Part shown: positions 1 to 64,000 of the stretch, in pieces
Layout of the letters: every line of letters begins with the position of its first letter
How positions within the stretch are numbered: position 1 is the first letter of the stretch
Source: Methanosarcina barkeri 3
Lineage (GTDB): Archaea; Halobacteriota; Methanosarcinia; Methanosarcinales; Methanosarcinaceae
Reading direction: 5' to 3'
Assembly: GCF_000970305.1 (NCBI RefSeq)
Contig: NZ_CP009517.1
Span: 1,116,001-1,180,000 of the forward strand
DNA length: 64,000 nt
Notes under the pieces: generated by a model
Seen by the model: only the letters and a program-made list of their open reading frames with translations
What the model was told of the DNA's origin: nothing
The model's database searches: none
Made by a program: the position numbers and the translations under genes

Positions 1-525
1 CCTCCAAAGATGCTGAAACTGGCTGAAGAGTTAGGAATTTCCGTGCTTGCCAGAGAAAAAACCGAAGACTTCGAGATTGAAGTCGTGTCAGGAATTTCTC
101 CATGCAGGGCAGGTGGCTATTCAATAGAAGCAGCCGTAAAAGGCATCAGGGAACAAGAAGCCGCAGGTTTCGTCAATGTTCTCGGAAACACGGTTTATGC
201 AGAAGACCTGGGAATGTTGCTGGTCAAAACCGCAACAGGGACTGTAAAGTTTTTTTCGAATGGGAATCTGCTTGCAAGTTCGGAAACAAAGGAAAAAGCA
301 ATTTTGTTATTTAAGGAAGCTGCAAAGCAGTTTACAAGACTTTCCCGCTGTACCGGTTGCGGAATCTGTGTAAAAGCCTGTCCTGTTGGGGCAGCTTCTC
401 TTGAAGGAAAAACACCGCATGTAAGCGAAACCTGTATCAGGTGCGGAAAATGTACAGAATCATGTGTAGTAACCAGATACTTTGATAAGCTCGTACCGGA
501 TCTGAATCAAAAGTTAAAGTTGTGA
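1..525 (+). CDS. PAPS-reductase-like protein with C-terminal ferredoxin domain, 5'-truncated by the window edge
   Basis: The frame is open to base 1, so only the C-terminal 174 residues are present. The last third holds two [4Fe-4S] motifs, CTGCGICVKACP and CIRCGKCTESC, typical of a 2x[4Fe-4S] ferredoxin domain. The upstream part resembles the C-terminal region of the methanogen phosphoadenosine-phosphosulfate reductase-like proteins that end in a ferredoxin module. By family such proteins are soluble and act in sulfur metabolism or electron transfer, but the catalytic N-terminal part lies outside the window, so the reaction cannot be judged here. It ends at TGA 523-525, followed by a 280-base AT-rich gap. 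Confidence 0.7.
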   Translation, partial: PPKMLKLAEELGISVLAREKTEDFEIEVVSGISPCRAGGYSIEAAVKGIREQEAAGFVNVLGNTVYAEDLGMLLVKTATGTVKFFSNGNLLASSETKEKAILLFKEAAKQFTRLSRCTGCGICVKACPVGAASLEGKTPHVSETCIRCGKCTESCVVTRYFDKLVPDLNQKLKL

Positions 526-640
526 TTCACGAGAAGACTGAACTTCCAATCTCTGTGATATTTTTAAATAGTTCCTAAATATATTTAGATATTGCATTTC
601 CTAATTAGGTTTGGATCTCACACTTTTATTATATTTCCAT

Positions 641-778
641 AAACTTGACTTAAACCTGTATATCTAATTTAAATCCGTATAGTTGATTTAAACCTGCATA
701 TTTGATTCTAAAACCCGTATAATTGATTTAAATCCGTACATTTGACTTCAAATCGTATGTTTGACTTAACCCTGTATT
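641..778. repeat. Degenerate ~20-22 bp tandem repeat upstream of the AI-2E-type permease
   Basis: About seven imperfect units of the form (C)CGTATA-TTGATTTAAAT follow each other with small length changes. They fill most of the gap between the ferredoxin protein and the permease and end just before its start at 808. No long open frame crosses them. Confidence 0.6.
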
Positions 779-807
779 AATTCATCCATTTAAACGGAAA
801 CTAAAAA

Positions 808-1914
808 ATGAGATTGAGCCAAAATCCTGATGGAGTAAGCCAAATCATAGCCAACCGCTGGAAAATTGGGGCGGCCCTGGCGGTAGCGCTGCTTCTGTAC
901 TTTTCGTTTCTTATTCTGCTGCCCTTTGCAGATGGAATCGTACTGGGCATAGTCTTTGCTTACATTGCCAGGCCTATCCGGGTAAAATTCAAAAAACACA
1001 GAAAAATAGGAGCTCTTGTTGCCAGTATGTGCATATTCATCCCTATAGTATTCATTGTAGGAGCAGGCATTGTTGAAATCCTTAACCAGATCTCCTGGGT
1101 TATCGAACATCAAACAGCAGTTGCGGCAGCAATTCTAAATTTCATAAACTCCCTCAACATTCCGGAAAAAATAATAGAAGGCATTAATTCCGCCATCTGG
1201 GACCTCTTTACCTCGCTGCTCCCTGCAGTAGGCAGCATAGGGCTCCTTTCATATGCTCAGAGTATCGGTCTATTTTTCATCAATTTTGTTATCTCGATCA
1301 TTTTCTGCTACTTTATACTCGCTGACGGAGATCGGCTTTACTGCGCATTTCTTGGTGTGGTCCCAAAGGAATACAAAGGAGTTATAAACCGTTACGCACA
1401 TCATCTTGATATCATCCTTAAAGGCGTTTTCATAGGCAATGCCTACGCTGCTTTAATAGTAAGCGTAACCTCGGTTTTTGTTTTCTATGCTTTTGGGTTT
1501 CCCCATGTGCTTGCCCTGGCAACTCTTATCTTCATAGCTTCGATAATTCCTCTTTTTGCCGGGTACATGGTGCTGTTGCCTTTAGCTTTAATGCGGTACC
1601 TTGAGTTCGGGTTTAAAAGCGCAGCAACTTTCTTTATAGTATCCTCACTCATTATCTACGGCCCCCCTGAACTGATTCTCAGGCCCTACCTGACCAGCTT
1701 GCAATCCAAAATTCACCCTATGCTGCTTATGCTTGCCTTTCTGGGAGGAGCTTTTGTCGGAGGGATTGCAGGATTTTTTGCAGCCCCTATTCTTCTTGGG
1801 GCATTGGTTGCGGCTTACAGGGTTTATCAGGAGCACAGCCATCCCGAATTTGTTGATACCTGCGCAGACCTCAAGAATCAGGGACATCCCCATAAGGCTG
1901 GTTCGGAAAAGTAG
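808..1914 (+). CDS. AI-2E family transporter (PerM/UPF0118-type permease)
   Basis: A 368-residue, very hydrophobic protein. Two N-terminal membrane segments (about residues 25-45 and 60-85) are followed by an amphipathic stretch and then about five more segments up to residue 345, the layout of the AI-2E exporter/PerM family, whose usual length is 340-380. The glycine-rich last segment (residues 305-335) is typical of the family. Substrates are rarely known, and some bacterial members are Na+/H+ antiporters, so no substrate is assigned. The gene stands alone behind a repeat-rich region, with the next gene 400 bases downstream. Confidence 0.8.
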   Translation: MRLSQNPDGVSQIIANRWKIGAALAVALLLYFSFLILLPFADGIVLGIVFAYIARPIRVKFKKHRKIGALVASMCIFIPIVFIVGAGIVEILNQISWVIEHQTAVAAAILNFINSLNIPEKIIEGINSAIWDLFTSLLPAVGSIGLLSYAQSIGLFFINFVISIIFCYFILADGDRLYCAFLGVVPKEYKGVINRYAHHLDIILKGVFIGNAYAALIVSVTSVFVFYAFGFPHVLALATLIFIASIIPLFAGYMVLLPLALMRYLEFGFKSAATFFIVSSLIIYGPPELILRPYLTSLQSKIHPMLLMLAFLGGAFVGGIAGFFAAPILLGALVAAYRVYQEHSHPEFVDTCADLKNQGHPHKAGSEK

Positions 1915-2127
1915 TTACCGGAGTTCTCAGAAAATGTACGGAAAAACATCACATATCCTGGAAAACTCCAGGATATGCCCAAAAGTATCAATCGAAAGGG
2001 ATTATTTTATATCGTTGAAGGATATTAGGACTGTCATATATTCTTCTTTACCTCTTTAATCAAGATCTACTGACGGTACAGACCTAGGTCAATCTTATAT
2101 AAATCAACTATTTGATTCAAACGAAAC

Positions 2128-2296
2128 CGATTCGGATAAGTTCAAAACCGAAGATAGTTCGGGAGAAATTAAAGACCGAAGCTAATTCGGAAAAAACTCA
2201 AAACGAAGTAAATTCGGAACAAATTCCACACCGAAATGGATTCGGAACAAATCCACACCGAAATAAATTCGGAACAAATTCCACACCGAAGATAAC
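2128..2296 (+). repeat. thrS leader: alternating TTCGG and CCGAA blocks
   Basis: The 180 bases before thrS consist of about ten short blocks that alternate between TTCGG and CCGAA (each the reverse complement of the other), separated by A-rich spacers such as AACAAATTCCACA. The later units form a direct repeat of about 26 bases. As RNA the blocks could pair in several mutually exclusive hairpins. A short open frame (2112-2309) crosses the region but is lysine/asparagine-rich and probably not a gene. Confidence 0.6.
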
Positions 2297-2313
2297 CGAA
2301 CACAGGTGATAGA

Positions 2314-4218
2314 ATGCAATTATTGCTCATTCACTCTGATTATATTGAATACGAAACCAAAAAACAAACTCCAGTTGCTGAAAAAATTGAAGAGTCCTTA
2401 AAGTCCGGAAGGCTTGAGGAAGCACTTACCGCTTTTATGGCTGTTGAAAGTGTAGATGAGGCAAATCCTGAGGGAACTATAGAAAAGACGGTTTCCGAAA
2501 TTGAAAAGGTAGCTACCCAGGTCAAAACCAACCGTATAATGCTCTATCCTTACGCTCATTTAAGTTCTGACCTTTCTTCTCCGAAAGTTGCAGTACAGGT
2601 ACTAAAAGGCATAGAGACCGCACTCTCAGGTAAATACGAGGTTAAACGTGCTCCTTTCGGGTGGTATAAGGCTTTTAGTATCAGCTGTAAAGGGCATCCT
2701 CTTTCCGAACTCTCAAGGAGCATACGTCCAGAAGAAATTGTAAAAGCAGCAGGCAAAGTCGAGATATGTGGGGAAAAAGAAGTAGTTTCCGAGGCTCTCA
2801 AAGCCGAAAGTACGGCAAAGTCCTACTGGCGTATCCTTACCCCTGATGGAGAGCTTCACGAAATAGAGAATTTCGATCTTACGCCTTACCCCAAACTTCA
2901 GCAGTTTGTAGACTATGAAATTTCCAAGAGTAGAGCTGTTGAGCGTGCTCCTCCTCATGTGGAGCTTATGCGCAGACTTGAGCTTGCAGATTACGAACCA
3001 GGGTCGGACTCAGGAAATATGCGGTATTACCCTAAAGGGAGGCTTGTAAAATCTCTCCTTGAAAATTATGTACTTGATGTCGCAACCGACTTCGGGGCAA
3101 TGGAAGTCGAAACTCCTATCATGTATGATATGAACCACCCTACCCTGAAGAAATATCTGGACAGGTTCCCTGCAAGACAGTACTCCATTGAGTCAGACAA
3201 ACGGCAGATGTTCCTGCGTTTTGCAGCCTGTTTCGGGCAGTTCCTCATAAACCACGACATGACGATTTCCTACAGGAACCTGCCTCTTCGGATGATCGAA
3301 ATGACCCGCTACAGCTTCAGAAAGGAACAGCGGGGTGAACTTGTGGGCTTGAGAAGACTCAGGGCCTTTACTATGCCTGATATGCACAGCCTTTGCGCAG
3401 ACATGGACCAGGCTGTAGACCAGTTCAAAAAGCAGTACGACCTCTGCATAGATGTGCTTGAGAACATAGGAATCCACATTAAGGATTATGAGGTGGCCAT
3501 CCGCTTTACCAGAGACTTTTACGAGTCGAATAAAGAGCTTATAGTCAATATGGCAAGGACTGTTGACAAACCCGTGCTTGTTGAGATGTGGGACACCCGT
3601 TTCTTCTACTTCGTACTCAAGTTCGAGTTTAACTTCGTAGATGCTCTTGCTAAGGCAAGTGCACTTTCCACGGTCCAGATTGACGTAGAAAACGCCGAAA
3701 GATATGATATTTCATATGTAAATCCAGATGGCAAACTGGAAAGGCCTACCGTACTTCACTGCTCTCCAAGCGGGGCAATCGAACGCTGCATTTATGCCCT
3801 TCTCGAAAAAGCTGCAATGGAAACCGAAGAAGGAAAGGTTCCTATGCTGCCTGTGTGGCTTTCACCTACCCAGGTCAGGATTGTACCGGTCTCAGAAAAA
3901 CACGTCGCTTTTGCCGAAGAGGTTGCCCAGAAGCTTGACTGCAGGGTTGATATCGATGACCGTGACCTGTCAATAGGAAAGAAAGTTAGGGAAGCAGGCA
4001 GGGAATGGGTCCCTTATGTGGTGGTCATTGGAGATAAAGAAATCGAGGATGGCACTATTAATGTAACAATTAGAGCCGAATCCGGACAGAACAAACCTAC
4101 AAAAGTTCAAATTACTCCGGAAGAGCTTAATTCCCGGATTAAAGGCGAAATTGCAGGAAAACCGTACAGGAAATTGGCACTGGCAAAATACCTTTCTGTA
4201 AGGCCAAAGTTCTTCTAA
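2314..4218 (+). CDS. thrS: Threonyl-tRNA synthetase, archaeal type
   Basis: A 634-residue class II aminoacyl-tRNA synthetase that charges tRNA-Thr in the cytoplasm. Residues 1-145 form the archaeal D-aminoacyl-deacylase-like editing domain (start [14 protein letters not shown]), which replaces the bacterial N2 domain. The catalytic core has motif 2 around residues 334-357 ([17 protein letters not shown]) and motif 3 around 487-498 ([12 protein letters not shown]). The C-terminal anticodon-binding domain begins near residue 510 (PVWLSPTQV). Length and order match archaeal ThrRS. The start is supported by CACAGGTGATAG just upstream. The repetitive leader before it may have a regulatory role. 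Confidence 0.96.
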
Positions 4219-4635
4219 ACAATTTAAAATTTTCTGAATTCTTTCAAATAAGTTTTTCAGAAACCGCCAGAGGAAACAAAAATTTTTGTAAAATTTTTTG
4301 TTTATCTGTTTCTTCTGGCTTTTTAGCATAACTTATATATTGACGTAATCCTTATTATTGAAAGAGGATTCCTTTTAAATAAAAGCAGTTCTAGGTTTGT
4401 TCTTCTCCGTTTCTGGACGAAAAGATTCCGATTTGACCATTTTGGAAATTTTTGCTAAATGGAATTTTTACTAATTCATTTGTAAGTTATGGGGAGTTAC
4501 TTCTTATTGAATTTACAATTAAGCACAATATTTCCTGTTTCATGATTATACAAGTTTCCCAGAAACCCTTTACAAGGCACTTTCTGGTTTTGATATCAAA
4601 TTTTTACATTGACAAGTGTAAGGACAGCATAACTA

Positions 4636-6822
4636 ATGACAATTTCAAATGAAATCGCAGTCGGTATGGAAACCGTCGAGCTTGAGCCCTTGAGGGAAGA
4701 TAAAAAGAAAATTTTTGAGGATATTGTAAAATATCTTGAAGATAATCAGAGAGGCTATATCAAGGTTCCTACAGGCTGGGGTAAAACCTTTCTTTCGAAA
4801 CATATAATGAAAAAGTACTATGACGAAGGAAAACTCGTGCTTTTCCTTGTCTCGAAAAATAACCCTCTCCTTAGCCAGACCTATTATGACAGGAAGAAAG
4901 ACAGGCCTCTATTTCCCAACAGTGCACTTCTCTCATCCGAGCAGAAAGTGGACCGCAAAGAACTCGCTGAAACTTTGAGAGTTTTTGAGCAGAGAAAAGA
5001 TAAAGGGTTTGTGCTTTTTGCCTCACTTCAGACCATACTTGGAAAGCAGAGCTCTGAGATCAAGAACCTTATTATTGAGCTTGCCGACCTTACAATCGTA
5101 GATGAAATTCATAATTTCATAAACAACAGAGGAAACGACTTTCTTAATGAGTTAGGGGAAAGGACAAAAATCCTGGGAATGACTGCAACCCCTTTTCAGG
5201 GAGTTGTCGGAAATGTCAAGTTCGTGGATGAGATTGCAGGGGATATGAGGGAGGTTTACGCAAAAACACTTCCTGAATGTATTCTGGACAACGAACTTGC
5301 CCCCCTCAAGTATACGATTGCCGAGAGTTCGCAGGATATCTTTGAGATATTTGATTTTGAAAAAGGGCTTGATGAGCTTGATAAACAGGACCTTTTCCTT
5401 GACTGCAGCACTCCAGATAGGTTGAAAAAAGTAATTCGAAGAACTCAGCTTGCAAAAGACGTGTACGATTCTATGATAAAAGACAAACACGCAAAAACGC
5501 TTGTCTTTTGCGCCCCTGTACGGAAACGTGTTTACGGCGTGGGAGCTGAAGAGGAGGAAATTAATGCTTTCCATGCAAAGCTTACCTCCTCGGTCTTCAA
5601 CGGAGAAATTTCAATCCCGGAATCCGAAAAAGATTCTGAACCCGTCCTGCCCTTAAACTTTGAGAATTATACCCCTGACGGCGAGTTCCAAGATACGGTT
5701 TTTATAAGCTCGGAGCTGCCCAAAAATGAACAAAACGCCATTCTTGCAGCTTTCAGGGAAATAGGAAAGCCCCCTTATGTGCTGTGCACCGTAGGCATGC
5801 TGATTGAAGGGTTTGATTTTCCCGGACTTGAAGCCCTTGTTTTGCTGCGCCCTACCCTGAGTATGCGGCTCTTTGAGCAGCAGGTCGGAAGGGTAACAAG
5901 GCTTTCTCCAGTCTCAGGAAAGCAACAGGGCAATGTCTTCGAGATTTCGGACAGTATTGACTCTCTCTACCAGCGTTTTGGGGAAGGCGTTTTTTCAGGG
6001 GAAAAGGTTGACCAGGTGCAGATGCTCCAGCCCGAGATCCGCCTTGAAGAACTTTTCTCAGAAGGAGATGCAGCCAGGGCAATCGAAGAAGGAAAGATCG
6101 AGATTAAGAAAATAGAACTTGGACCTCAAGGAAAAGGGAAAGGAAAAAGAAGAAGGGTTCAGGAAATCCCTGTAAGGCTCCCTCCCACATCCATCAGGGC
6201 AAAGTACTTTTCGCGCCTGCTAGCACTGACCGAGGAAAAAGACATAGGAGCTTTTGAACGAGAAAAGCGTGAACTCATGCGGGCTACCCTGAGATTCCGG
6301 GTAAGGGAACTCAGGGATGCAGAAGAGCTTGCAGAGCTTGCAGGCAATATTAATAAGCTCAAACGGGAAGCCTATGAAGACCACAGGCTAGGGGATGTTT
6401 CAAGGCAGCACAAACCCAAGGTTTTCGGGGAAGTTGAGTGGCTGCTGAAACTTCAGGCCCTGAACTCCCTCAAGTATAACGGTGGACACCTTTCTATGCC
6501 CGAGAAAAACCGGATTTTAAAAACTCTGGGTTTCGAGCCAGATTTCCGGAAGATAGACAATCTCAGGTTTAAATGCCTGAAACTGGGCTCAGCCCAGAAG
6601 ACAATTCCTGAGCTTGTAAAAGTTCTCGGCTTCGTAAGTCGTCTCTCATCTTCGGAAACCTACCAGTTTCTCGACAAGAAGAAAAAAGAGCACTGGAAAA
6701 GAGAGTTCCTGCCTGCAGTCTACTGGGGTTTCTGCTTTATAGATGATTCTCCTGAATTGAAGGAGCTTTTCGAGTCTACGGAATGGGACAGACGGGTTAA
6801 AAATATCATTCGACAGAAGTAA
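4636..6822 (+). CDS. Superfamily 2 DEAD/DEAH-type helicase
   Basis: A 728-residue protein with the full set of SF2 helicase motifs: Walker A TGWGKT (residues 46-51), motif II DEIH (about 156-159), motif III MTATP (182-186) and motif VI QQVGRVTR (415-422). This is the pattern of the type III restriction/RecG/UvrB-like branch that translocates on nucleic acid using ATP. The C-terminal 220 residues are charged (many K, R, E) and have no domain I recognise. No methylase or nuclease partner is adjacent, so it is unlikely to be the R subunit of a restriction system. The gene stands alone, with a 400-base AT-rich gap upstream. Confidence 0.85.
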   Translation: MTISNEIAVGMETVELEPLREDKKKIFEDIVKYLEDNQRGYIKVPTGWGKTFLSKHIMKKYYDEGKLVLFLVSKNNPLLSQTYYDRKKDRPLFPNSALLSSEQKVDRKELAETLRVFEQRKDKGFVLFASLQTILGKQSSEIKNLIIELADLTIVDEIHNFINNRGNDFLNELGERTKILGMTATPFQGVVGNVKFVDEIAGDMREVYAKTLPECILDNELAPLKYTIAESSQDIFEIFDFEKGLDELDKQDLFLDCSTPDRLKKVIRRTQLAKDVYDSMIKDKHAKTLVFCAPVRKRVYGVGAEEEEINAFHAKLTSSVFNGEISIPESEKDSEPVLPLNFENYTPDGEFQDTVFISSELPKNEQNAILAAFREIGKPPYVLCTVGMLIEGFDFPGLEALVLLRPTLSMRLFEQQVGRVTRLSPVSGKQQGNVFEISDSIDSLYQRFGEGVFSGEKVDQVQMLQPEIRLEELFSEGDAARAIEEGKIEIKKIELGPQGKGKGKRRRVQEIPVRLPPTSIRAKYFSRLLALTEEKDIGAFEREKRELMRATLRFRVRELRDAEELAELAGNINKLKREAYEDHRLGDVSRQHKPKVFGEVEWLLKLQALNSLKYNGGHLSMPEKNRILKTLGFEPDFRKIDNLRFKCLKLGSAQKTIPELVKVLGFVSRLSSSETYQFLDKKKKEHWKREFLPAVYWGFCFIDDSPELKELFESTEWDRRVKNIIRQK

Positions 6823-6924
6823 TTTCGTAAAAAAGAATTTTGGGAGGAAATCTTACTATTCTCCCATTTTGTAACTGTAGATTTTTATATTTTATAACTA
6901 TCAATAGCAATTCGATACATTATT

Positions 6925-8121
6925 TTACTCTAAATACACCGCAGTTCCTCTTCCATGATCAGTATACTGTTCGCCTTCGATTGTATTATTTCTACTGTCG
7001 GGGGTGTAAAACACTTTAATTTCTTTATTCATATCTGCAGTTTCTTTATTCAAACCTACAGTGTTGCCTTTAATTATATTATTTTGAGAATTCCCAAGTG
7101 TGATTGAAAACGTGTATGGGTGCATCTCAATATTATTGTTCAGGAGTTTGTTACCATTCGAGTTCTGAAGGCTGATACTGAAATAATTATGTGAAACTCT
7201 GTTTTTGCCTAACTCATTGTCTGAAGAATTGGTTAAATTTACACCCTTCCAACTATTTGAAATATAATTACTTATTAGTTTATTACTGTTGGAGTTCTCA
7301 AGATTAATCCCGTTTACATCTACCTTTAGCTCATTATTGGATATATTATTATTTTTTAACCAATTATTGTTTGAATTTTTGAGACATACGGCATACACAC
7401 TGTTTGAGTTTACAACATTGAAATTCAATTCGTTTTCAGTGGAATTCTCAATATAAATTCCGTAATGTGAGCTGTTATTTGCCTCATTATTTTCCAGAGT
7501 ATTTTTGCTAGAGTTTCTGAGATAAATTCCAAATTCATTCTGAAACACTGTGTTATTTCTAATTACGATATCACTGGAACTTTTCAGGAAGGCTCCATAT
7601 TTATTATAAACCAATGTATTTCCAGTTATACTGCTATTAGACCCAGTATAATAAATACCGGCTTTGCTCCTTGATCCTGTAATATTGAATCCACTAATTG
7701 TTACGTTGTTCGCAGTTATGTGGAATACATCTTTTTCCGGATTTGCAGCTTGAATCACAGTATCCGCAGATTTGCCTTGTTTCGATACTATAGATAAAGG
7801 CTTATCTACAACCAAATTTTCCTGATATAATCCTGGGTAAACCAAAATAGTGTCACAAGAATTAACACTGTTGATTTTTTGTTGTATTGAATCTCCAGGG
7901 TAAACAATAACAGTGTCACCAGAACGAGCATTGCTGACTTTCTTTTGTATTAAATCTCCAGAGTGTACGTTGGCATTAGTTGAGTTATTACTAAGATTGC
8001 CAGGGATATTGTCGGGATATTTTCCATTATTTTCTGAATAGAAAATAAATATTGTTGAAATGGCAAAAACAAACAATAAAAAAACTATTTTTGTATCTAT
8101 TTTCGTGAGTGGCATATCCAT
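6925..8121 (-). CDS. NosD-like right-handed beta-helix surface protein
   Basis: A 398-residue protein starting with a signal or anchor segment (about residues 10-27, VFLLFVFAISTIFIFYS). It then has a PGDSIQQKI/PGLYQENLVV region typical of the start of NosD/periplasmic copper-binding beta-helices and about a dozen degenerate NSSxNxLxxN repeats, each one helical turn. Such proteins are secreted and bind carbohydrates or other surface ligands. Two near-identical VYPGDSIQQKI-type blocks (residues 53-85) suggest an internal duplication. Methanosarcina genomes have many of these. Function beyond surface location is unknown. ATG at 8115 is an alternative start. Confidence 0.8.
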   Translation of the reverse strand: MDMPLTKIDTKIVFLLFVFAISTIFIFYSENNGKYPDNIPGNLSNNSTNANVHSGDLIQKKVSNARSGDTVIVYPGDSIQQKINSVNSCDTILVYPGLYQENLVVDKPLSIVSKQGKSADTVIQAANPEKDVFHITANNVTISGFNITGSRSKAGIYYTGSNSSITGNTLVYNKYGAFLKSSSDIVIRNNTVFQNEFGIYLRNSSKNTLENNEANNSSHYGIYIENSTENELNFNVVNSNSVYAVCLKNSNNNWLKNNNISNNELKVDVNGINLENSNSNKLISNYISNSWKGVNLTNSSDNELGKNRVSHNYFSISLQNSNGNKLLNNNIEMHPYTFSITLGNSQNNIIKGNTVGLNKETADMNKEIKVFYTPDSRNNTIEGEQYTDHGRGTAVYLE

Positions 8122-8257
8122 TTCTTCGCATAACCTATACTCTTTATAAGTTATTTAATCTCTTAAAAATTTTACGTCTTAACTACCAAAAATGCAGAAG
8201 AAGCTATTACTTTGAATCAAACTTAATTCTCATGACTCTGGAAACCATATTCCAATT

Positions 8258-8405
8258 AACAGGATTATATAAGTGCCTCCGCCAGCTTGTCTGGCGGCCC
8301 TGCACAAAAATAGAAGGAAGAGGACAGCAGTAGAGAGAAAAAAGACTTGAAAAGTAGTAAAATAATAAACAAACACTAAATTTTTCATATTTTGTCTGCA
8401 AATGT
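8258..8405. repeat. Structured repeat element, copy 1 (CCGCCAG hairpin plus purine-rich tail)
   Basis: The core (about 8268-8302) contains CCGCCAG-cttgt-CTGGCGG, a 7-bp perfect hairpin preceded by ATATAAGTGCCT and followed by CCCTG and a purine-rich tail (GGAAGAGGACAGC...AAAAAAGACTTGAAAA). Copies at about 60170-60370 and 61140-61420 share hairpin, flanks and tail in the same orientation. It lies in the gap between the beta-helix protein and the O-methyltransferase. It may be a mobile miniature element or a family of small RNAs. Confidence 0.6.
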
Positions 8406-8743
8406 CACTAATAAGTAACATAAACTCTTAATTTACACATTTATTTAAAGACCTCTATCATGTGTTGTTTCTTTTAGAATTGAATGCGAGCAATATAACA
8501 ATAATGTACTAAAATATACTAAAGTTTGAGGACGTCAGATAAAAATATTAATTTGAAAGACTTACAACTCTCAAAAGTCCATTCATATAGTCTCGTGACC
8601 TGATGTATCTTTGCCATCATAATATCCCACCAGAACGGATAACTGAACCTGGATTCTTGTAACTTTCTAATTATGGTATTTCTAGCTTTTAGAAAAGTTT
8701 TAAACAGATAACAATTTATAAAAAATCAAATACTGATAGTGAG

Positions 8744-9343
8744 ATGACGACTATGTTCCGTGAAATATCTGACCTTATGAAGGAACGAATGAATTACCTT
8801 GAACTTATCGATAAAGAAGATAGAATTAATGGAACACCGAAATCACAAAGGCTAAGACAGATCCCACCTGAAACCGGTAAGTTTATTGCACTCATGCTAG
8901 CCGCTTCCCCGGACGGGATAGCTATGGAGATAGGTACAAGTGCAGGTTATTCATCCATGTGGCTTGCACTCGCTTGTAGAGAAACAAATCGTAAGTTAAT
9001 CACTTTCGAAATACTGGAAGAGAAAGTGAAACTGGCATGTGAAACCTTTTCAAAAGCCGGACTGGAGGACATCGTAGAACTCGTACATGGAGATGCTAGA
9101 TATTTAATAAACAAGTACTCCGGGATATCCTTTTGTTTCTTAGATTGCGATAAGGATTATTATCTTGACTGCTATGAGGCAATCATACCTAAAATGGTTA
9201 GAGGTGGCATATTGATAGCTGACAATGCAATTAGTCATGCTGATACGCTCAAGCCATTTCTTGACTATGTGTATAATGACCCCCGAGTCGATGCATTACT
9301 TATTCCACTTAAAAATGGTGAGCTGGTTTGTCGGAAAAAATGA
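8744..9343 (+). CDS. O-methyltransferase, class I SAM-dependent (family 3 type)
   Basis: A 199-residue Rossmann-fold methyltransferase. The SAM motif I reads AMEIGTSAGYSSMWLA (about residues 65-80). It is followed by an acidic motif II (FEILEEK, about 88-94) and FLDCDKDYY (about 131-139), where acidic residues bind the catalytic metal in caffeoyl-CoA/catechol O-methyltransferase-like enzymes. Length is normal for the family. The substrate is unknown and neighbours give no hint. ATG at 8753 is an alternative start. Confidence 0.85.
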   Translation: MTTMFREISDLMKERMNYLELIDKEDRINGTPKSQRLRQIPPETGKFIALMLAASPDGIAMEIGTSAGYSSMWLALACRETNRKLITFEILEEKVKLACETFSKAGLEDIVELVHGDARYLINKYSGISFCFLDCDKDYYLDCYEAIIPKMVRGGILIADNAISHADTLKPFLDYVYNDPRVDALLIPLKNGELVCRKK

Positions 9344-9403
9344 GTTTACCTAAGATAATGAGCAGTCTATAATATACTAGAAGCCAATCAGAGTACTGTA
9401 AAT

Positions 9404-9446
9404 CCTGTACTTTTTTCTCTTCTTTTTTCTCTTCTTTTTTCTCTTC
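9404..9446. repeat. Short CTCTTCTTTTTT tandem repeat
   Basis: About three and a half copies of a 13-base unit (CTTTTTTCTCTT) lie downstream of the O-methyltransferase. On the + strand the T-rich run could also serve as an archaeal terminator. Beyond it, up to 9600, I see nothing else. Confidence 0.6.
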
Positions 9447-9620
9447 GTCTGCAAGGCCGCTCTCCTTCGTCGAGCGTACAAGAACGGTTTAGTATAATGA
9501 TAAGGTTGTATGGGTCAAGAATACTTGTAATAAAAGCTTCTCATAAAGAATGGTACAAAGAATATTACATACAGCAGGCTCGTCGGCGGTATTAACAAAT
9601 AATATATGACGAGGTGCGAT

Positions 9621-9959
9621 ATGAAAATCATAAAATGCAAGTACAATTGGGATGACGGAACTGTCGATGTTTTCTTTTCAGACAGGACAAAGCTGTCCCT
9701 GATCTGCAAAGAAATTGAAGCCGAGATTGACGGCAGTATTGCTGCAATAGGATGGCTGGAAGCTTTAAAAATCGGGCATCCGCTTGAATATGCTCAGATG
9801 GTTCTGAACGGCGTAATGCAAGAATACTGCCGAAGCATTGACCGAAGCGAGGCTTCAAGCGAGGATATACTATTTTATCAGTATAAAAAGCGGTATCCTG
9901 ATATGAGCGATTCGCAAATTCAAAGCCTTGTTCGTGAAGCTCAAATGTATAATGAATAA
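9621..9959 (+). CDS. DUF6061-like small protein of probable Firmicutes origin
   Basis: A 112-residue acidic protein (MKIIKCKYNWDDGTVDVFFS...) that I recognise as the DUF6061 type carried by Clostridia-like mobile elements; function unknown. ATG 9621 is preferred over ATG 9606 because GAGGTG sits four bases before it. The gene ends inside a strong inverted repeat (9955-10005). Together with the convergent phosphotransferase and the recombinase fragment nearby it forms a small foreign block. Confidence 0.65.
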   Translation: MKIIKCKYNWDDGTVDVFFSDRTKLSLICKEIEAEIDGSIAAIGWLEALKIGHPLEYAQMVLNGVMQEYCRSIDRSEASSEDILFYQYKKRYPDMSDSQIQSLVREAQMYNE

Positions 9960-10005
9960 TGAGCCCCCTCATTGATTTTTCCCGTCAATGAGGGAGCTCA
10001 TTATT
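9955..10005. terminator. Strong bidirectional hairpin terminator
   Basis: Two 21-base arms (9955-9975 and 9985-10005) are complementary with a single mismatch (AATAATGAGCCCCCTCATTGA against its partner), with a 9-base loop. The left arm contains the stop codon of the DUF6061 gene. The hairpin lies between two convergent genes. Such long stems are typical of bacterial intrinsic terminators, supporting a bacterial origin of this block. Confidence 0.8.
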
Positions 10006-10083
10006 ATCTTACAGGTTCTTGTTTTATTAGCCGGAACGTGGTGTATGCTCAGTTTGCGCAGCGAAACATCTTTATAACAAAGC

Positions 10084-11157
10084 TCAAATGTTCTGTTTTT
10101 CCAGTTCAAACGGCGTTTCGCACGAGTATATTTCGCTATAAAATCCCTTGTGCGGAATGCCGTCCTCCATACACTTTACAAGATACGACAGTTCCTCGTC
10201 ACACTCGGGCTCGTCTCCGTTACGCTTTATTATTTCGAACGAGTCCACGATGTTTTCCATAATCGTCGCGTTGATAAATATAGGTAATCGAGCAAGCATA
10301 GAATCGTCAATTCTGGTTTCGGACCGATACCCGGCAAGGACGGTTTCAAAATAATCTTTCATAAACTTCCTGCGCTTGTCGGCGTTCGGCTCAAATTGAA
10401 TCCAGCCAACTCCGTGTGTCCAGAGATCGGCGAGGTCATACATATAAAAGCCAAAGCACGAGTTATCAAAATCATAAACCATGATTTGTCCATTATCAAA
10501 GTCTATCGAGTAATTCCCATCGTTGTAATCAAAATGGATCATACCGTAGGTTTCGCTGTTCCTGTCGAAGCTATCCAACGTTTTGATGAGTTCTTTCATT
10601 TTCGCTTTAAGCAAAGCTAACGTATCTGGTATCAGCTCGTCGATACAACCTTCATTAAACCTGTCAAAGAAACCGTATCGGTGATGGATGGGAGTATACT
10701 TCTTTGACAACTGATGCAGTTTACCCAGAACCTTGCCGCAGTTATAGTAGTATTCGGTTATAGGAATGCCTTCCCGATACCTATAATTGTTTTCCACAAG
10801 CATTTTCCCTTTAGCCTTTTCAAACAAGCAGACAAAAAATCTGTGGTTATTATAATCAATCTCTTCCAACAGATTACCGTTTAGCGAGCTGATTACATTT
10901 GAAACACTGCCGCCGTTATCAAATAGATATCTTACATATTCCATTTCGCCGAGGTAATCTTCTCGGCGCCTGTCATTTAAGAAAGAAATTCTAAGTATTT
11001 TTGCACTTAAACCTTCTTTCTCACAAGTGTAGACTACGTTTCGTCCTCCGTCGTGCGGTTGAATCGGTTTTATTTTATGCCCTTCCAATCCATATAACTT
11101 TGATATGGCAGTAAGCAAATATTCATCACCGATTCTAATAACTTCATTATAGGTCAT
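10084..11157 (-). CDS. Aminoglycoside phosphotransferase/homoserine-kinase-like phosphotransferase
   Basis: A 357-residue protein of the APH kinase-like fold. The catalytic loop reads HFDYNDGNY (H-x-D-x4-N, about residues 208-216) and is followed by the metal-binding YDFDN (about 228-232). Such enzymes phosphorylate small hydroxylated molecules (aminoglycosides, choline, homoserine, sugars); the substrate cannot be read from sequence. A GGGGT ribosome-binding site precedes ATG 11157. Its upstream region has a TAGGAGG...CCTCCTA inverted repeat (about 11176-11205). It is convergent to the DUF6061 gene and shares a bacterial-type terminator with it, so transfer from Firmicutes is likely. Confidence 0.8.
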   Translation of the reverse strand: MTYNEVIRIGDEYLLTAISKLYGLEGHKIKPIQPHDGGRNVVYTCEKEGLSAKILRISFLNDRRREDYLGEMEYVRYLFDNGGSVSNVISSLNGNLLEEIDYNNHRFFVCLFEKAKGKMLVENNYRYREGIPITEYYYNCGKVLGKLHQLSKKYTPIHHRYGFFDRFNEGCIDELIPDTLALLKAKMKELIKTLDSFDRNSETYGMIHFDYNDGNYSIDFDNGQIMVYDFDNSCFGFYMYDLADLWTHGVGWIQFEPNADKRRKFMKDYFETVLAGYRSETRIDDSMLARLPIFINATIMENIVDSFEIIKRNGDEPECDEELSYLVKCMEDGIPHKGFYSEIYSCETPFELEKQNI

Positions 11158-11384
11158 AAGTTACCCCTTGTTTTTAGGAGGATTAAAGTATAGTCGCCCT
11201 CCTATTTGTTTCGAGATTAACTACTACTGTATTTTTCATATAAAAACATCCTTTCAACTAAAATTTATCTTATAACGCTTAAGCGATATAACCCAAGATT
11301 ATACAAATACCCACGTAGTCATCCGCAAAAGCAAAGCGGCAGAGTAACCGAGATTTTCCGTACAACCAATTGCCTGCCATAAGA

Positions 11385-11564
11385 ATGAACGTTACGCAAG
11401 CAATCAAATCACATGTAACTGGATTATGCCAACACCCGAAGTCAGGACAGCTTGAAAAAATTTATGGACGATGATACTTTTACTGCGGAGTAGATGAAAT
11501 CCGCGGTGAACAAAAGAAAAAGAAATTTCGACAGGAGTACGATTATACGAATTTTGATTTTTAA
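11385..11564 (+). pseudogene. Possible small gene interrupted by one in-frame TGA
   Basis: From ATG 11385 a 60-codon frame runs to TAA 11562-11564 with a single TGA after ...EKIYGR, then YFYCGVDEIRGEQKKKKFRQ. It sits between the phosphotransferase and the broken recombinase and may be another decayed part of the same foreign element. I do not recognise a family; this is weakly supported. Confidence 0.25.
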
Positions 11565-11637
11565 GGAGGGCTGCGATTGAAACTGCGTGAATTTCCACAC
11601 TTTTCACGATTGCTTTTCAAATTACATCATATAATGT

Positions 11638-11895
11638 GACGATAGCGTGTCTGGAACGAGCTTTGACAGACCGGGCGTTTCACGGCTGATCGAGGACGCC
11701 AAGGATGGGAAAATCAACCTGATTCTCGTTAATGATTTGAGCCGTTTCGGACGGAACTAAATTCAGGTAGGACAATTTACCGACTATCTGTTTCCGATGA
11801 TCAGGGTTCGGTTTATCGCGGTCAATGACGGTGTAGATACTTTGAACAACGATAACGACATCATACCGTTTAAAAAACTGTTCAATCTAATCTTC
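11638..11895 (+). pseudogene. Large serine recombinase fragment (broken)
   Basis: One frame reads DDSVSGTSFDRPGVSRLIED, then INLILVNDLSRFGRN, an in-frame TAA (11758-11760), then IQVGQFTDYLFPMIRVRFIAVNDGVDTLN and IIPFKKLFN. This is the conserved catalytic-domain core of large serine recombinases of Firmicutes integrative elements (DDGxSGTxFDRPGF, DLSRLGRNY, IAxNDGVDT). The TAA replaces the tyrosine codon expected after GRN. The N-terminal part with the catalytic serine and the C-terminal DNA-binding part are missing. The integrase of the foreign block is therefore dead. Confidence 0.8.
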
Positions 11896-12069
11896 TTGAA
11901 CTCCTCTCACCGTTATTCTAATTATCCTGTCCAAAAGTATTGTTCTTTAGCAGTAATATTATTGAGGATAACTGTAAAATTACGACATTAAAGAAAGGAA
12001 ACTGCAAGCCTTCTCTGAATAACGAAACAAATAGGGAACTATATAAATGTGAAAATTTTATTATAAAGC

Positions 12070-13044
12070 ATGATTTCTGTTCTTGAAAAGCAATGTGGAA
12101 CAAGAAGTGAAACAAGAAGTGAAACAAGAAGTGAAATAGCGAATGAGTGCTTAATTCCCTGGTATGTAATTGGATTAACTGCAATCATCTGTGCAGCGAC
12201 TCTGGTTTTAATCGCTTTTCTTGGACCTATGGGTCAGGAAATAATACAGTATAGAACCTCTCAATCTGGCGTATGGCAGATTGCAGGACAGGATCTTACA
12301 AATCTTATACTGATCGCACCGATACTGCTACTTGGTGGAATTCTATGTCTGGCCAGAAGGGCCGGCTCGAAATACCTGTTAATACTTACACCGATAACGT
12401 TAATGTATACAGGGCTTTCCATGGGGATTGGCCAGGAATGGAGCAATTCGGCCTACAGCGGCAATGTTGAGGACTACTGGTGGCTTTTCGGAATACTTAT
12501 AGTAGGCGGGCTCATCCTGCTTATGGGTAGCCTATCCATGTTTACCGAAGCAGATGCTCCTGACTTCAAACCAAAAGGTCTGCGTATCTACGTGGGCCTT
12601 ATGACCGTATTCTTCCTGCTCTTTGCAGTAATGTGGATATCTCAAATCCAACAAGTTACAAACACTGGAGACCTTCCTGACGGCTCATACAAAGTGGCTC
12701 CAACTGCGTTTTGGACCATCAGGTATCTTGACCTTGGAATTAGTATTCCGTTAGGCTTTCTAGCGCTATTCCTGATGCTTTCAAAACCAAAAAGAGCGTA
12801 CTCAATATTGCTCCTGTTCTTTGGGTTCTTCATAACTATTGGAACCTCTGTAGACATGATGGCCATAGTTCAAGCCTTGAACGGGGATATGGAGGCGGTT
12901 AAAGAAGGAATCTTTATATTCCCAATACTCACATTCTTCTCCTATGGAGGCCTCTTCTATCTTGTTAAAGATAAACTTCATCAAAGTGTGTTTAAAAGTT
13001 CAGAGATACAGTTAAAAGATCAGATAACCGGTAAAGACTCATGA
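12070..13044 (+). CDS. Polytopic membrane protein of unknown function
   Basis: A 324-residue protein with about eight predicted membrane segments (roughly residues 30-52, 75-95, 100-118, 135-152, 172-192, 220-240, 246-268, 285-305). Its N-terminus carries three copies of the 12-base unit GAAACAAGAAGT, giving SETRSETRSE; this could be a recent expansion. I do not recognise a family. No clear ribosome-binding site precedes ATG 12070, so the transcript may be nearly leaderless. It follows the foreign block directly. Confidence 0.65.
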   Translation: MISVLEKQCGTRSETRSETRSEIANECLIPWYVIGLTAIICAATLVLIAFLGPMGQEIIQYRTSQSGVWQIAGQDLTNLILIAPILLLGGILCLARRAGSKYLLILTPITLMYTGLSMGIGQEWSNSAYSGNVEDYWWLFGILIVGGLILLMGSLSMFTEADAPDFKPKGLRIYVGLMTVFFLLFAVMWISQIQQVTNTGDLPDGSYKVAPTAFWTIRYLDLGISIPLGFLALFLMLSKPKRAYSILLLFFGFFITIGTSVDMMAIVQALNGDMEAVKEGIFIFPILTFFSYGGLFYLVKDKLHQSVFKSSEIQLKDQITGKDS

Positions 13045-13099
13045 TTCTTGTAAGAAGCAATAAGAAATAATGTAAGTCTGCTAAAGTTTCTTCCAAAAA

Positions 13100-13633
13100 T
13101 TATTGCTGGGCTTTAACATATTCAAAAGTCCAGAGTGGAATTCCTCCTATTTCTCCCTTTTCAAGATGTTCCATCTCATGAGCTGCACTATATGCTGGCG
13201 TACCTTTCAGTTGTATGTGTTTTTTCTTTAACTCCCTTACTGTTATTTTCCTGAGCTCCGGGTTTACTTCTGCAAATATGATCTTTTTTGCCTTCAGGGT
13301 TATTAAGTAGGGTCTTTCAACCAGTTCTCTTTCTTCTTTTGTCCCGCATTTTTCGAGCCTTCGGATAATTCCTTCTTCCTCTACGATTTCGGGATTGATA
13401 AAGAAATAGATCTTTTCCAGAGTATAGCCAGTCTTACTTTCCTCATTATAATAAGTGATCACGTCTTTTACTGCCATACTTTTTGTTTCTTCAGAAGCGT
13501 AACTCCAGGAGCCTCCTGATTTTAATGAAAGCAGAAAAGGAAGAAATAGATCTTCTTGAACCCCAAAACTGGAAATCACATGCTTTTCCAGGGCTGAAAA
13601 TTTAAAGATTGCTTGAATTTCGTCAGCGTCCAT
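13100..13633 (-). CDS. Hypothetical cytoplasmic protein
   Basis: A 177-residue protein without signal peptide or membrane segment, starting MDADEIQAIFKFSALEKHVI. It has no motif I recognise; there is one HEMEH sequence near residue 154, which superficially resembles a metalloprotease HExxH but is HEMEH followed by LEKGE, so a catalytic role is only a thought. It is convergent to the membrane protein upstream, with 55 bases between the stops. Codon use looks native. Confidence 0.55.
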   Translation of the reverse strand: MDADEIQAIFKFSALEKHVISSFGVQEDLFLPFLLSLKSGGSWSYASEETKSMAVKDVITYYNEESKTGYTLEKIYFFINPEIVEEEGIIRRLEKCGTKEERELVERPYLITLKAKKIIFAEVNPELRKITVRELKKKHIQLKGTPAYSAAHEMEHLEKGEIGGIPLWTFEYVKAQQ

Positions 13634-14177
13634 ACTTACTCTACCTCTCGTTTATTCCTCCCTCATCCATTTCTCTCTCATCCCTCATACTCATTTTGAT
13701 AAATTAATGTAAATAGTAAAGGTTTATTTGAAGTACAACTTTTTAGCGTCACGTTTATAGAAGTTATTAGTAACGCAACTCTACACTAAGAGAGTCTTGT
13801 AGAGAGTCTTGCAAATGGATACTTAACTATTTTCCAGGAATCAGCGGGTAACTGAAGAGTAATACACTTTTAGAGTGAAATGTCTACATTTTGTAGAGGA
13901 ATAATATTCCGTGATAATAACCATAAGTACCGTGATAATAACCATAAGTACCATGATAATAACACCTGTGAGTGCAGCATAGTAAAACTTTATTTCCTCA
14001 GGACACCGCTGGTTTAAGTTCTATGGTTAACTTTCTGCCCGAAACGTCTTGAAATAGAGAAGGAAAAGAAGTAAAAATAGTAGCTTTGGCGTTTCTGTTA
14101 TCTCTTGTGCCGGGATGGGGGTATATGTACATTATCGAAGACAACACCCAATGAATTTAAGTTTAAAAATTTGAGCT
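13634..14177. other. Long gene-poor gap with a 21-bp repeat
   Basis: At about 13907-13968 the unit ACCGTGATAATAACCATAAGT occurs nearly three times. On the minus strand this part reads as a short hydrophobic frame with VLMVIIT repeats following CPEEIKFYYAALTG, possibly a decayed membrane protein. I see no supportable gene in the rest. Confidence 0.4.
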
Positions 14178-14205
14178 CTGAGAATAAGTGCAGTTTTATT
14201 CTCAG
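14178..14205 (-). terminator. Hairpin terminator of the 33-residue gene
   Basis: CTGAGAATAA (14178-14187) and TTATTCTCAG (14196-14205) form a perfect 10-bp stem with an 8-base loop, 32 bases downstream of the minus-strand stop at 14238. On that strand it is followed by AAATTTTTAAAC, which fits a terminator. Confidence 0.55.
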
Positions 14206-14237
14206 GCCCATGCTTGGATTTTATTGGGTTAGATATC

Positions 14238-14339
14238 TCATGAAAATGCGTACCGTGACGCTGCTCCGACTCCTGTAGTTAAGAAAGCAATTATCAGGAG
14301 CAAGCCCAATACAACTGATGCTCGGTATGGTTTTTTCAT
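14238..14339 (-). CDS. 33-residue signal-peptide-like small protein
   Basis: From ATG 14339 the frame encodes 33 residues: MKKPYR, a hydrophobic core (ASVVLGLLLIIAFLTTGVG) and a short tail AASRYAFS ending in TGA. This is a textbook signal peptide or single membrane segment. GGAG stands nine bases before the ATG and a perfect 10-bp hairpin follows, so it looks like a complete tiny gene rather than chance. It could be a small membrane protein, or what remains of a secreted protein. Function unknown. Confidence 0.5.
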   Translation of the reverse strand: MKKPYRASVVLGLLLIIAFLTTGVGAASRYAFS

Positions 14340-14753
14340 ATTTAATTTCTCCTTTTTTTCAGTATTCCTAATAGCAGCTCGTATTTTTTAAATGTTTGTA
14401 TGTTGGACTGTGTACTATAAAAAACTAAGAAATTATAACAAGTCTCAGATATTATCACTAATACCTGGAATAGCTTGCAGCGGTTACGCAAGGAGAACTT
14501 TATACCTACCGTTGGGTTTCAAGAGTTCAGTAAAATCAGGGTTCTGAGTGTACTTCTCCTCACAGTTGAAGATCTGACTCACTCTCACAATGGAGTTCGG
14601 ATAATAAAATATCTTAGACTAATGGGAAATATTTGATATTGTGAGGAAATACTTGGGATCGTAAGGAAATACCTGGGATCGTGGGAAAATATTGAGGACT
14701 GAAAATTCTATGAAAAACCTGTTAAATTCCGATTAAACATCCTACACTTCCAT

Positions 14754-17405
14754 TTATAAAGCCATTGTCTCTTTATACAGATTTTTAATTACATTTTCAA
14801 TTCTAGGTCTGAACTCTTCACTCTGGACTTTTAACCAGACTTCCGGAAAAGTATCAAGTAATGTCTGGAGTTCCTCTTCCCTATATGCCTTATAAGCTTC
14901 TACCCCTTTGAGACCTTCGAAAGTTTTCTTTTCTATTGAATATTTTTTCCTTTCTGAAAGACCCCAGTCCCCGGTTTGCAGATATGACCCAAGTAAGTCT
15001 ATTGCAATTACAGAGTCGTGCAGGTCTCCAAGGTGGTTTTGCAAAGCTGTAACTTCCTTAATCATTACTTCTGCTTCCTTTCCCAACACATTTCCAAAAA
15101 ACTCAAGTGTATAGCGCAGTCCTTTGGATGCAATCCTCAACCTATGCAGTCTCTCTATAGAGACATATGGTCCTTCTAACCATTCGGAATAAGCACTGAT
15201 ATCTGCGAACCGGGCATAAAGGATAGAAGGAAGCACATCCTTTACTCTATATGGCAGAGCATTGTGTTTTGCAGTTGTTGTTGGCAGAGCCCATGATTCA
15301 GAATCAAGAAAATCTGAGAAATCTTTTTTGAAATTGGCGTATCTTTCACTTTTCAGGTAAGTGATCATGCTTTTCCGGGCTTTTTTCCTCTCTTCAGCAA
15401 GCACTGCAAATAGGGGATCAAGATCATGTTCGTTCTCGGAAGGTAGTTTATTAAGATATTCTTTAGCTTTCTCCCGAAAAACGTCTAAGTCCCTGACGTC
15501 ACTGAGTGCTCCAAGAGTGTTTTTTAGCCCTTCCAGGTGAGGTTCAAGCTTTTTAGAATCAAGGTAAGCTTCAAAGATCTTTGCAGCAGCTTTCATCCTG
15601 CGGATCGCAACCCTCATATCGTGCAGGTTTTCTACATTTTTTCCCTTTAGGGTTCCTTTCTCATTGGCAAGCATTCTGGCAAATTGTCGGGAAAAGACCT
15701 TATGGGCTACCATAGCCATTGAGTTTTCAGGCCTAATTGCAAATTTCAAGTTTCTACTTTCTTTTTTATTTTCTTCTTTTATCTCGTTTTCTCCCTTGAT
15801 TTCCTCAACTCTCATTTCAATGTTTTCGATTTCGTCTGTCTTTTTCTTAGATATAGTCTTTTTCTTAGATACAAAGGAGAGTTTGGTACCAAAAAGGTAC
15901 TCCCAGAGCTCTTTTCTCTTTTCTGCTTTTTTTGCAGCTTTTTCTGCACCAGGCCCAAAAATTTCTACTTCAACTGCTTCCTCAACCTGCCTGATTCTAT
16001 CTGGCAGAAATCCCCAACTTCTGTTCTCAAAGATGCCCGATATACGGATAAAAGATGCGAGAATAAGAGCTTTATTTTTGATTTCTGGAGGTAATATGAG
16101 ATTTGATTTTTCAAAAACTGAAGAAAGGTCCTTTACGCTGATTTTGGGAGACTGAAGTTCCATAATAAGAGCAAGCATTCTGAGTTCGTGAAGCTTTAAC
16201 CCTTTTAGAGGATGAGTCAGGAGAATTTCCTCACCAATCTTGTATGTTTCTTTCGGAAAAACCGAGCTTCCGATGTCATGAAGGAGAGCTGCAAGACCCA
16301 GTATTTTTCTCTCTTGCTGCCCTAACCTGTGGTAAGGGAAAAGTACGTCAAAAAGTATAAATGCGTTAGTCCTGGTCTTTTCTGCTTTCGCTCGGTCTGC
16401 TCCATAGAGTTCAAACAGGGTTTCAAGGGTCCACTCTTTGAAGATGATATTTTCCTGGCTTTTGCCCAGGGCATAACGTCCGGCATGAAAATGGAATTCT
16501 CCGGAACCATTATTTTTAGAACTAAAGGGGAAACTGAAAAGCCTTTCTTTTTCAAACCGGGAGTAAAAAGCTTCAATATCTTGCTCAGGAACTTTTAGAA
16601 GAAGGCTCACTTCTGCCGTATTCAAACCTTTTTCAAGCGAAAGGAGAATTTTAGCCTGTTTTCCATATATATTTTCCTGATCGGCAAGCTGCAAACAAAA
16701 GGCTCTTTCCCTGAAGCTCAAAAGAGTTTTTTCCGGCAGATTCTCTTTGAGGAGAAGAGCTCTCTCGAATTTAGAGAAAAGATCTTTTACAAGATGGTAA
16801 TTTCCTAGCAAGTGTTCCTCAATAGCCTGTAAATCTTGATGGGTTCCTTCAGTCTTCAGTTTAAGTTCAAGTTCACTGTAAAATTTTTCATTCTGTCCAC
16901 TTTTAAGACTCACATGGTCCAGAGAAAGTTCAGCTATAAGTCTGTCTCCCAATTTCACCTGGCGCACAGTCCTTTTTTGTTTAAGTTTCATAAGTGGAAG
17001 CAGATCAAGGCCCGAGCTAAGTTCTAAGATTATATCCCTGGTTCTGGCATCAGGACATTCAAAGACGGAGGTCTCCTTAGGTAGGAAGCTGACATAATCT
17101 TCTCTCGTATGTACCCCACATTCGAGTCCCTCCAGACTTTTGATAGCTAACCATTGTCCTTCTTTTCCCATCTCTTTCCTGAGCCGTAAAAAATAACCTC
17201 CAGACATTAAAGCATTTTTCTTCGTGTCTAAAAAAGTGTCTTCGATATTTTGTATTATAGCTTCGGAGAGAGAATAGTCCAATAGTAAAGATGATGTTTC
17301 AAGAACTTGAAAATCCGTTTCATCCATCACTAGAAACTTTGATTCGGTTTCCACGTCTTTCCCACCTGGTCTTATTAACAATATGGCTTCAGTGTTTAAA
17401 GACAA
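14754..17405 (-). CDS. CYTH-HD-CHAD domain protein, probably polyphosphate-related
   Basis: An 883-residue three-part protein. Residues 15-215 form a CYTH domain with the signature ETESK (E19, E21, K23), which binds triphosphates and divalent metal. Residues 320-460 contain LAALLHDIGS (HD at 376-377), an HD/Ppx-like phosphohydrolase region. A lysine-rich linker (about 510-550) leads to a C-terminal CHAD domain (555-880) starting with HDMRVAIRR, whose conserved histidines and arginines bind polyphosphate. CYTH-CHAD proteins are known to go with polyphosphate metabolism. A PPK2 kinase lies 4 kb away on the same strand. The triple fusion is unusually long compared with common CYTH-CHAD proteins (about 500 residues). 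Confidence 0.85.
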   Translation of the reverse strand: MSLNTEAILLIRPGGKDVETESKFLVMDETDFQVLETSSLLLDYSLSEAIIQNIEDTFLDTKKNALMSGGYFLRLRKEMGKEGQWLAIKSLEGLECGVHTREDYVSFLPKETSVFECPDARTRDIILELSSGLDLLPLMKLKQKRTVRQVKLGDRLIAELSLDHVSLKSGQNEKFYSELELKLKTEGTHQDLQAIEEHLLGNYHLVKDLFSKFERALLLKENLPEKTLLSFRERAFCLQLADQENIYGKQAKILLSLEKGLNTAEVSLLLKVPEQDIEAFYSRFEKERLFSFPFSSKNNGSGEFHFHAGRYALGKSQENIIFKEWTLETLFELYGADRAKAEKTRTNAFILFDVLFPYHRLGQQERKILGLAALLHDIGSSVFPKETYKIGEEILLTHPLKGLKLHELRMLALIMELQSPKISVKDLSSVFEKSNLILPPEIKNKALILASFIRISGIFENRSWGFLPDRIRQVEEAVEVEIFGPGAEKAAKKAEKRKELWEYLFGTKLSFVSKKKTISKKKTDEIENIEMRVEEIKGENEIKEENKKESRNLKFAIRPENSMAMVAHKVFSRQFARMLANEKGTLKGKNVENLHDMRVAIRRMKAAAKIFEAYLDSKKLEPHLEGLKNTLGALSDVRDLDVFREKAKEYLNKLPSENEHDLDPLFAVLAEERKKARKSMITYLKSERYANFKKDFSDFLDSESWALPTTTAKHNALPYRVKDVLPSILYARFADISAYSEWLEGPYVSIERLHRLRIASKGLRYTLEFFGNVLGKEAEVMIKEVTALQNHLGDLHDSVIAIDLLGSYLQTGDWGLSERKKYSIEKKTFEGLKGVEAYKAYREEELQTLLDTFPEVWLKVQSEEFRPRIENVIKNLYKETMAL

Positions 17406-18063
17406 ATATTGAGGTTTTTTAAAGACAAATATTAAGTTCTGTTTTTTTCATGAGTGATAGTTTAACAATTATTATAAACATGAGTTTAAAAAGTAAAGCA
17501 TATAGAATATTGTTACTCAGTCTTAGAAAAACAAAATATTTCAGATGAAAAGTAATAATCGCAACTTGCCTACAAAGCAGGCAAAAGATAAGTTGTTCTC
17601 AAAGTCAAATTTATAACTGCAGATCTAATGTTCTATTATATTAGGATATTAGTCAATAGCGCTGAGAATCATTTTGCTAAAATTTCAGTGTACATATCGT
17701 CTATATTTTCATCACTTAAACTCTTAAATAATGTGAGTAAATGGGAAGTTAATTCTTCAATATCCGTCCTTCTACATCGTTTATTTAAAATTTTCAACTT
17801 TTACAATTTTGAGCAGGAATTTTCGAATTTTCATAAAGCAGGAATTTTCGAACTTTCATAATTGTGAATTATATCTTCTTTTTTGCTTATATCTAATATT
17901 AGATCGACAATATAGAAGTATAATTATAAAATAATTTGCTTATGTAAATATGTTAAAATGTAAATATTTTAAGTGCTTTGAGATTCATAAAAGATATATA
18001 ATGTTTAAATCTTCAAGAAAATAGATATTATAATAAGTAAAAATAATGATAAAGCTTTAAGAA
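17406..18063. other. AT-rich gap between divergent/convergent genes
   Basis: No gene is supported. A 24-base direct repeat (AGCAGGAATTTTCGAA-TTTCATAA) occurs at about 17813 and 17838. At 17855-17868 TTCATAATTGTGAA differs by one base from the palindrome found in the sulfur region; no gene start lies close, so it may be chance. Confidence 0.4.
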
Positions 18064-18798
18064 TTACCAGAGTTTCCACCAAGATTTTTTTGCTCCAGGT
18101 GCAAGAATCTGTTTTTGGTTAATTAAAGTTTGCACTTGCATCATGTAATTATTGTGCATTTCCTCAAAGTATATTTCTCTTCTTTCTGCTTTCTCAAGTT
18201 CTCTTTGTAAGTCTTTAATTTTCTGCTGTGCTTCTTCTATCCGTATTTCAAGTTCTCTTTGTAATCCCTGGTTATGCTTTTGTCCGTCAGCAAGTATACT
18301 TTCTATTTCCTTCATCCTGGCTTGTAATTCCTGATTCTTTATATGTCCATCCTCAAGTTGTTTTTCCAAATCATATATCTTAACTTGTAGTTCCTGATTA
18401 TGTTTTTGTTCATCCACAAGTTGTTTTTCCAAATTATATGTTTTAAGTTGCAGTTCTTGATTATGTTTTTGTTCGTCAGCGAACCTGCTTTTTATCTCTT
18501 TTATACTAATTTGTAACTCCTGATTTTGCTTCTGTTCATCCTCAAGTTGTTTTTCCAGGTCCTGGATTTTAATTTGTAACTCATGGTTATCCTTTTGTTC
18601 ATTATCAAGTTCGTTTTTTAATTCTTGTATCCGTGTTCCCTGTTCTTTTCCATAAATATTCAATTCTGGATCAGATACAAGTTTTTCGAAAGCATTAATA
18701 ACTGCTTTATTAGCATTGTCAAAACCTAATAATTCCACTTTTTTCCATAAGTCAAAAGGTATCTTTGCTTTGATTTTTTGCTCTTCCTCCGAATACAT
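18064..18798 (-). CDS. Coiled-coil repeat protein
   Basis: A 244-residue protein. The first 55 residues (MYSEEEQKIKAKIPFDLWKK...) look like a small globular, possibly ribbon-helix-helix-like domain. Residues 55-215 are a long coiled coil built of a 21-residue repeat (LEKQLEDEQKQNQELQxKIxD). It ends in a basic, tryptophan-containing tail (KKSWWKLW). Such a layout suits a DNA- or membrane-tethered structural protein; the function is unknown. The repeats are strongly conserved at the DNA level and may vary in number between strains. Confidence 0.6.
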   Translation of the reverse strand: MYSEEEQKIKAKIPFDLWKKVELLGFDNANKAVINAFEKLVSDPELNIYGKEQGTRIQELKNELDNEQKDNHELQIKIQDLEKQLEDEQKQNQELQISIKEIKSRFADEQKHNQELQLKTYNLEKQLVDEQKHNQELQVKIYDLEKQLEDGHIKNQELQARMKEIESILADGQKHNQGLQRELEIRIEEAQQKIKDLQRELEKAERREIYFEEMHNNYMMQVQTLINQKQILAPGAKKSWWKLW

Positions 18799-19235
18799 GC
18801 GAAATAAAAGGATCTAGTGAGCAATATAATTTCTCATTTTGACAGTTATTATATGGCAGTTATTGTATGAACGACATGTCATAGATACTATTGATAAATA
18901 GCCATGCCATGGGCAAGTTATTAGTTTTATAACTGATCCCAAAACTCAAAATTAGTTTTTTTGAATTTCTAGTTTTGAAAAATATATTGAATCCTATAAT
19001 AAAAAATAGTTCGCAAACTTCTTTTGTTTAAAAATTTGTTTTGGATAAGCTCTTACAGTAACTTAAAAATTGAAGCGGCAGAATTCCTTTAGTTTGGACA
19101 TGGAAAATATAAATTTTAAAAAAATAGGTTACTTAAAAAGGAAACGATGTACATTGAAAGATAATCTTAACACATTTTAGATCTTTACTTACAATGACAT
19201 CTATTATTTTGATTTTACTTATATTTTGTTTGAAG

Positions 19236-19700
19236 TCACTGGGTAATTTGACTCTCAATTTCAGAATAAGTTTTTGCATATTCGTCTTGTAACGTGGTAT
19301 ATTCTTTGAGGGCCATTTCAAGCTCTAACTTTATTAATTTAGATTTAGCTTTTTTTATTAAACCTTTATCTATTGCTATTTTGTCAAAGTTTCCAATGTC
19401 AGTAGAAAACTTTTTTATTTCACTCTTTGGTAAAAATTTGCCTTCTTTTGCTTCCTTCAAAAGAGTTCTTTTATTTCCTTTTGTAACATTTGCTTTGTTC
19501 ACTATCTCTTCAAATTTTGCTATGTTTAATCTAAGTTTACTGATTTCTTCTGATATCTTAGTATCCTCTGATATTTTAGTATCTTCTGACAACATAGTAT
19601 CTTCTGACATCTTAATATCCTCTGACATCTTAGTATCTTCTGACATCTTAGTATCTTCTGACAACTTAGTATCTTCTGACAACTTAGTTTTTTCTTTCAT
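19236..19700 (-). CDS. Repeat protein with N-terminal KxSEDT tandem repeats
   Basis: A 154-residue charged protein. Residues 4-51 are eight copies of a six-residue unit (TKLSED, TKMSED and similar), encoded by an 18-base DNA repeat (about 19555-19690). The rest is helical and lysine/glutamate-rich, likely a coiled coil. No family is recognised. It lies downstream of the other coiled-coil gene on the same strand. The repeat number is probably unstable. Confidence 0.5.
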   Translation of the reverse strand: MKEKTKLSEDTKLSEDTKMSEDTKMSEDIKMSEDTMLSEDTKISEDTKISEEISKLRLNIAKFEEIVNKANVTKGNKRTLLKEAKEGKFLPKSEIKKFSTDIGNFDKIAIDKGLIKKAKSKLIKLELEMALKEYTTLQDEYAKTYSEIESQITQ

Positions 19701-19966
19701 CTTATCCCTCTTGATATCTGTTTTGCCATTTTATAAAATTTCTAAAATACTTTAAATTGATATGCCATATTTGCGAAAATTTCCATGAATTTCATTTACA
19801 ACTTCTTCATATTGTATGACTAAACTATTAGTGATTTTTCTAAAAGATAAAACTCATAAAACCAACGTAATCTAAATTTCATCTAACGATCAAAAGCACT
19901 TACGTTACATATTTAGTTTAATTAATTATATGATTGCATTTACAGACACTTATGTGCTAATAAAAC

Positions 19967-20175
19967 TCATTCAACTATAACCAAAAGGTAAACCAGCAGC
20001 GACTCCACCAAATCAAAGTACCTGCCTATCCCACAAACAGCAGATACTTCTGCATTCAATGTTGCAAATGCTATTACTACCAGTGGCAGAACAATCACAA
20101 ATAAATATCGAAAAACTCTAACCCATTTCTAAAAACAGTTTTTACTACTGGTGTTATTACAATGCGTTTACCTCC
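19967..20175 (-). pseudogene. Remnant of a small membrane protein
   Basis: On the minus strand a GGAGG (20175-20171) is followed by VITPVVKTVF in one frame and then, after a shift, KWVRVFRYLFVIVLPLVVIAF...VYLLVIVE in another, ending at TGA 19969-19967. No intact start codon is visible. The two parts join naturally into one hydrophobic protein, so this looks like a frameshifted, dead gene. The remaining gap bases show nothing else. Confidence 0.35.
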
Positions 20176-20286
20176 TTAAAGATAACTTCCATATAGTTCA
20201 GACACTTATTTGAAATGAAGTAGAAGGATATCAAAATGGTAACTTTCAATTATTAGATCTTTATAATAGAGAGGGGTATCTCATTT

Positions 20287-20794
20287 TTAATTGTATAAGG
20301 AGTTCTTTGTCCGTTTTGCATTGCGAAGTCTTTTAACTTTAGATAACTGACCAATTGCTAAACAATAAGTTCCTAGTAGATCAGCTTCCTCCAAGTCGGC
20401 CATTGTGAAGTTTGTTCCTGCAAGGTTAGCTCCTGGAAAGGTTAGTTCCTGCAAGGCTTGCCATAAAACGATAAGTTCCCACAAGATTGGTTCCTGCTAG
20501 CTGATTCTTTACTAATTTGGCTCCCTCAAGGTAAACGTATGTTAATTTAGCTTCTCTAATTTGAGCTATTGGGAGAAAAGTTCCTCTTAAGTTAGTTTTT
20601 GTGAGGTTGGCTCCATCTAGATTAGCCATCTCAGGGTGAGTTTCTTTAAGGTCAGGCTCTTCGAAGCTAGCTTCTTTAAGATTAGCTTCCATAAGGTCAG
20701 CTCTCACAAGATTAGCTTTTTTAAGTATCATTTTTTCAAAGTTAGACTCTCTGAGGTTAGCCTCACTAATTTCAACCTCTGTAAGAATTGTCAT
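20287..20794 (-). pseudogene. Frameshifted pentapeptide-repeat protein
   Basis: From ATG 20794 the frame encodes pentapeptide repeats (ANLRE, ANLVR, ADLME, ANLKE, GANLTKTNLRG) for 122 residues and stops soon after LAGTNLS. The next frame resumes with PGANLAGTNFTMADLEEADLLGTY and ends at 20287. Removing about one base near 20440 joins GTNLS-PGANL-AGTNF in perfect register. Pentapeptide proteins form a four-sided beta-helix; some protect gyrase. Whether this is a decayed gene or a sequencing/slippage artefact cannot be told. Confidence 0.7.
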
Positions 20795-21137
20795 TTGACA
20801 ATCTGTCCTCCTCTACTCTTAAAATTAAATAAACCCACAGTCCATTTTGTGCTCTAAAAGTTTAACAATATGGTTTAAAACTTTAAAAATAATAGAGGAA
20901 ATATACGTTACACTATATAGAACTTTTGGAATAGTATGAATATGTACTATAGTTAAGGAATTTTTCTTGCCTGAAAGCCATAGATTTTGTACTAGAAGCA
21001 AGTCTTAAATTTTGGCCTATTTGCATGAAATCGATACTTTTTCCCAGCTTGTAATTTATTAAAATATTTGGCAAATGTTAAGGAAATTGACGCAATTGTC
21101 ACAATTCCTCACTTAACCGAAAACGCATGGAAAGGTA

Positions 21138-22157
21138 TTACATGTTTTTCTTGCCTTTCGTACTATTTTTCTTAACTTCTTCCTTGCTGACCTTGCTGCT
21201 AGCAGCCAGAGTGTCTGGATCGGTGACAGCCTTTACTTCAGCCCTTATGAAGGCTTTATCCTTCAGACCGCCGTCCTCGTGTTCAAGTTCCTCCTTAGCC
21301 ACAAGTAAAGCTTCTTTCTGCTCCTCACTGACAGTAGGATAGGCCAAGTTGAGGCTCTTCATAGTGCTGTAGAGTACAGCCGCCACAGCCAGCCTGGTGA
21401 ACCACTTATGATCGGCTGGCACGATGTACCAGGGAGCCCACTCAGTACTTGTGTGATTAAACATGTCTTCGTAGGCTGCCATATAATCGTCCCAAAAAGC
21501 CCGCTCTTTCATATCGGCTGCGGAGAACTTCCAGTTCTTTTCCGGCTCCAGCGCCCGCTCCAGGAAACGCTCCTTTTGTGTCTCTTTAGACACATACAGG
21601 AAGAGCTTTACTACAATGATGCCGTTGTCAACTAGGTATTTCTCGAAGTTATTGATCTCCTCGAAGCGCCGATTCCAGATATCTTTGTCCTTCAGCGATG
21701 GGGGAAGCTTTTGGCCAGCAAGAAACTCAGGGTGCACGCGTACGGCAAGGACCTCTTCATAGTAAGAACGATTAAAAATTCCGATACGGCCACGAGCAGG
21801 CAGGGCCTTGAAGTTACGCCACAGATAATCGTGATCAAGCTCCTCACCTGAGGGAACCTTGAAACTGTGAACATCGACCCCCTGTGGATTGACGCCTGAC
21901 ATTACGTGCTTGATGGTACTGTCCTTGCCTGCTGCATCGAGGGCTTGAAGAATTATTAGTAGTGCATATTGATCTTGAGCCCAGAGTTTGTCCTGCATCT
22001 CGGCCAGAATCTTGATGCCTTCGGTCAGGGCCTCTTTGGCCTCTTCCTTTTTCACCCATTTACCGGTGAAGTCGGGATTGTAGTCCTTTTTCAGGTTGAT
22101 TTTCTTGCCGGAAGGAACCCTCAGGACATCCAGCAATTCTTCTATTCTGTTTGCCAT
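21138..22157 (-). CDS. ppk2: Polyphosphate kinase 2 family (polyphosphate:nucleotide phosphotransferase)
   Basis: A 339-residue cytoplasmic kinase. The Walker A motif reads ALDAAGKDSTIKHV (residues 72-85), followed by the family motif ARGRIGIFNRSYYEEVL (about 116-132) containing the lid arginine and acidic residues. PPK2 enzymes transfer phosphate between polyphosphate and nucleotides (AMP, ADP or GDP). The 40-residue C-terminal tail is charged and lysine-rich, perhaps for polyphosphate binding. The gene stands alone. With the CYTH-HD-CHAD protein it suggests polyphosphate handling as a local theme. Confidence 0.93.
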   Translation of the reverse strand: MANRIEELLDVLRVPSGKKINLKKDYNPDFTGKWVKKEEAKEALTEGIKILAEMQDKLWAQDQYALLIILQALDAAGKDSTIKHVMSGVNPQGVDVHSFKVPSGEELDHDYLWRNFKALPARGRIGIFNRSYYEEVLAVRVHPEFLAGQKLPPSLKDKDIWNRRFEEINNFEKYLVDNGIIVVKLFLYVSKETQKERFLERALEPEKNWKFSAADMKERAFWDDYMAAYEDMFNHTSTEWAPWYIVPADHKWFTRLAVAAVLYSTMKSLNLAYPTVSEEQKEALLVAKEELEHEDGGLKDKAFIRAEVKAVTDPDTLAASSKVSKEEVKKNSTKGKKNM

Positions 22158-23318
22158 AATTTAACTCCCTCTGTATTACTTCCTGTATTTAATATTCAAG
22201 ACTTGTTACTTACTAAAGTCATCCCTAGATGTTTAAGTGGTGGGACTCATAGCATCGTCTGTGCTGTCAATGTGGTCAGTATGACAGATGAAGCAGCGAT
22301 TTTCCGAAATTTAGATACCTATGACCTTATAGGTTATTTCGTAGGAGTTATATACTCGACGTATGGAGCCAAAAACAAATATAGTAAGCGTAATAATTTG
22401 AGTTTACACTAAATATTTAACAATTTAATGCTACTGTTTTTCAGTTCAAGTAGATTAAGTCTTATCCCAATTATAGAACCAAGTTTAATTTTAAACACGC
22501 TATAATTTTAAACACGTTATAGGCGTCATGATTTAATATAATTTGAACTCGTAAGGAATGCAGATAAACAAAAATTTACAGAAAAATATATTGGAAACTC
22601 AAAACCCCTTTATTTCCAGTGGAATATCTGTTATTTTTCTTTCTTCAATATACTTCATTATTTTTGTTGATATATTAATTAGGTTTATATGGTTTAAATA
22701 AAAAATAGTAGTGTCCAGAATAATTGATTTATTCTGAGAAGTAAGTTTTCCAAGGTTTTGAGAAAAATAGAGCGACCCTGTTACTTCTACTTTTCAATAA
22801 CCCACATACATTATCTAATTTTGAGTTTTTCTTTTAAGAGTATAACTAAATACAAAACATAGTGTATTTATTAATCATTTTTTACATTAGGTACATAAAA
22901 CTAAATCGAGTAGCTATATATAGAGCTCAGTAGATCTCAGTTTCAAGTAAAGTAAGAATAGAATGAGCAAGACAGAGGAGTTAGATATCATAAAAGTGCA
23001 CATCTTTTAGGTATCCACTTCTCAGGGACATTTCATATGTCTGAAATTGCAAACTCTATACCTAATCGGTTTCTGGATATTGTAGTCACAGGCAATGACC
23101 AGACAGAGAGTGAGCTTGTAATTGTAAAAAGCCTTCTTACTGAGACGCTGAAAATTTGTACTGTGAAACTGAAAATTCACCAGGGTTACCAAACGTTCAA
23201 AAGGGTTTAAATATCAGATTTTGGATAGTGAGTGAATAAAATTGCGAGATAAACTCTAGCAGGTTATCTTCATGAACTCACAATCAAAATAGTTAAAAAC
23301 AGATTCTTTTTAGGTGAC
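22158..23318. other. Long gap with one weak small frame
   Basis: More than 1.1 kb without a convincing gene. The only frame of note is 23037-23210 on the + strand, 57 residues (MSEIANSIPNRFLDIVVTGN...), with no recognised family and no clear ribosome-binding site. The last 100 bases probably hold the promoter of the flippase at 23319. Confidence 0.35.
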
Positions 23319-24773
23319 ATGGTGTCATATCGAAAGTTTGTAAGAGACGTTGGCCTTATCGGGACAGTTCAGGTACTTACTAGCCTGGGAACTTTCTTCC
23401 TACTTCCGATAATCACAAAAACCCTTGGAACATATGATTACGGACTTTGGGCCCAGATCAATATTATTGTATCTCTTGTTTCTTCAGTTGCACTTATGGG
23501 TCTTTCCATGGGGTTTGTCAGGTTTTTATCTTCTGAAACTGACAGAAAGATGATAAGAGAAGCTTTATATTCTATTCTCTTCTTTGTGGCGATCTCTGGC
23601 TTCCTGGCCTCTTTGTTAGTTTATATATTTGCAGAGCCTCTCGCAACCGTTGTTTTCAAGGATCCTGAAGCGACTTATTTTATCCAGGCAGGTTCCGCCT
23701 TGATCCTCCTGACTGTAGTCGAATCAATATCTCTTTATTATTTCAGAGTTTTCAGGCAGATTAAAAGATATTCTTACTTTATTCTACTCGAAACATTTGG
23801 AAAGTTATTTTTTATCCTGGTCCTTATTAAATTGGGGTACGGACTTTTAGGTGTGATAGTCGCAACCCTGCTTGTACAGAGCTTTATTTTTATAATTTCT
23901 CTTGTGACAATCGTATCGCAGATAGGATTTACTATTCCCAGGTTTACTCACATAAAAGAGTACCTGCAATTCTCATTCCCTTTAACTCCCAGTGCTCTTG
24001 TAACGTGGGTCACAGCGTCCAGTGACAGATTTTTGGTAACTTATTTTCTGGGTCTTGGGAGCGCAGGTATATATTCAGCAGCTTATTCCATTGGAACTCT
24101 CATCCAGCTTCTTGTAACTCCTCTTCAGGTTATTCTTCTCCCGGAACTTTCAAAGTTATTCGATGAAGACAAACTTGATCAGGTGAGGATCTACTTATCG
24201 AATTCATTGAGATATTTCCTTCTTATTACCGTTCCAGCTGTTTTTGGCCTTTCTGCTCTTGCAAAGCCTCTTCTCGGAATTTTTACGACTCAAGACTTCC
24301 TTTCAGGCTGGCTTGTAATCCCAATTGTTGCACTTTCAGGTCTTTTAGCAGGAGTTTTCCAAATCTTTGTCAATATAATGTTTCTTGTAAAAGAAACAAA
24401 ATCTGCTACTTACATTAATATCATTGCTGCAGTTTCGAACATATTACTAAACCTTTTGCTCATACCTTCTATTGGCTTTGTAGGAGCAGCACTATCAACC
24501 CTGATCTCTTATTTTTTAATGATTGTACTCTGTATCTACGTATCTAGGAAGCATTTTGTGTTTGACTATTATTATTATGACATCGCAAAAAGTGTCTTCT
24601 CCTCTTTTGGGATGTATCTGTCTGTTTCTCACTTTGCTATTTCAAACGTCTATGAACTTTTTGGAGTAGCAGCATTGGGAGCATTTATCTATATCTCTTT
24701 AATGCTTATTATCGGTGGTTTCAGCAAATGCGAACTTTCTGCGGTGATAAAATATACTCCCCCAAGAGTGTAA
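23319..24773 (+). CDS. Polysaccharide flippase (Wzx/RfbX, MOP superfamily)
   Basis: A 484-residue membrane protein with about 14 membrane segments and the N-terminal pattern of polysaccharide biosynthesis proteins (RDVGLIGTVQVLTSLGTFFLLPIITKTLG). It would flip lipid-linked oligosaccharide across the membrane for surface glycans or protein glycosylation. No glycosyltransferases are next to it here. A second, distantly related flippase is at 37286. Length is normal for the family. Confidence 0.88.
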   Translation: MVSYRKFVRDVGLIGTVQVLTSLGTFFLLPIITKTLGTYDYGLWAQINIIVSLVSSVALMGLSMGFVRFLSSETDRKMIREALYSILFFVAISGFLASLLVYIFAEPLATVVFKDPEATYFIQAGSALILLTVVESISLYYFRVFRQIKRYSYFILLETFGKLFFILVLIKLGYGLLGVIVATLLVQSFIFIISLVTIVSQIGFTIPRFTHIKEYLQFSFPLTPSALVTWVTASSDRFLVTYFLGLGSAGIYSAAYSIGTLIQLLVTPLQVILLPELSKLFDEDKLDQVRIYLSNSLRYFLLITVPAVFGLSALAKPLLGIFTTQDFLSGWLVIPIVALSGLLAGVFQIFVNIMFLVKETKSATYINIIAAVSNILLNLLLIPSIGFVGAALSTLISYFLMIVLCIYVSRKHFVFDYYYYDIAKSVFSSFGMYLSVSHFAISNVYELFGVAALGAFIYISLMLIIGGFSKCELSAVIKYTPPRV

Positions 24774-25100
24774 TTAAAAGTAGGACTGCGTCTTGATTCA
24801 CTTTCAACTTTAAATCTTTTTATCTTTTCTATAATTAACTCATCTTCCATTAACTCGTTTTCCAGAAGAATGGCGAATTTAAAGAATGGATGAATAACAA
24901 ATGATAAAGTTAAGAAATGAATGATATGTCCGACTTTTCGCAGATGTTCTCAAAAAAACAACAATTTCCCTGCTATCGGTTTTGGAGAATTTCTCAAAAA
25001 TCTCCTGTTAAACTCTCCTGTTATTTTCTCAACTGAAGTTTTGGAAAATCCATCTGAAAGTTTTCACTGAAGGTAAAAATGTCGAAAATTGAAGGATATT

Positions 25101-25295
25101 TTAAAAATATTTTCTTCTTACTTCATATCCAGTTACCAGAAAAACGATAACGGAAAGAATTGTGAAAATTGTAAGGACATCTACGGAAAGTAAGATATGT
25201 GGTGAACGAATGACAAATGATAAAATTAAGGAGGAAATGAAGAACGAATGAAAAATTAATTCAGGAATAACTTCATTCTTTTTTGTTAACCCCAC
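25101..25295 (-). CDS. Possible small two-segment membrane protein
   Basis: A 64-residue frame with two hydrophobic stretches (residues 10-28 and 38-57) and a basic end (EVRRKYF). It overlaps the 3' end of the E1-like gene by 23 bases in another frame, which is possible in a tight operon but also possible by chance. No family recognised. Confidence 0.35.
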   Translation of the reverse strand: MGLTKKNEVIPELIFHSFFISSLILSFVIRSPHILLSVDVLTIFTILSVIVFLVTGYEVRRKYF

Positions 25296-26004
25296 ATATC
25301 GGGCAATTTTCAGATTTATTAATCTTCAGTTCACTAAAAGAGCATGAAAGCCCGTCCCATAACAAAAGGCGATTTTCCAGCAGCTCTCCCTGCCCTGTCA
25401 GATACTTAATCGCTTCATTAGCCTGGATAGCTCCTATTACTCCTGGAGTAGTTCCAAGTACCGGAAATACTTCTTTCTTAAAGGAAGTTGGAAAAATACA
25501 GCAAAGACATGGCGTCTTTCCCGGAATTATTGTTGTTGCCTGGCCTCTGTATCCTGAGACTGCTCCATGAACCAGGGGTATATTCCGTTTCACTGCAAAT
25601 CTGTTCAGCACGTGTCTTGTATCAAAATTGTCAAGAGCATCTATTATAATATCACATGGAGGAACTATTGAGTCTGCGTTTTCATCCGTGATTTTTTCCC
25701 TGATAGTCTCGACTTTTATTTCTGGATTCAGGGAAAAGAGTTTTTCTTCTGCAGATTTAATCTTTTCTATCCCAACATCCTTTTCATGATGGAGAAATTG
25801 CCTGTTGAGGTTGCTAAGTTCTACAGAATCAAAGTCTGCAAGTACTATTTTCCCAACACCTGCAACTGCAAGGTAAGTGGAAATAGGAGATCCAAGCCCT
25901 CCTGCTCCGACAACAAGCGCTGTTGCTTTTTTTAGTTTTTCCTGACCTTCTTCCCCAAAAAGCATTATCTGCCTGATATATTTCTCTGCTGTATATTTTT
26001 CCAT
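25273..26004 (-). CDS. HesA/MoeB/ThiF-type E1-like adenylyltransferase
   Basis: A 243-residue enzyme of the ubiquitin-E1-like family. It has the ATP-binding GAGGLGSP (residues 33-40), LADFDSVELSNLNRQFLH, a cysteine cluster TPCLCCIFP (about 174-182) and a C-terminal CPIC (about 235-238); two CxxC-type pairs usually bind zinc. These enzymes adenylate the C-terminal GG of MoaD/ThiS-type sulfur carriers. A carrier ending in GG is encoded at 30052 in this window. It follows iscS and iscU on the same strand, which fits sulfur transfer from cysteine through IscS to the carrier. Confidence 0.9.
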   Translation of the reverse strand: MEKYTAEKYIRQIMLFGEEGQEKLKKATALVVGAGGLGSPISTYLAVAGVGKIVLADFDSVELSNLNRQFLHHEKDVGIEKIKSAEEKLFSLNPEIKVETIREKITDENADSIVPPCDIIIDALDNFDTRHVLNRFAVKRNIPLVHGAVSGYRGQATTIIPGKTPCLCCIFPTSFKKEVFPVLGTTPGVIGAIQANEAIKYLTGQGELLENRLLLWDGLSCSFSELKINKSENCPICGVNKKE

Positions 26005-26064
26005 TTATATGCTCCGGGATTTTAATGTCCTATAGTTTCCAGGGATCGATCATAAGAACCAGGA

Positions 26065-26454
26065 TTATTCATCCCACGGCTCAATCCCTTTTTTCTTTAG
26101 ATAATCATTAATTGCCTCATGTATTGCTTCTTCTGCCAGCATTGAACAGTGCATTTTTATCGGAGGAAGTCCGTCAAGAGCTTCTGCAACAGCTTTATTT
26201 GAAAGTTTCCAGGCCTCTTCCAGGGTTTTTCCCTTAATCATTTCAGTTGCCATACTGCTTGATGCAATTGCAGCTCCGCACCCGAAGGTTTGAAACTTAA
26301 CGTCTGAAATCCTATCATTCTCAACCTTGAGGTAGATTTTCATTATATCTCCGCACTTCGCATTTCCAACCTCTCCTACACCGTCACTGTCCTCAATACT
26401 CCCCATGTTTCTCGGATTTGAAAAATGATCCATTACTTTAAGGCTGTAGTCCAT
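26065..26454 (-). CDS. iscU: Iron-sulfur cluster scaffold IscU/NifU N-terminal type
   Basis: A 129-residue scaffold protein. The three cluster-ligand cysteines are visible in NAKCGD (residue 34), TFGCGAA (about 60) and MHCSMLA (about 102), with the adjacent aspartate. It assembles [2Fe-2S]/[4Fe-4S] clusters with sulfur from IscS. It lies 136 bases downstream of iscS and is followed by the E1-like gene, apparently in one operon. It lacks the LPPVK motif used by HscA; the corresponding stretch is LPPIK, close but changed. Confidence 0.95.
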   Translation of the reverse strand: MDYSLKVMDHFSNPRNMGSIEDSDGVGEVGNAKCGDIMKIYLKVENDRISDVKFQTFGCGAAIASSSMATEMIKGKTLEEAWKLSNKAVAEALDGLPPIKMHCSMLAEEAIHEAINDYLKKKGIEPWDE

Positions 26455-26589
26455 GAACGGTCCTCCAATGCTACTTCTCCAATTATATCTCAGTTTTTAT
26501 ATCTCAGTTTTCAGTCACTCAAAAATATTCAATAGTAATAAAACTTTTAAAACGACATCAGTTAATCCAATCTCGTAAACAGTTGCCCC

Positions 26590-27774
26590 TCAAATAGTCC
26601 TGTAATCTTTGGGGGTAAGTGGGGACATGTTTCTTAGCTTCTGCACGATCTCAGGCACAGCCTCAAGTACCCTGTCCACATCCTTTTCTGAATTCATCCT
26701 TCCGAGGCTAAGCCTCAGTGACCCGTGAACGATTTCGTGCGGGACTCCGCAAGCCGTAAGCACATGTGAAGGTTCGAGAGAAGAAGAGTTACATGCACTC
26801 CCAGTAGACGCAAAAATTCCTTTTGCGTTCAATAACAGCAAAAGTGATTCACCCTCTATGTATTCGAACGTAACATTTACGTTATTTGCAAGCCTCTCTA
26901 TGGGATGCCCGTTGAGGTGAGCTTTCGGGATTTTCAAAAAACCTTCAATAAGGCGCTCTTTCAACTCAAGCAGAATTTTATTTGATTCTTCAATTTCGGC
27001 TGTTGCAAGCTCTATGGCTTTTCCAAGGCCTACAATAGCAGGGACATTTTCAGTTCCGGCTCTTCGCTTTCTTTCCTGAGCCCCGCCGTGAAGAAGAGTA
27101 TCGATTTTTGTCCCTTTTCGAATGTAGAGGGCTCCGCAGCCTTTTGGGCCTTCGAATTTATGACCTGAAAGTGACAGAAGGTCAATATTCATTTTATTGA
27201 CATCGATAGGAATATGGCCTATTGCCTGCACGGCATCCGTATGGAAATAGATTCGGTTCTCTTTAGCGATTTTTCCTATTTCCTCTACAGGCTGGATTGT
27301 CCCTATTTCGTTGTTTGCAAGCATTATGGAAATAAGGATGGTATCGTCTCGAATCGCCTTCTTCACTTCCTCAGGGGATACCATTCCGTATTTGTCTACA
27401 GGCAGGTATGTTACCTCAAAGCCCTGCCCTTCCAGCCAGGCACAGGTGTGCAGGACTGCATGGTGCTCGATAGAAGAGGTGATTATGTGTTTTCCTTTAC
27501 TCCGGTTTGCAAAGGCTATTCCCTTGATTGCCCAGTTATCGGATTCAGTGCCTCCTGATGTGAAATAAATCTCGTTTTCTTCAGCCCCGAGAGCATTGGC
27601 AACCTTTTTTCTCGCTTTGTCTATTGCGTGTTTTGAGATTTTTCCGATCTCATAAATCGAAGAAGGGTTTCCGAAATTCTCAGTCATGTAAGGAAGCATC
27701 TCTTCGACAACTTCTTTTCTTACAGGAGTTGTAGCTGAGTTGTCCATGTAAATGGTCTTTTTTTCAGTGGTCAC
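26590..27774 (-). CDS. iscS: Cysteine desulfurase IscS/NifS
   Basis: A PLP enzyme that removes sulfur from cysteine for Fe-S clusters and thiolation. The PLP lysine is in SGHKFEGPKG and the catalytic cysteine in STGSACNSSS, both intact. I place the start at GTG 27774 (MTTEKKTIYMDNSATTP), with AAGGTG five bases upstream; the frame is open to a TTG at 27810, but that would put the operator inside the gene. Two copies of the CAATTG-centred palindrome lie at 27784-27797 and 27804-27817, between the start and a TATA-like box, suggesting repression. First gene of iscS-iscU-E1. Confidence 0.95.
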   Translation of the reverse strand: MTTEKKTIYMDNSATTPVRKEVVEEMLPYMTENFGNPSSIYEIGKISKHAIDKARKKVANALGAEENEIYFTSGGTESDNWAIKGIAFANRSKGKHIITSSIEHHAVLHTCAWLEGQGFEVTYLPVDKYGMVSPEEVKKAIRDDTILISIMLANNEIGTIQPVEEIGKIAKENRIYFHTDAVQAIGHIPIDVNKMNIDLLSLSGHKFEGPKGCGALYIRKGTKIDTLLHGGAQERKRRAGTENVPAIVGLGKAIELATAEIEESNKILLELKERLIEGFLKIPKAHLNGHPIERLANNVNVTFEYIEGESLLLLLNAKGIFASTGSACNSSSLEPSHVLTACGVPHEIVHGSLRLSLGRMNSEKDVDRVLEAVPEIVQKLRNMSPLTPKDYRTI

Positions 27775-27783
27775 ACTCACACC

Positions 27784-27817
27784 TTCACAATCGTGAATAA
27801 CCAATAACAATTGTGAA
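27784..27817 (-). promoter_or_regulatory. iscS promoter with two operator palindromes
   Basis: TTCACAATCGTGAA (27784-27797, one mismatch to the palindrome) and ATAACAATTGTGAA (27804-27817, one good half) are 20 bases apart centre to centre. The second abuts a minus-strand TATA-like box (TATATAAG complement, about 27817-27825). Binding here would block TFB/RNA polymerase. Confidence 0.7.
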
Positions 27818-28115
27818 TATATAAGTTTTATCGTAAGATACCAGGAAAAAATTATAGATATACAGGAAGAGTCAAGGAACCTATAATATAGACAGGAGGA
27901 ATCCAGGAGCTTACAGACAGGAGTAATCCAGGAGCCTACAGACAGGAGAAACCCTGGAATCCTTTCAGAAACTCTTTTGAATTGTTTCAGAAACTTTTTA
28001 AATTGTTAAAAATCAAGCCATTTTTCTCTGAGCTTTATTTCTCATAGAGCTGTCTGAGGATCTCATTATTGTTTTTTCCAATGATAACAATTTATATGTA
28101 TGCCAGACATATTCG

Positions 28116-28129
28116 TTTTCAATTGTGAA
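28116..28129 (+). promoter_or_regulatory. Partial operator upstream of the HTH regulator
   Basis: TTTTCAATTGTGAA keeps one perfect half of the palindrome and lies 16 bases after a TATA-like TTTATATGTA (28091-28100), 40 bases before the regulator's start. This fits autoregulation. Confidence 0.5.
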
Positions 28130-28168
28130 ATTTCAAAAATTGTAATATCTTAATAAGTGATGGTAATT

Positions 28169-28525
28169 ATGGAAACTCCGTGTCAGAAGATTGTGTGGGA
28201 TCTGGTCCCCGCAATAAGGGCCAGTCTTGCAATCGAACTCGTAAAAAAAGGACAGTCACAGGCAGCATCTGCAAAGTTGCTGGAGATTGCCCCATCGGCA
28301 GTTTCCCAGTATATTTCGGGAAAAAGAGGATACAGAATCGAGTTTCAGGGCGAAACTAAAGAATTGATTGAAAAGCTTGCTCAGGACCTGATTGAGAACA
28401 GAGTTGATGACTTTGTAGCGAGAATCTGTGAGATCTGTGTAAGTGCCAGAGGAATTGAAAATAGGTGCAATAACGGTTGCGGTCAGGAAGAACATGCAGA
28501 GGATGAAACAGAAGATAAAACTTGA
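28169..28525 (+). CDS. HTH transcriptional regulator with cysteine cluster (COG2522-like)
   Basis: A 118-residue protein. C5 is near the N-terminus (METPCQKIVW, then LVPAIRASLA). A helix-turn-helix spans about residues 33-54 (AKLLEIAPSAVSQYISGKRG), and the C-terminal part has C87-x2-C90 and C100-x3-C104. This is the layout of archaeal COG2522 predicted regulators, in which the cysteines may hold an Fe-S cluster or zinc (inference). It sits beside iscS, is divergent from it, and has a partial operator in front. It is the best candidate for the factor that reads the TTCACAATTGTGAA sites. ATG 28160 is an alternative start. Confidence 0.8.
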   Translation: METPCQKIVWDLVPAIRASLAIELVKKGQSQAASAKLLEIAPSAVSQYISGKRGYRIEFQGETKELIEKLAQDLIENRVDDFVARICEICVSARGIENRCNNGCGQEEHAEDETEDKT

Positions 28526-28801
28526 AGGTAAAACAGTAGGTAAAACTTGAAGGTAAAGTTGAAGATATAGAAAAATCAGAAGTATAAAGTCGGACTTTAC
28601 CAGGTAATGTATTGATTTTAGAGCTTTTTTATTGTTTTTCGGTCTTTTTACTGTTTTTAGGTCCTTTTATTGATTTTCCAATCCCTTAATGTTTTTCCAG
28701 TTCTTCATTATTTTTTACATCCTGCTGTCTGATTCTTTTTGTTCTTATATACGGTTTTTAGTATAGAAATTTCTCGATAACTATATTAAACATAAAATTG
28801 A

Positions 28802-28815
28802 TTCACAATTGTGAA
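28802..28815 (+). promoter_or_regulatory. Perfect operator palindrome between convergent genes
   Basis: TTCACAATTGTGAA, exact, 12-14 bases after CTATATTAAA (28781-28790), a TATA-like box. No protein gene starts downstream on the + strand; the LarE-like gene ends at 29063 from the other side. It suggests a short transcript of its own. Confidence 0.65.
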
Positions 28816-28880
28816 TTTCCTGTAGATTATATAGTGTTTCCCTGTCCAGTCTGGACAGTTACAAAAATTTGATTTCTCTT
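28816..28880 (+). ncRNA. Candidate small RNA behind an operator
   Basis: Downstream of the palindrome at 28802 a perfect 7-bp hairpin CTGTCCA-GTC-TGGACAG (28842-28858) is followed by a T-rich tract. About 20 bases later (from 28890) is a second imperfect inverted repeat GTCAC...GTGAC. There is no open frame. The arrangement promoter-operator-hairpin-T tract suggests a short regulated RNA, but no transcript evidence exists. Confidence 0.35.
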
Positions 28881-29062
28881 TTTATATTGTCACTGCACAC
28901 AACTGCAGAAGTTGTGACCAAGCTTAGTAGCACATTTAGTTACCTCCCTTACATAAGACAAAGTTCAGCTCTTAGAAAAGCTTGGTAACAGAGTTTGTTT
29001 TCCCATCATCTTTATAATGGAGGTATCGGGGTATTTTGAAAATCAGCCGTGAAATATTCAGT

Positions 29063-29860
29063 TCACAATACTTCATCCAAACTCCCACTTCTATATCCCT
29101 TAAGATCAAGGGCAATATAAGAAAAACCACAGTCCTGCAATACCTCTAATATTTTATCTCGCATGTTTACCCCTTTTTCAAATTCTTCGGGCAGCAGCTC
29201 GATTCTTGCAATTTTACCATGCAGTCTTACACGCAGATTTGAAAACCCCAAATCGTGCAGCAAATCTTCTGCGTGTTCTATAATTTGTAGCTTTTCAACT
29301 GTAATTTCCTCCCCATATGGAATTCGTGATGCAAGACATGAAGCTGATGGTTTGTTCCAGAAATCAAAGCCGCATTCTTGAGCCAGTTGCCTTATCTGTT
29401 TCTTTTGGATTCCAAGTGAGAGAAAAGGATGAAGTATTCCTTCTTCATTACTTGCCTGAAGTCCTGGGCGATATTCATCGAGATCGGAAGCGTTAATTCC
29501 ATCAGCTATTTTTGAAATCCCCAGTTTTTCAGCCTGATCTTTTAATATCCTGGCAGATTGTTTTTTACAGATGTAACAGCGATTAGGGCTATTTTTCCTG
29601 AACTCTTCATTTTCCAGAATAGGAAATGGAATTATAGAGCAGGATAACCCGAACTTGCGTGCGTTTTTCTTCGCTTCCTTAATCGCTCTTCTGGGGACAA
29701 GAGGCGCATCAAATAGTACACATTTTACCTTATCCTGAAGTACCTTTTGTGCAAATAATGCAAGCAAAGTACTGTCTATCCCTCCTGAATATGAAACAAG
29801 TAAATACTCTAAGCCTGCAAGTTCTTTGAGCAACGCATCCTGTACATTTTCATCTTCCAT
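29063..29860 (-). CDS. LarE-like ATP-dependent sulfur transferase (PP-loop)
   Basis: A 265-residue protein from ATG 29860. The PP-loop SGGIDST (residues 25-31) activates a substrate with ATP. NRCYICKK carries a CxxC, and SASCLASRIPYG is the LarE-type signature with the cysteine that donates sulfur. LarE converts the nicotinic acid adenine dinucleotide derivative into the thiolated nickel-pincer cofactor; many archaeal homologues have other or unknown acceptors. No LarB or LarC is seen here. The operator at 29928 lies upstream, so it is probably part of the sulfur regulon. An open frame extends to 30016, but that would cover the operator. Confidence 0.82.
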   Translation of the reverse strand: MEDENVQDALLKELAGLEYLLVSYSGGIDSTLLALFAQKVLQDKVKCVLFDAPLVPRRAIKEAKKNARKFGLSCSIIPFPILENEEFRKNSPNRCYICKKQSARILKDQAEKLGISKIADGINASDLDEYRPGLQASNEEGILHPFLSLGIQKKQIRQLAQECGFDFWNKPSASCLASRIPYGEEITVEKLQIIEHAEDLLHDLGFSNLRVRLHGKIARIELLPEEFEKGVNMRDKILEVLQDCGFSYIALDLKGYRSGSLDEVL

Positions 29861-29927
29861 GACTGAATACCGACCTTTAAAGTTAAGTTTTTTGACTATA
29901 CCGGAAAGGTTAAATTTTCCAAGAACA

Positions 29928-29941
29928 TTCACAATTGTGAA
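29928..29941 (-). promoter_or_regulatory. Perfect operator in the LarE-like promoter
   Basis: TTCACAATTGTGAA, exact, directly next to a minus-strand TATA-like TTTTAAAAC (about 29943-29951) and 68 bases before the start at 29860. It is also between this gene and the divergent carrier gene at 30052. Confidence 0.7.
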
Positions 29942-30051
29942 TGTTTTAAAATGGACATTATTAGTAATAATACTTTTGTCCAGAAAACGAGAGTGAAGAT
30001 AGAGTTCCAGATTCAAAAGTGAGACAAAAATGTAAACATTAAAGAGGAAAC

Positions 30052-30330
30052 ATGAAAATTCGAATAAAAACCTTTGCTCAGATAAAGGACGTTCTAGGAG
30101 CTGACAGTCTTATTGAATGCCAGGATGACACCTCAATGAGCGAACTTCTTAAAGTTCTTCGCAAGAGAGCCGGAAAATCCGAAGATCAGCTTTTTTCCAG
30201 GGACGGAGAGCTGCACGGTAATTTGGTTTTGATGATGAATGGTGCACGGGTTTTCAAAGAAGATATTGATTCTCTCATACTTTCAGAAGGAGACGAAATT
30301 ACACTTCTTTCTCCAGTTTCAGGAGGATAA
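30052..30330 (+). CDS. MoaD/ThiS family sulfur-carrier protein
   Basis: A 92-residue ubiquitin-fold protein ending in LLSPVSGG, the C-terminal GG that is adenylated and then thiocarboxylated. The fold signature MKIRIKTFAQIKDVLG and DEITLLSP are typical. By family it donates sulfur for molybdopterin, thiamin, tRNA thiolation or, in archaea, acts as a protein modifier. The E1-like enzyme at 25273 could be its activator. GAGGAAAC precedes ATG. It begins a short run with the two methanogen DUF genes downstream. Confidence 0.9.
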   Translation: MKIRIKTFAQIKDVLGADSLIECQDDTSMSELLKVLRKRAGKSEDQLFSRDGELHGNLVLMMNGARVFKEDIDSLILSEGDEITLLSPVSGG

Positions 30331-30466
30331 TCCTTAACGAAAAAGATTAAGAAAATAATCTAAGGAAAAACATCAGTTTCCAAGGAAATCTTAATTACAA
30401 AAGTTGAATTTGAGGGTTGACCTTGTAATCCATTTTTGCAGATCAAAATATGTAAGAGATGATTTC

Positions 30467-30925
30467 GTGACCGGTGTAAAAGTGCTTCTCATGATGGGAT
30501 GTCCCGAGGTCCCAATTCAAACCAGTATTGCCCTGTATCTTTCCCATAAGCTGACCAAACTGGGATTTGATGTAACTGTTGCCGGGACAACTGCCGCAAG
30601 CAAACTTTTGAAGGTGTCTGATTCCGACGGGTATTATGTAAAAAGGCTGGTAGATCTTGATAAAACCATAGCGGATATAATTGAAAAAAGGACGGATTTC
30701 GACGTATGCTTCTCCTTTATGCATAACGATGCCGGAATGACTTATGCAACGACGATGAGCTCCATTTCCCAAGCCAGGATGTACTCTATAGTTTTTGGTA
30801 GGAACGCCGAAGGTCTGGCCGAAACCATAGAGTTCGACTGTGAAAAGATTGTCTCGCAGGATGTTCACAACCCTGTTCGCCTCAAGAACAAACTGGATAA
30901 AGTGACTGAGGAGGTCACGAAATGA
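30467..30925 (+). CDS. DUF1890 methanogen-conserved protein
   Basis: A 152-residue protein with VKVLLMMGCPEVPIQTSIALYLSHKL, the DUF1890 start, found with DUF1894 in methanogens; function unknown. I choose GTG 30467 (MTGVKVLL), preceded by GAGAT; the frame is open to a TTG at 30404. Conserved C33 region and HNDAGMTYATT could be functional. It overlaps the DUF1894 gene by four bases (ATGA), so the two proteins are probably made together. Confidence 0.85.
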   Translation: MTGVKVLLMMGCPEVPIQTSIALYLSHKLTKLGFDVTVAGTTAASKLLKVSDSDGYYVKRLVDLDKTIADIIEKRTDFDVCFSFMHNDAGMTYATTMSSISQARMYSIVFGRNAEGLAETIEFDCEKIVSQDVHNPVRLKNKLDKVTEEVTK

Positions 30926-31311
30926 GTTGTATTGAGCAAATGAAGTATACAATTCACCTGGAAAAAACAAGTTTCAAGGACGCTAGAGAGTATATTGAGG
31001 AAAATTCGGACGAGGTTTACTATGTATCCCCAGGGTACAAAATCTTCAAGGACTACTATATAATAGGGATCCCACCCGTTGCGGTTGGGGCGAAAGGCAA
31101 TACTCTAATTTTTACCTATACAAAACCCTGCCACGGAAGCTTTGTCCTGAGCATAGACAGCGAAGACAGTGTAAATGAGATAAGTCGGCTCAGGGAATCG
31201 GAGAAACAAAAGGATCCGACCTCATTAAAGAAAAGCAAATCTCCTGAAAGTTCCAAAGTATCCGCAGCTAGCTACCAGGATATGTGGAAAAAAGAAGATC
31301 TGGAAAGCTGA
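30922..31311 (+). CDS. DUF1894 methanogen-conserved protein
   Basis: A 129-residue protein. Residues 1-90 (KYTIHLEKTSFKDAREYI, YYIIGIPPVAVG, TKPCHGSFVL) are the DUF1894 core; the last 40 residues are a charged tail. Function is unknown, but the pair with DUF1890 is conserved in methanogens and so is likely tied to methanogenesis. Its start overlaps the DUF1890 stop. A miniature mobile element lies 120 bases downstream. Confidence 0.87.
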   Translation: MSCIEQMKYTIHLEKTSFKDAREYIEENSDEVYYVSPGYKIFKDYYIIGIPPVAVGAKGNTLIFTYTKPCHGSFVLSIDSEDSVNEISRLRESEKQKDPTSLKKSKSPESSKVSAASYQDMWKKEDLES

Positions 31312-31430
31312 CCGCAATAAAGATAACAGAAGTAAATTACAGAATTTTATAGTTTTGAAATAAATTAATGTTCGCATATATGGTATTGACAAAGAGGATC
31401 TCAAATTAATTTGGAGAATATCTCATTTAA

Positions 31431-31558
31431 ATAGGACTTACGCACTTATACTACAAAATCAATTACGACAACGACTGTAGATTAAAATCAAGTTTTAGAC
31501 CATTAATGGTCAATGGTCTGATGATGTTAATTCTTCAGTTCAACTGCGTAAGTCCTAT
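31431..31558. mobile_element. MITE with 14-bp perfect terminal inverted repeats
   Basis: ATAGGACTTACGCA (31431-31444) and TGCGTAAGTCCTAT (31545-31558) are perfect inverted repeats flanking 128 bases without coding capacity. TAA on both sides looks like a 3-bp target duplication, the pattern of IS5/IS1031-type elements. An internal AGACCATT-AATGGTC inverted repeat is present. The element needs a transposase from elsewhere in the genome. Confidence 0.8.
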
Positions 31559-31597
31559 TAAATTAAGATCCTCCAGAATGCCAATGTTTTTGAATAA

Positions 31598-32608
31598 TTA
31601 AAGAGAGGCAGCAGAGCTCTCCCCTTCTCCATATGTAGGATGCCAGCGTAAAAAGTGCTTCTGGATGCGGTCAAAAATGTTCATGATCCCTATAACAACC
31701 GCTATCATAAGGATCATGCCTGCGGTCACTTTATCATAGTTTGCAAACTGATGGTAGTACTGGATATACCAGCCAAGACCTGATGTTGCCGCAATCATTT
31801 CAGCCACGGTCAGTGTAATAAATGACAATATTAGCCCTATCATTGCACCAGAAAATATAGACGGCAGTGCAGCAGGCAATAAGATTTTCCTTACCATTTG
31901 GTAATCCGAAAGATCGAGTGTGCGAGCGGAGTTGATGAGACGGGAGTCTACTGAAAACACTCCATTAACACAGCCAACAAGGATGGGCCAGAATGCTCCT
32001 ATAAATATTAAAAAGATCGAAGAAGCCCTGAAGGTTGGCAAGAGCACGAGAGAATATGGCAGATATACGGTCGCCGGAATAGGGGATACCGTTTTTGCAA
32101 TAGGATAAGTTACATCAAACAGTCTTTTTTTCCAGCCAGCATAAAGTCCTATTGGAATAGCAAGGGCAAGAGCAAGAAAGTACCCTGCAAAAAGGATGCC
32201 CAAAGAACTAACAATTCCTTCTATCATCTGTTTGGTATCGGTCTGAAAGACCATAAAAACCTTCGCTGGACCTGGAAAGATGAAAGAATCAAGCAGCGAA
32301 AGTTTTCCAAAAAGCAATTCCCATAGAAATAATCCCAGGGAAATAATTAGAAATATATCGGTGGTCGAAACAATCTTTTCATAATTTAAGTACACTTTTG
32401 CTCCGTATATAGTCGTAATCAGAAGAAGAAAGGCAACAAATGCCCTATTGTCACTTACCGCCTGATCAGGTGAATCCGGAAATCCCACTGTCATAATAAG
32501 AGTAGCAAACAAAATGGCAAAAATAGCTACTGACCTGAAGCCGTTACTGGATATTATGCCACTTCTTCCAATTATAGTGCCTAAGCTAAAGCTATTTTCT
32601 GACATCAT
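31598..32608 (-). CDS. ABC transporter permease, sulfonate/taurine/nitrate type
   Basis: A 336-residue permease. After an N-terminal extension with about four membrane segments, the core has the BPD_transp_1 loop (LILSFITLTVAEMIAATSGLGWYIQ, about residues 255-280) that contacts the ATPase. It belongs to the SsuC/TauC/NrtB family. The permease start overlaps the ATPase stop by four bases, and the binding protein is divergent at 34030. With the sulfur genes around it, import of a sulfonate or similar organosulfur compound is plausible but not shown. Confidence 0.85.
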   Translation of the reverse strand: MMSENSFSLGTIIGRSGIISSNGFRSVAIFAILFATLIMTVGFPDSPDQAVSDNRAFVAFLLLITTIYGAKVYLNYEKIVSTTDIFLIISLGLFLWELLFGKLSLLDSFIFPGPAKVFMVFQTDTKQMIEGIVSSLGILFAGYFLALALAIPIGLYAGWKKRLFDVTYPIAKTVSPIPATVYLPYSLVLLPTFRASSIFLIFIGAFWPILVGCVNGVFSVDSRLINSARTLDLSDYQMVRKILLPAALPSIFSGAMIGLILSFITLTVAEMIAATSGLGWYIQYYHQFANYDKVTAGMILMIAVVIGIMNIFDRIQKHFLRWHPTYGEGESSAASL

Positions 32609-33423
32609 ATAACCCTCCTCAATTCTTTTTCCTGATTTTTGGTATCTTCTACCGTATCCCCATATAATATAGAAAGCAGGTGTGACTTTAGAGCAAGGTA
32701 ATTGGGATCAATACTGAGGTCCTTACGGAGCCTTGGCCGATGGAACGGTACCTTGATTATTTCTTTTATACACCCTGGAGAAGGCGTCATGATAGCAACT
32801 CTGTCTGATAGCAAAAGGGCCTCGTCTATATCATGAGTAACAAAAAGAACTGTCTTGCGCTGTTCTCCTTCAGACCATAGGTGCAAAAGAAGGTCCTGCA
32901 TATATATTCTGTTGAGGGAATCAAGAGCTCCGAAGGGTTCATCCATAAGGAAGACTTTAGGATCCATGGAAAACATTCTGGCGATTGAAGTCCTCTGTCT
33001 CATTCCACCTGAAAGGGTACCTGGATATGCATCCTTGAATTTTTCAAGCCCTACAAGCTCAAGAAACTTCTGTGCTGTTTTCTCTATCTCTTTGGGTTCC
33101 CCAACATTTTTTGCGTGTTCAATCGCAAAGCAGATGTTTTCAAATATGGTCATCCAGGGAAAGAGTGAATAATCCTGAAACACGGTACCCCGGTCAGTTC
33201 CCGGTCCCTTTACACGGGTCCCATCTATGAGGACAGAACCTTCGGATGGAAAACGCAGTCCTGAGACTACATCAATCAGCGTACTTTTTCCGCAGCCTGA
33301 TGGACCAATCAGTGAAGTGAACTCTCCATTTCCTATGCTAAGGTTAACATCTGATAGGGCTTTATGGCCTGAGCCGTTATTTCCATAGGTCAGTGAGATG
33401 TTCTTCAGATCAATTGTTGCCGT
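32605..33423 (-). CDS. ABC transporter ATP-binding protein, SsuB/TauB type, with ACG in place of the start codon
   Basis: A 272-residue ATPase: Walker A GPSGCGKST, Q-loop FQDYSLFPW, signature LSGGMRQR, Walker B VFLMDEPFGALD, H-loop VTHDID, all intact. In-frame coding clearly begins near 33423 (ATIDLKNISLTYG), with a strong GGAGG at 33435-33431, but the codon seven bases after it is ACG, and no ATG, GTG or TTG occurs between there and the upstream stop. The first GTG in frame (33183) would remove Walker A. Either ACG is used, or an ATG was mutated or misread. Confidence 0.85.
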   Translation of the reverse strand, partial: TATIDLKNISLTYGNNGSGHKALSDVNLSIGNGEFTSLIGPSGCGKSTLIDVVSGLRFPSEGSVLIDGTRVKGPGTDRGTVFQDYSLFPWMTIFENICFAIEHAKNVGEPKEIEKTAQKFLELVGLEKFKDAYPGTLSGGMRQRTSIARMFSMDPKVFLMDEPFGALDSLNRIYMQDLLLHLWSEGEQRKTVLFVTHDIDEALLLSDRVAIMTPSPGCIKEIIKVPFHRPRLRKDLSIDPNYLALKSHLLSILYGDTVEDTKNQEKELRRVI

Positions 33424-34029
33424 TTTGATCCCTCCGTAAAAATTTAAAGCCGAAAGGGAAGGAAATCTTATATGCGATTTTTTCCAGACATAGGTTTGAT
33501 TTATAATTCATACCTTACACCATATATTGCCTCAAGTCATAGATTACAGGATAATCTTGACTGAAAGCTGTCGCCTTTGCATCTGAGTTTGCCTCTTGTT
33601 TTTTGCTTATTTTATTTTCATAGCCCGAGATGAATACACAATTTCAGCCTAGCAAAACTGAAAAAATTTCATGAATGTCTTAATGAAAGCAACGATACAT
33701 TTCAGGAAACTATTGTGAAAATGCATCCGGGTTATGACTCTTCATTAACCGAAGATGTATGATATATGCACGAAAACAAGGGATTTATATGCTGAGAATT
33801 AAGCCATTATTGGCAGAAATATCTCGATTTTGAGTTTTTTGCGGTAAAAGCAGCTTTAAAGGAGGAAAAAAGCTGAAAAATGCGGCAATTTCGCCTGAAT
33901 TAAACAGTTTCTGTATAATTAAAGGCTATTTTTACTCGAATATCGATTTATAAATTCCTCATTATCCTATGGACACCTCAAGTTAATGGTTTTTTGGCAT
34001 TAGCCAGAAGAAACTCGATGGAGGTACTT

Positions 34030-35157
34030 ATGGATAAAAAATATATTTTCGGGATATTTATTGCTTTAATTACGTTTGCAGGCATTAGCGCAGTTCTGCT
34101 TAACCAGGTAGACTCTTCGAATTCAGGCGGTTCACAGGAAGTGAATACCTCAATTCCTGCTGAACAGAGTGTTAATACTTCAACTAATACTTCAACTTCT
34201 GAACTCAAGACTGTAAGGCACGGATACCTGCCTTCAAACGGGGACGCACTTATTTTCATAGCAAAGGAAGAGGGTTTCTGGACTGAAGAAGGCTTAAACG
34301 TGGAACTATATCAGTTCACAAAAGGCACAGAGGGTTATAATTCATTATTTGGTAACAAGCTCGATACAGTAGGAGCGGGGACATCCGATCCTGCCACTTA
34401 CATTGCGCAAGGGGCCGATATTACAATTATAGGCGGGCTGATGAGTGAAGGCCAGTTTCTGGTAACTGCTCCTGAGAATTCAAAGGCTCTTGCAGACCTC
34501 AATAACTGGAAAGGTAAGAAAATTGCGACAATAACCATGTCCAATGGAGACCTGATCTACAAGTCCGCACTGAAGAAAGCAGGCATAGACTGGAAAAATG
34601 ATGTAACTTTCCTCGAGTTAGGTTCACCCAATGCAGTGTTGGAGGCAGTAAAGACCGGAAAAGCCGACGGCGGGATAATATGGATTCCATATGAAATACT
34701 TGCACAGCAGCAGGGACTGTCCATAGCATCATACTCATATCAGTACTATGATAACCATCCATGCTGCCGGATTGCTTTGAAAACCGGGACATTGAATAAA
34801 GACAGGAATACTTACGTGAAGTTTGAAAAGGGCCTGATAAGAGCATATAAGTTATTCAGTGAGAACGAAAATAAATCCGTAGATGATATTCAGAAGTATG
34901 TCAAGGTCGACAAAGAGGCTATCCGCCAGTCAACCTGGAGTAATTACTTCTATGCGTCGCCTGATCCCAATACAAATGGTGTGAAGGAATACTATCAGAT
35001 GATGAAGGACAGCGGGTACATAGATACGGATGTCAAGATCGAGGACCATATAGACAATACGGTCTACAAAGAGGCCCTTGAAGAGCTAATTGCGGAGAAT
35101 CCTGACGACCAATTTTACCAGAAATTGCTGTCGGAATATAAAGAAATGAATACATGA
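34030..35157 (+). CDS. ABC transporter substrate-binding protein (NMT1/SsuA-like)
   Basis: A 375-residue secreted binding protein. ATG 34030 has GGAGG five bases before it; the frame continues upstream but without good signal. Residues 1-25 are a signal anchor (KYIFGIFIALITFAGISAVLL) without a lipobox, followed by a Ser/Thr/Asn linker and a two-lobed NMT1-like domain starting KTVRHGYLPSNGDAL. It has the typical pattern YIAQGADITIIGG. Divergent from the ATPase and permease. A truncated copy of its 5' end, including promoter, is found at about 35540-35905. Confidence 0.87.
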   Translation: MDKKYIFGIFIALITFAGISAVLLNQVDSSNSGGSQEVNTSIPAEQSVNTSTNTSTSELKTVRHGYLPSNGDALIFIAKEEGFWTEEGLNVELYQFTKGTEGYNSLFGNKLDTVGAGTSDPATYIAQGADITIIGGLMSEGQFLVTAPENSKALADLNNWKGKKIATITMSNGDLIYKSALKKAGIDWKNDVTFLELGSPNAVLEAVKTGKADGGIIWIPYEILAQQQGLSIASYSYQYYDNHPCCRIALKTGTLNKDRNTYVKFEKGLIRAYKLFSENENKSVDDIQKYVKVDKEAIRQSTWSNYFYASPDPNTNGVKEYYQMMKDSGYIDTDVKIEDHIDNTVYKEALEELIAENPDDQFYQKLLSEYKEMNT

Positions 35158-35653
35158 CCGCAGTTATTGCTCGCCTTAAGAATGAATCTTTTACAAGAAG
35201 AATCATTGAAATTAAGGAAACTATAGTCGTAATCATGAAGAGTATTATACTCTTCATATTTACTGACATGTATACTCTTCATATTTACTGGCATTTTATT
35301 TTTATTGCATAAAGCAGAAGAGGCTATATTATTGTTTGTGGACTTGTTAGCAGACATCTCCATTTTTATTGGTTTTAGTGAATCAGCTCCTACACGAATG
35401 CGGAAGTAAACCTTTTCTCAAAGCTGGATTCAAAGATGAGGATTCAAATTTACAGAATATTCGCTATATTGTAGAGAAATCAGTTTGAAGGAAAAGTAAA
35501 AGGAATCAAGACACTTTTGCCGAAACAAAACGGTTTATGTGTAGATCAAGGCAATATTTACTTAAAAAAGGATTTATAAATCCCTTATTACTGTTATTAA
35601 GCCTCCAATGGTAGTTTTTGTTACTGGCCAAAAAAACATCTGTGGAGGAACTG

Positions 35654-35905
35654 ATGGATAAAAAATATTTACTTATCGAGTGTCTGTGTGCTATTTTTGT
35701 ATTTGCAGGCATCTTTTTAATGCTACTAAAACCCGATAGCTCGTCGGATTCGAGGAGATTACAGGATTTCTATACTCCACCTATTGTTGATTGCTGCAGT
35801 GGTTTTGAGAACTTTTCTACGAATACTTCGAATGATACAAATGATTCTACACATGATATCAAGACTCTCAGGAACACTACTAGCTCTCAAAAGGTGAATC
35901 TATGA
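35654..35905 (+). pseudogene. Truncated duplicate of the substrate-binding protein N-terminus
   Basis: ATG 35654 (GGAGG upstream) begins MDKKYLL, as does the binding protein, and the signal anchor, linker and IKTLRN segment align with its first 70 residues. It then ends after 83 codons. Upstream DNA (GATTTATAAATYCCTYATTA... and GCC-AAAA--C) is also shared with the region before 34030. It is a partial gene duplication; a short secreted peptide could still be made. Confidence 0.6.
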
Positions 35906-36040
35906 CCCAGGTTGAGGTTCGACCTTTGAATAAGGCTTTCTGCACTGGTAAAGTAGAGACTCTTTTTGTGTTCCAATATTATGAGCAAAATTGAGCTTTC
36001 TAATAGATTGATACCGAGTTAATAGTTTGCTTGAAGGTAG

Positions 36041-36118
36041 TTCAGGCACTTTTTGCCGTAAAAAAGGGATTTTTATACTAACAATGAGTATTATAGATTG
36101 TCAGTTCACAATTGTGAA
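36041..36118 (+). promoter_or_regulatory. Promoter-operator module (tRNA-Cys type), copy without intact tRNA
   Basis: GGCACTTTTTGCC, a TATA-like TTTATACT (36072-36079) and, 26 bases later, an exact TTCACAATTGTGAA (36105-36118). A very similar block is at 50154-50231. Functional tRNA-Cys genes at 47727 and 51712 have the same spacing. Here only a decayed tRNA-like sequence follows. Confidence 0.65.
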
Positions 36119-36125
36119 TTAGCGT

Positions 36126-36175
36126 TTGTAGAATGATAGAAGGCTACAAAATTGCCGACCAACTTCACTCTACAA
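36126..36175 (+). other. tRNA-like remnant after the operator
   Basis: TTGTAGA (36126-36132) and TCTACAA (36169-36175) are complementary over 7 bases, and between them is ATAGAAGGCTACAAAATTG, which resembles the D-arm of the tRNA-Cys genes (CAGAAAGGCTACGCAATGG). The anticodon and T arms are gone. Probably a decayed tRNA-Cys. Confidence 0.35.
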
Positions 36176-37285
36176 CCTGAAAATTTGGAGATTAAACATT
36201 CGGAGAGGCTGTCTAAGAGTTTTCTGAAGATACAAAGAAAACTGAATCCACGAGAGGTAAAAAAATAAAGGAGGTGATACTCACCTTTGAAAAGAGGTTC
36301 AAATCTAGGTAGATGTACAGCAAATTGTTAACCTGAAAGCTTTAAGGGCTGCAAGAGTAGTTTAACAATTTCTGAACTTGCTTAGCTAAATATGGAAACC
36401 TCAGTTGCTAAAAAATACACAAAATCGTTTGCATAACCCACAACATATTAACATAAAATTCCAGTATGTCAAACAGACATAACATCATTTATACAATCCA
36501 CATCCACAGAAATTCACAAAAATAATATCAATTTTCATATTTCTTAAACAACAAAGAAAGAATTATACCGTTCTTTATTAGAAAATACTAGTACATAGAT
36601 TCCAAAATAAACTCTTTGTTTAACAGAAATTCGTTAATCAATAGATCTATTCAAAGGTCAGGTTTGTGACACACTTTGGAATCGCAGTGCTAGATAAATC
36701 GGAATAGATACTATAATAGTGAATTTTTGCTGGGTGTTGAGTATAAATTGAAGACTCAAAAAGTAAAAAACTTGAGAGGAATGCTGAGATGACGAAAAGG
36801 CTACGCAGTGGACTGCAGATCCATTTATACCGGCTGAGTTCGGGTCTTAGCTTAGAGATTCTTCTGCAGAGATAAGAGATTAAAGGGACACTTAGATTCG
36901 AACCAGAATAAAAAGACTGTGCTGCTATATGATAGTTCTTGGCTTTTTTAAGAATTTCTTCATAGCTGAGCAATTATATACCTGATTTTTTTCTCTTCTT
37001 AGTCCATTTTCGGGGCTCACGCTAAAAATCCAAGCTTCAGTGCCTGAAATTTTTCTCCTGTTAATATAATCCCTTTCCTAATGTTGCTTGGCTCTTCTTC
37101 AATCATTTCTGGGAAAAATGCGCAAAAATAAGTTAAAACTGCGCAAATAGGAAAGCTTATGAGAACTCATGATGACTTCATTGCTTTTTTAGTGTTTATG
37201 TTCTGCAGGCATTTTAGTAACACCGTTAACAATATAACTTTGTAAATCTAATTAACTGTTAGATAAGAACCAAAGTTCAGCTCAA
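36176..37285. other. Gene-poor gap around the degenerate tRNA-Cys
   Basis: Apart from the tRNA pseudogene I see no supportable gene. AAAGGAGGTGA-TAC-TCACCTTT (about 36268-36290) is an inverted repeat, followed by a T-arm-like GAGGTTCAAATCTAGG; this may be another tRNA remnant. A hydrophobic minus-strand frame (36647-36973) lies across the tRNA and is rejected. Confidence 0.35.
36783..36852 (+). pseudogene. Degenerate tRNA-Cys (GCA)
   Basis: Acceptor GCTGAGA/TCTTAGC, D arm, anticodon stem GTGGA/TCCAT and loop CTGCAGA with anticodon GCA are good, and U73 follows. The T arm is damaged: the expected GGTTCGATTCC is GGCTGAGTTCG, one base short and without the conserved TTC, so the B box is lost. 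There is no operator in front. Likely inactive. Confidence 0.65.
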
Positions 37286-38806
37286 ATGGAAACTTCGTTT
37301 AAGGTACTGAATATGGATGAGACGACAGTAAATGAAGTAAAGAAGCTATTTGATAATAGCAAGAAGAAAAGCTTTGCTTTCGATGTGTTGACAATTACAG
37401 GCGGGGCAACCTTTGCTCAAATTCTTACTATTTTATTAGTCCCTGTTTTAGCCCGCTTATACCAGCCTGAAAATTTTGGGGTATGGGCTCTATATAGTTC
37501 TATTGTCAGCATTATCAGCGTTATAATATGCATGCGATATGAGTACTCCATCATGTTGCCTGAATTGGATGAGGATGCCATAAATCTCTTAGGAGTAAGT
37601 TTTCTTGCAATAGGAGTTGTAACCATTTTAACCCTGGCAACAATATGGTTCTTTAAAGAGCTTATAATTAATATTTTGAATTCTCCTCAAATAGGAAATT
37701 ACCTCTGGCTTGTGCCCCCATTTGTTCTTGTAAACGGAATATTTCTTGCCTTGAATGGCTGGAATTCAAGAACCAAACTTTTCAGGAGATTATCCTTTTC
37801 AAGAATCTCGAGTTCCGTTTCGTCTACTGCAGTACAGATAATTGTAGGAACTTTTAAAAAAAATAGCCCAACGGGCCTAATAATAGGCAGCTTTACTGGT
37901 CAGTCTGTTGCAACATTTATACTTGCAGGGCAGATTTGGAGAGATGACAGAAACCTAATCCGGAAGAGTCTTAACTGGAAAAAAATGTATGAGGTACTTA
38001 AAAGATATAGTAAATTTCCACTTGTAGACTCATTTTCAGCCCTTATGAATTCGATTTCCTGGCAGCTTCCAGCTTTCCTTCTTTCAGCCTTTTTTTCTCC
38101 TACAATCGTTGGTTTTTATTCCTTTGGATTTCGACTTATTCAGATGCCAATGAGTTTAATTGGCAGCTCGATTTCACAGGTTTTTTTCCAGAGGGCATCA
38201 AGAGCCTTATCCAGGGGAACTCTCTCTACACTTACGGAAAATGTATTTAAAGTTCTTGTAATAATAGGTATGTTTCCGATATTAGTCCTGACAATTGTAG
38301 GAAGTGATGTTTTTACTGTGATTTTCGGAAAAGTATGGGCAGAAGCAGGGGTTTATACCCAAATCCTTGGTTTTTGGGCTTTTGTCTGGTTTATTTCATC
38401 TCCACTATCCGGAATATATCTTGTAGTTGAAAAGTATGATTTTGGTTTTCGTTATAATTTTTTTAACCTAATTACACGTTTTCTTTCACTTATTATCGGC
38501 GGTCTGCTCGGAAGCGCACGTATAGCACTTATTCTTTTTTCAATATCAGGAATTGTGGTATACGGCTACCTTTGCCTGAAGATGATGTCTTATTCAGGAG
38601 TAAAAATTTCAAGAGCTTTGAAAATCGTATTCTCAAATTTTATTCTTTTTGTCCCTGCAGGAATTATTCTTGTTGCCCTGAAAATCAGAGAAACAAACCC
38701 GATTTTGCTTGTTGCTTTTTCCGGTATGGTTATCGGCATTTATTACCTGTATATTTTAAAAACTGATACAAGTGTGAAAAAAATACTTAAAGAACTTCGA
38801 GCCTGA
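37286..38806 (+). CDS. Polysaccharide flippase (Wzx-like)
   Basis: A 506-residue membrane protein with about 12-14 membrane segments. The first 30 residues are cytoplasmic and charged, then FDVLTITGGATFAQILTILLVPVLARLYQPENFGVWALY is the classic flippase start. It would move lipid-linked glycans across the membrane. It is convergent with the acyltransferase at 38991, which also points to surface polysaccharide. M10 (37313) is an alternative start. Confidence 0.88.
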   Translation: METSFKVLNMDETTVNEVKKLFDNSKKKSFAFDVLTITGGATFAQILTILLVPVLARLYQPENFGVWALYSSIVSIISVIICMRYEYSIMLPELDEDAINLLGVSFLAIGVVTILTLATIWFFKELIINILNSPQIGNYLWLVPPFVLVNGIFLALNGWNSRTKLFRRLSFSRISSSVSSTAVQIIVGTFKKNSPTGLIIGSFTGQSVATFILAGQIWRDDRNLIRKSLNWKKMYEVLKRYSKFPLVDSFSALMNSISWQLPAFLLSAFFSPTIVGFYSFGFRLIQMPMSLIGSSISQVFFQRASRALSRGTLSTLTENVFKVLVIIGMFPILVLTIVGSDVFTVIFGKVWAEAGVYTQILGFWAFVWFISSPLSGIYLVVEKYDFGFRYNFFNLITRFLSLIIGGLLGSARIALILFSISGIVVYGYLCLKMMSYSGVKISRALKIVFSNFILFVPAGIILVALKIRETNPILLVAFSGMVIGIYYLYILKTDTSVKKILKELRA

Positions 38807-38990
38807 TGAGTTGAATCAAAACAATCAAAAATGTAAGCTTCCTAAAAAGCGAGAGGTTTCATGCAAAAACAGTGTTTTGAAAGACCTGGAGATTAAGGCT
38901 TTTAAGTAAAGGCAGAATATTCTTGCTTCTATGGTCTGTCCTTCATACTGCAGGTTAAAGATTGGATTTTTAATCCATTTTGAACATGAT

Positions 38991-40121
38991 CTAGTCTACA
39001 GACTTCCTAAAACGTGCTTTTATACTCTCAAAACCTTTGTATGAGCCTTTTTTACCCAGTATAAAGGGGAAATAATTGTTAATAGCAGAGATAACAGGTA
39101 CTAAAAGGATAAGGCTCAGCACAGTCAAGCCCAGCGCAAACCCAGCATTGTAATGAATATATTCAGTGTCGACACCCAAAAGGATTATTACAAGCTTTAT
39201 CAGGACATCTTTTAGAGGAAAATGAAGTGCAAGTATTATCAAACTATTTCTCCCATAATACTCAAATACCTTTGAATTCACAAATTTCCTGGAAAGGTAA
39301 ACAGAGGTAAATATTCCTGAGAAAGCAAACAAGTAAAACGAAAAGAAATCTCCATATTTTAAAACGTTCATGTTAACTTTGTCATCTGTTGGAAACTTCA
39401 GAAGGTATCCTAGATATAACAGGCTCAAAAGAGCAGGAATTAAAGGTAGATATCTCTCGATTTTGGAGAGCTTCTCTATAAATCCTGACTCCAGTTTCAA
39501 GCTGAAACTGGATCTTGATTCTGTTTCTGTGAATTTTCTGAATAGGTTTCCAGCTCCATAAAAAACTATTGCAACCAGAGCTACATCTATATTCCAGGGT
39601 ATCCTGAAAGGCACATAAGCCGGGTAGAGATACCCGGTTACTCCGGCTATAATAAGCCAGAATACAAGTCTTCTTGGCTCTCCATAGTACTTCTTTGCCA
39701 GTACATAAAAAAGGAGTTCAGTTACAAAAAGACAGGTCAGGAACCATAGAGGCGGGTTGTAAGAAATAGCAGGACCAAATGCGACAAGAATGTGAGAAAT
39801 TCCATGAAGCATGCTATTTTCAAAAAACTTGATACTTGTGATTTTTGGTGTATATAATTCATCCAGCAAAAAGCAAAAAATACAGGTTATTACTGCAAAG
39901 CAGAAATAAGGCACGATAAGAGATTTGAATCTTTCTTTCACAAAGACTGAAGCTGATTCTGCGTATTTACCAAAGTCAAATAAAAATCCTGAAATAAAAA
40001 AGAAGAGCGGCATATGGAATGAAAATATGTAAGTGTCAAATGATATCGGTAAACTGTAATGTGCAAGCACTACAAGTATAATTCCAATTCCTTTTAAAGT
40101 GTCAATCCAATGAAGTCTCAT
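38991..40121 (-). CDS. Membrane acyltransferase (acyltransferase 3/OafA type)
   Basis: A 376-residue integral membrane protein beginning MRLHWIDTLKGIGIILVVLAHY, the acyltransferase-3 signature with its catalytic histidine; FSFHMPLFFFISGFLF follows. About ten membrane segments. These enzymes acetylate or otherwise acylate surface polysaccharides or peptidoglycan-like polymers. It is next to a flippase. No operator in its own promoter, but an operator-driven RNA is encoded about 540 bases upstream on the same strand. Confidence 0.88.
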   Translation of the reverse strand: MRLHWIDTLKGIGIILVVLAHYSLPISFDTYIFSFHMPLFFFISGFLFDFGKYAESASVFVKERFKSLIVPYFCFAVITCIFCFLLDELYTPKITSIKFFENSMLHGISHILVAFGPAISYNPPLWFLTCLFVTELLFYVLAKKYYGEPRRLVFWLIIAGVTGYLYPAYVPFRIPWNIDVALVAIVFYGAGNLFRKFTETESRSSFSLKLESGFIEKLSKIERYLPLIPALLSLLYLGYLLKFPTDDKVNMNVLKYGDFFSFYLFAFSGIFTSVYLSRKFVNSKVFEYYGRNSLIILALHFPLKDVLIKLVIILLGVDTEYIHYNAGFALGLTVLSLILLVPVISAINNYFPFILGKKGSYKGFESIKARFRKSVD

Positions 40122-40659
40122 ATTAATCCAAAAAGTTAACGATGTTAACTTATAAAAAATTTAGCCTAACTTTTAAGCAATATAATGTTTAAGGAAAGCT
40201 AATTCCCATGTATGATATTCTTTGATTTTATGTGTCAGGCTGTCTATAAATTGATTTTAGAATATGGAACTCAGTAGTTTTCCTGCAAAAAACTGTATCT
40301 TTTGTTAATTTCTTTTTACGATTACATAAGTTTAAGAAGACACTATTATATTTCACTTTTTATTATTGGGTTTACATATAACCAAACATAGGCCTCACAC
40401 TGAATTGAATTAAAAAAATTTCATTGTTTATGTCATATGTGCTGAACTACACACTGACTATCTGCAATCTCAACTCAAGACGACAATTTTAATTAAATTA
40501 CTTCATAAACGGATCGGTTGAATGCATTGCATAGCTCAACGCAGTTTAATTTACTTTAACAGAAAATGTACAACTGAGTACACCGACCTGATAAATATTA
40601 ATCGAATTTTCAAAGAGTTTATGTTATGAATATTTTGTAAAGACATAGAAAAACCTCTA

Positions 40660-40800
40660 AGCTATAGTCCAGAATCGAACCGAACAAACGAGCCTGCATT
40701 CCTGCATAGGCGTTATGCTGTCTCAGTAGTGTTTAGTCCAAATTATGAATTTACCACTTGAGCAAACCTGGCAGATTATGAGCCTATAATCTGCCGGCAT
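40660..40800 (-). ncRNA. Candidate operator-controlled RNA with tRNA-like 3' end
   Basis: Read on the minus strand, the operator at 40808 is followed by a perfect hairpin GGCAGATTAT-AGGCTC-ATAATCTGCC. An A-box-like CTCAAGTGGTAAA comes next, then a bulged hairpin GCCTATGCA...TGCAGGC, and a T-arm that folds correctly (TTCGG-TTCGATT-CTGGA) followed by CTATAGC-T, like the 3' half of the tRNA-Cys genes. The 5' acceptor partner is not found. It may be a rearranged tRNA-Cys or a new structured RNA. Confidence 0.4.
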
Positions 40801-40807
40801 CAGTTGA

Positions 40808-40821
40808 TTCACAATTGTGAA
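40808..40821 (-). promoter_or_regulatory. Perfect operator, tRNA-type promoter on the minus strand
   Basis: TTCACAATTGTGAA, exact, 26 bases downstream of a minus-strand TATA box (TTTAAATATT, complement of about 40848-40857). This is the same spacing as in front of the tRNA-Cys genes. GCATTTTGCC lies upstream as in the related module at 51630. Confidence 0.7.
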
Positions 40822-40859
40822 CTTATAATTTATAATTATATTTGTTAATATTTAAACCT

Positions 40860-41175
40860 CTTTTTTCGGGCAAAATGCGCCTCAAAAATTTTCACTGTTT
40901 TTCGAGTAAAAAATCATTTTGCGAGCAGGTGAATAACAAGAAAATAATAAACGAAAATAGAAAAGAATAGACAGAAAGAAATGAAAATATATGAAGATAA
41001 ACAAATAATAAAAGTACGCTAGAAAAAAGTAACTGATAGATTCATGTTGATGTTAAGAGAAAGCGAATACTATAGAGAAAAACTTCCTGGCCCGAAGAAT
41101 GCTTCTCTTAATCTGGAAAGCAGTACAAGAGAGCTAATAACATTTATCTACAGGCCAGAAGAACTGAAGTGTTTC
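40860..41175. other. Gap without supportable gene
   Basis: AT-rich; a short plus-strand frame (41044-41316) runs over the 3' end of thiI and is rejected. The stretch 40122-40659 likewise shows only AT-rich sequence. Confidence 0.4.
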
Positions 41176-42393
41176 TCAGAGTTTAAGGATCTTTGCTGCT
41201 TTCATAGCATTGGAAACCATAGTCTCGATATCCATTTTTCTTTCCTCAAGTACGATAAGGTCGTACTTTGCCCCTATTTCAGGATGCTCAGGGACAGCAG
41301 TACAGCTGCCTGCTGATCTATTGGAGATATCGTAGGTCCCAATCTTTCGGGCAATGTCCATGATTTCAGTTTTGTCTAACGCAATCAAGGGATGATAAAT
41401 AGGTATAGCAAGCTGATAAATTTCAGCATGCATATTGGCAGCAGTCTGGGAAGCTACCTGTCCCAGGGAAGAACCGGTAATAATTCCGCTTGCACCTTCT
41501 TTTTTCATAACCTCATAAGCTTCCCTGTACATCATGCGTTTGCAGAGAAGACAGGTATTTTTTCGTTTACATATGTCTATAAAGGCTTTGAGATTAGGAC
41601 CATGAGGAATCTCATAAGTTGTAAACTGATGCCCCGGAGCCCACTTCTGGAGCTGTCGGATGCAGTCAAAAGCACGTTCTCTTGCCGCGTCTTCTGCATA
41701 AGGAGAGTTACTGCAATAAACAGGTGTAATCATTACGCCACGCTTCATCATAAGCCAGGCTGCAACCGGAGAGTCAAGACCACCGGACATTAAAACAACC
41801 ATACTTCCCTGTGTGCCGAGAGGAAGACCTCCTACCCCTTTAAATGTTTTCAGGTAAACGTAAGCCAGGTTCTGCCTCACTTCAACAAAAATTTTCTTAT
41901 CAGGAGAACTCAGGTTAACTCTTGGGTGTTTTCCTTCTTTTTCCAGAGCATTCCAGACAGCATCCCCGCAGATTCTACCTATATCCGCCGAAGAAAAAGT
42001 ATGGTTTCCACTTCTTCTGGCCCTGATGGCAAAAGACTCGCCTTCTAAAACCAGGTCCTTGGCCAGAGTAGCACATACACTGGCTGTACTTTCAAGAGTA
42101 GGCTCTGCAACCAATGCAGGAGAAGTAGAGACAATCCCAAAAACATCAGCAGCTGCTTCAGCCGCACGGAAATCCGTAGCCTCGATAAATATTCGGCCCC
42201 ATTCCCTCCGTATCTGGAAATATGGAATATCTCGAGAATCCAGCATTGCCGCAATATTCTTCATAAGAATTTTCTCATACCAGTTCCGGACTCCTGTACT
42301 TTTAAGGGCAAGTTCGCCATACCGAACTATAATAACTTCTGTCTTGGTTTCCTGATGGGTAAGAGTGTCAGATTCAGTTTTTTCTTTTACCAT
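41176..42393 (-). CDS. thiI: tRNA 4-thiouridine synthetase ThiI
   Basis: A 405-residue enzyme from ATG 42393; the frame is open 64 codons further but that part is hydrophobic and unlike ThiI. An N-terminal ferredoxin-like/THUMP region (residues 20-170) binds tRNA; the PP-loop reads VLMSGGLDSPVAAW and the C-terminal part has the conserved CLLCKRMMYREA. There is no rhodanese domain, as usual in archaea, so sulfur must come directly or via another carrier. It thiolates U8 of tRNA or takes part in thiazole synthesis. It has its own promoter-like TATATAATG about 180 bases upstream. Confidence 0.92.
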   Translation of the reverse strand: MVKEKTESDTLTHQETKTEVIIVRYGELALKSTGVRNWYEKILMKNIAAMLDSRDIPYFQIRREWGRIFIEATDFRAAEAAADVFGIVSTSPALVAEPTLESTASVCATLAKDLVLEGESFAIRARRSGNHTFSSADIGRICGDAVWNALEKEGKHPRVNLSSPDKKIFVEVRQNLAYVYLKTFKGVGGLPLGTQGSMVVLMSGGLDSPVAAWLMMKRGVMITPVYCSNSPYAEDAARERAFDCIRQLQKWAPGHQFTTYEIPHGPNLKAFIDICKRKNTCLLCKRMMYREAYEVMKKEGASGIITGSSLGQVASQTAANMHAEIYQLAIPIYHPLIALDKTEIMDIARKIGTYDISNRSAGSCTAVPEHPEIGAKYDLIVLEERKMDIETMVSNAMKAAKILKL

Positions 42394-42640
42394 AAAATTA
42401 CCAGCTGTACTAATGGATATTGTAAAAATCCAGTATTTAAAAAATGAAATGATTTTCCAGGAAAATAAAATGAGTTTCCCAGTTATATGGACTGGTATCA
42501 CGTATATGAAGAAATCTTTATCAAAATCTCTAATAAAGTTTTCCGGCAACTTCAAACTGCTTGTGTAACCTTTTTTCTGCAACATTATATACTGACGTGA
42601 TACCTTTAATTGGTTCCAGAGTAGTTAGATTTTGAATTGA

Positions 42641-43885
42641 TTAGAGAGGCTCCAGCATCTTTGTAGGTACGAACTTCTGCTCTAAAATGCGATTTTTAAG
42701 CACTGTACAGAGCCTTTCTGCTCTTGCTCTGTCTGACTGCCTAAGGGATACAGGGAGAGTTCCTTCAGCAAGTGTTATAGACCCGAGTCTTGCATGGAAT
42801 ACTTCTTCAGAACACTGGAACGTACAGGTTCCGCAGTTAATACAAAGGTCTCTGTTGATGATGCAATCATTTGAAATCGCTCCCGTAGGACAGGTACGCA
42901 TTGCGGCACAGTCCGGATGGTGCAGACACTTTTCTTTTTCGACGCGGATAACTTTATCAGTGCCTCCCCATATATGTCCATAATTCACTTTTGCATGCGC
43001 AGTACGCCCATTTACATCCGATACGGGTAATGGGACATTCTCGTCCAGAACTTTTAGTCCAGAAAGAATCTCTTCATCAAGGACAGGGATAGGGACTGCA
43101 AGTGAGGTCAGACATTCAGGCCCATGTGCAGTCTTCATTCCGCCCATCATTGTCGGATCCATATCTTTCATGTCTGCGTAGGCTGAAACGTTCGGCTTAT
43201 CAGGACTGGCTCTGGTGCCTTTTCCCATAATATAACCTGGCGCGCCGTTTAAAAGAACCCTTGTACCTACACCTATTGATCTGTGAGAGGGGTCGTTCTG
43301 CAGAGGATTTATTTCACCGCATCCTGATACCGTTGTTTCCTTAAAAGGACCTGTCAGGCCTGTCACAGAGAAGATAGTGCTGATAGTATGGGAGGTGGGG
43401 TTTATCAGTGCGTGGTAATTTTTAAATGCAAGCCTTGTGGTAATGATCCTGGCAAATTCGATCTCGTCAAGAGTAACCTTGTTTTCATAATGCCTCCCGT
43501 GTGCTTCTACCAGCACGTCAACGTTTTTTCCTTTTACAAGATCCCGGAAAAGGTGCCCTCCGCCGTACCGATCGTCCGCATGCGCTGTCCCGTTTATCAC
43601 AAGGTCTACAACCCCGAGCCTTTCGTTCGGACAAGGTCCTGGCTGAGCAGGTACACCATTTAGCCAGATAGCATCCGCCCTTTCAAAACTGCATTTTTCG
43701 GCTACTGGCACCATCATAACTGCCATAGTTCCTGACATCACTCCAAATGTTCCGGTTGTGACCACATCCACGTCATCAACAGTCACCTCTTTCCCATCAC
43801 GAACCATGGACTTGAGCTCGGCAGCTGTAAGGATTATGGCTTCTTTTTTTGCAATCTTCTCACTTATCTCTTCAATTGTTTTCAT
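42641..43885 (-). CDS. Methanogenesis marker 16 metalloprotein (DUF39/COG1900 with ferredoxin domain)
   Basis: A 414-residue protein: a long DUF39-type domain (residues 1-300) followed by a [4Fe-4S] ferredoxin region with CLHHPDCAAMRTCP and CINCGTCTFQC. DUF39 proteins of methanogens make homocysteine from aspartate semialdehyde and sulfide with help of a ferredoxin; the marker 16 branch is found in all methanogens and probably does related sulfur chemistry. The active-site cysteine candidate is in ETTVSGCGEINP. It is the last gene of a four-gene operon whose first promoter has the operator. Confidence 0.9.
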   Translation of the reverse strand: MKTIEEISEKIAKKEAIILTAAELKSMVRDGKEVTVDDVDVVTTGTFGVMSGTMAVMMVPVAEKCSFERADAIWLNGVPAQPGPCPNERLGVVDLVINGTAHADDRYGGGHLFRDLVKGKNVDVLVEAHGRHYENKVTLDEIEFARIITTRLAFKNYHALINPTSHTISTIFSVTGLTGPFKETTVSGCGEINPLQNDPSHRSIGVGTRVLLNGAPGYIMGKGTRASPDKPNVSAYADMKDMDPTMMGGMKTAHGPECLTSLAVPIPVLDEEILSGLKVLDENVPLPVSDVNGRTAHAKVNYGHIWGGTDKVIRVEKEKCLHHPDCAAMRTCPTGAISNDCIINRDLCINCGTCTFQCSEEVFHARLGSITLAEGTLPVSLRQSDRARAERLCTVLKNRILEQKFVPTKMLEPL

Positions 43886-43910
43886 AGTACCCCAGTCTTT
43901 TCAATAATCT

Positions 43911-44582
43911 TCATAATATTCTGATATCCTCAAGCCTAACGTGAAGTCCAGAAGGTTTTTGGAAACACATATTCACCAGAGCCGTATGTGCAAGCCCTAT
44001 CATGCAGTTGCCAGGTAGGAAATATTGACGGGTTCCGAACACAGGTGGCTTCTTTACAGTGCTGGCAATTCCTTCGAAAGCATGGACATGGTAGGCCTGA
44101 ATATCATGGGCATCTTCTTTTCTTGCAACCATGGGACCTACGGTATGACATTCAATTACACCTGTGACCGGATTCGAACTCAGAACTCTTAAAGCGTGAT
44201 ATACCGGACATCCCGGACCTGCCGGACGGCCAGTTACGAGGTCTCCTTTTTTGATATCCCATTTTTCTACAAGGTCTGATCTGAAAGGAACTATAAACTT
44301 CCGGGCTGACGGTTCATCCGGAAATGGTAGGAGGACGAAGTCATATTCTTTTCCAGCCACATCTACACCGGAGTAAGTGATGTTTTTTGCCTCGATAGCG
44401 AGGTTTCTCAGGCTCAGAATCTTCTCCTGACTCACTTTTTCTTCTAAGGTTTTTTCTATACTGTAGAATGGGCACATATCCAACTCTGTTAATCCGGCTT
44501 CAAGTCTGGAAACAAAGTCCAAACAGGTCTGAGAGCCACAAGCCCCACAGTTTTTGCCAGGTGGACTCCATATATTCATCAT
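43911..44582 (-). CDS. Fe-S cluster protein with ACS/CODH-like CxxC cluster, methanogen type
   Basis: A 223-residue protein. I start it at ATG 44582, which overlaps the stop of the GTPase (ATGA); an open frame continues to 44648 but overlaps the upstream gene by 67 bases. The N-terminus has PPGKNCGACGSQTCLDF and MCPF, a four-cysteine [4Fe-4S] motif like that of corrinoid Fe-S proteins. The rest (DFVLLPFPDEPSARKFIVPF, GRPAGPGCPVYHALRV) is a domain I know only from methanogen genomes. Tightly placed between the GTPase and marker 16, it is likely an electron carrier or partner in their reaction. Confidence 0.7.
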   Translation of the reverse strand: MMNIWSPPGKNCGACGSQTCLDFVSRLEAGLTELDMCPFYSIEKTLEEKVSQEKILSLRNLAIEAKNITYSGVDVAGKEYDFVLLPFPDEPSARKFIVPFRSDLVEKWDIKKGDLVTGRPAGPGCPVYHALRVLSSNPVTGVIECHTVGPMVARKEDAHDIQAYHVHAFEGIASTVKKPPVFGTRQYFLPGNCMIGLAHTALVNMCFQKPSGLHVRLEDIRIL

Positions 44583-45286
44583 CAGTCGCCTCGGTATAAG
44601 GGCTCCGGCATATCCAGCGGCCGAATAACTCCAAAGTGGTTTTTCCATCCGATTTCTTTTTTACCTATACATACCGTACATACACCAAGAGGAGGGGCAC
44701 CTCTGAGCTTGATCTGCTCAGGCCCTATATCCGGATGATCGGCAATTCTCCTCATCAGGTATCGTAAACCGGTTCCCTGGACTGCATTTGTCTCTACAAT
44801 GTCAATTTTCGGGACAACTTTTCGGATGCTTTCTCTGAAAACTTCCTTTTCTGCCTGGGACACCAGATCGGTTTTGGTAACAACTGCTGCATCTGCAAGA
44901 GCAAGCAAAGGTGCCATTTTGAGAGGAGAGTTTGTTCCTGAGATCGCACTGACGACTGCAATTCCAAGAGAGTATGTTGTGTAAGGAGTACACCTGAGAC
45001 AGAGGCCTGCACTTTCAATTATCAGGATATTTCTTGAAAGACTCTCAGCCCAGCGTAACGCATCGTCAAGAACCAGAATTCCCATATGGTCAGGACAGAT
45101 ATCTCCGGAATAGATCTTTTTGACAGGAATATCGAACTCTTCTGCAAGTTCCTGATCTTCTGTGGCATGCACAACATCAATTTTCAGAAAGGCGGGAAGT
45201 GATCCTTCAGGGAGATTTTTTATAACCTGGCGAATAACAGCTGTTTTTCCTCCGCTAGGAGGGCCGGCAATGATGAGAAGTTTCAT
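44582..45286 (-). CDS. SIMIBI-class GTPase, HypB/CobW-like metal or cluster insertion type
   Basis: A 234-residue P-loop protein: GPPSGGKTA (residues 8-16), a switch-like ILIIESAGLCLRCTP (about 90-104) and TKTDL (about 147-151), which gives guanine specificity. The CLRC pair and a C-terminal CTVCIGKK resemble metal-binding cysteine pairs of HypB/CooC/UreG relatives that use GTP to load metals into enzymes. Gap to the ABC gene is six bases and it overlaps the Fe-S gene, so these act together, perhaps maturing marker 16 (inference). Confidence 0.75.
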   Translation of the reverse strand: MKLLIIAGPPSGGKTAVIRQVIKNLPEGSLPAFLKIDVVHATEDQELAEEFDIPVKKIYSGDICPDHMGILVLDDALRWAESLSRNILIIESAGLCLRCTPYTTYSLGIAVVSAISGTNSPLKMAPLLALADAAVVTKTDLVSQAEKEVFRESIRKVVPKIDIVETNAVQGTGLRYLMRRIADHPDIGPEQIKLRGAPPLGVCTVCIGKKEIGWKNHFGVIRPLDMPEPLYRGD

Positions 45287-45292
45287 CCGGAC

Positions 45293-46111
45293 TCACACCC
45301 TGTTCAACTGGAGGCTTTGCCTGGCCGGAGCCATCAGAACTTTTGCAGAAACGGAGGAAAAAGTAGCTCCCTGTCTGAGTTTTTCCCTGATTTGGTGGAG
45401 CCTGTCCTCGATTAAAGCAAGATCTTCAATAAGCTGCTGCTCCTCTCCGGTAGATTCGATTACAGACGCAACTCCACCATGTCTCATCACTATACGCCTG
45501 TCTGCCGTCAGAGCAAGATAAGGATCGTGTGTTACAAGGATGACTGCCTTATTTCCCCTTTGAAGAGACTGGATGACCCGATCTTTAAAAATACCTGCGT
45601 TTTCAATCTCATCAAGCAAAAGGATAGGGGTATCACTGATTACAAGGGCGTCTGCGATCATTAGGGAGCGAGTCTGTCCTCCGGATAAACCACTCATCCT
45701 GCTTTTGAGGCTAATCGGTTCACCTGTAAACGTATTTGCAAGATTCATTGTTTCTTCAAGCAAGTCTCCTCTTCCTGATTTCCGTGCTCTTATATGCATC
45801 AGCAGGAATTCTTCGACTGAGAGATCTGCCAGACAACGTGTGTTCTGGGTTATTAGAGCAATCGGTTTGAAGGCAGGCTCTCTTACGAAGGATTCAGGAG
45901 GTTCCTGACCATTAATAAGAACTCGTCTGCCTGTAATACTGTCTCCCTGCGCAAGTGTTTCGATATCATTGATTAAAGCTGACTTTCCTGAACCAGTTGG
46001 ACCTACAATTGCAAGAGTGTCCCCTGGTCTTATTTCTATGGTTTCAAATCCTTCCTGTTCTCCAAGTCTGTTTTTCCCAGATTGAACCGTAAGGGTGAAT
46101 TGCTTTGTCAT
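45293..46111 (-). CDS. Soluble ABC-type ATPase, first gene of the marker 16 operon
   Basis: A 272-residue ABC ATPase: Walker A GPTGSGKSA, signature LSGGQTRSLMIADAL, Walker B PILLLDEIENAG, H-loop VTHDP. No permease is nearby and the following genes are soluble, so it is not a usual transporter; it resembles the ATPases that act in methanogen enzyme activation (such as component A2) in a general way only. I start it at ATG 46111. The operator 46113-46126 touches this start, so the mRNA must be leaderless or nearly so. Confidence 0.8.
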   Translation of the reverse strand: MTKQFTLTVQSGKNRLGEQEGFETIEIRPGDTLAIVGPTGSGKSALINDIETLAQGDSITGRRVLINGQEPPESFVREPAFKPIALITQNTRCLADLSVEEFLLMHIRARKSGRGDLLEETMNLANTFTGEPISLKSRMSGLSGGQTRSLMIADALVISDTPILLLDEIENAGIFKDRVIQSLQRGNKAVILVTHDPYLALTADRRIVMRHGGVASVIESTGEEQQLIEDLALIEDRLHQIREKLRQGATFSSVSAKVLMAPARQSLQLNRV

Positions 46112-46112
46112 G

Positions 46113-46126
46113 TACACAATTGTGAT
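46113..46126 (-). promoter_or_regulatory. Operator at the start of the marker 16 operon
   Basis: TACACAATTGTGAT has the perfect core CACAATTGTG. It lies 10 bases downstream of a minus-strand TATA box (AACTTATAA, about 46137-46146) and directly before ATG 46111, so it covers the transcription start. Confidence 0.7.
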
Positions 46127-46355
46127 GATTCGATAGTTATAAGTTTTTCCATAAAACAGACAATTTTATCCCTAAAAGCCAAAATATACGCAAATTATGT
46201 CCTTTATTGGATACAAAAATAAAAATAATGGAAAGAATAGACGGATTCAAATCAACAATTTTCCCTTAATTTATATTTCCAGGAGATTACTACAAATTTA
46301 GATGGAAAAACAGTTACATACTTCTCGAAATTGTGCTGAAATTGATTATCTATGT

Positions 46356-47348
46356 TTAAATGTCTTTATGAGGTGTTAGGTCACAGCCAGTACACAGCAA
46401 ACACATTGTTCGCGATTTATCGACACAGAGCGACTCATGGTCAAGCATGTCCTTCAACATACTTCCCAGTTTTAAAAGCCGTGCAGAATCTGGCCTGGTG
46501 ATCTTTACATTTTTCCTGAGAGGATGGGGAGAAATTGGTCTGAGAATTGGAATTATACAACGGTTTGTAAGGAGTTTGATACCCTTTCGGACGGTTTCGT
46601 CACTTTCCCCAAGACCAATTATGAAGTTCGAAGAGACCCGGTTTTTGCCGAAAACATTCACTGCGGTGTCGAGAGCATCAAGAATTGTGTAAAGCGAGAG
46701 GTCCGGACAGAAACGGCGGAAAAGCTCGGGGTCCATAGTTTCCACGTTGTATTTTATCTCGCATGCGCCTGCAGAATAAAGTTCTTCTGACGAACCTGTC
46801 GTGGGATAGACAGAGACGCCTATTGGGAGATCGTACTCACTTGTAAGCTGTTTTATGATACTTACCGCTCTCTGGACTTCTTTCTTTGGCGAAACAGCTA
46901 TACCGCTGGTGAAGGAAATTGCCTTTAGTTCGCCTGTTGCATAAGCTTCCTCAACCATTTGTATAACCTTTGCACTGTCCTTTACCCCACCATGCATTTT
47001 CGGTACCGGACAAAATTGGCAATCGTATACACATTTTTCAGATAATGTAATGTATGCCTGTTCCGGACAGTGACAAAGCGGACGTTCAAGTACTCCCCTG
47101 GCAACTACGTCATCGTTTTTAAGAACTACCACATGCTCATCTTCAGGCACTACACGCAAAGGAGACGCATCATTGATTGTAAGCCTCACTCTCTGGTTTC
47201 CAGACTTCAGAAAAATTGAGGAGCCTCCTGCTCCGGGTCCGGCTGTAGCCTTGCTCTCAAGCTTATCAGGGAGAAGGGATTTATCGACCTGAGCACTCCC
47301 TATGCTCAAAAGAGCTGCCTTAATATCTGTGTTCAGTTCTTTGTCCAT
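46356..47348 (-). CDS. Radical SAM enzyme of unknown reaction
   Basis: A 330-residue protein from ATG 47348. The radical SAM cluster motif is C106-VYD-C110-QF-C113. N-terminal residues 1-95 form an extra domain (KSGNQRVRLTINDASPLRVVPEDE), and the C-terminus has CLLCTGC, which may bind a second [4Fe-4S] cluster. GxGE-like IGLGESDE is present. Such two-cluster enzymes often insert sulfur or make cofactors. Three operator-like palindromes in its promoter link it to the sulfur genes; it is upstream of the marker 16 operon on the same strand. Confidence 0.82.
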   Translation of the reverse strand: MDKELNTDIKAALLSIGSAQVDKSLLPDKLESKATAGPGAGGSSIFLKSGNQRVRLTINDASPLRVVPEDEHVVVLKNDDVVARGVLERPLCHCPEQAYITLSEKCVYDCQFCPVPKMHGGVKDSAKVIQMVEEAYATGELKAISFTSGIAVSPKKEVQRAVSIIKQLTSEYDLPIGVSVYPTTGSSEELYSAGACEIKYNVETMDPELFRRFCPDLSLYTILDALDTAVNVFGKNRVSSNFIIGLGESDETVRKGIKLLTNRCIIPILRPISPHPLRKNVKITRPDSARLLKLGSMLKDMLDHESLCVDKSRTMCLLCTGCDLTPHKDI

Positions 47349-47419
47349 AATCATACACTTCAGAAAGTAAATCATTAAGTATATTTACTCAGTACAGTTA
47401 CTATGTATCAATGATAGTG

Positions 47420-47480
47420 TTTACAATTGTAAACTAAATTAAGTAACAATTGTGAACAACTCAATATTAACAATTGTGAA
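47420..47480 (-). promoter_or_regulatory. Three operator-like palindromes in the radical SAM promoter
   Basis: TTTACAATTGTAAA (47420-47433, a perfect palindrome with TA in place of CG pairs), GTAACAATTGTGAA (47443-47456) and TTAACAATTGTGAA (47467-47480). Centres are 23-24 bases apart, about two helical turns, which suits cooperative binding of dimers. Confidence 0.65.
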
Positions 47481-47668
47481 CTTAAAAAGGTTATGATTGC
47501 TTCCAATTAATTAAAGGAAGATGAATATTAAAAATTGAAAAAGATTTTTTTATTTCAGGTCCAATCCCAAGTTCTGGTTCATAGGTTTTCTTTAATAGAG
47601 CAACAAATCTTAATATGAAGTCTCAAATCCTTTTTTCCGTAAAGGATAATTTTTACCTCAAAAAGTAG

Positions 47669-47719
47669 GTTTAAATATCAGAAACAATTAGTATAATACC
47701 ACATATTCACGATTGTGAA
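47669..47719 (+). promoter_or_regulatory. tRNA-Cys promoter with operator
   Basis: TATA box TTTAAATATC (47669-47678); 27 bases later TTCACGATTGTGAA (47706-47719, one mismatch), ending seven bases before the mature tRNA. The operator thus covers the expected start of transcription. Confidence 0.7.
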
Positions 47720-47726
47720 TTGCTGT

Positions 47727-47798
47727 GTCAGGGTGGTGGAAAGGCTACGCAGTGGCCTGCAGATCCATTTTGTCCTGGTTCGATTCCGGGCTCTGGCT
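47727..47798 (+). tRNA. tRNA-Cys (GCA)
   Basis: GTCAGGG pairs with CTCTGGC (with G-U pairs), D stem GTG/CGC, anticodon loop CTGCAGA with GCA, T arm CCTGG-TTCGATT-CCGGG, discriminator T as usual for tRNA-Cys. The anticodon stem GTGGC/TCCAT has a C-U mismatch at 31-39. CCA is not encoded. It is probably functional but less regular than the copy at 52171. Confidence 0.8.
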
Positions 47799-47799
47799 T

Positions 47800-47834
47800 A
47801 AAAGTTTTCTCATAAACCTTAGTCGAAAACTTTT
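47800..47834 (+). terminator. Hairpin after tRNA-Cys
   Basis: AAAAGTTTTC (47800-47809) and GAAAACTTTT (47825-47834) form a perfect 10-bp stem directly after the tRNA. The same hairpin type follows the copy at 51712. Confidence 0.6.
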
Positions 47835-48155
47835 GGTAAGAAATTCTCAGGATTTTTTTACTCCTGAAAATTAAACAACAATAAATGAATAGTAAAAACA
47901 GGTACTTACGACCTTATTGAGTATGTTGATGTTTAAACAACCTAAATCTTATACTGGTACTGTGATTCCGAAGTAGGCATAAAATTTGACTTTTGAATAG
48001 ATCTGAAAATCACAAATTTTTCCAGGAAATAAGGAATTGATTTTGGAATCGAAGTACTAGCAACTTAAATTGGTGGTACTATTGATTTCTGTTTTCAACT
48101 GTGCAAGTTTGAATCTATTACGAGAAAAACAAATTTCTATTTAACGGGATTCAAA

Positions 48156-49151
48156 ATGACTAATATTGAAGTTAGAGAATTAGTGCCGTCCGAATATAGA
48201 GAATGGGACTTGCTTGTAAAAGAAGCTAAACCTGGTACACTCTTTCATACGAGTGACTGGCTGGAAACTTATAGAAATGTTCTTTCAAAGGATCTTAGGA
48301 TTTACGGTTGTTTCAGAAACGATGAGCTTGTAGGTGGATGCCCTCTTTTTGTAAGGAACTTCAAGGGAATCCTTAAAATGGCATCTTCAATCAGTAATAT
48401 GATTGATTACTGTGGCCCTCTTGTAAAAGAAAGTTCCAATACCAAAGCAAGTAAAAGAGTACAGGAAACTCACGAAATATTTGACGCACTCAGGAAATTT
48501 CTGTGCAGACAGGATTTTGATAGTATTCACCTGAGACTCTCTCCGGGAATCGAGGATATTAGACCGTTTACCTGGAATGGATGGGACTCAAAGGTTCATT
48601 ATACCCATCACCTGGATCTGAAGGAAAATGTGGATAATAATATCTCAAGGACAATAAGGAAGGATCTCAAGTCTGTATTAAAGGCAGGACTTGAAACAAA
48701 GATATTGAATGATCTTGAAACTTATTATAGTCTGCTTTCCAAAACATATGAGAGGCAGAATCTCAAACCACCGTTACCCAAAAAAATTTTCGAAAAGATT
48801 TTTGACCTTATTCGGGAAAAAGATATCGGTTATATGCTTGTATCCGAAACTCCAGAAGGAGAAGCCGTTGCAGCACATTTGACTCTTTACGGAAAAGAAA
48901 GTACGATTGGTTGGTCTTCTGTCCGTAATCCGTCTTTTAATCTGAGAGGATCAAATGCTCTTCTTTACTATAATGAGTTTCTCGACCTGCAGTCCAGGAA
49001 TTTCGAATATATGAATGTTATGGCAGGAAACATTCCCAAATTTGCGGATTATATTAAAGGCTTTTCTCCCAAACTCGTTCCTTATTACAGTGTGACATTA
49101 GAGAATAAGAGGTATTCAATTCTCAAGGCTTTACACAAAATAGTGGCCTGA
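48156..49151 (+). CDS. GNAT/FemAB-like acetyl- or aminoacyl-transferase
   Basis: A 331-residue protein with the layout of two GNAT-fold halves: residues 1-100 (DWLETYRNVLSKDLRIYGCFRNDELVGGCPLFVR) and 150-330 (YMLVSETPEGEAVAAHLTLYGKESTIGWSS, then NALLYYNEFLDLQSR). It resembles the FemAB/CelD group often found with exopolysaccharide genes; those use aminoacyl-tRNA or acyl-CoA donors. Its substrate is unknown. Position beside tRNA-Cys may be incidental. It has an AT-rich upstream region without an operator. Confidence 0.7.
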   Translation: MTNIEVRELVPSEYREWDLLVKEAKPGTLFHTSDWLETYRNVLSKDLRIYGCFRNDELVGGCPLFVRNFKGILKMASSISNMIDYCGPLVKESSNTKASKRVQETHEIFDALRKFLCRQDFDSIHLRLSPGIEDIRPFTWNGWDSKVHYTHHLDLKENVDNNISRTIRKDLKSVLKAGLETKILNDLETYYSLLSKTYERQNLKPPLPKKIFEKIFDLIREKDIGYMLVSETPEGEAVAAHLTLYGKESTIGWSSVRNPSFNLRGSNALLYYNEFLDLQSRNFEYMNVMAGNIPKFADYIKGFSPKLVPYYSVTLENKRYSILKALHKIVA

Positions 49152-49396
49152 TACAAAGAGCCAGATTGTTTTTGAGTTGTTGTTAGGTGAAAATGAGAAT
49201 ATCCCAAAAAATAATTATACACGGAAAGAATCAGAAATCAGGAGCACTTTTAATTACAAGTTTTCTCCTTTTTTTACAGGTATATCTTGTTAATATATAT
49301 AATCCGCACGCAATTAATAAAAAACAAATTTCATCTAACCTTTAAACAAGTAATGTTTATATTTTTACTGTTAAACAGGAAAAATGGAGATTAAAA

Positions 49397-49726
49397 ATGA
49401 AAGTCGCTATTGTTTCAACTGATGGTAAGGTTATAAACCAGCATTTTGGAAAAGCATCCAGATTCTTTATATTTGAGGTTGATAGCTGTGGAAAAATACA
49501 ATTCTTAGAAGTAAGAGAGACCATACCTTTATGTGGTTCAGCAGATGAAGGGCATGCCGATGATGTTTTGAGCAGAATAATTTCTTTGATTTCTGACTGT
49601 GAGGCTTTGCTTTGCTCCAGAATTGGCAGCAGGCCGCAAGAAGAATTAAGGAAACATGGGATCAAACCAGTCGAAGCTCCATATTTTATTGATGAAGCCT
49701 TAAAAAGTTTATCTGAAGTTGAATAA
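49397..49726 (+). CDS. NifX/NifB-C-terminal-like cluster-binding protein
   Basis: A 109-residue protein of the dinitrogenase iron-molybdenum cofactor family (MKVAIVSTDGKVINQHFGKASRFFIFEVD ... LSRIISLISDCEALLCSRIG). Members bind or carry Fe-S or metal clusters on the way to nitrogenase-like enzymes; most in methanogens have no known partner. The HFG motif is intact. It could serve the nitrogenase-like pair at 56869-59778, but it is 7 kb away. GGAGATTAAA precedes ATG. Confidence 0.87.
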   Translation: MKVAIVSTDGKVINQHFGKASRFFIFEVDSCGKIQFLEVRETIPLCGSADEGHADDVLSRIISLISDCEALLCSRIGSRPQEELRKHGIKPVEAPYFIDEALKSLSEVE

Positions 49727-49885
49727 TCAGGATTTAACTGTTCCAGATAACCTTATTTCCGAACTACGGATTCATAAACGTTTAGCGAATATAACGACTT
49801 TCCAGATCTGAAAAATTACAGATACCGGAACGTTACAAACTTATTTTTGAGCCGCAATACTTCCTGTTTAACCTCTTGAACCTGC

Positions 49886-50061
49886 AAGAGTAATCTTGAG
49901 AACAATCTTGAGAATGATTTTGAGAACAATCTTGAGAACAATCTTGAGAACAATCTTGAGAACAATCTTGAGAACAATCTTGAGAACAATCTTGAGAACA
50001 ATCTTGAGAACAATCTTGAGAACAATCTTGAGAACAATCTTGAGAACAATCTTGAGAACGA
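49886..50061. repeat. 12-bp minisatellite (TTGAGAACAATC)n
   Basis: About 14 uninterrupted or near-perfect units of TTGAGAACAATC. Because 12 is divisible by three it opens long artificial frames on both strands. It lies between the NifX-like gene and a promoter-operator module. No function evident; copy number is likely variable. Confidence 0.9.
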
Positions 50062-50153
50062 CCTTTACTTTTGTTGAAATAGGAAAGGTTGCAAAACTGC
50101 TTTTTTCTGTCAAACAGGCGATTTACATCCTTAATCTACGAATATTGATAATT

Positions 50154-50231
50154 TTCAGGCACTTTTTGCCTTAAAAAAGAAATTTAAGTATTAATAATGA
50201 ATAGGATGTTTTGTCAGTTCACATATGTGAT
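50154..50231 (+). promoter_or_regulatory. Promoter-operator module (tRNA-Cys type), variant core
   Basis: GGCACTTTTTGCC, TATA-like TTTAAGTATT (about 50183-50192), and 26 bases later TTCACATATGTGAT (50218-50231), whose centre is ATAT instead of AATT. It is about 75% identical to the module at 36041. No tRNA follows; the next gene is at 50314. Confidence 0.55.
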
Positions 50232-50313
50232 GACTAAAGGAAAAGTGAAAAAACAACAGAACAGATAAGTTAATTTGAAGAAGGTAAAAATATGAACTCA
50301 ACAAGGCTAAAGT

Positions 50314-50790
50314 ATGAAAGGAGAGATCGTTGACGGAGCAAAGAATTCTGCCCTCGATCCGAATGAAAATATTGTTGAAGGAGTATGGAGAGAGCTTGGC
50401 GATGAGCTTACAGTTGAAATATTATGGGAAGCTCTTGATCTAACTGGGTTCTATATTCTCCTGCATACGGTATATCATATACTTCTTGCAGTAGAGTATG
50501 TATCTCTTGAAGTTAGAACCAGCCCTTTTAATCTGATTGAACAGAGTATCGCTCAAAATGAGAAAGATCTTCTTGAAGAAGGAAAATCCCGACTGTGGCA
50601 GATATTCAATAAATATCACATCTCAGAAACGGGGATTTCAATAAAAGGGATCAAAATGCGCAGACTGCTACGAACAGAAAATAAAAGGGATATAGGGTTA
50701 TATGGGAACTTTGTCACAGAATCCAATAATACATTAACTCATCCTCTATTTCCATATATAACCGAAACCTTAACTTCTTCATACTGTTGA
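50314..50790 (+). CDS. Hypothetical protein behind an operator module
   Basis: A 158-residue protein with a hydrophobic stretch near residues 45-66 (LTGFYILLHTVYHILLAVEYVSL) and a charged second half. No family recognised. ATG 50314 has weak ribosome-binding support (AAAG); a 13-codon frame MNSTRLKYERRDR from 50292 has a better site (GAAGGT) and overlaps it. The only promoter visible is the variant operator module 80-160 bases upstream. It could be a genuine lineage-specific gene or a patched remnant. Confidence 0.4.
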   Translation: MKGEIVDGAKNSALDPNENIVEGVWRELGDELTVEILWEALDLTGFYILLHTVYHILLAVEYVSLEVRTSPFNLIEQSIAQNEKDLLEEGKSRLWQIFNKYHISETGISIKGIKMRRLLRTENKRDIGLYGNFVTESNNTLTHPLFPYITETLTSSYC

Positions 50791-50829
50791 TAATTGAGAC
50801 TATAATCCCTAACCTCCGATTTTTCTTTT

Positions 50830-51465
50830 TTATGATATTTGCTGTAGCTTATTAGGTTTCCTGGCTATAATGGTTCTTACTGCGTGCTGGTGGGGAATAT
50901 TGCTTGATTTACAATCAAATATAAACTCATTAGAATAAAGCAATTCCCAATCTTTATAATAGCTTTGGAGTTCCTGATTCTCATAAAGGTATTCATTTTT
51001 ACCCCAATCAGGGGCAATCTTAACATCTGGATGTTCAACAAATGTGCACATTACATTAATGCCACCAGTCTCAGTATTATTTTTTATGTTCTCAAACTGG
51101 CGTTTTCTATTTTCCGGTCTAATGTATTGCAAAGTTCCAATGGAATAAACAATGTCAAACATTTTTGATAAAACAATCTCGTTTATGTCTGCTTCCATAG
51201 TTTCGATAGTTGTGCCGTTTTCTCTGGCTAATTTGACCGCCTTTTCTAAACCTGCCGGTGCAATTTCGACAGCCAAAACATTAAGACCTTGTAGAGCAAA
51301 GAAAACACTGTCTCTGCCTTCTCCTGCACCCATATCAACCAGTTTTTTATTGGTTATTTGGTCATCTGGAATAAACTCTAAAACCTTGTTCACCAACTCA
51401 TTAGGTTCTTTACCCCAATAGTAATCGGGTTTTAAATAAATTTCTTGCAACTGCTCTTTGTCCAT
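50830..51465 (-). CDS. SAM-dependent methyltransferase (TehB/class I type)
   Basis: A 211-residue cytoplasmic methyltransferase. Motif I is LVDMGAGEGRDSVFFA (about residues 43-58), followed by VLAVEIAPAGLEKA and DIVYSIGTLQYI. The arrangement YYWGKEPNELVNKVLE at the N-terminus is that of the TehB/thiopurine-like group, which methylate oxyanions or thiols. The substrate is unknown. It is divergent from the tRNA-Cys at 51712 with its start 230 bases away. Confidence 0.82.
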   Translation of the reverse strand: MDKEQLQEIYLKPDYYWGKEPNELVNKVLEFIPDDQITNKKLVDMGAGEGRDSVFFALQGLNVLAVEIAPAGLEKAVKLARENGTTIETMEADINEIVLSKMFDIVYSIGTLQYIRPENRKRQFENIKNNTETGGINVMCTFVEHPDVKIAPDWGKNEYLYENQELQSYYKDWELLYSNEFIFDCKSSNIPHQHAVRTIIARKPNKLQQIS

Positions 51466-51655
51466 TATTCACATTACCGTTTTTTTAAATATTATAGCTT
51501 TGCTGTTGCCTTTAAAAAATTTGTTAACTATTTATAGATAATATTCAGTAATTTACCGTGTCCGAAAGTTCTCTATCGATACGAGCAGAAAGCTTTTGAA
51601 GAAAAATCTCAGTTTCTCTTTTCCGTAAAAGGCATGTTTTGCCTCAAAAAACAGG

Positions 51656-51704
51656 TTTAAATATTAAAAACGAGTATGATGTGTTGTCAATTCACAATTG
51701 TGAA
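51656..51704 (+). promoter_or_regulatory. tRNA-Cys promoter with perfect operator
   Basis: TATA box TTTAAATATT (51656-51665), 25 bases later exact TTCACAATTGTGAA (51691-51704), ending seven bases before the tRNA. Upstream AAGGCATGTTTTGCCT is an imperfect palindrome as in the related modules. Confidence 0.75.
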
Positions 51705-51711
51705 TACCAGT

Positions 51712-51782
51712 GCCAGGGTGGCAGAAAGGCTACGCAATGGACTGCAGATCCATTTATCCCGGTTCGATTCCAGGTTCTGTCT
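51712..51782 (+). tRNA. tRNA-Cys (GCA)
   Basis: Acceptor GCCAGGG/TTCTGTC (one mismatch, two G-U pairs), D arm, perfect anticodon stem ATGGA/TCCAT with loop CTGCAGA (GCA), T arm CCCGG-TTCGATT-CCAGG with one mismatch, U73. It retains the B box GGTTCGATTCC. The mismatches suggest relaxed selection or a special role, but the molecule should fold. Confidence 0.72.
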
Positions 51783-51783
51783 T

Positions 51784-51818
51784 AAAAGTTTTCTCATAAA
51801 TTATAGTAGAAAACTTTT
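51784..51818 (+). terminator. Hairpin after tRNA-Cys
   Basis: AAAAGTTTTCT (51784-51794) and AGAAAACTTTT (51808-51818) pair perfectly over 11 bases, directly after the discriminator base. Confidence 0.6.
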
Positions 51819-51898
51819 AGCAAGAAAATTTTAGGGTTTTTTGCCCTGAGGGAGGTTCAACATAAAGAAACTATGACAAAAACTAAAATAATAAATAG

Positions 51899-51920
51899 AA
51901 GCTTCACAATTGTGAAGCTT
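51899..51920. promoter_or_regulatory. Extended 22-base perfect palindrome containing the operator
   Basis: The exact operator core (51903-51916) is flanked by AAGC and GCTT, so the perfect palindrome is 22 bases, the longest in the window. It lies between two tRNA-Cys genes, 250 bases before the SepCysS-linked one. No TATA box at the usual distance is evident. Confidence 0.6.
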
Positions 51921-52098
51921 GCAGGCGCTAGTTGCCAAGTGACTTAACTTACAGGATAAAAACTTCTAGTTGTAAATGAACAGACCAAGATTAACTAACA
52001 AAACCCACAACCGAATTTGTATAACTCGCTTTCCGCAGAAGTTCACAAAAGAATACCCGTTTATCAATATGGGTATAGCCCTCCGAAATCAGTATCAG

Positions 52099-52137
52099 TT
52101 ATACAGGATACTGGGCAGATAACCCCTCAATTGTGTA
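52099..52137 (+). promoter_or_regulatory. Probable promoter of tRNA-Cys/SepCysS with half operator
   Basis: TTATACA (52099-52105) may be the TATA box; CCCTCAATTGTGTA (52124-52137) keeps one half-site and TGTACA-like flank as in the marker 16 operon. It is 34 bases before the tRNA. Confidence 0.45.
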
Positions 52138-52170
52138 CATCTGCGGAATAGGAGTACAATAACAAAAGAT

Positions 52171-52242
52171 GCTGAGATGGCGGAAAGGCTACGCGATGGA
52201 TTGCAACTCCATTATATCCCGGTTCGATTCCGGGTCTTAGCT
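52171..52242 (+). tRNA. tRNA-Cys (GCA), leader of the SepCysS gene
   Basis: The most regular copy: acceptor GCTGAGA/TCTTAGC, D stem GCG/CGC, anticodon stem ATGGA/TCCAT, loop TTGCAAC (GCA), T arm CCCGG-TTCGATT-CCGGG without mismatch, U73. SepCysS begins at 52255, only 12 bases after the tRNA, so both must be on one transcript that is cut to release the tRNA. Confidence 0.93.
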
Positions 52243-52254
52243 TAGGGGTAGTAT

Positions 52255-53637
52255 ATGGACATAAGAACACAAAAAACATTTGAGGCACTTTTTGCCCTTG
52301 AAGATATTAGGGAGACTCTTAGACAAAGGCTTCCGAATATCACAAGTCCAGAAGAAGAAAACACCATTAAAGAAAGTGTAAACAGAGTCAGAAAAATTCT
52401 GGACGATATCGAAAACTATACCGGAACCCCGGAAGTAAGGAAAATAGCTGATAATATTGACATCAGGTCCAGAGAAGAAACAAATATCAACATACAGCCA
52501 ATCCAGGCAGCAGGGAGGCTTACACCCGAAGCACGAAAAGCTCTCATAGCATATGGTGACGGCTATTCCACCTGTGATGCCTGCCGCAAACCTTTCAGGC
52601 TTGATAAAATAAGCAGTCCGCCTGTTGCTCCATTTCATGAACAGCTCGCAAGTTTCGTTAACATGGATGTGGCTAGAGTAGTACCAGGCGCAAGGAGAGG
52701 GTTCCAGGCGGTGGCTTCTACCTTGGTCAATAAAGGTGATTCCGTAATAGTTTCAGCTCTTGCCCATTATACCGAATTTCTTGCAGTAGAAGGAGCAGGA
52801 GGAATAGTTAGAGAAGTACCCTTAAATGAGCACAATCTTGTAACTGCAGATGCTACTGCTGAGAAAATTGAAGCGGTTAAACAGGAAACAGGCAAATCAC
52901 CGGTACTGGTAATGATTGACCACTTTGATTACCAGTACGCAAATGAGCATGATGTAAAAGGCATTGCAAAAGTTGCTCATCAGTATGACATTCCTTTCCT
53001 GTATAACGGAGCATATACTGTTGGTGTCAGGCCGGTTGATGGAAAAAGTATCGGTGCGGATTTTGTTGTAGGTTCAGGCCATAAAAGTATGGCATCTCCT
53101 GCACCTTCAGGGATACTGGCAACAACTGAGGAGTGGGCTCCGAAGATATTCCGTACGACTCAGATGACCGGTGATCTAACCAAACGCAAATTTGGGGTAA
53201 AGGAAGTAGAGATGCTTGGCTGCACACTGATGGGTTCAACACTGCTGGGTATGATGGCTTCATTCCCTACGGTTAAGGAGAGAGTAAATAACTGGGAAAA
53301 CGAGCTGAAAAAATCGAATTATCTGATCGATGGCCTGCTTGCTATCGAAGGCAGTAAAATCGTCTCAGAATATCCACGCAAACATACCCTTTCCAAAGTT
53401 GACACTATCAAGAGCTTCGATCTTATAGCACAGGAACATAAACGCAGAGGTTTCTTCCTTTCGGACGAACTTTCAAGCAAGGGCATTGTCGGAGAATTTG
53501 CAGGGGCCACACGCGTATGGAAACTTAATACATACGGGCTTTCATGGGATAAGGTTCGCTATGTGGTAGATACGTTTCAGGAAATCGCTGAAAAATACAA
53601 CATTCATGTAAACAGAGAGGAAAATTCCAATGACTAA
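52255..53637 (+). CDS. pscS: Sep-tRNA:Cys-tRNA synthase (SepCysS)
   Basis: A 460-residue PLP enzyme that converts O-phosphoseryl-tRNA-Cys to cysteinyl-tRNA-Cys, the second step of tRNA-dependent cysteine synthesis after SepRS. The PLP lysine is in [14 protein letters not shown]. The cysteines needed for catalysis are in [11 protein letters not shown] and LGCTLMG. It is longer than the shortest family members because of an N-terminal extension of about 75 residues ([18 protein letters not shown]). AGGGG before ATG 52255 lies right behind the tRNA. Overlaps the next gene by eight bases. Source of sulfide or persulfide may be the local IscS/ThiI-type proteins. Confidence 0.94.
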
Positions 53638-54922
53638 TAACTACAAATTAGGAACACTTGCCCTTCACGCTGGACAGGTCCCAGATCCAACAACAGGAGC
53701 ACGTGTTGTACCGATATATCAGACAACATCGTATGTTTTCAAGGATACCGATCATGCAGCTAATCTTTTTGGCATCAAAGAGCTGGGTAATATCTACACC
53801 CGAATAATGAATCCCACTACTGATGTTTTCGAACAACGCATAGCTGCCATTGAGGGTGGGACCGGAGCTCTCGGAGTCTCATCCGGTTCAGCAGCAATAG
53901 CTTATGCCCTATTAGCTATTACAAGAGTAGGAGACGAAATTGTATCCGGAAATAATCTTTACGGCGGAACCTATGAACTTTTTAATTACACTTTTCCCAA
54001 ATTTGGAAGAAAAGTGATATTCGTAGACTCAACGGATCTAGAAGCTTACCGGAAAGCTATAAATGAGAAAACCAGAGCTGTTTATATCGAGTCATTGGGT
54101 AACCCGAAACTTGATGTTCCGGATTTTGAGGCAATCGCAGAGATTGCTCATGAAGCCGGGATCCCACTTGTAGTAGACAACACAAGTGCTGTTGGGCTTG
54201 TTAGACCTATTGAACATGGCGCTGATATCGTTGTGCATTCGGCAACCAAATTCATTGGCGGACACGGAAACTCAATTGCCGGTTCTATAGTAGATTCCGG
54301 AAAATTCTCCTGGAATAACGGTAAGTTTCCGGAATTCACAGACCCTGATCCGGAGTATCACGGCCTGAAATACTGGGATACATTTTCAGCCTTTCCCGGA
54401 CTTGGAAATGTTGCATTAGTCTTTAAGATAAGGCTACAGCTTCTTCGAGATATAGGTGCAGCTATTTCACCTTTTAATTCATTCCTGTTGCTTCAGGGAC
54501 TTGAAACCCTGCATCTGAGAATACAGAGGCACTCGGAGAATGCCCTCAAGGTGGCAGAATATCTTTCTAATCATCCGAAAGTCTTGTGGGTTAATTATCC
54601 CGGTTTACCGGATCATCCAAGCCACGAACTTGCATCCAGGTATCTCAAAGGTGGTTATGGTGCACTGATAGGTTTCGGCGTGAAAGGTGGCGTTGAAGAA
54701 GGTAAAAAATTTATTAACTCTGTGAAACTGCTTTCACACGTTGCGAATATAGGAGATTCTAAAAGCCTCGTAATCCATCCGGCAACTACCACACACCAAC
54801 AATTAACCCCGACCGAACAGGAAGCGAATGGAGTCACGCCGGATTACATACGCCTTTCCGTAGGCACTGAGGATATAGAAGATATAATCTCGGATATAGA
54901 GCAGGCTCTTGAGCAAGTGTAA
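53630..54922 (+). CDS. metY: O-acetylhomoserine sulfhydrylase (MetY-like, Cys/Met PLP enzyme)
   Basis: A 430-residue PLP enzyme of the cystathionine gamma-synthase family. The PLP lysine is in [13 protein letters not shown], and the N-terminus [31 protein letters not shown] is that of O-acetylhomoserine (thiol)-lyases; the length above 420 with the PEYHGLKY insert supports this over cystathionine lyase. It makes homocysteine from O-acetylhomoserine and sulfide, or methionine with methanethiol. It overlaps SepCysS by eight bases and so is translated with it from the same transcript as tRNA-Cys. Confidence 0.9.
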
Positions 54923-55288
54923 CTTAATGGCACTTTCTGATACAAGAGTTAATTTAGATCTCAATGCTACAAAAAGACATTAAAAAACTGTTAACTGATG
55001 AGGTAAAACTCATCTGTTTATTTTCAGTGACTTTACTTTGTCTATTTAATTCTGTTATACTTTTTTTTAAAATGTTCGGCTGAAAAACAAGAGTGATGTT
55101 CATGGGCTTTGAAAAATTACGATAGGGAATAATGTGCTGGGTATCTGGTAGGTTATTAAAGACCCTTTATCAACTCTTTTTGACAACCCCTCGACCCTCC
55201 TAACTTTTCAATACCTGAGTGCTTATTCCTGATTTTCCACTCTTTAGATCATAGAGTTTTTTAGTATTAGGAATTATCTGGATAGGAC
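54923..55288. other. Gap without gene
   Basis: No supportable frame or RNA. An AT-rich stretch with T-runs after the metY stop may terminate that operon. Confidence 0.4.
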
Positions 55289-55697
55289 TCAATTCAGTTT
55301 TTTCAGGATAATCCCCGGAGTTAAGAAGAAGTATAAAAGGCGCAGATGCCAGAGTCCCCAGATTATACTTGAGATTATGAGTGCTTTTTTTCTTTCAAGA
55401 GGAAGTAATTTAGGGAGTGAATAACCTCTCCAACCGAACTCTTCTCCAAAAGCTGAATGAAGTTTATGGTAGGAATGATCAGAATCTTTTAAATGCTCCT
55501 TACTAATGAACCTTCTAACAATAAGAGCCGAGATTCCGGGAAAAAACATGACAATAAGAGAAAATATACCCTGATATACGACTATGTTATCAGCAATATT
55601 TTTCTGTATGCAGCTGAATATCACATAATATAATTGTTAGGAAGAAAGTGAGTATGAGAAACCAGACAATTCCCTTTTTGTCAATTTTATCGTTCAT
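55289..55697 (-). pseudogene. Broken CPBP-family intramembrane protease
   Basis: From ATG 55697 (GGAGG four bases before) MNDKIDKKGIVWFLILTFFLTIIL begins a membrane segment, then the frame shifts near 55620. The next frame carries VRRFISKEHL, the CPBP motif EEFGWRGY and the second motif WGLWHL before stopping at 55289 without the C-terminal segments. CPBP (CAAX-like) proteases need both motifs, which are present, but shift and truncation make the gene dead. Confidence 0.75.
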
Positions 55698-55918
55698 TTT
55701 CCTCCAATAACGAGTTTAAGTGTATAAGCTTAATTTATTTGTTAAAGTTCTGCTTCTACTAAATAAATAGGTACTCAAAATCAATTCTTGAAAAGATTTG
55801 CACTTTTAATAGGGAAATCCGAAAAGTAATTTATCTCAAAAGCTGGTTTATGGAATAAGTAAAAAAGACAAAACAGAGTTTTCAGATAGTTTTTCCGAGA
55901 TCAAAGATCTATATATTT

Positions 55919-56746
55919 ATGGAACAGTATAATAAGTTGAATAACATAAAAGATGATACAATGAGCCTGAAAACTGTAAATTTCTATTATTTTTCCGGAA
56001 CCGGAAACACTTTTTTAGTGGCTAAGAAAATGGAGGCCACTTTTAGCAGAAATGGGGTTAAGGTAAATTTGTACAGAATTGAAGATTCAAAGCCAGATGA
56101 TATAAATTTAGAACATGCTATAGGTCTGGGGTTTCCTATAGCTGAATTTTCAACTTATGATTTTGTGTGGAATTTTGTAAAGTCACTTCCTGAAGCAAAG
56201 GGAACTAACGTTTTTATGGTAGCTACATTTGGAGGAATTTCAGGCGGGGTTGTAGGATCTATGAGTGAAATCCTGAAGAATAAAGGGTATACGCCTATAG
56301 GAGCTGAAGAGATCGTAATGCCTCCTAATATTTTTTATGTTCAGGACGAGAAAACCTGCAGTGTCAAGATAGAAAAAGGGATTAAAAAAGCCGAAGAATA
56401 TGCAATGGATCTTATGAGTGGGAAATCCAGATGGGATTCAGCTTCTGTATTTTCTGATATGGCTTATTACATATCTACGGCTTGTTTAAAGTTAACAGAG
56501 ATGAGTATAAATCAGAAATTAATACACCTGAAAACAGACATAGAAAAATGCACTAAATGCGGAATATGCATTAAACTTTGTCCTGTGGGAAATATATGTG
56601 TGAAAAACGAGTACCCAGAACACGGCTTTGAGTGTAGATACTGTTTGAGGTGTACGTCTTTTTGTCCGGCAAAGGCTATTTCCTGTCCTATTAATTATAA
56701 AGGGAAGACTTATAGAGCAGTTAAAGCCAGAGAACTTGTAAAATGA
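55919..56746 (+). CDS. EFR1-type flavodoxin-ferredoxin fusion
   Basis: A 275-residue soluble electron-transfer protein. A flavodoxin-like domain (residues 17-165) starts with the FMN loop FSGTGNTFLVA; a C-terminal ferredoxin domain has CTKCGICIKLCP and CRYCLRCTSFCP, two [4Fe-4S] clusters. ATG 55961 (MSLKTVNFYYFS) is an alternative start. It is convergent with the nitrogenase-like pair and could be its electron donor, but this is inference. Confidence 0.88.
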   Translation: MEQYNKLNNIKDDTMSLKTVNFYYFSGTGNTFLVAKKMEATFSRNGVKVNLYRIEDSKPDDINLEHAIGLGFPIAEFSTYDFVWNFVKSLPEAKGTNVFMVATFGGISGGVVGSMSEILKNKGYTPIGAEEIVMPPNIFYVQDEKTCSVKIEKGIKKAEEYAMDLMSGKSRWDSASVFSDMAYYISTACLKLTEMSINQKLIHLKTDIEKCTKCGICIKLCPVGNICVKNEYPEHGFECRYCLRCTSFCPAKAISCPINYKGKTYRAVKARELVK

Positions 56747-56868
56747 TCACCAGTTTTTATACATATTAAACATTTGATGATATACCAAACAATCAAAACT
56801 CACATATGAATTCAAAGTTCTTGCTTTAAAACTGAAGTGAAAAGAGTGGAAATAAAAGTTAAATCCAC

Positions 56869-58221
56869 TCACAAAGGCCCTGCATACTTACTCATAACGT
56901 CTTCCATTAGAGTAAGCCCTCCGCTGAACCCTGCGTAACTTCGCTCAAGTATTATGCGGTCGTATGACGGGAATGAAACCGTCAGATGTATGGCATTAAA
57001 TTCCGGGCCTGATATGAAAGTTTCAAGAGAACTTGCAAGCAGAAACATGAAATTCCTGTCTTTTAAATTTTCCCGAATCCTGTATGCATCCACTTCATAT
57101 ATTATTTCAGGCCAGGCAGGGGTTTCAAGTCCAGTTGTCAGTTCCTCATTTATCAGTTCACGGGCTTCTTCAGGTGGATTATCCGTTATCTGGACAATGT
57201 CTGGCAGATATCCCATTTCATTTGCAAGATATTTTGTAATGCTTACAGCTGAATTACTGTCTGCTACCACTGCAAAGTAAGGATGTGGCCTGGCGATTAA
57301 AAGTACATCCCCAACATATTCTGCAAACCTGTAAGCTCTTCTTTCCTCACTGGAGATCAGATATTCAATGACATCGGCTGAAACATCTAACCTTTCTCCT
57401 ATAACCCTCAGGAATTCCGATGTTTGCTTTGGCCCTATCGGTACCCCTGGGAAAGAGATGTAAGGAGTATCGAATTTTCCTTCGAGTTTCTTTGCAGTTT
57501 CATGCCCGACCCAGCTTGAAAGGACAATATTATATTCAGCTGCCGGAATTTTTTTCAGGTTCTCAAGCGCGTCAAATTCTCCTACGATTAGATTTGCTTT
57601 CAAGCCTATTTTTTCAAGCAGAGTTTTTATCGTCCTTGCTTCTCCCTTCCAGAATATGTGCTGGAAAGGAACTATTCCAAATACGTTTACCAGTCCTTTT
57701 TCTTTTGGAACTTTTTCTTCAAGGAGCTGGTCGATTACAGAGTCGAAAAAGTATTCGTAGCCTTCGTAGGAAGTTCCTGCAAACCCTGAGGTGTTTACAT
57801 GTATGATCGGAATCTCAGGGTTCTTTTCTTTATACCTTCTGATAACCGCCCCCACGTCGTCTCCTATGAGTGAGGGAACACAACCAGAGATGACTGCAAA
57901 TAACTCTCCGTTTACAAGTTCTACCGTTGACTCAATAAGACTTTCAAGTTTTTTTTCGCCGCCGAAAATTACATGCTCCTCAACTAAAGAGGAACAGGGA
58001 GTGCTCGTTCCTCCATAAGGCCCTCCTGCATTCTGGCCCCCACCGTAAAATTGGCCAAAAAGCTGCCCGATTCCACATCCTGCTCCCGAATGGAGTATGG
58101 GGACAACTCCAAATATACCTACTGCTGTTGAATAAGCCCCTGCGAGTGCGCAGGAGTAACGTGGTGCTTCAATAGCACCTGATATAACATTATTTGTCTC
58201 TAAAGGTTCACTTATTCCCAT
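56869..58221 (-). CDS. Nitrogenase-like component 1, K-type subunit
   Basis: A 450-residue protein of the NifK/NifN/BchB family. Cysteines C24 (RYSCALAG), C49 (GAGCGIG) and C114 (SGCVPSLIGDD) correspond to the three P-cluster ligands. STPCSSLVEEHVIFGGEKKL is typical of the nitrogenase-like branches rather than true NifK. It starts 12 bases after the D-type gene, with GGAG from that gene's end as ribosome-binding site. It should form an alpha2beta2 enzyme with the D subunit. No NifH, NifB or NifEN is nearby. Confidence 0.88.
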   Translation of the reverse strand: MGISEPLETNNVISGAIEAPRYSCALAGAYSTAVGIFGVVPILHSGAGCGIGQLFGQFYGGGQNAGGPYGGTSTPCSSLVEEHVIFGGEKKLESLIESTVELVNGELFAVISGCVPSLIGDDVGAVIRRYKEKNPEIPIIHVNTSGFAGTSYEGYEYFFDSVIDQLLEEKVPKEKGLVNVFGIVPFQHIFWKGEARTIKTLLEKIGLKANLIVGEFDALENLKKIPAAEYNIVLSSWVGHETAKKLEGKFDTPYISFPGVPIGPKQTSEFLRVIGERLDVSADVIEYLISSEERRAYRFAEYVGDVLLIARPHPYFAVVADSNSAVSITKYLANEMGYLPDIVQITDNPPEEARELINEELTTGLETPAWPEIIYEVDAYRIRENLKDRNFMFLLASSLETFISGPEFNAIHLTVSFPSYDRIILERSYAGFSGGLTLMEDVMSKYAGPL

Positions 58222-58233
58222 AATTACACCTAT

Positions 58234-59778
58234 TTACTCCTCTGCTTTCAGATAGTACAGAGAATTTGGCTGTTTATACCACCAGTCTTTATACGTACTC
58301 TGCGTTTTTTCTTTCATTGTCCGCTGGTATGAATGGCTTTTCAATGACTGCAAAAGGAAGTTTCCGAATGCAATCGCTCCCGTATAGCCGCTCTGGGCAC
58401 TCCAGGGGTGGGCATCGGACCTCAAGGCATGTACTCTTGTTACACCCTTGTCACGCTTGAATGCGCCTCCTTGGAACGGGCAGGTCATTGCGATATCGGG
58501 ATCTCTCTGGTTTGTTATATGTGTCTGTTCTGCAGCCTGGAAGGTATTTACCAGAATGTCAAAGTCCCCCATCTGCGCGATTAATTTTTCGAGGTCCTTG
58601 AGTATGAGGTTGTCAAAGTCCTGGCACATTGCAGCTGATGATTTAAGTCCGAGTTCGTCAAAGTATGGGACCTGAGCCAGAAGTCTTCCCTGCCCAAGTG
58701 CACCCAGCACTTCTACTTTCTCTCCATTGCCTTTGAAGTTTTCAAATTCCTGCCTGATTGCCTTCAGTTTAGGCAGCCATTTTTCGTGTTCTTCTTTGAT
58801 CAGGGCTTCTATTTCCCTTTCTTTTCCGGTATGCCTCCCGATTTCCCTTAGCCACTCGTCTGTGTGGGCAACTCCCATTGGGGAAGGATAGAGGAAATAA
58901 GGAATTCCGTATTCCTGCTTAAGCCCGCGGGCCAGATAGTCAGTATAGGTCGGGCACAGGGGTGCAGTAACTGCAGCTTCGGAAAGTTGTTCAAACTGCT
59001 CCACAGATGCAAATTCAGGAACGAAGTTAACTCTGAGACCGACTTTTCCCAGCAGGCGTTTTATTTCCAGCCTGTCCTGCCAGGTGTAAGAGAGCATGCT
59101 TGCTACATTTACCAGGTCTTTCTGTTTCTTTTCCGGCTTTTTGACAAGGTATTTCAGGACTGCATGCCAGAAAGCGTCATAACCTGTCTGGACGAGTCTT
59201 GAGCGTGAGCCTTCACAATGAATCGGGACTATTGTTGCTTTTATTTCGGGCTGGACCTGTGAGACAGTCCCTTCTATGTCCTCTCCTATTATTCCTGAAG
59301 TACAGGACGTAAGTACAAAGATTGCTTTTGGATTATACCGTCTCTCAGCTTCTTTTATAGCTTCCCTGAGCTTTTCGCCGGCACCGTAGACCACATCTCT
59401 TTCCCTGAGGTTTGTTGTCATCCAGTGAAGGTCAAAATTTGCAGGGCGGCCAAGTTCAACAGGTATATGCCTGTAGAGTTCACGGTAACCAAGTGCTGCG
59501 GACGAGCAGCCGACAGGTGCATGATATATAGCTACGGCGTCACGGATTGTTCCGATCCTTACTGAAAGATAGAAGTTCAGAACACAACCGCTTGACTGCT
59601 GAAAATTCCGTTCTCTTTGCCTCAGGCAGCCGGAACGGGCTTCTTTTGCAAGGTCACTTGCCTTTCCATACCAGACGTTGATACCGTTTGCCCTCTGTTC
59701 CCTGTTGGGACATGTATTCCGTGATAGGTCGATTCTTTCCTCGATCAGTTCATTTTCAGTAAGTTCTGTTCCTGACAT
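58234..59778 (-). CDS. Nitrogenase-like component 1, D-type subunit
   Basis: A 514-residue protein of the NifD family. C65, C91 and C159 match the P-cluster ligands. C275 (APLCPTYTDYLARGLKQEYGIPY) and H457 (AHPWSAQSGYTG) align with the two residues that hold FeMo-cofactor in NifD (Cys275 and His442), so a metal cofactor is likely, unlike in BchN or CfbD. The sequence around QRANGINVWYGKASDLAKEARSGC resembles methylthio-alkane reductase and other group IV nitrogenase-like proteins. With MetY nearby, release of methanethiol or sulfide from organosulfur compounds is a reasonable idea. It needs a reductase encoded elsewhere. Confidence 0.88.
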   Translation of the reverse strand: MSGTELTENELIEERIDLSRNTCPNREQRANGINVWYGKASDLAKEARSGCLRQRERNFQQSSGCVLNFYLSVRIGTIRDAVAIYHAPVGCSSAALGYRELYRHIPVELGRPANFDLHWMTTNLRERDVVYGAGEKLREAIKEAERRYNPKAIFVLTSCTSGIIGEDIEGTVSQVQPEIKATIVPIHCEGSRSRLVQTGYDAFWHAVLKYLVKKPEKKQKDLVNVASMLSYTWQDRLEIKRLLGKVGLRVNFVPEFASVEQFEQLSEAAVTAPLCPTYTDYLARGLKQEYGIPYFLYPSPMGVAHTDEWLREIGRHTGKEREIEALIKEEHEKWLPKLKAIRQEFENFKGNGEKVEVLGALGQGRLLAQVPYFDELGLKSSAAMCQDFDNLILKDLEKLIAQMGDFDILVNTFQAAEQTHITNQRDPDIAMTCPFQGGAFKRDKGVTRVHALRSDAHPWSAQSGYTGAIAFGNFLLQSLKSHSYQRTMKEKTQSTYKDWWYKQPNSLYYLKAEE

Positions 59779-59783
59779 TAATA

Positions 59784-59846
59784 CTACTCCGTAAGAGACC
59801 TGCTTTTCGTAGTTAGTTTGTCTCCAGTATGTTTTACTCCTGACAT
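59784..59846 (-). CDS. 20-codon upstream reading frame before the nitrogenase-like operon
   Basis: ATG 59846, directly after AGGAGGTG, starts a frame of 20 codons ending at TAG 59786-59784, five bases before the D-subunit ATG. The peptide begins MSG, as does the D subunit, and the surrounding bases are similar, hinting at a small duplication. It may be a leader peptide that controls translation. TAG can be pyrrolysine in this genus, but reading through would meet TAA two codons later. Confidence 0.4.
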   Translation of the reverse strand: MSGVKHTGDKLTTKSRSLTE

Positions 59847-60169
59847 CACCTCCTCTATTCGCATTAATGAATATATAAATCGGGAAATCAGCAAAAATGT
59901 AAGCTAGTTTCTCATTATCCGAATTTTTGCGGCAAAAAAGAAAGTTTGGAAATAATTCAGTATTTTGAACCGGATCCAGATGAATAAATGCATCTGAATA
60001 ATATCCTGTTTCAGTGTCCTGAATGATGATAGGATTTGTTCCGGTTCCGGATTAATTTGTTTATTCAGACCTGGGCAGGATAGGAAATTTTCAGTTTTTC
60101 CTCACTACGCCGCACGGCCTGGAGACCTGCCTGCCGTTTAAAAAAATAATGACCTGAAAACCGATATCG
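59847..60169. other. Promoter region of the nitrogenase-like operon and gap
   Basis: On the minus strand CGATTTATATATTC (about 59868-59882) is a likely TATA box, 35 bases before the upstream reading frame. GCCTGGAGACCTGCCTGCCG and neighbours (60115-60138) are GC-rich compared with the rest but I see no gene. No CACAATTGTG site is present. Confidence 0.5.
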
Positions 60170-60372
60170 CAGGTAGAAAGATGAGATTCTGAAGAAAACG
60201 TCTCGATTCGAAGGTTAGAGGAGTTGTTTTACTTAACTCCAGAAACCGATTTTTAATTCACAGCTGATATAGAACGCCTCCGCCAGCTAGCCTGGAGGCC
60301 CTGTAAAAAAAGGAGAAAGAGATAGCAATAGAGATAAGAAAAAAGAGACTTGAACCGATAAAATAAAAATCA
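60170..60372. repeat. Structured repeat element, copy 2
   Basis: Contains GATGAGATTCTGAA, TTTTTAATTCACAGCTGATATAGAAC, the hairpin core GCCTCCGCCAG-cta-gCCTGGAGGC (60278-60300) and the purine-rich tail GGAGAAAGAGATAGCAATAGAGATAAGAAAAAAGAG. It is closely related to copy 3 at 61140 and less to copy 1 at 8258. Confidence 0.7.
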
Positions 60373-60382
60373 GGAAGAGATT

Positions 60383-60844
60383 TTAAGACTCTCCTTTATG
60401 AAAAAGGAGAGTTTTTGTTGATGTAACATTGACACTGTAAATGGGATCTAAGTTTAAGATTTGTTCTTTGGAAAGACCTGAAGCATTAAATTCAACTTGC
60501 CCTTTGACAGAAATTGTAGAATTGGGACTTATGGTTTTGTTACCAATTATCTCATGATTCTCGGTTATTACTCTTGTTAAAAGATCTTTTGTAAAAATCG
60601 GTTCAACAGAGTCCAGATGAATTTCCTCATTTTCCTCACTATATAAGACAAAATCGTAATTAAAGGCCTGTATGCTTGTATTATTTGTACTATCAATAGG
60701 ACCTAAAACTACCGTGGATGACACTATTTTTAACCTGTCTTCTGCTTGGGAAGAGTTGCTGTTTTCCTTAAGCTCAACAAACAATATTATATCTAAAACT
60801 AAAAGAAATATTAAGATATTGCGCATTAAATTTTTATTCACCAT
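60383..60844 (-). CDS. Secreted or membrane-anchored hypothetical protein
   Basis: A 153-residue protein with one N-terminal hydrophobic segment (residues 8-24, NILIFLLVLDIILFVEL) and an outside part rich in N, S and T with several N-x-S/T sites (NNTS, NKT, NST, NAS, NVTS), which could be glycosylated. The rest is probably a beta-sandwich (TISVKGQVEFNASGLSKEQI). No family recognised. It lies between two copies of the structured repeat. Confidence 0.6.
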   Translation of the reverse strand: MVNKNLMRNILIFLLVLDIILFVELKENSNSSQAEDRLKIVSSTVVLGPIDSTNNTSIQAFNYDFVLYSEENEEIHLDSVEPIFTKDLLTRVITENHEIIGNKTISPNSTISVKGQVEFNASGLSKEQILNLDPIYSVNVTSTKTLLFHKGES

Positions 60845-61139
60845 ATCCTTCCTGAAACCAAATTAAAATGGTAGTTTTGATAGTAGATACTGTTTACTAA
60901 TGTCTGTTCAAAAAATGAATCAATTACTCAAAGCTAACTCATTGATCATTGCACAAATTTAAAAGTTCATGTTTGTAAATATATTTTAAGTTTTTCAAAT
61001 TGATTTCTAAGTACAGGGTTTTTTATGGAACGTTGAACATAAAAAATTACTTGGATACAGGATAGACGGTGAACTCAAAATTGCAATGGCACATCCCACT
61101 GCAAGCTATCGGGGCATTCAACTGAATCAACCTGAAAAC

Positions 61140-61420
61140 AGAATTGCAGGTAACAAGATGAGATTCTGAAAAGAAAACACTTCTTGATTTGAGAAATTGG
61201 TTTATTTAACCCGAAAACCTACTTTAATTCATAGCTAATATAGAACGCCTCCGCCAGCTAGTCTGGCGGCCCTGTAAAAAAAGGAGAAAGAGATATCATA
61301 GAGATAAGAAAAAAGAGATAAGAAAAAAGAGATAAGAAAAAAGAGATAAGAAAAAAGAGATAAGAAAAAAGAGGCTTGAAAAAATAGTAAAAAGCGATAA
61401 AACAAACGAAAATGAGCATT
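61140..61420. repeat. Structured repeat element, copy 3, with 14-bp tandem tail
   Basis: Same left part as copy 2 (GATGAGATTCTGAA...TTAATTCATAGCTAATATAGAAC) and the hairpin GCCTCCGCCAG-cta-gtCTGGCGGCC (61247-61270). Its tail has five tandem copies of GATAAGAAAAAAGA (61300-61372), an expansion not seen in the other copies. Confidence 0.7.
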
Positions 61421-61421
61421 T

Positions 61422-61490
61422 TTAAGCAGAATTCTGCTCTGTTGTTTCAAGGATATCCTGCAAATGATCTCCTGCATCACGCTTAATCAT
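61422..61490 (-). pseudogene. Truncated HEPN (HepT-like) toxin gene
   Basis: ATG 61490 overlaps the stop of the nucleotidyltransferase (ATGA), as in MntA-HepT pairs, and codes MIKRDAGDHLQDILETTEQN, the typical start of HepT-like HEPN proteins, but stops after 22 codons. The catalytic RxxxxH part is missing and the repeat element copy 3 lies directly behind, perhaps the cause of the truncation. Confidence 0.6.
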
Positions 61491-61828
61491 ATCTGCACGA
61501 TCTCTTCAAGAATTCTTTTCCCTATCCTCGGTTTTAAAGCGTTTTTCATGACAAGATCTACTTCTACACCGAGGATTTCTGAAAGCTCCTGTTTGAGCCC
61601 AATGAATTCAAGGAGATCAGGCTCTTTAGAGAATTCTACAAGAATATCGAGATCACTATCCTCTTTTTGTTCACTCCGAATGTAAGAACCAAAAATCCCC
61701 AGATAGCTGATATAGCTGATATTATACTCCTGTGTAAGTCTCGGAAGATGCTGCCTGAGAATTTTCGAGAAAGATGCTGCATCCTTTGCTTTTTTGTCGC
61801 TTGGTTTAATGACGGTATTGACTGTCAT
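61487..61828 (-). CDS. MNT-type nucleotidyltransferase (MntA-like antitoxin)
   Basis: A 113-residue minimal nucleotidyltransferase. GIFGSYIRSEQKEDSDLDILVEF contains the GSx10DxD motif, and the third acid is in VEVDLVMK. In MntA-HepT systems this enzyme modifies and silences the HEPN RNase. The partner gene here is cut short after 22 codons, so this antitoxin is an orphan. M1 at 61828 is supported by the overlap-free AT-rich upstream region only. Confidence 0.82.
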   Translation of the reverse strand: MTVNTVIKPSDKKAKDAASFSKILRQHLPRLTQEYNISYISYLGIFGSYIRSEQKEDSDLDILVEFSKEPDLLEFIGLKQELSEILGVEVDLVMKNALKPRIGKRILEEIVQI

Positions 61829-62063
61829 GTGTCCTCATAGGCTTGAGTTTAAGCTATTACTCGAAATTAATCCTGTAATATATTTTTGTGTTCCGTATTT
61901 AAAAGTAAGGCTCAATTTACTAGTTGCTATAAGATCAATAACCCTTGAGAAACACTCTTTGATTCTCCTTATAAATAGTGTATTTATAGAAAGAAATATT
62001 ATATAATTAATTGAATAAAAACGTTGGCTAAAAGTCTAAACTGTATATACAGAGGTAGAAGAA

Positions 62064-62294
62064 ATGCCACTTGTTGATATCAAACTCATTGAAGGTGTAT
62101 TCTCCGAGGAAGAGATCAAGAAGCTTATCAAGGACGTAACAGACGTTGTAGTCTCGTTCATGGGAGAAGACCTCCGTAGCTATACATTAGTAGTAGTCCA
62201 GGAAGTAAAAAGCGGAAGCTGGGGAGTAGGTGGACAGGCAATTGGATTGGAGGAAGTAAGGGCCATACAAGCAGGTACTTCAAAGAAGCCCTAA
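62064..62294 (+). CDS. 4-oxalocrotonate tautomerase family protein
   Basis: A 76-residue protein beginning M-P-L-V-D-I: after loss of methionine, Pro1 is the catalytic base of the tautomerase superfamily. R38-region (EDLRSYTLVVVQEV) and WGVGG match the 4-OT pattern. Active as a hexamer or dimer in the cytoplasm; its role in methanogens is unknown. AGAGGTAGAAGAA precedes the ATG. Confidence 0.87.
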   Translation: MPLVDIKLIEGVFSEEEIKKLIKDVTDVVVSFMGEDLRSYTLVVVQEVKSGSWGVGGQAIGLEEVRAIQAGTSKKP

Positions 62295-62585
62295 GCCATA
62301 CTAAGGAAAAAACGGAGATTAGCTGGCAGGATTTGATGTCTGCTAGCGATCTCACCGTTCCTATGCACAATTACTGTTAATATCCTCAGAGAATAAAACG
62401 CTTTAGAAAGCGGAGTGAAAGTATTGTCTAATGTTGTTATGAGCAATTAACTGGTTAAACTGAACAGCCTGGTATGTTTTTGTTTATTTATTTTAGTCTC
62501 TTGAAGCTGATTTAGATAAGTTTTCTAGAAAGCTGGTCTATATGATTTATTTTACCATTTTTTATATCGGCTTTTTACAGACTAA
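62295..62585. other. Gap without gene
   Basis: Nothing supportable between the tautomerase and the frameshifted fragment. Confidence 0.4.
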
Positions 62586-62887
62586 CCAGGAGTCTATTTC
62601 ACTTCTAAAAACCAGGGAGTTAGCCATTATCTGACAGAAGGAGCTGAAAAACTTGATTTTGTTAATTCTAAATTTGATCTTCATAGAATTGACTCTCTAG
62701 AAATTAGGCAAAAGATTCTGAGTGTTTCTTATGCTGATTGGAAAAAGTTAGGGTTTTCTAAGGGGAGACTTTACACTATACGAAACAAAACGCCAAAAGT
62801 GATAAGTCCTTCACGCTCAACAGCCATGTTTTGGAGAGGGTTAAGGCTTGGGAAAACTTAGTTTCTGGAGGTAAGGTTAAGATTTAA
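62586..62887 (+). pseudogene. Frameshifted gene fragment, possibly the C-terminus of Cas1
   Basis: One frame gives PGVYFTSKNQGVSHYLTEG and LEIRQKILSVSYADWKKLGFSKG, then a two-base shift near 62765 leads into TLHYTKQNAKSDKSFTLNSH and VLERVKAW, ending at TAA 62887. Start and N-terminal part are missing. From memory the joined segment resembles the end of some archaeal Cas1 proteins, but I cannot confirm it. No CRISPR repeats are seen in the window. Confidence 0.4.
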
Positions 62888-63045
62888 GAAAAAGTTTAAG
62901 TTCTAAGATTAGAGGCTAAGTTTCTAAGATTTAGAAGATATATTTCAAACTGGGATCAAGCTAGAGGTTAGGGATTAAAGAAAAGAAAAAATTAAATGTT
63001 TTTTACAAAAACCCTCTTTGTGGAATGAACTGTAAACTTACTTGA

Positions 63046-64000
63046 CTACATATCTTGTACTTCATCTAGATTACGGACATTAGCTAATTTATACATAAGA
63101 TCATACTTAGGCAGGGGCATTTTTAGCAATTCTGAAGCATTCACCTGAGTGCTTCCATTAATTATTCGAAAATACTCATCAACAATATCTGAAGTTAAAA
63201 AAGCACATAGACAATTTACTTCATTGACATCTAAATCACGGTTGATACCACATATATAGTTAAGATGATTTTCAAAACCAACTAACTTAAAGTTTTTAAA
63301 CTCTTTCCGTAGAAAAGGGGCTGCAAATATTCTTTTTTTAGAACATTTAGAAGTCAATCGTTTCATTAAAACGTAATTTTTAACGGGAATAAGAACCCTG
63401 GAAGTTTTTTTATTTACATTAATGCCTCTTTTTTTATTGAAATTCTCGGGATTTAAGTTAACACCATTTTTCTCTAGATTTTGTAACCATATTAATGGAA
63501 CGCAATCTTTTTCAGAATAGTCCTCTCGCAAATTTTCCTTTGTTCTGAAATCTACTACCTTTCCAGTTGAGACCGTCATTCCAAAGTCTTCCAGCTTATG
63601 TTCCCAAGAATCTACTATGCGAATTATTTTTAGATCTTTTTCTGACGTAGGAATTCTAATGTAATTTTCCCCATTTTTCGAAAAAATAATATCTGAGAAT
63701 GTTGCTTCAATCTTAAAGAAATCCTCAAATTCTTTGCTGTAACTAGAACTCACAACTGTGCCACGTTCACCGGGAAATTTTTTTATAGCTTTAAAAATAA
63801 TATTTTCCTGATGAACTTCATTGTCGTCAAATATATTAGTTCTTGATTTAAATAGATGAATATTCTCAAAATGTAAATTCTCCACAAGCCATCTTCTTGT
63901 TTTCTTAAAATGAAGTCCAGAGCAGAAGCTTCTTGGAACAATAAATATCATTTCTCCGTTTTTCTTAAGCATTTTTGCCACAATAAGCATAAATAGCGAA
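63046..64000 (-). CDS. Restriction-modification N6-adenine methylase (Eco57I/type IIG-like), 5'-truncated by the window edge
   Basis: The frame is open to the window end; 318 residues of the C-terminal half are present. SLFMLIVAKMLKKNGEMIFIVPRSFCSG is the usual end of the methylase core (after the NPPY motif, which lies outside), followed by a target-recognition-like domain (FKLVGFENHLNYICGINRDLDVNEVNCLCAFLTSDIVDEYFRIINGSTQVNASELLKMPLP). The latter ending is typical of type IIG/Eco57I-like and BREX PglX-like methylases. Which of these it is cannot be judged without the rest. Confidence 0.78.
   Translation of the reverse strand, partial: SLFMLIVAKMLKKNGEMIFIVPRSFCSGLHFKKTRRWLVENLHFENIHLFKSRTNIFDDNEVHQENIIFKAIKKFPGERGTVVSSSYSKEFEDFFKIEATFSDIIFSKNGENYIRIPTSEKDLKIIRIVDSWEHKLEDFGMTVSTGKVVDFRTKENLREDYSEKDCVPLIWLQNLEKNGVNLNPENFNKKRGINVNKKTSRVLIPVKNYVLMKRLTSKCSKKRIFAAPFLRKEFKNFKLVGFENHLNYICGINRDLDVNEVNCLCAFLTSDIVDEYFRIINGSTQVNASELLKMPLPKYDLMYKLANVRNLDEVQDM

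Follow-up and report, generated by a model that had tools for sequence, protein, structure and literature searches.

Individual tRNAs under the control of a pathway-specific repressor have seldom been documented. A tRNA-Cys gene of Methanosarcina barkeri 3 with a perfect palindrome at its predicted transcription start raises the question of whether the palindrome is an operator and, if so, which protein would bind it and what its regulation would serve. What sets tRNA-Cys apart, in our view, is that cysteine can be built on tRNA in these archaea; in M. mazei, Hauenstein and Perona (2008) reportedly described Cys-tRNA synthesis as redundant, with several isoacceptors of tRNA-Cys. We analysed a 64,000-nucleotide stretch (the window) of the M. 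barkeri genome, a single contig of 4.56 Mb (G000), together with related genomes, reading the site, its spacing and conservation, its specificity for tRNA-Cys, its link to a regulator gene and the surrounding gene order directly from sequence. The features are collected in Table 1.

Table 1 Features of the window, with two loci outside it (window coordinates unless marked as genome coordinates)
Feature	Position	Strand	Remarks
iscS (NifS/IscS-type desulfurase) and iscU (NifU_N)	26065-27810	-	
Two palindromes, iscS promoter	27784-27817		20 bases apart; first directly past TATA box
Palindrome, 2 mismatches, 5' of regulator gene	28116-28129		Placed similarly in relatives (about 20-50 bases 5' of start)
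Proposed regulator, 122-aa helix-turn-helix protein	28157-28525	+	
Perfect palindrome, 3' of regulator	28802-28815		L007 counterpart sits 5' of cysK-cysE
Perfect palindrome	29928-29941		Between larE (-) and MoaD/ThiS-like gene (+)
Decayed module, perfect core	36105-36118		tRNA-like remnant next; another remnant at 36796-36826
Decayed module, perfect core	40808-40821		Faces - strand; T-arm-like remnant downstream
Palindrome, 2 mismatches	46113-46126		Start of ABC-ATPase gene, HcyBio/methanogenesis marker 16 cluster
Three palindromes, 1-2 mismatches	47420-47480		5' of radical SAM gene 46356-47375 (-)
Second module, TATA box	47670-47677		
Second module, operator core TTCACGATTGTGAA	47706-47719		1 mismatch
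tRNA-Cys(GCA)	47727-47798	+	Anticodon-stem mismatch; 36.3 bits; 7 bases past core TTCACGATTGTGAA
Degenerate core TTCACATATGTGAT, module without tRNA	50218-50231		3 mismatches; 5' of ORF 50314-50790
Second conserved inverted repeat, GGCA-N5-TGCC	51631-51643	.	5' of TATA box
TATA box TTTAAATA of 51712 tRNA-Cys module	51656-51663	+	
Perfect 16-base palindrome ATTCACAATTGTGAAT	51690-51705	.	Proposed operator
14-base core TTCACAATTGTGAA	51691-51704		Inside palindrome ATTCACAATTGTGAAT
tRNA-Cys(GCA), module type	51712-51782	+	G37; ARAGORN, Rfam RF00005
Perfect palindrome core	51903-51916	.	Between tRNA-Cys 51712 and 52171
tRNA-Cys(GCA), intact	52171-52242	+	A37; 57.5 bits; directly 5' of SepCysS2
SepCysS2 (SepCysS paralogue)	52255-53637	+	N-terminal extension; TIGR02539
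O-acetylhomoserine sulfhydrylase-type enzyme (OAHS)	53630-54922	+	TIGR01326
Third module, tRNA-Cys (outside window)	4550733-4550804 (genome)	-	Core TTCACAGTTGTGAA, 7 bases from tRNA
iscSU-linked tRNA-Cys, tandem operator	1306075-1306146 (genome)		60.6 bits

A palindrome at the predicted start of tRNA-Cys

The first-pass annotation had described a perfect palindrome in the tRNA-Cys promoter at 51656-51782; the site is real, its coordinates are correct and its occurrence exceeds chance when set against shuffles and controls. The palindrome ATTCACAATTGTGAAT lies 26 bases 3' of the TATA box, and the tRNA begins 7 bases past the core TTCACAATTGTGAA, a spacing proposed at the outset that holds at both 51712 and 47727. 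Archaeal transcription usually starts about 23 bases past the TATA box, which predicts a start near 51686-51690 and would thus place the palindrome over the start or directly past it.

A further inverted repeat, GGCA-N5-TGCC, precedes the TATA box and recurs directly 5' of module TATA boxes at 50158-50170 and 36045-36057, and in relatives too. Five copies occur in the window against 0.39 expected, and the repeat is possibly a second regulatory element. The sequence GGCACTTTTTGCC, as in these repeats, is also found at 52284-52296, close to where the SepCysS2 reading frame begins, and is perhaps a trace of module origin.

The window holds 21 sites at up to three mismatches, compared with 7.3 +/- 3.1 in shuffles, and the genome holds 18 copies of the core TTCACAATTGTGAA at up to one mismatch, compared with one for the reversed control. 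These near-exact cores are concentrated in two sulfur/Fe-S regions at 1.134-1.187 and 1.302-1.306 Mb (16 of 18), and one of the two remaining belongs to the tRNA-Cys gene at 4.55 Mb. A site within 70 bases upstream was present at four of eight tRNA-Cys genes and at none of the 48 other tRNA genes of this genome (Fisher p 1.9e-4). To look across genomes, we searched 186 genomes of the order for a tRNA-like start lying 4-18 bases past the palindrome; 29 matches were listed, spread over 24 genomes and five genera that all belong to the family, and the control gave none. All tRNAs that ARAGORN called directly 3' of the palindrome at these loci were tRNA-Cys (it called none at one locus, L088), and no palindrome was found at a non-Cys tRNA either in this genome or among the pattern loci of the 186 genomes.

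Operator-bearing and constitutive tRNA-Cys classes

Conservation of the core was measured on sites selected for having the core, a selection from which a comparison of tRNA-Cys classes is free. In the genus, the sites were present in 21 of 24 copies of the tRNA-Cys linked to iscSU (core CCGGCTGCAACCCGG), whereas the palindrome was found in none of the 26 copies examined of the constitutive tandem tRNA-Cys pair (core AATCGCCTGCAGAGCGA). In most cases, module-type tRNA-Cys genes of the genus carry the palindrome 5-11 bases 5' of the tRNA. In three complete genomes of other genera (G064, G072 and G074; genera g10 and g11), the operator stands on one of the four to five tRNA-Cys genes, near the regulator gene, and the sister tRNA-Cys genes were absent from the operator search matches. 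The same arrangement before tRNA-Cys appears on a Methanomicrobiales contig. An intact tRNA-Cys with a tandem operator adjoins iscSU in most relatives, very likely including M. acetivorans (locus L045 of G001, which we take to be the C2A genome).

We then compared the promoters. Almost every module promoter of the genus has 27 bases between the TATA end and the core. The iscSU-linked tRNA-Cys genes typically have two sites, 2 and 22 bases past the TATA box and so 20 bases (about two helical turns) apart, and the iscS promoter has a tandem palindrome pair like theirs. By the usual archaeal spacing, the distal site would lie over or directly past the predicted start in both types of promoter. 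At L156, ARAGORN found no tRNA between the operator and SepCysS2, yet the operator is in the start-site arrangement. A division had been suggested in which protein genes carry TATA-proximal sites and tRNA genes carry sites at the start; it breaks down because tRNA genes have both forms and the SepCysS2 gene of L156 has the start-site form. The first-pass interpretation is upheld in part: the evidence favours a site-specific operator where tRNA-Cys transcription is predicted to begin, conserved across genera and common to sulfur and Fe-S genes, but its architecture is not exclusive to tRNA.

The module tRNAs of this genome may be decaying

ARAGORN folds the tRNA-Cys genes at 47727, 51712 and 52171 into GCA cloverleaves, and all three score above the Rfam RF00005 gathering threshold. 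Scores of 40.0, 36.3 and 35.1 bits make the three module tRNAs the weakest of the 56 tRNAs of this genome, and they have one or two stem mismatches each; tRNA 51712 is the lowest (35.1 bits), with faults at acceptor C2:U71 and a C:A mismatch in the T-stem. Operator-bearing tRNA-Cys genes of relatives mostly score 51-61 bits (one, 42.6). The modules at 36105, 40808 (complement) and 50218 have kept the TATA box and core with no recognisable tRNA left. The tRNAs at 51712, 47727 and 4550733 may be in decay, and 51712 itself may be a poor or dead tRNA since the module tRNAs of this genome are degenerate. As these copies look partly decayed, the working regulated tRNA-Cys of this genome is probably the iscSU-linked copy at 1306075. 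The operator-bearing module copies carry G37 and the SepCysS2-linked copy at 52171 carries A37.

Other features of the region were recorded alongside. A short tandem repeat array with a unit like gaacaatcttga lies between modules (49889-50061). A GNAT/FemAB-like protein (Acetyltransf_6; 48156-49151), of a fold type that can use aminoacyl-tRNA, is encoded 3' of tRNA-Cys 47727. A TehB-like methyltransferase gene is divergent from a tRNA-Cys module both at 50830-51465 and at L008 3258-3893 (87% identical), and the same divergent pairing at two distant loci suggests that gene and module were probably copied together. Mukai et al. named a small editing-domain gene; its identification with the reading frame 50314-50790 was considered but not supported, as no Pfam match was found.

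Most operator-bearing tRNA-Cys genes head sulfur operons

The tRNA had been presented as a rare case of a regulated single tRNA gene. In most cases the operator-bearing tRNA-Cys proved instead to open an operon with SepCysS2, O-acetylhomoserine sulfhydrylase or MetX; a free-standing pair of operator and tRNA is suggested for only some of them, such as those of genus g11. The sequence in the window runs operator (51691), tRNA (51712), tRNA (52171), SepCysS2 (52255) and OAHS (53630), a series that the 51656 promoter may drive as a whole; tRNA 52171 has no separate operator nearer than 150 bases. SepCysS2 scores 404.5 bits against TIGR02539 (cut-off 365.25) with the model match starting at residue 70, and its N-terminal extension is consistent with membership of clade VII; SepRS and the canonical SepCysS are encoded elsewhere in this genome. 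In the second region, sites are found at cysK-cysE and at a tRNA-Cys that precedes O-acetylhomoserine sulfhydrylase and metX. OAHS, MetX or SepCysS2 lies within about 250 bases 3' of each of the 21 operator-bearing iscSU-linked tRNA-Cys genes, on the same strand. In several other genera SepCysS2 lies 13-72 bases 3' of the operator-bearing tRNA, and in the Methanomicrobiales locus L152 the regulator, a perfect palindrome, tRNA-Cys, SepCysS2 (15 bases on) and OAHS adjoin one another. At L024 no SepCysS2 was found beside the tRNA and at L025 it is broken, with operator, tRNA-Cys and OAHS kept in both. A nitrogenase-like NifD/NifE-type gene pair lies near the sulfur cluster at 56869-59778.

This gene order invites the reading that the operator serves SepCysS2, OAHS and MetX, with tRNA-Cys as a passenger whose level stays nearly constant because constitutive copies dominate. 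Most operator-bearing tRNAs do head such operons, the complete genomes do have constitutive tRNA-Cys copies, and the L156 operator stands with SepCysS2 and no ARAGORN tRNA in between. Against this, no such gene was found downstream of the operator-bearing tRNA-Cys of genus g11 (L080-L086), and module tRNAs have multiplied together with the operator where the protein genes do not follow closely (L014, L015, L017, L027, L009 and L008). We regard a passenger role as a serious possibility that we nevertheless lean against.

A candidate regulator is associated with the palindrome

The proposed regulator gene at 28157-28525 has a near-identical copy at 1302271-1302633. Two near-identical regulator-iscS-iscU blocks exist in this genome, at 1143-1147 kb (window 26065-28815) and 1302-1306 kb (L007), of which only the second has cysK-cysE, nadA, tRNA-Cys, OAHS and metX. 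All 27 members of the protein group examined matched HTH_3, a domain of XRE/Cro-type regulators, at E <= 0.1 (best 2.3e-6), the window protein falling under the gathering score; searches of Pfam and NCBIfam gave no named family above cut-off, and sequence and fold searches of the PDB gave no specific family and no fold match at E <= 0.001. The structure model is helical (mean pLDDT 84). Residues C5, C87 and C90 (numbered from METPCQ) are invariant in 27 regulator sequences, with a fourth cysteine in most, and these conserved cysteines could act as Fe-S ligands.

Within the family, 43 of the 79 genomes that have a close orthologue of this protein contain the exact palindrome, compared with 1 of the 33 that have none (112 genomes; p 9e-8, a value overstated because kin genomes are counted as independent). 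In three members of the genus that have the regulator but lack an exact palindrome (G007, G009 and G023), sites with one mismatch lie a few kilobases or less from the gene. Upstream of the regulator genes themselves, a core with at most one mismatch was found within 300 bases in 33 of 55 distinct genes (shuffles, 9e-5), including those on Methanoregula and Methanofollis contigs; it was not found at others, including those of G070 and G096, Methanospirillum-type genes and Thermoplasmata homologues.

Another DNA-binding protein might use the palindrome, given that the tie to the 28157 protein is a genomic association only and that the lone genome with the palindrome and no close orthologue, G021, has six palindromes. 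That assembly is only 75% complete, however, and the co-occurrence, together with sites upstream of and beside the gene in two orders, argues for the 28157 protein, so that we consider a different binding protein improbable. A function of the palindrome as RNA, in a 5' leader hairpin for processing or attenuation of the tRNA transcript, seems to us very improbable and was rejected: the leader does fold into a 6-bp hairpin of -5.1 kcal/mol, but this weak fold was matched by 12 of 200 shuffles, and in the iscS and iscSU-linked tRNA promoters the palindrome precedes the expected start, directly past the TATA box. A T-box or other known RNA regulator was likewise set aside, Rfam having matched only the tRNA family in the window. 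Although the modules have 60 upstream bases in common and the core is retained in decayed copies, the idea that site conservation reflects only a recently duplicated promoter-tRNA module, with no role in regulation, is hardly credible and was discarded, as the core stands at similar distance amid unrelated upstream sequence in other genera and another order and is common to protein promoters and the regulator gene.

A model for inducible tRNA-Cys

We favour, with reasonable confidence, the reading that the palindrome serves as operator in a regulon for sulfur, cysteine and Fe-S, in which the 28157-28525 protein would repress initiation and make part of the tRNA-Cys supply inducible. A dimer of this protein on TTCACAATTGTGAA, at or just past the start, would block RNA polymerase and so repress transcription. 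The position of the palindrome suggests such a block, and in archaea a downstream site usually means repression; the bound protein may instead activate. Low cysteine, sulfide or Fe-S cluster would release the repressor, probably via its conserved cysteines, a trigger to which both those cysteines and the gene content point. On release, iscSU, cysKE and the homocysteine genes would be made together with an extra, inducible tRNA-Cys, usually at the head of a tRNA-Cys/SepCysS2/O-acetylhomoserine sulfhydrylase operon, while constitutive tRNA-Cys copies elsewhere would sustain translation. That sulfur supply regulates tRNA-Cys we infer from gene content alone. The extra tRNA-Cys, usually with the enzymes that use it, would then probably be made only when sulfur supply demands it.

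More tentatively, and with considerable doubt on our part, a dedicated inducible tRNA-Cys pool may be handled by the cell like a metabolic gene under a new Fe-S/cysteine-sensing repressor, with tRNA supply setting the capacity for cysteine synthesis in two orders of methanogens. The tRNA would be switched like a metabolic gene because it is a cofactor for building cysteine via SepRS and SepCysS/SepCysS2. A tie of the regulated tRNA-Cys to the tRNA-dependent cysteine route is plausible given the G37/A37 contrast and the isoacceptor differences reported in M. mazei (PMC8762117). The conserved operator, the candidate cysteine-bearing regulator and the gene list together form a testable regulon for sulfur/Fe-S homeostasis in methanogens, for which the intact iscSU-adjacent tRNA-Cys with its tandem operator is the best test bed.

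Comparison with known systems

A literature text search returned nothing relevant on the palindrome sequence, on such regulators or on regulated archaeal tRNA genes. An association of tRNA-Cys and sulfur genes with clade VII SepCysS was noted earlier (Mukai et al. 2017, mBio, PMC5424206), and the window, with an N-terminally extended SepCysS2, tRNA-Cys and OAHS, fits those loci as far as the accessible part of that paper describes them. The operator and candidate regulator are added here; the same part of their account describes neither of these, nor any promoter architecture (PMC5424206). Another parallel is M. mazei, whose tRNA-Cys isoacceptors are reported to differ in their use by SepRS and CysRS (PMC8762117), several kinds of tRNA-Cys being present in Methanosarcina.

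The system resembles bacterial IscR and other Fe-S-sensing repressors of isc/suf in that a cysteine-bearing regulator lies beside iscSU, likely controls it and has multiple operators. Unlike IscR, the 28157 protein has no Rrf2 domain match among the Pfam and NCBIfam families listed, and the putative regulon includes tRNA-Cys. Archaeal repressors such as the Lrp-type proteins and NrpR block RNA polymerase at the start site, mainly at protein operons. The operator described here is predicted to lie, as theirs do, between the TATA box and the start or over the start, and differs in that its proposed targets include tRNA-Cys genes.

Follow-up and report, generated by a model that had tools for sequence, protein, structure and literature searches.

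A nitrogenase-like DK pair in Methanosarcina barkeri 3 represents an uncharacterised Group IV clade and is probably an organosulfur reductase

Introduction

The nitrogenase-like systems closest to the locus described here belong to Group IV, in which Mar and Isr are organosulfur enzymes (PMC12552129, PMC11423573) and MarHDK-like genes of Group IV-A are found repeatedly in methyltransferase clusters linked to sulfur (PMC10418091). The methylthio-alkane reductase MarHDK(B) of Rhodospirillum rubrum (Group IV-C; structures 9fmg and 9d9u) shares with our locus the HDK architecture, the six P-cluster cysteines, a cofactor cysteine (Cys270, Cys275 here), a neighbourhood of sulfur genes and SsuA-type transporters, and independence from NifEN. 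A hallmark of its D subunit is Arg428-His429 in Loop I (PMC12552129). The isethionate reductase IsrBHDK of Rhodobacter capsulatus is likewise a Group IV HDK system with sulfonate-type transporter loci. However, IsrD keeps one of the three P-cluster cysteines (PMC11423573), whereas the clade examined here keeps all three. NfaHDK of Endomicrobium proavitum (Group IV-A), another Group IV HDK system without NifEN and close to Mar (PMC9147875, PMC11423573), differs in being a reported N2 fixer. NifDK (Groups I-III) has in common with our pair the fold, the P-cluster cysteines and Cys275, at about 20% identity in a structural alignment.

Results

We analysed a window of 64,000 nucleotides of the M. 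barkeri 3 genome (contig NZ_CP009517.1, positions 1,116,001 to 1,180,000); coordinates below are window positions unless given as contig positions. The nitrogenase-like DK pair noted in an initial annotation was confirmed as two full-length PF00148 proteins with E-values of about 1e-69:

58234..59778, minus strand: D subunit, 514 aa (PF00148 1.8e-69; best PDB match MarD 9fmg, 3e-77)
56869..58221, minus strand: K subunit, 450 aa (PF00148 1e-69; best PDB match MarK 9d9u_C, 9.7e-83)

Both reading frames are intact and K lies 12 nt downstream of D, so that the two genes likely form one operon. The start of D is at 59778. The initial annotation had extended it to 59846, a position we rejected because the ATG there lies in a different frame, opens only 20 codons and is missing in the relative L054. 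A pyrrolysine read-through fusing D with K was also discarded, the stop codon of D being TAA. Elsewhere the genome carries complete Mo- (3.54 Mb), V- (1.37 Mb) and Fe-nitrogenase (2.48 Mb) loci, each of nif, vnf and anf with its own DK genes, together with CfbCD, NifE/NifN and a single NifB.

Among all solved structures, MarDK of R. rubrum is the best match of both subunits (263 bits versus 108 for the next family with D and 281 versus 86 with K in the PDB comparison), with NifDK far below; identity is 41% for D over its N-terminal 350 residues and 35% for K. The AlphaFold2 model of D (pLDDT 85.6, pTM 0.89) superimposes on MarD 9fmg with a Z-score of 38.9 and an rmsd of 2.3 over 457 residues, while structures other than MarD reach a Z-score of about 30. 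Curated nitrogenase models score below their cut-offs on D (nifD 133 versus 653 bits, N2-ase-Ialpha 157 versus 486) and on K (nifK 80 versus 427). The same holds for NifEN (nifE 137 versus 505 on D and 97 versus 505 on K; nifN 44 versus 327 on K). The separation from the chlorophyll and F430 relatives drawn in the initial annotation also stands: D reaches 90 bits against a BchB cut-off of 490 and 53 against a CfbD cut-off of 268, and CfbD is a homodimer without K, whereas K is present here.

A genome scan provided 79 related loci as the comparison set. In a quick maximum-likelihood tree with SH-aLRT support only, which covered Mar and Nif but neither Nfa nor Isr, the D subunit falls into a separate clade of 60 rows (support 100), sister-level to Mar (support 99) and outside Nif; this clade stands apart from a 20-row Mar and Mar-like clade, for which nine D rows with 66-85% identity to an R. 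rubrum MarD fragment served as the true-Mar reference, and from a third, paralogue group. Its members come from archaea (Methanosarcina, Methanothrix, Methanospirillum, Methanoperedenaceae (ANME), Methanobrevibacter and Methanosphaera) and bacteria (Geobacterales, Sporomusa, gut Myxococcota MAGs and Acidobacteriota). The clade is thus an uncharacterised branch of Group IV present in many methanogens and anaerobic bacteria. Its patchy distribution, combined with 60-75% identity across domains, points to gene transfer, by which HDK would have moved between lineages. Two Methanosarcina genomes encode a second DK type, about 35% identical, from the third tree group (L047:15298-18071 and L051:5583-8314), in L047 at 4 kb from the clade DK.

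All three P-cluster cysteines per subunit are retained, as had been claimed: Cys65, Cys91 and Cys159 of D in 60/60 clade rows, and Cys24, Cys49 and Cys114 of K in each of the 99 K rows. The same is true of Cys275 (60/60 clade rows), proposed earlier as the equivalent of a FeMo-cofactor ligand. His457, put forward as the other ligand, is not conserved, being histidine in only 13 of 60 rows and otherwise R, D, E, L or another residue. The invariant candidates for the second cofactor ligand in D are instead Cys433 and His450. The latter is part of a segment that Mar lacks, and its equivalence to NifD His442 is uncertain, since the two are two columns apart in the alignment and the loop is modelled at low confidence (pLDDT < 50). 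At the MarD hallmark, Arg428-His429 is replaced by Cys433-Pro434 in 60/60 clade rows, whereas R/K-H occupies this position in 20/20 Mar and Mar-like rows; in the MarD pocket, His194 and Trp195 are exchanged for L/I/V and V/I/M. The equivalents of NifD V70, R96 and R359 are mostly kept (V73 in 46/60, R99 in 53/60 and R365 in 60/60), in contrast to those of Q191, H195 and K426, which are absent, with V196 and Y200 in the Q191 and H195 columns. The site therefore corresponds neither to Mar nor to Nif, and with the Mar hallmark residues missing, Mar chemistry is not transferable to the clade enzyme.

The statement that no H, B, E or N gene is nearby holds for H within the window, which contains none. 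However, the search for a matching NifH-like gene and NifB, extended to the whole genome, returned, besides the one NifB, an orphan NifH-like gene roughly 6 kb beyond the end of the window and about 10 kb upstream of D, which identifies the earlier absence as a window-edge artefact; in addition, a NifX/NifB-C-terminal-like ORF (49397-49726) lies within the window. The H region comprises:

contig 1185927-1186868 (69927-70868 on the window scale): orphan NifH-like gene
contig 1179046-1184601 (L024:46-5601): type II methyltransferase, HNH nuclease, response regulator and GHKL kinase, between DK and H
contig 1187385-1187672 (L024:8385-8672): 95-aa protein after H, recurring beside H or DK in 8 archaeal clade loci
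contig 1187955-1188209 (L024:8955-9209): 84-aa winged-helix protein after H, recurring in 7 archaeal clade loci

This H shares 96% identity with the H of genome G226, which lies about 2.7 kb from the orthologous DK, and 75-82% with H genes that other methanogens carry in HDK loci, as opposed to 46-52% with NifH, VnfH, AnfH and CfbC of the same genome; by these identities it is the cognate H of DK. Unlike in the Mar locus, H forms its own transcription unit and the NifB gene is non-adjacent. The genes between DK and H may represent a restriction- or defence-type element inserted into a once-divergent H/DK arrangement. The 95-aa protein, without a match in Pfam or PHROGs, is a putative accessory protein.

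The regions upstream of D and H share an element, represented at D by:

59888..59937, minus strand: putative operator upstream of D, consisting of the palindrome TTTTGCSGCAAAA (59925-59937), a 32-nt gap and TTGCTGA
59872..59879, minus strand: TATA-like box TTTATATA, putative DK promoter, kept in six Methanosarcinaceae D-upstream sequences

In the whole 4.56-Mb genome the 13-bp palindrome has just two exact sites, one lying 147 nt upstream of D and the other 72 nt upstream of H, compared with 0 in the reversed control and a Markov expectation of 0.6. Both sites are followed by the same 32-nt gap, TTGCTGA and a TATA-like box. Of 30 Methanosarcina genomes, 9 contain the exact composite motif, eight of these twice; the reversed control lacks it. 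H and DK would be switched together via this shared putative operator, the sense of regulation being likewise presumptive, and the winged-helix protein beside H in seven loci is a candidate regulator. A wider regulon was rejected, as one-mismatch palindromes (24 sites versus 16 in the control) amount to noise. In several Methanosarcina (L054, L055 and L092), a flavoprotein of the Old Yellow Enzyme type, carrying a C-terminal Cys motif, is encoded divergently from D and shares the operator region; in the present genome its gene (contig 738546-739523; L152:1625-2602) lies beside a degenerate composite motif with 2 mismatches. The flavin oxidoreductase is present in 7/9 Methanosarcina genomes with the motif and 7/21 without, a weak co-occurrence, and it is a possible pathway partner.

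In the window, DK is preceded by genes of sulfur metabolism and electron transfer:

47727-47798, 51712-51782 and 52171-52242: tRNA-Cys genes, all three inside 4.5 kb and the third directly next to SepCysS
49397..49726, plus strand: NifX/NifB-C-terminal-like protein, 109 aa (PF02579 7.7e-22)
52255..53637, plus strand: SepCysS, tRNA-dependent cysteine synthesis (TIGR02539, 404 bits versus a cut-off of 365)
53630..54922, plus strand: MetY, O-acetylhomoserine sulfhydrylase (TIGR01326, 656.7 bits versus 495)
55919..56746, plus strand: EFR1-type flavodoxin-ferredoxin fusion (NF038196, 151 bits versus 75)

Upstream of MetY, the tRNA-Cys trio and SepCysS make up a group of cysteine and sulfur genes. 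MetY itself, previously placed about 2 kb from DK, lies at 1.9 kb and probably consumes released sulfide or thiol; SepCysS, which requires sulfide, is a possible further consumer of the DK product. The flavodoxin-ferredoxin fusion cited in the initial annotation is present and is a putative electron donor to DK; as evidence it is weak, because it adjoins DK in just one near-identical relative, L053. The 109-aa NifX-like protein is possibly a cluster carrier with a weak tie to DK. A low-complexity repeat at 49868-50174 beside its gene appears as LKIV and RTIL runs in the ORFs of either strand.

Across 57 clade loci, neighbour counts, which are lower bounds given the simple ORF caller and which take the H of the window from L024, were 42 for H, 21 for SsuA/TauA-type binding proteins, 13 for NifX, 9 for NifB-like radical SAM proteins, 7 for MetY and 3 for CysK. 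In L044 and L078, MetY runs in the same direction as H, D and K. CysK stands between H and the ABC genes of an H-ABC-DK run in Geotalea (L064) and Geobacter (L068), a placement which suggests that the product is probably sulfide. MetY of the window type also occurs near DK in L049, L053 and L108, but the DK loci of G226 and G289 lack it; in most methanogen loci, sulfur genes are non-adjacent to DK.

Three genomes of about 99% completeness each (G289, G096 and G202) carry clade HDK and a NifB above cut-off, and neither NifDK nor NifEN was found in them at canonical scores, which indicates that a NifEN-matured cofactor is hardly needed. By analogy with Mar, a NifB-made [Fe8S9C] cluster would be the natural reading. 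The presence of NifB is permissive evidence only, since NifB is indispensable to methanogens for reasons unrelated to HDK (PMC12176620).

Discussion

We propose, with a probability of about 0.6, that DK forms the catalytic part of an organosulfur reductase, nitrogenase-like and ATP-dependent, which belongs to an uncharacterised branch of Group IV separate from methylthio-alkane reductase, and that the enzyme would cleave C-S bonds for sulfur scavenging, probably yielding sulfide or a thiol. Support at the sequence level comes from the subunits, the cysteines, the clade, the cognate H, the shared operator and the sulfur-gene neighbourhoods. The organosulfur part of the initial annotation is thus backed by the nearest relative, the phylogeny and neighbourhoods across phyla, but its identification with methylthio-alkane reductase is not. 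Neither outcome that the annotation had named as refuting its idea turned up: D and K remain far under the NifE/NifN and CfbD cut-offs, and nif, vnf and anf bring their own DK.

The proposed reaction would proceed in four steps, in which (i) H, co-switched with DK through the operator, hydrolyses ATP and feeds electrons of low potential to the P-cluster lying between the two subunits; (ii) the electrons pass on to an [Fe8S9C] cluster made by NifB, which D ligates through Cys275 and either Cys433 or His450; (iii) at the D cluster, a small organosulfur compound is cleaved at a C-S bond; and (iv) the sulfide or thiol is taken up by MetY, SepCysS or CysK-type enzymes and converted to methionine and cysteine. 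We infer five elements of this scheme, namely the identity of the cluster, its second ligand, the substrate, the product and the sense of regulation. A more far-reaching proposal, which we advance tentatively and consider somewhat less probable than its negation, is that, among nitrogenase-like sulfur enzymes, the clade constitutes a third type by function, an [Fe8S9C] reductase with a Cys433 or His450 ligand that frees sulfide from an organosulfur compound, has its own operator and was passed by gene transfer between methanogens and anaerobic bacteria.

The most obvious alternative is a true methylthio-alkane reductase converting dimethyl sulfide or 2-methylthioethanol to methanethiol and methane or ethylene, with MetY turning methanethiol into methionine. 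MarDK is indeed the closest solved enzyme in both sequence and fold, and MetY is nearby; nevertheless, we regard this as unlikely, because D belongs to a separate clade, both the Arg-His hallmark and the His194/Trp195 pocket are replaced, and CysK in two loci favours sulfide over methanethiol. The position of NfaDK close to Mar, together with the NifD V70, R96 and R359 equivalents that the clade mostly keeps, unlike Mar, could instead speak for N2 reduction of the type reported for E. proavitum. Yet Q191, H195 and K426 have no equivalents, the host already possesses three full nitrogenase loci, the isolates G392-G398, carriers of clade or Mar genes, also encode canonical high-scoring DK/EN sets, and the neighbours are sulfur genes, all of which renders nitrogen fixation improbable.

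A comparably low probability is assigned to an ATP-driven reductase of another SsuA/TauA-imported substrate, such as a sulfonate attacked at S-O rather than C-S, or a non-sulfur compound: the broad specificity of the transporter family and pocket residues unlike those of Mar would fit, whereas MetY and CysK within the same gene runs would not. For an assembly scaffold or a tetrapyrrole enzyme of the NifEN, CfbD or Bch type, only general PF00148 homology can be adduced, and the low NifE, CfbD and BchB scores of D, the NifE/NifN and CfbD genes elsewhere in the genome, the cognate H and the retained Cys275 make it the least credible of all.

If the organosulfur reading is correct, methanogens, like the anaerobes around them, obtain sulfur from organic compounds with a nitrogenase-like machine, and the family outside nitrogenase has found another solution to cofactor ligation. 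HDK, NifB and one operator would then offer a defined gene set for probing early [Fe8S9C] enzymes that preceded N2 fixation. Caution is advisable with Group IV nifH sequences of methanogens, which may mark sulfur rather than nitrogen metabolism.

HDK is dispensable and undergoing loss in parts of the genus: D is interrupted by stops in G339 (L050/L108), and G401 (L163) retains MetY, a CDGSH protein, the D-type operator and the flavoprotein, with no D gene listed there. Conversely, G056 (L042) has three clade DK pairs with one H within 20 kb, and in a Methanothrix MAG (L057) two D genes flank one H; in these two genomes, DK variants for different substrates possibly use a single H.
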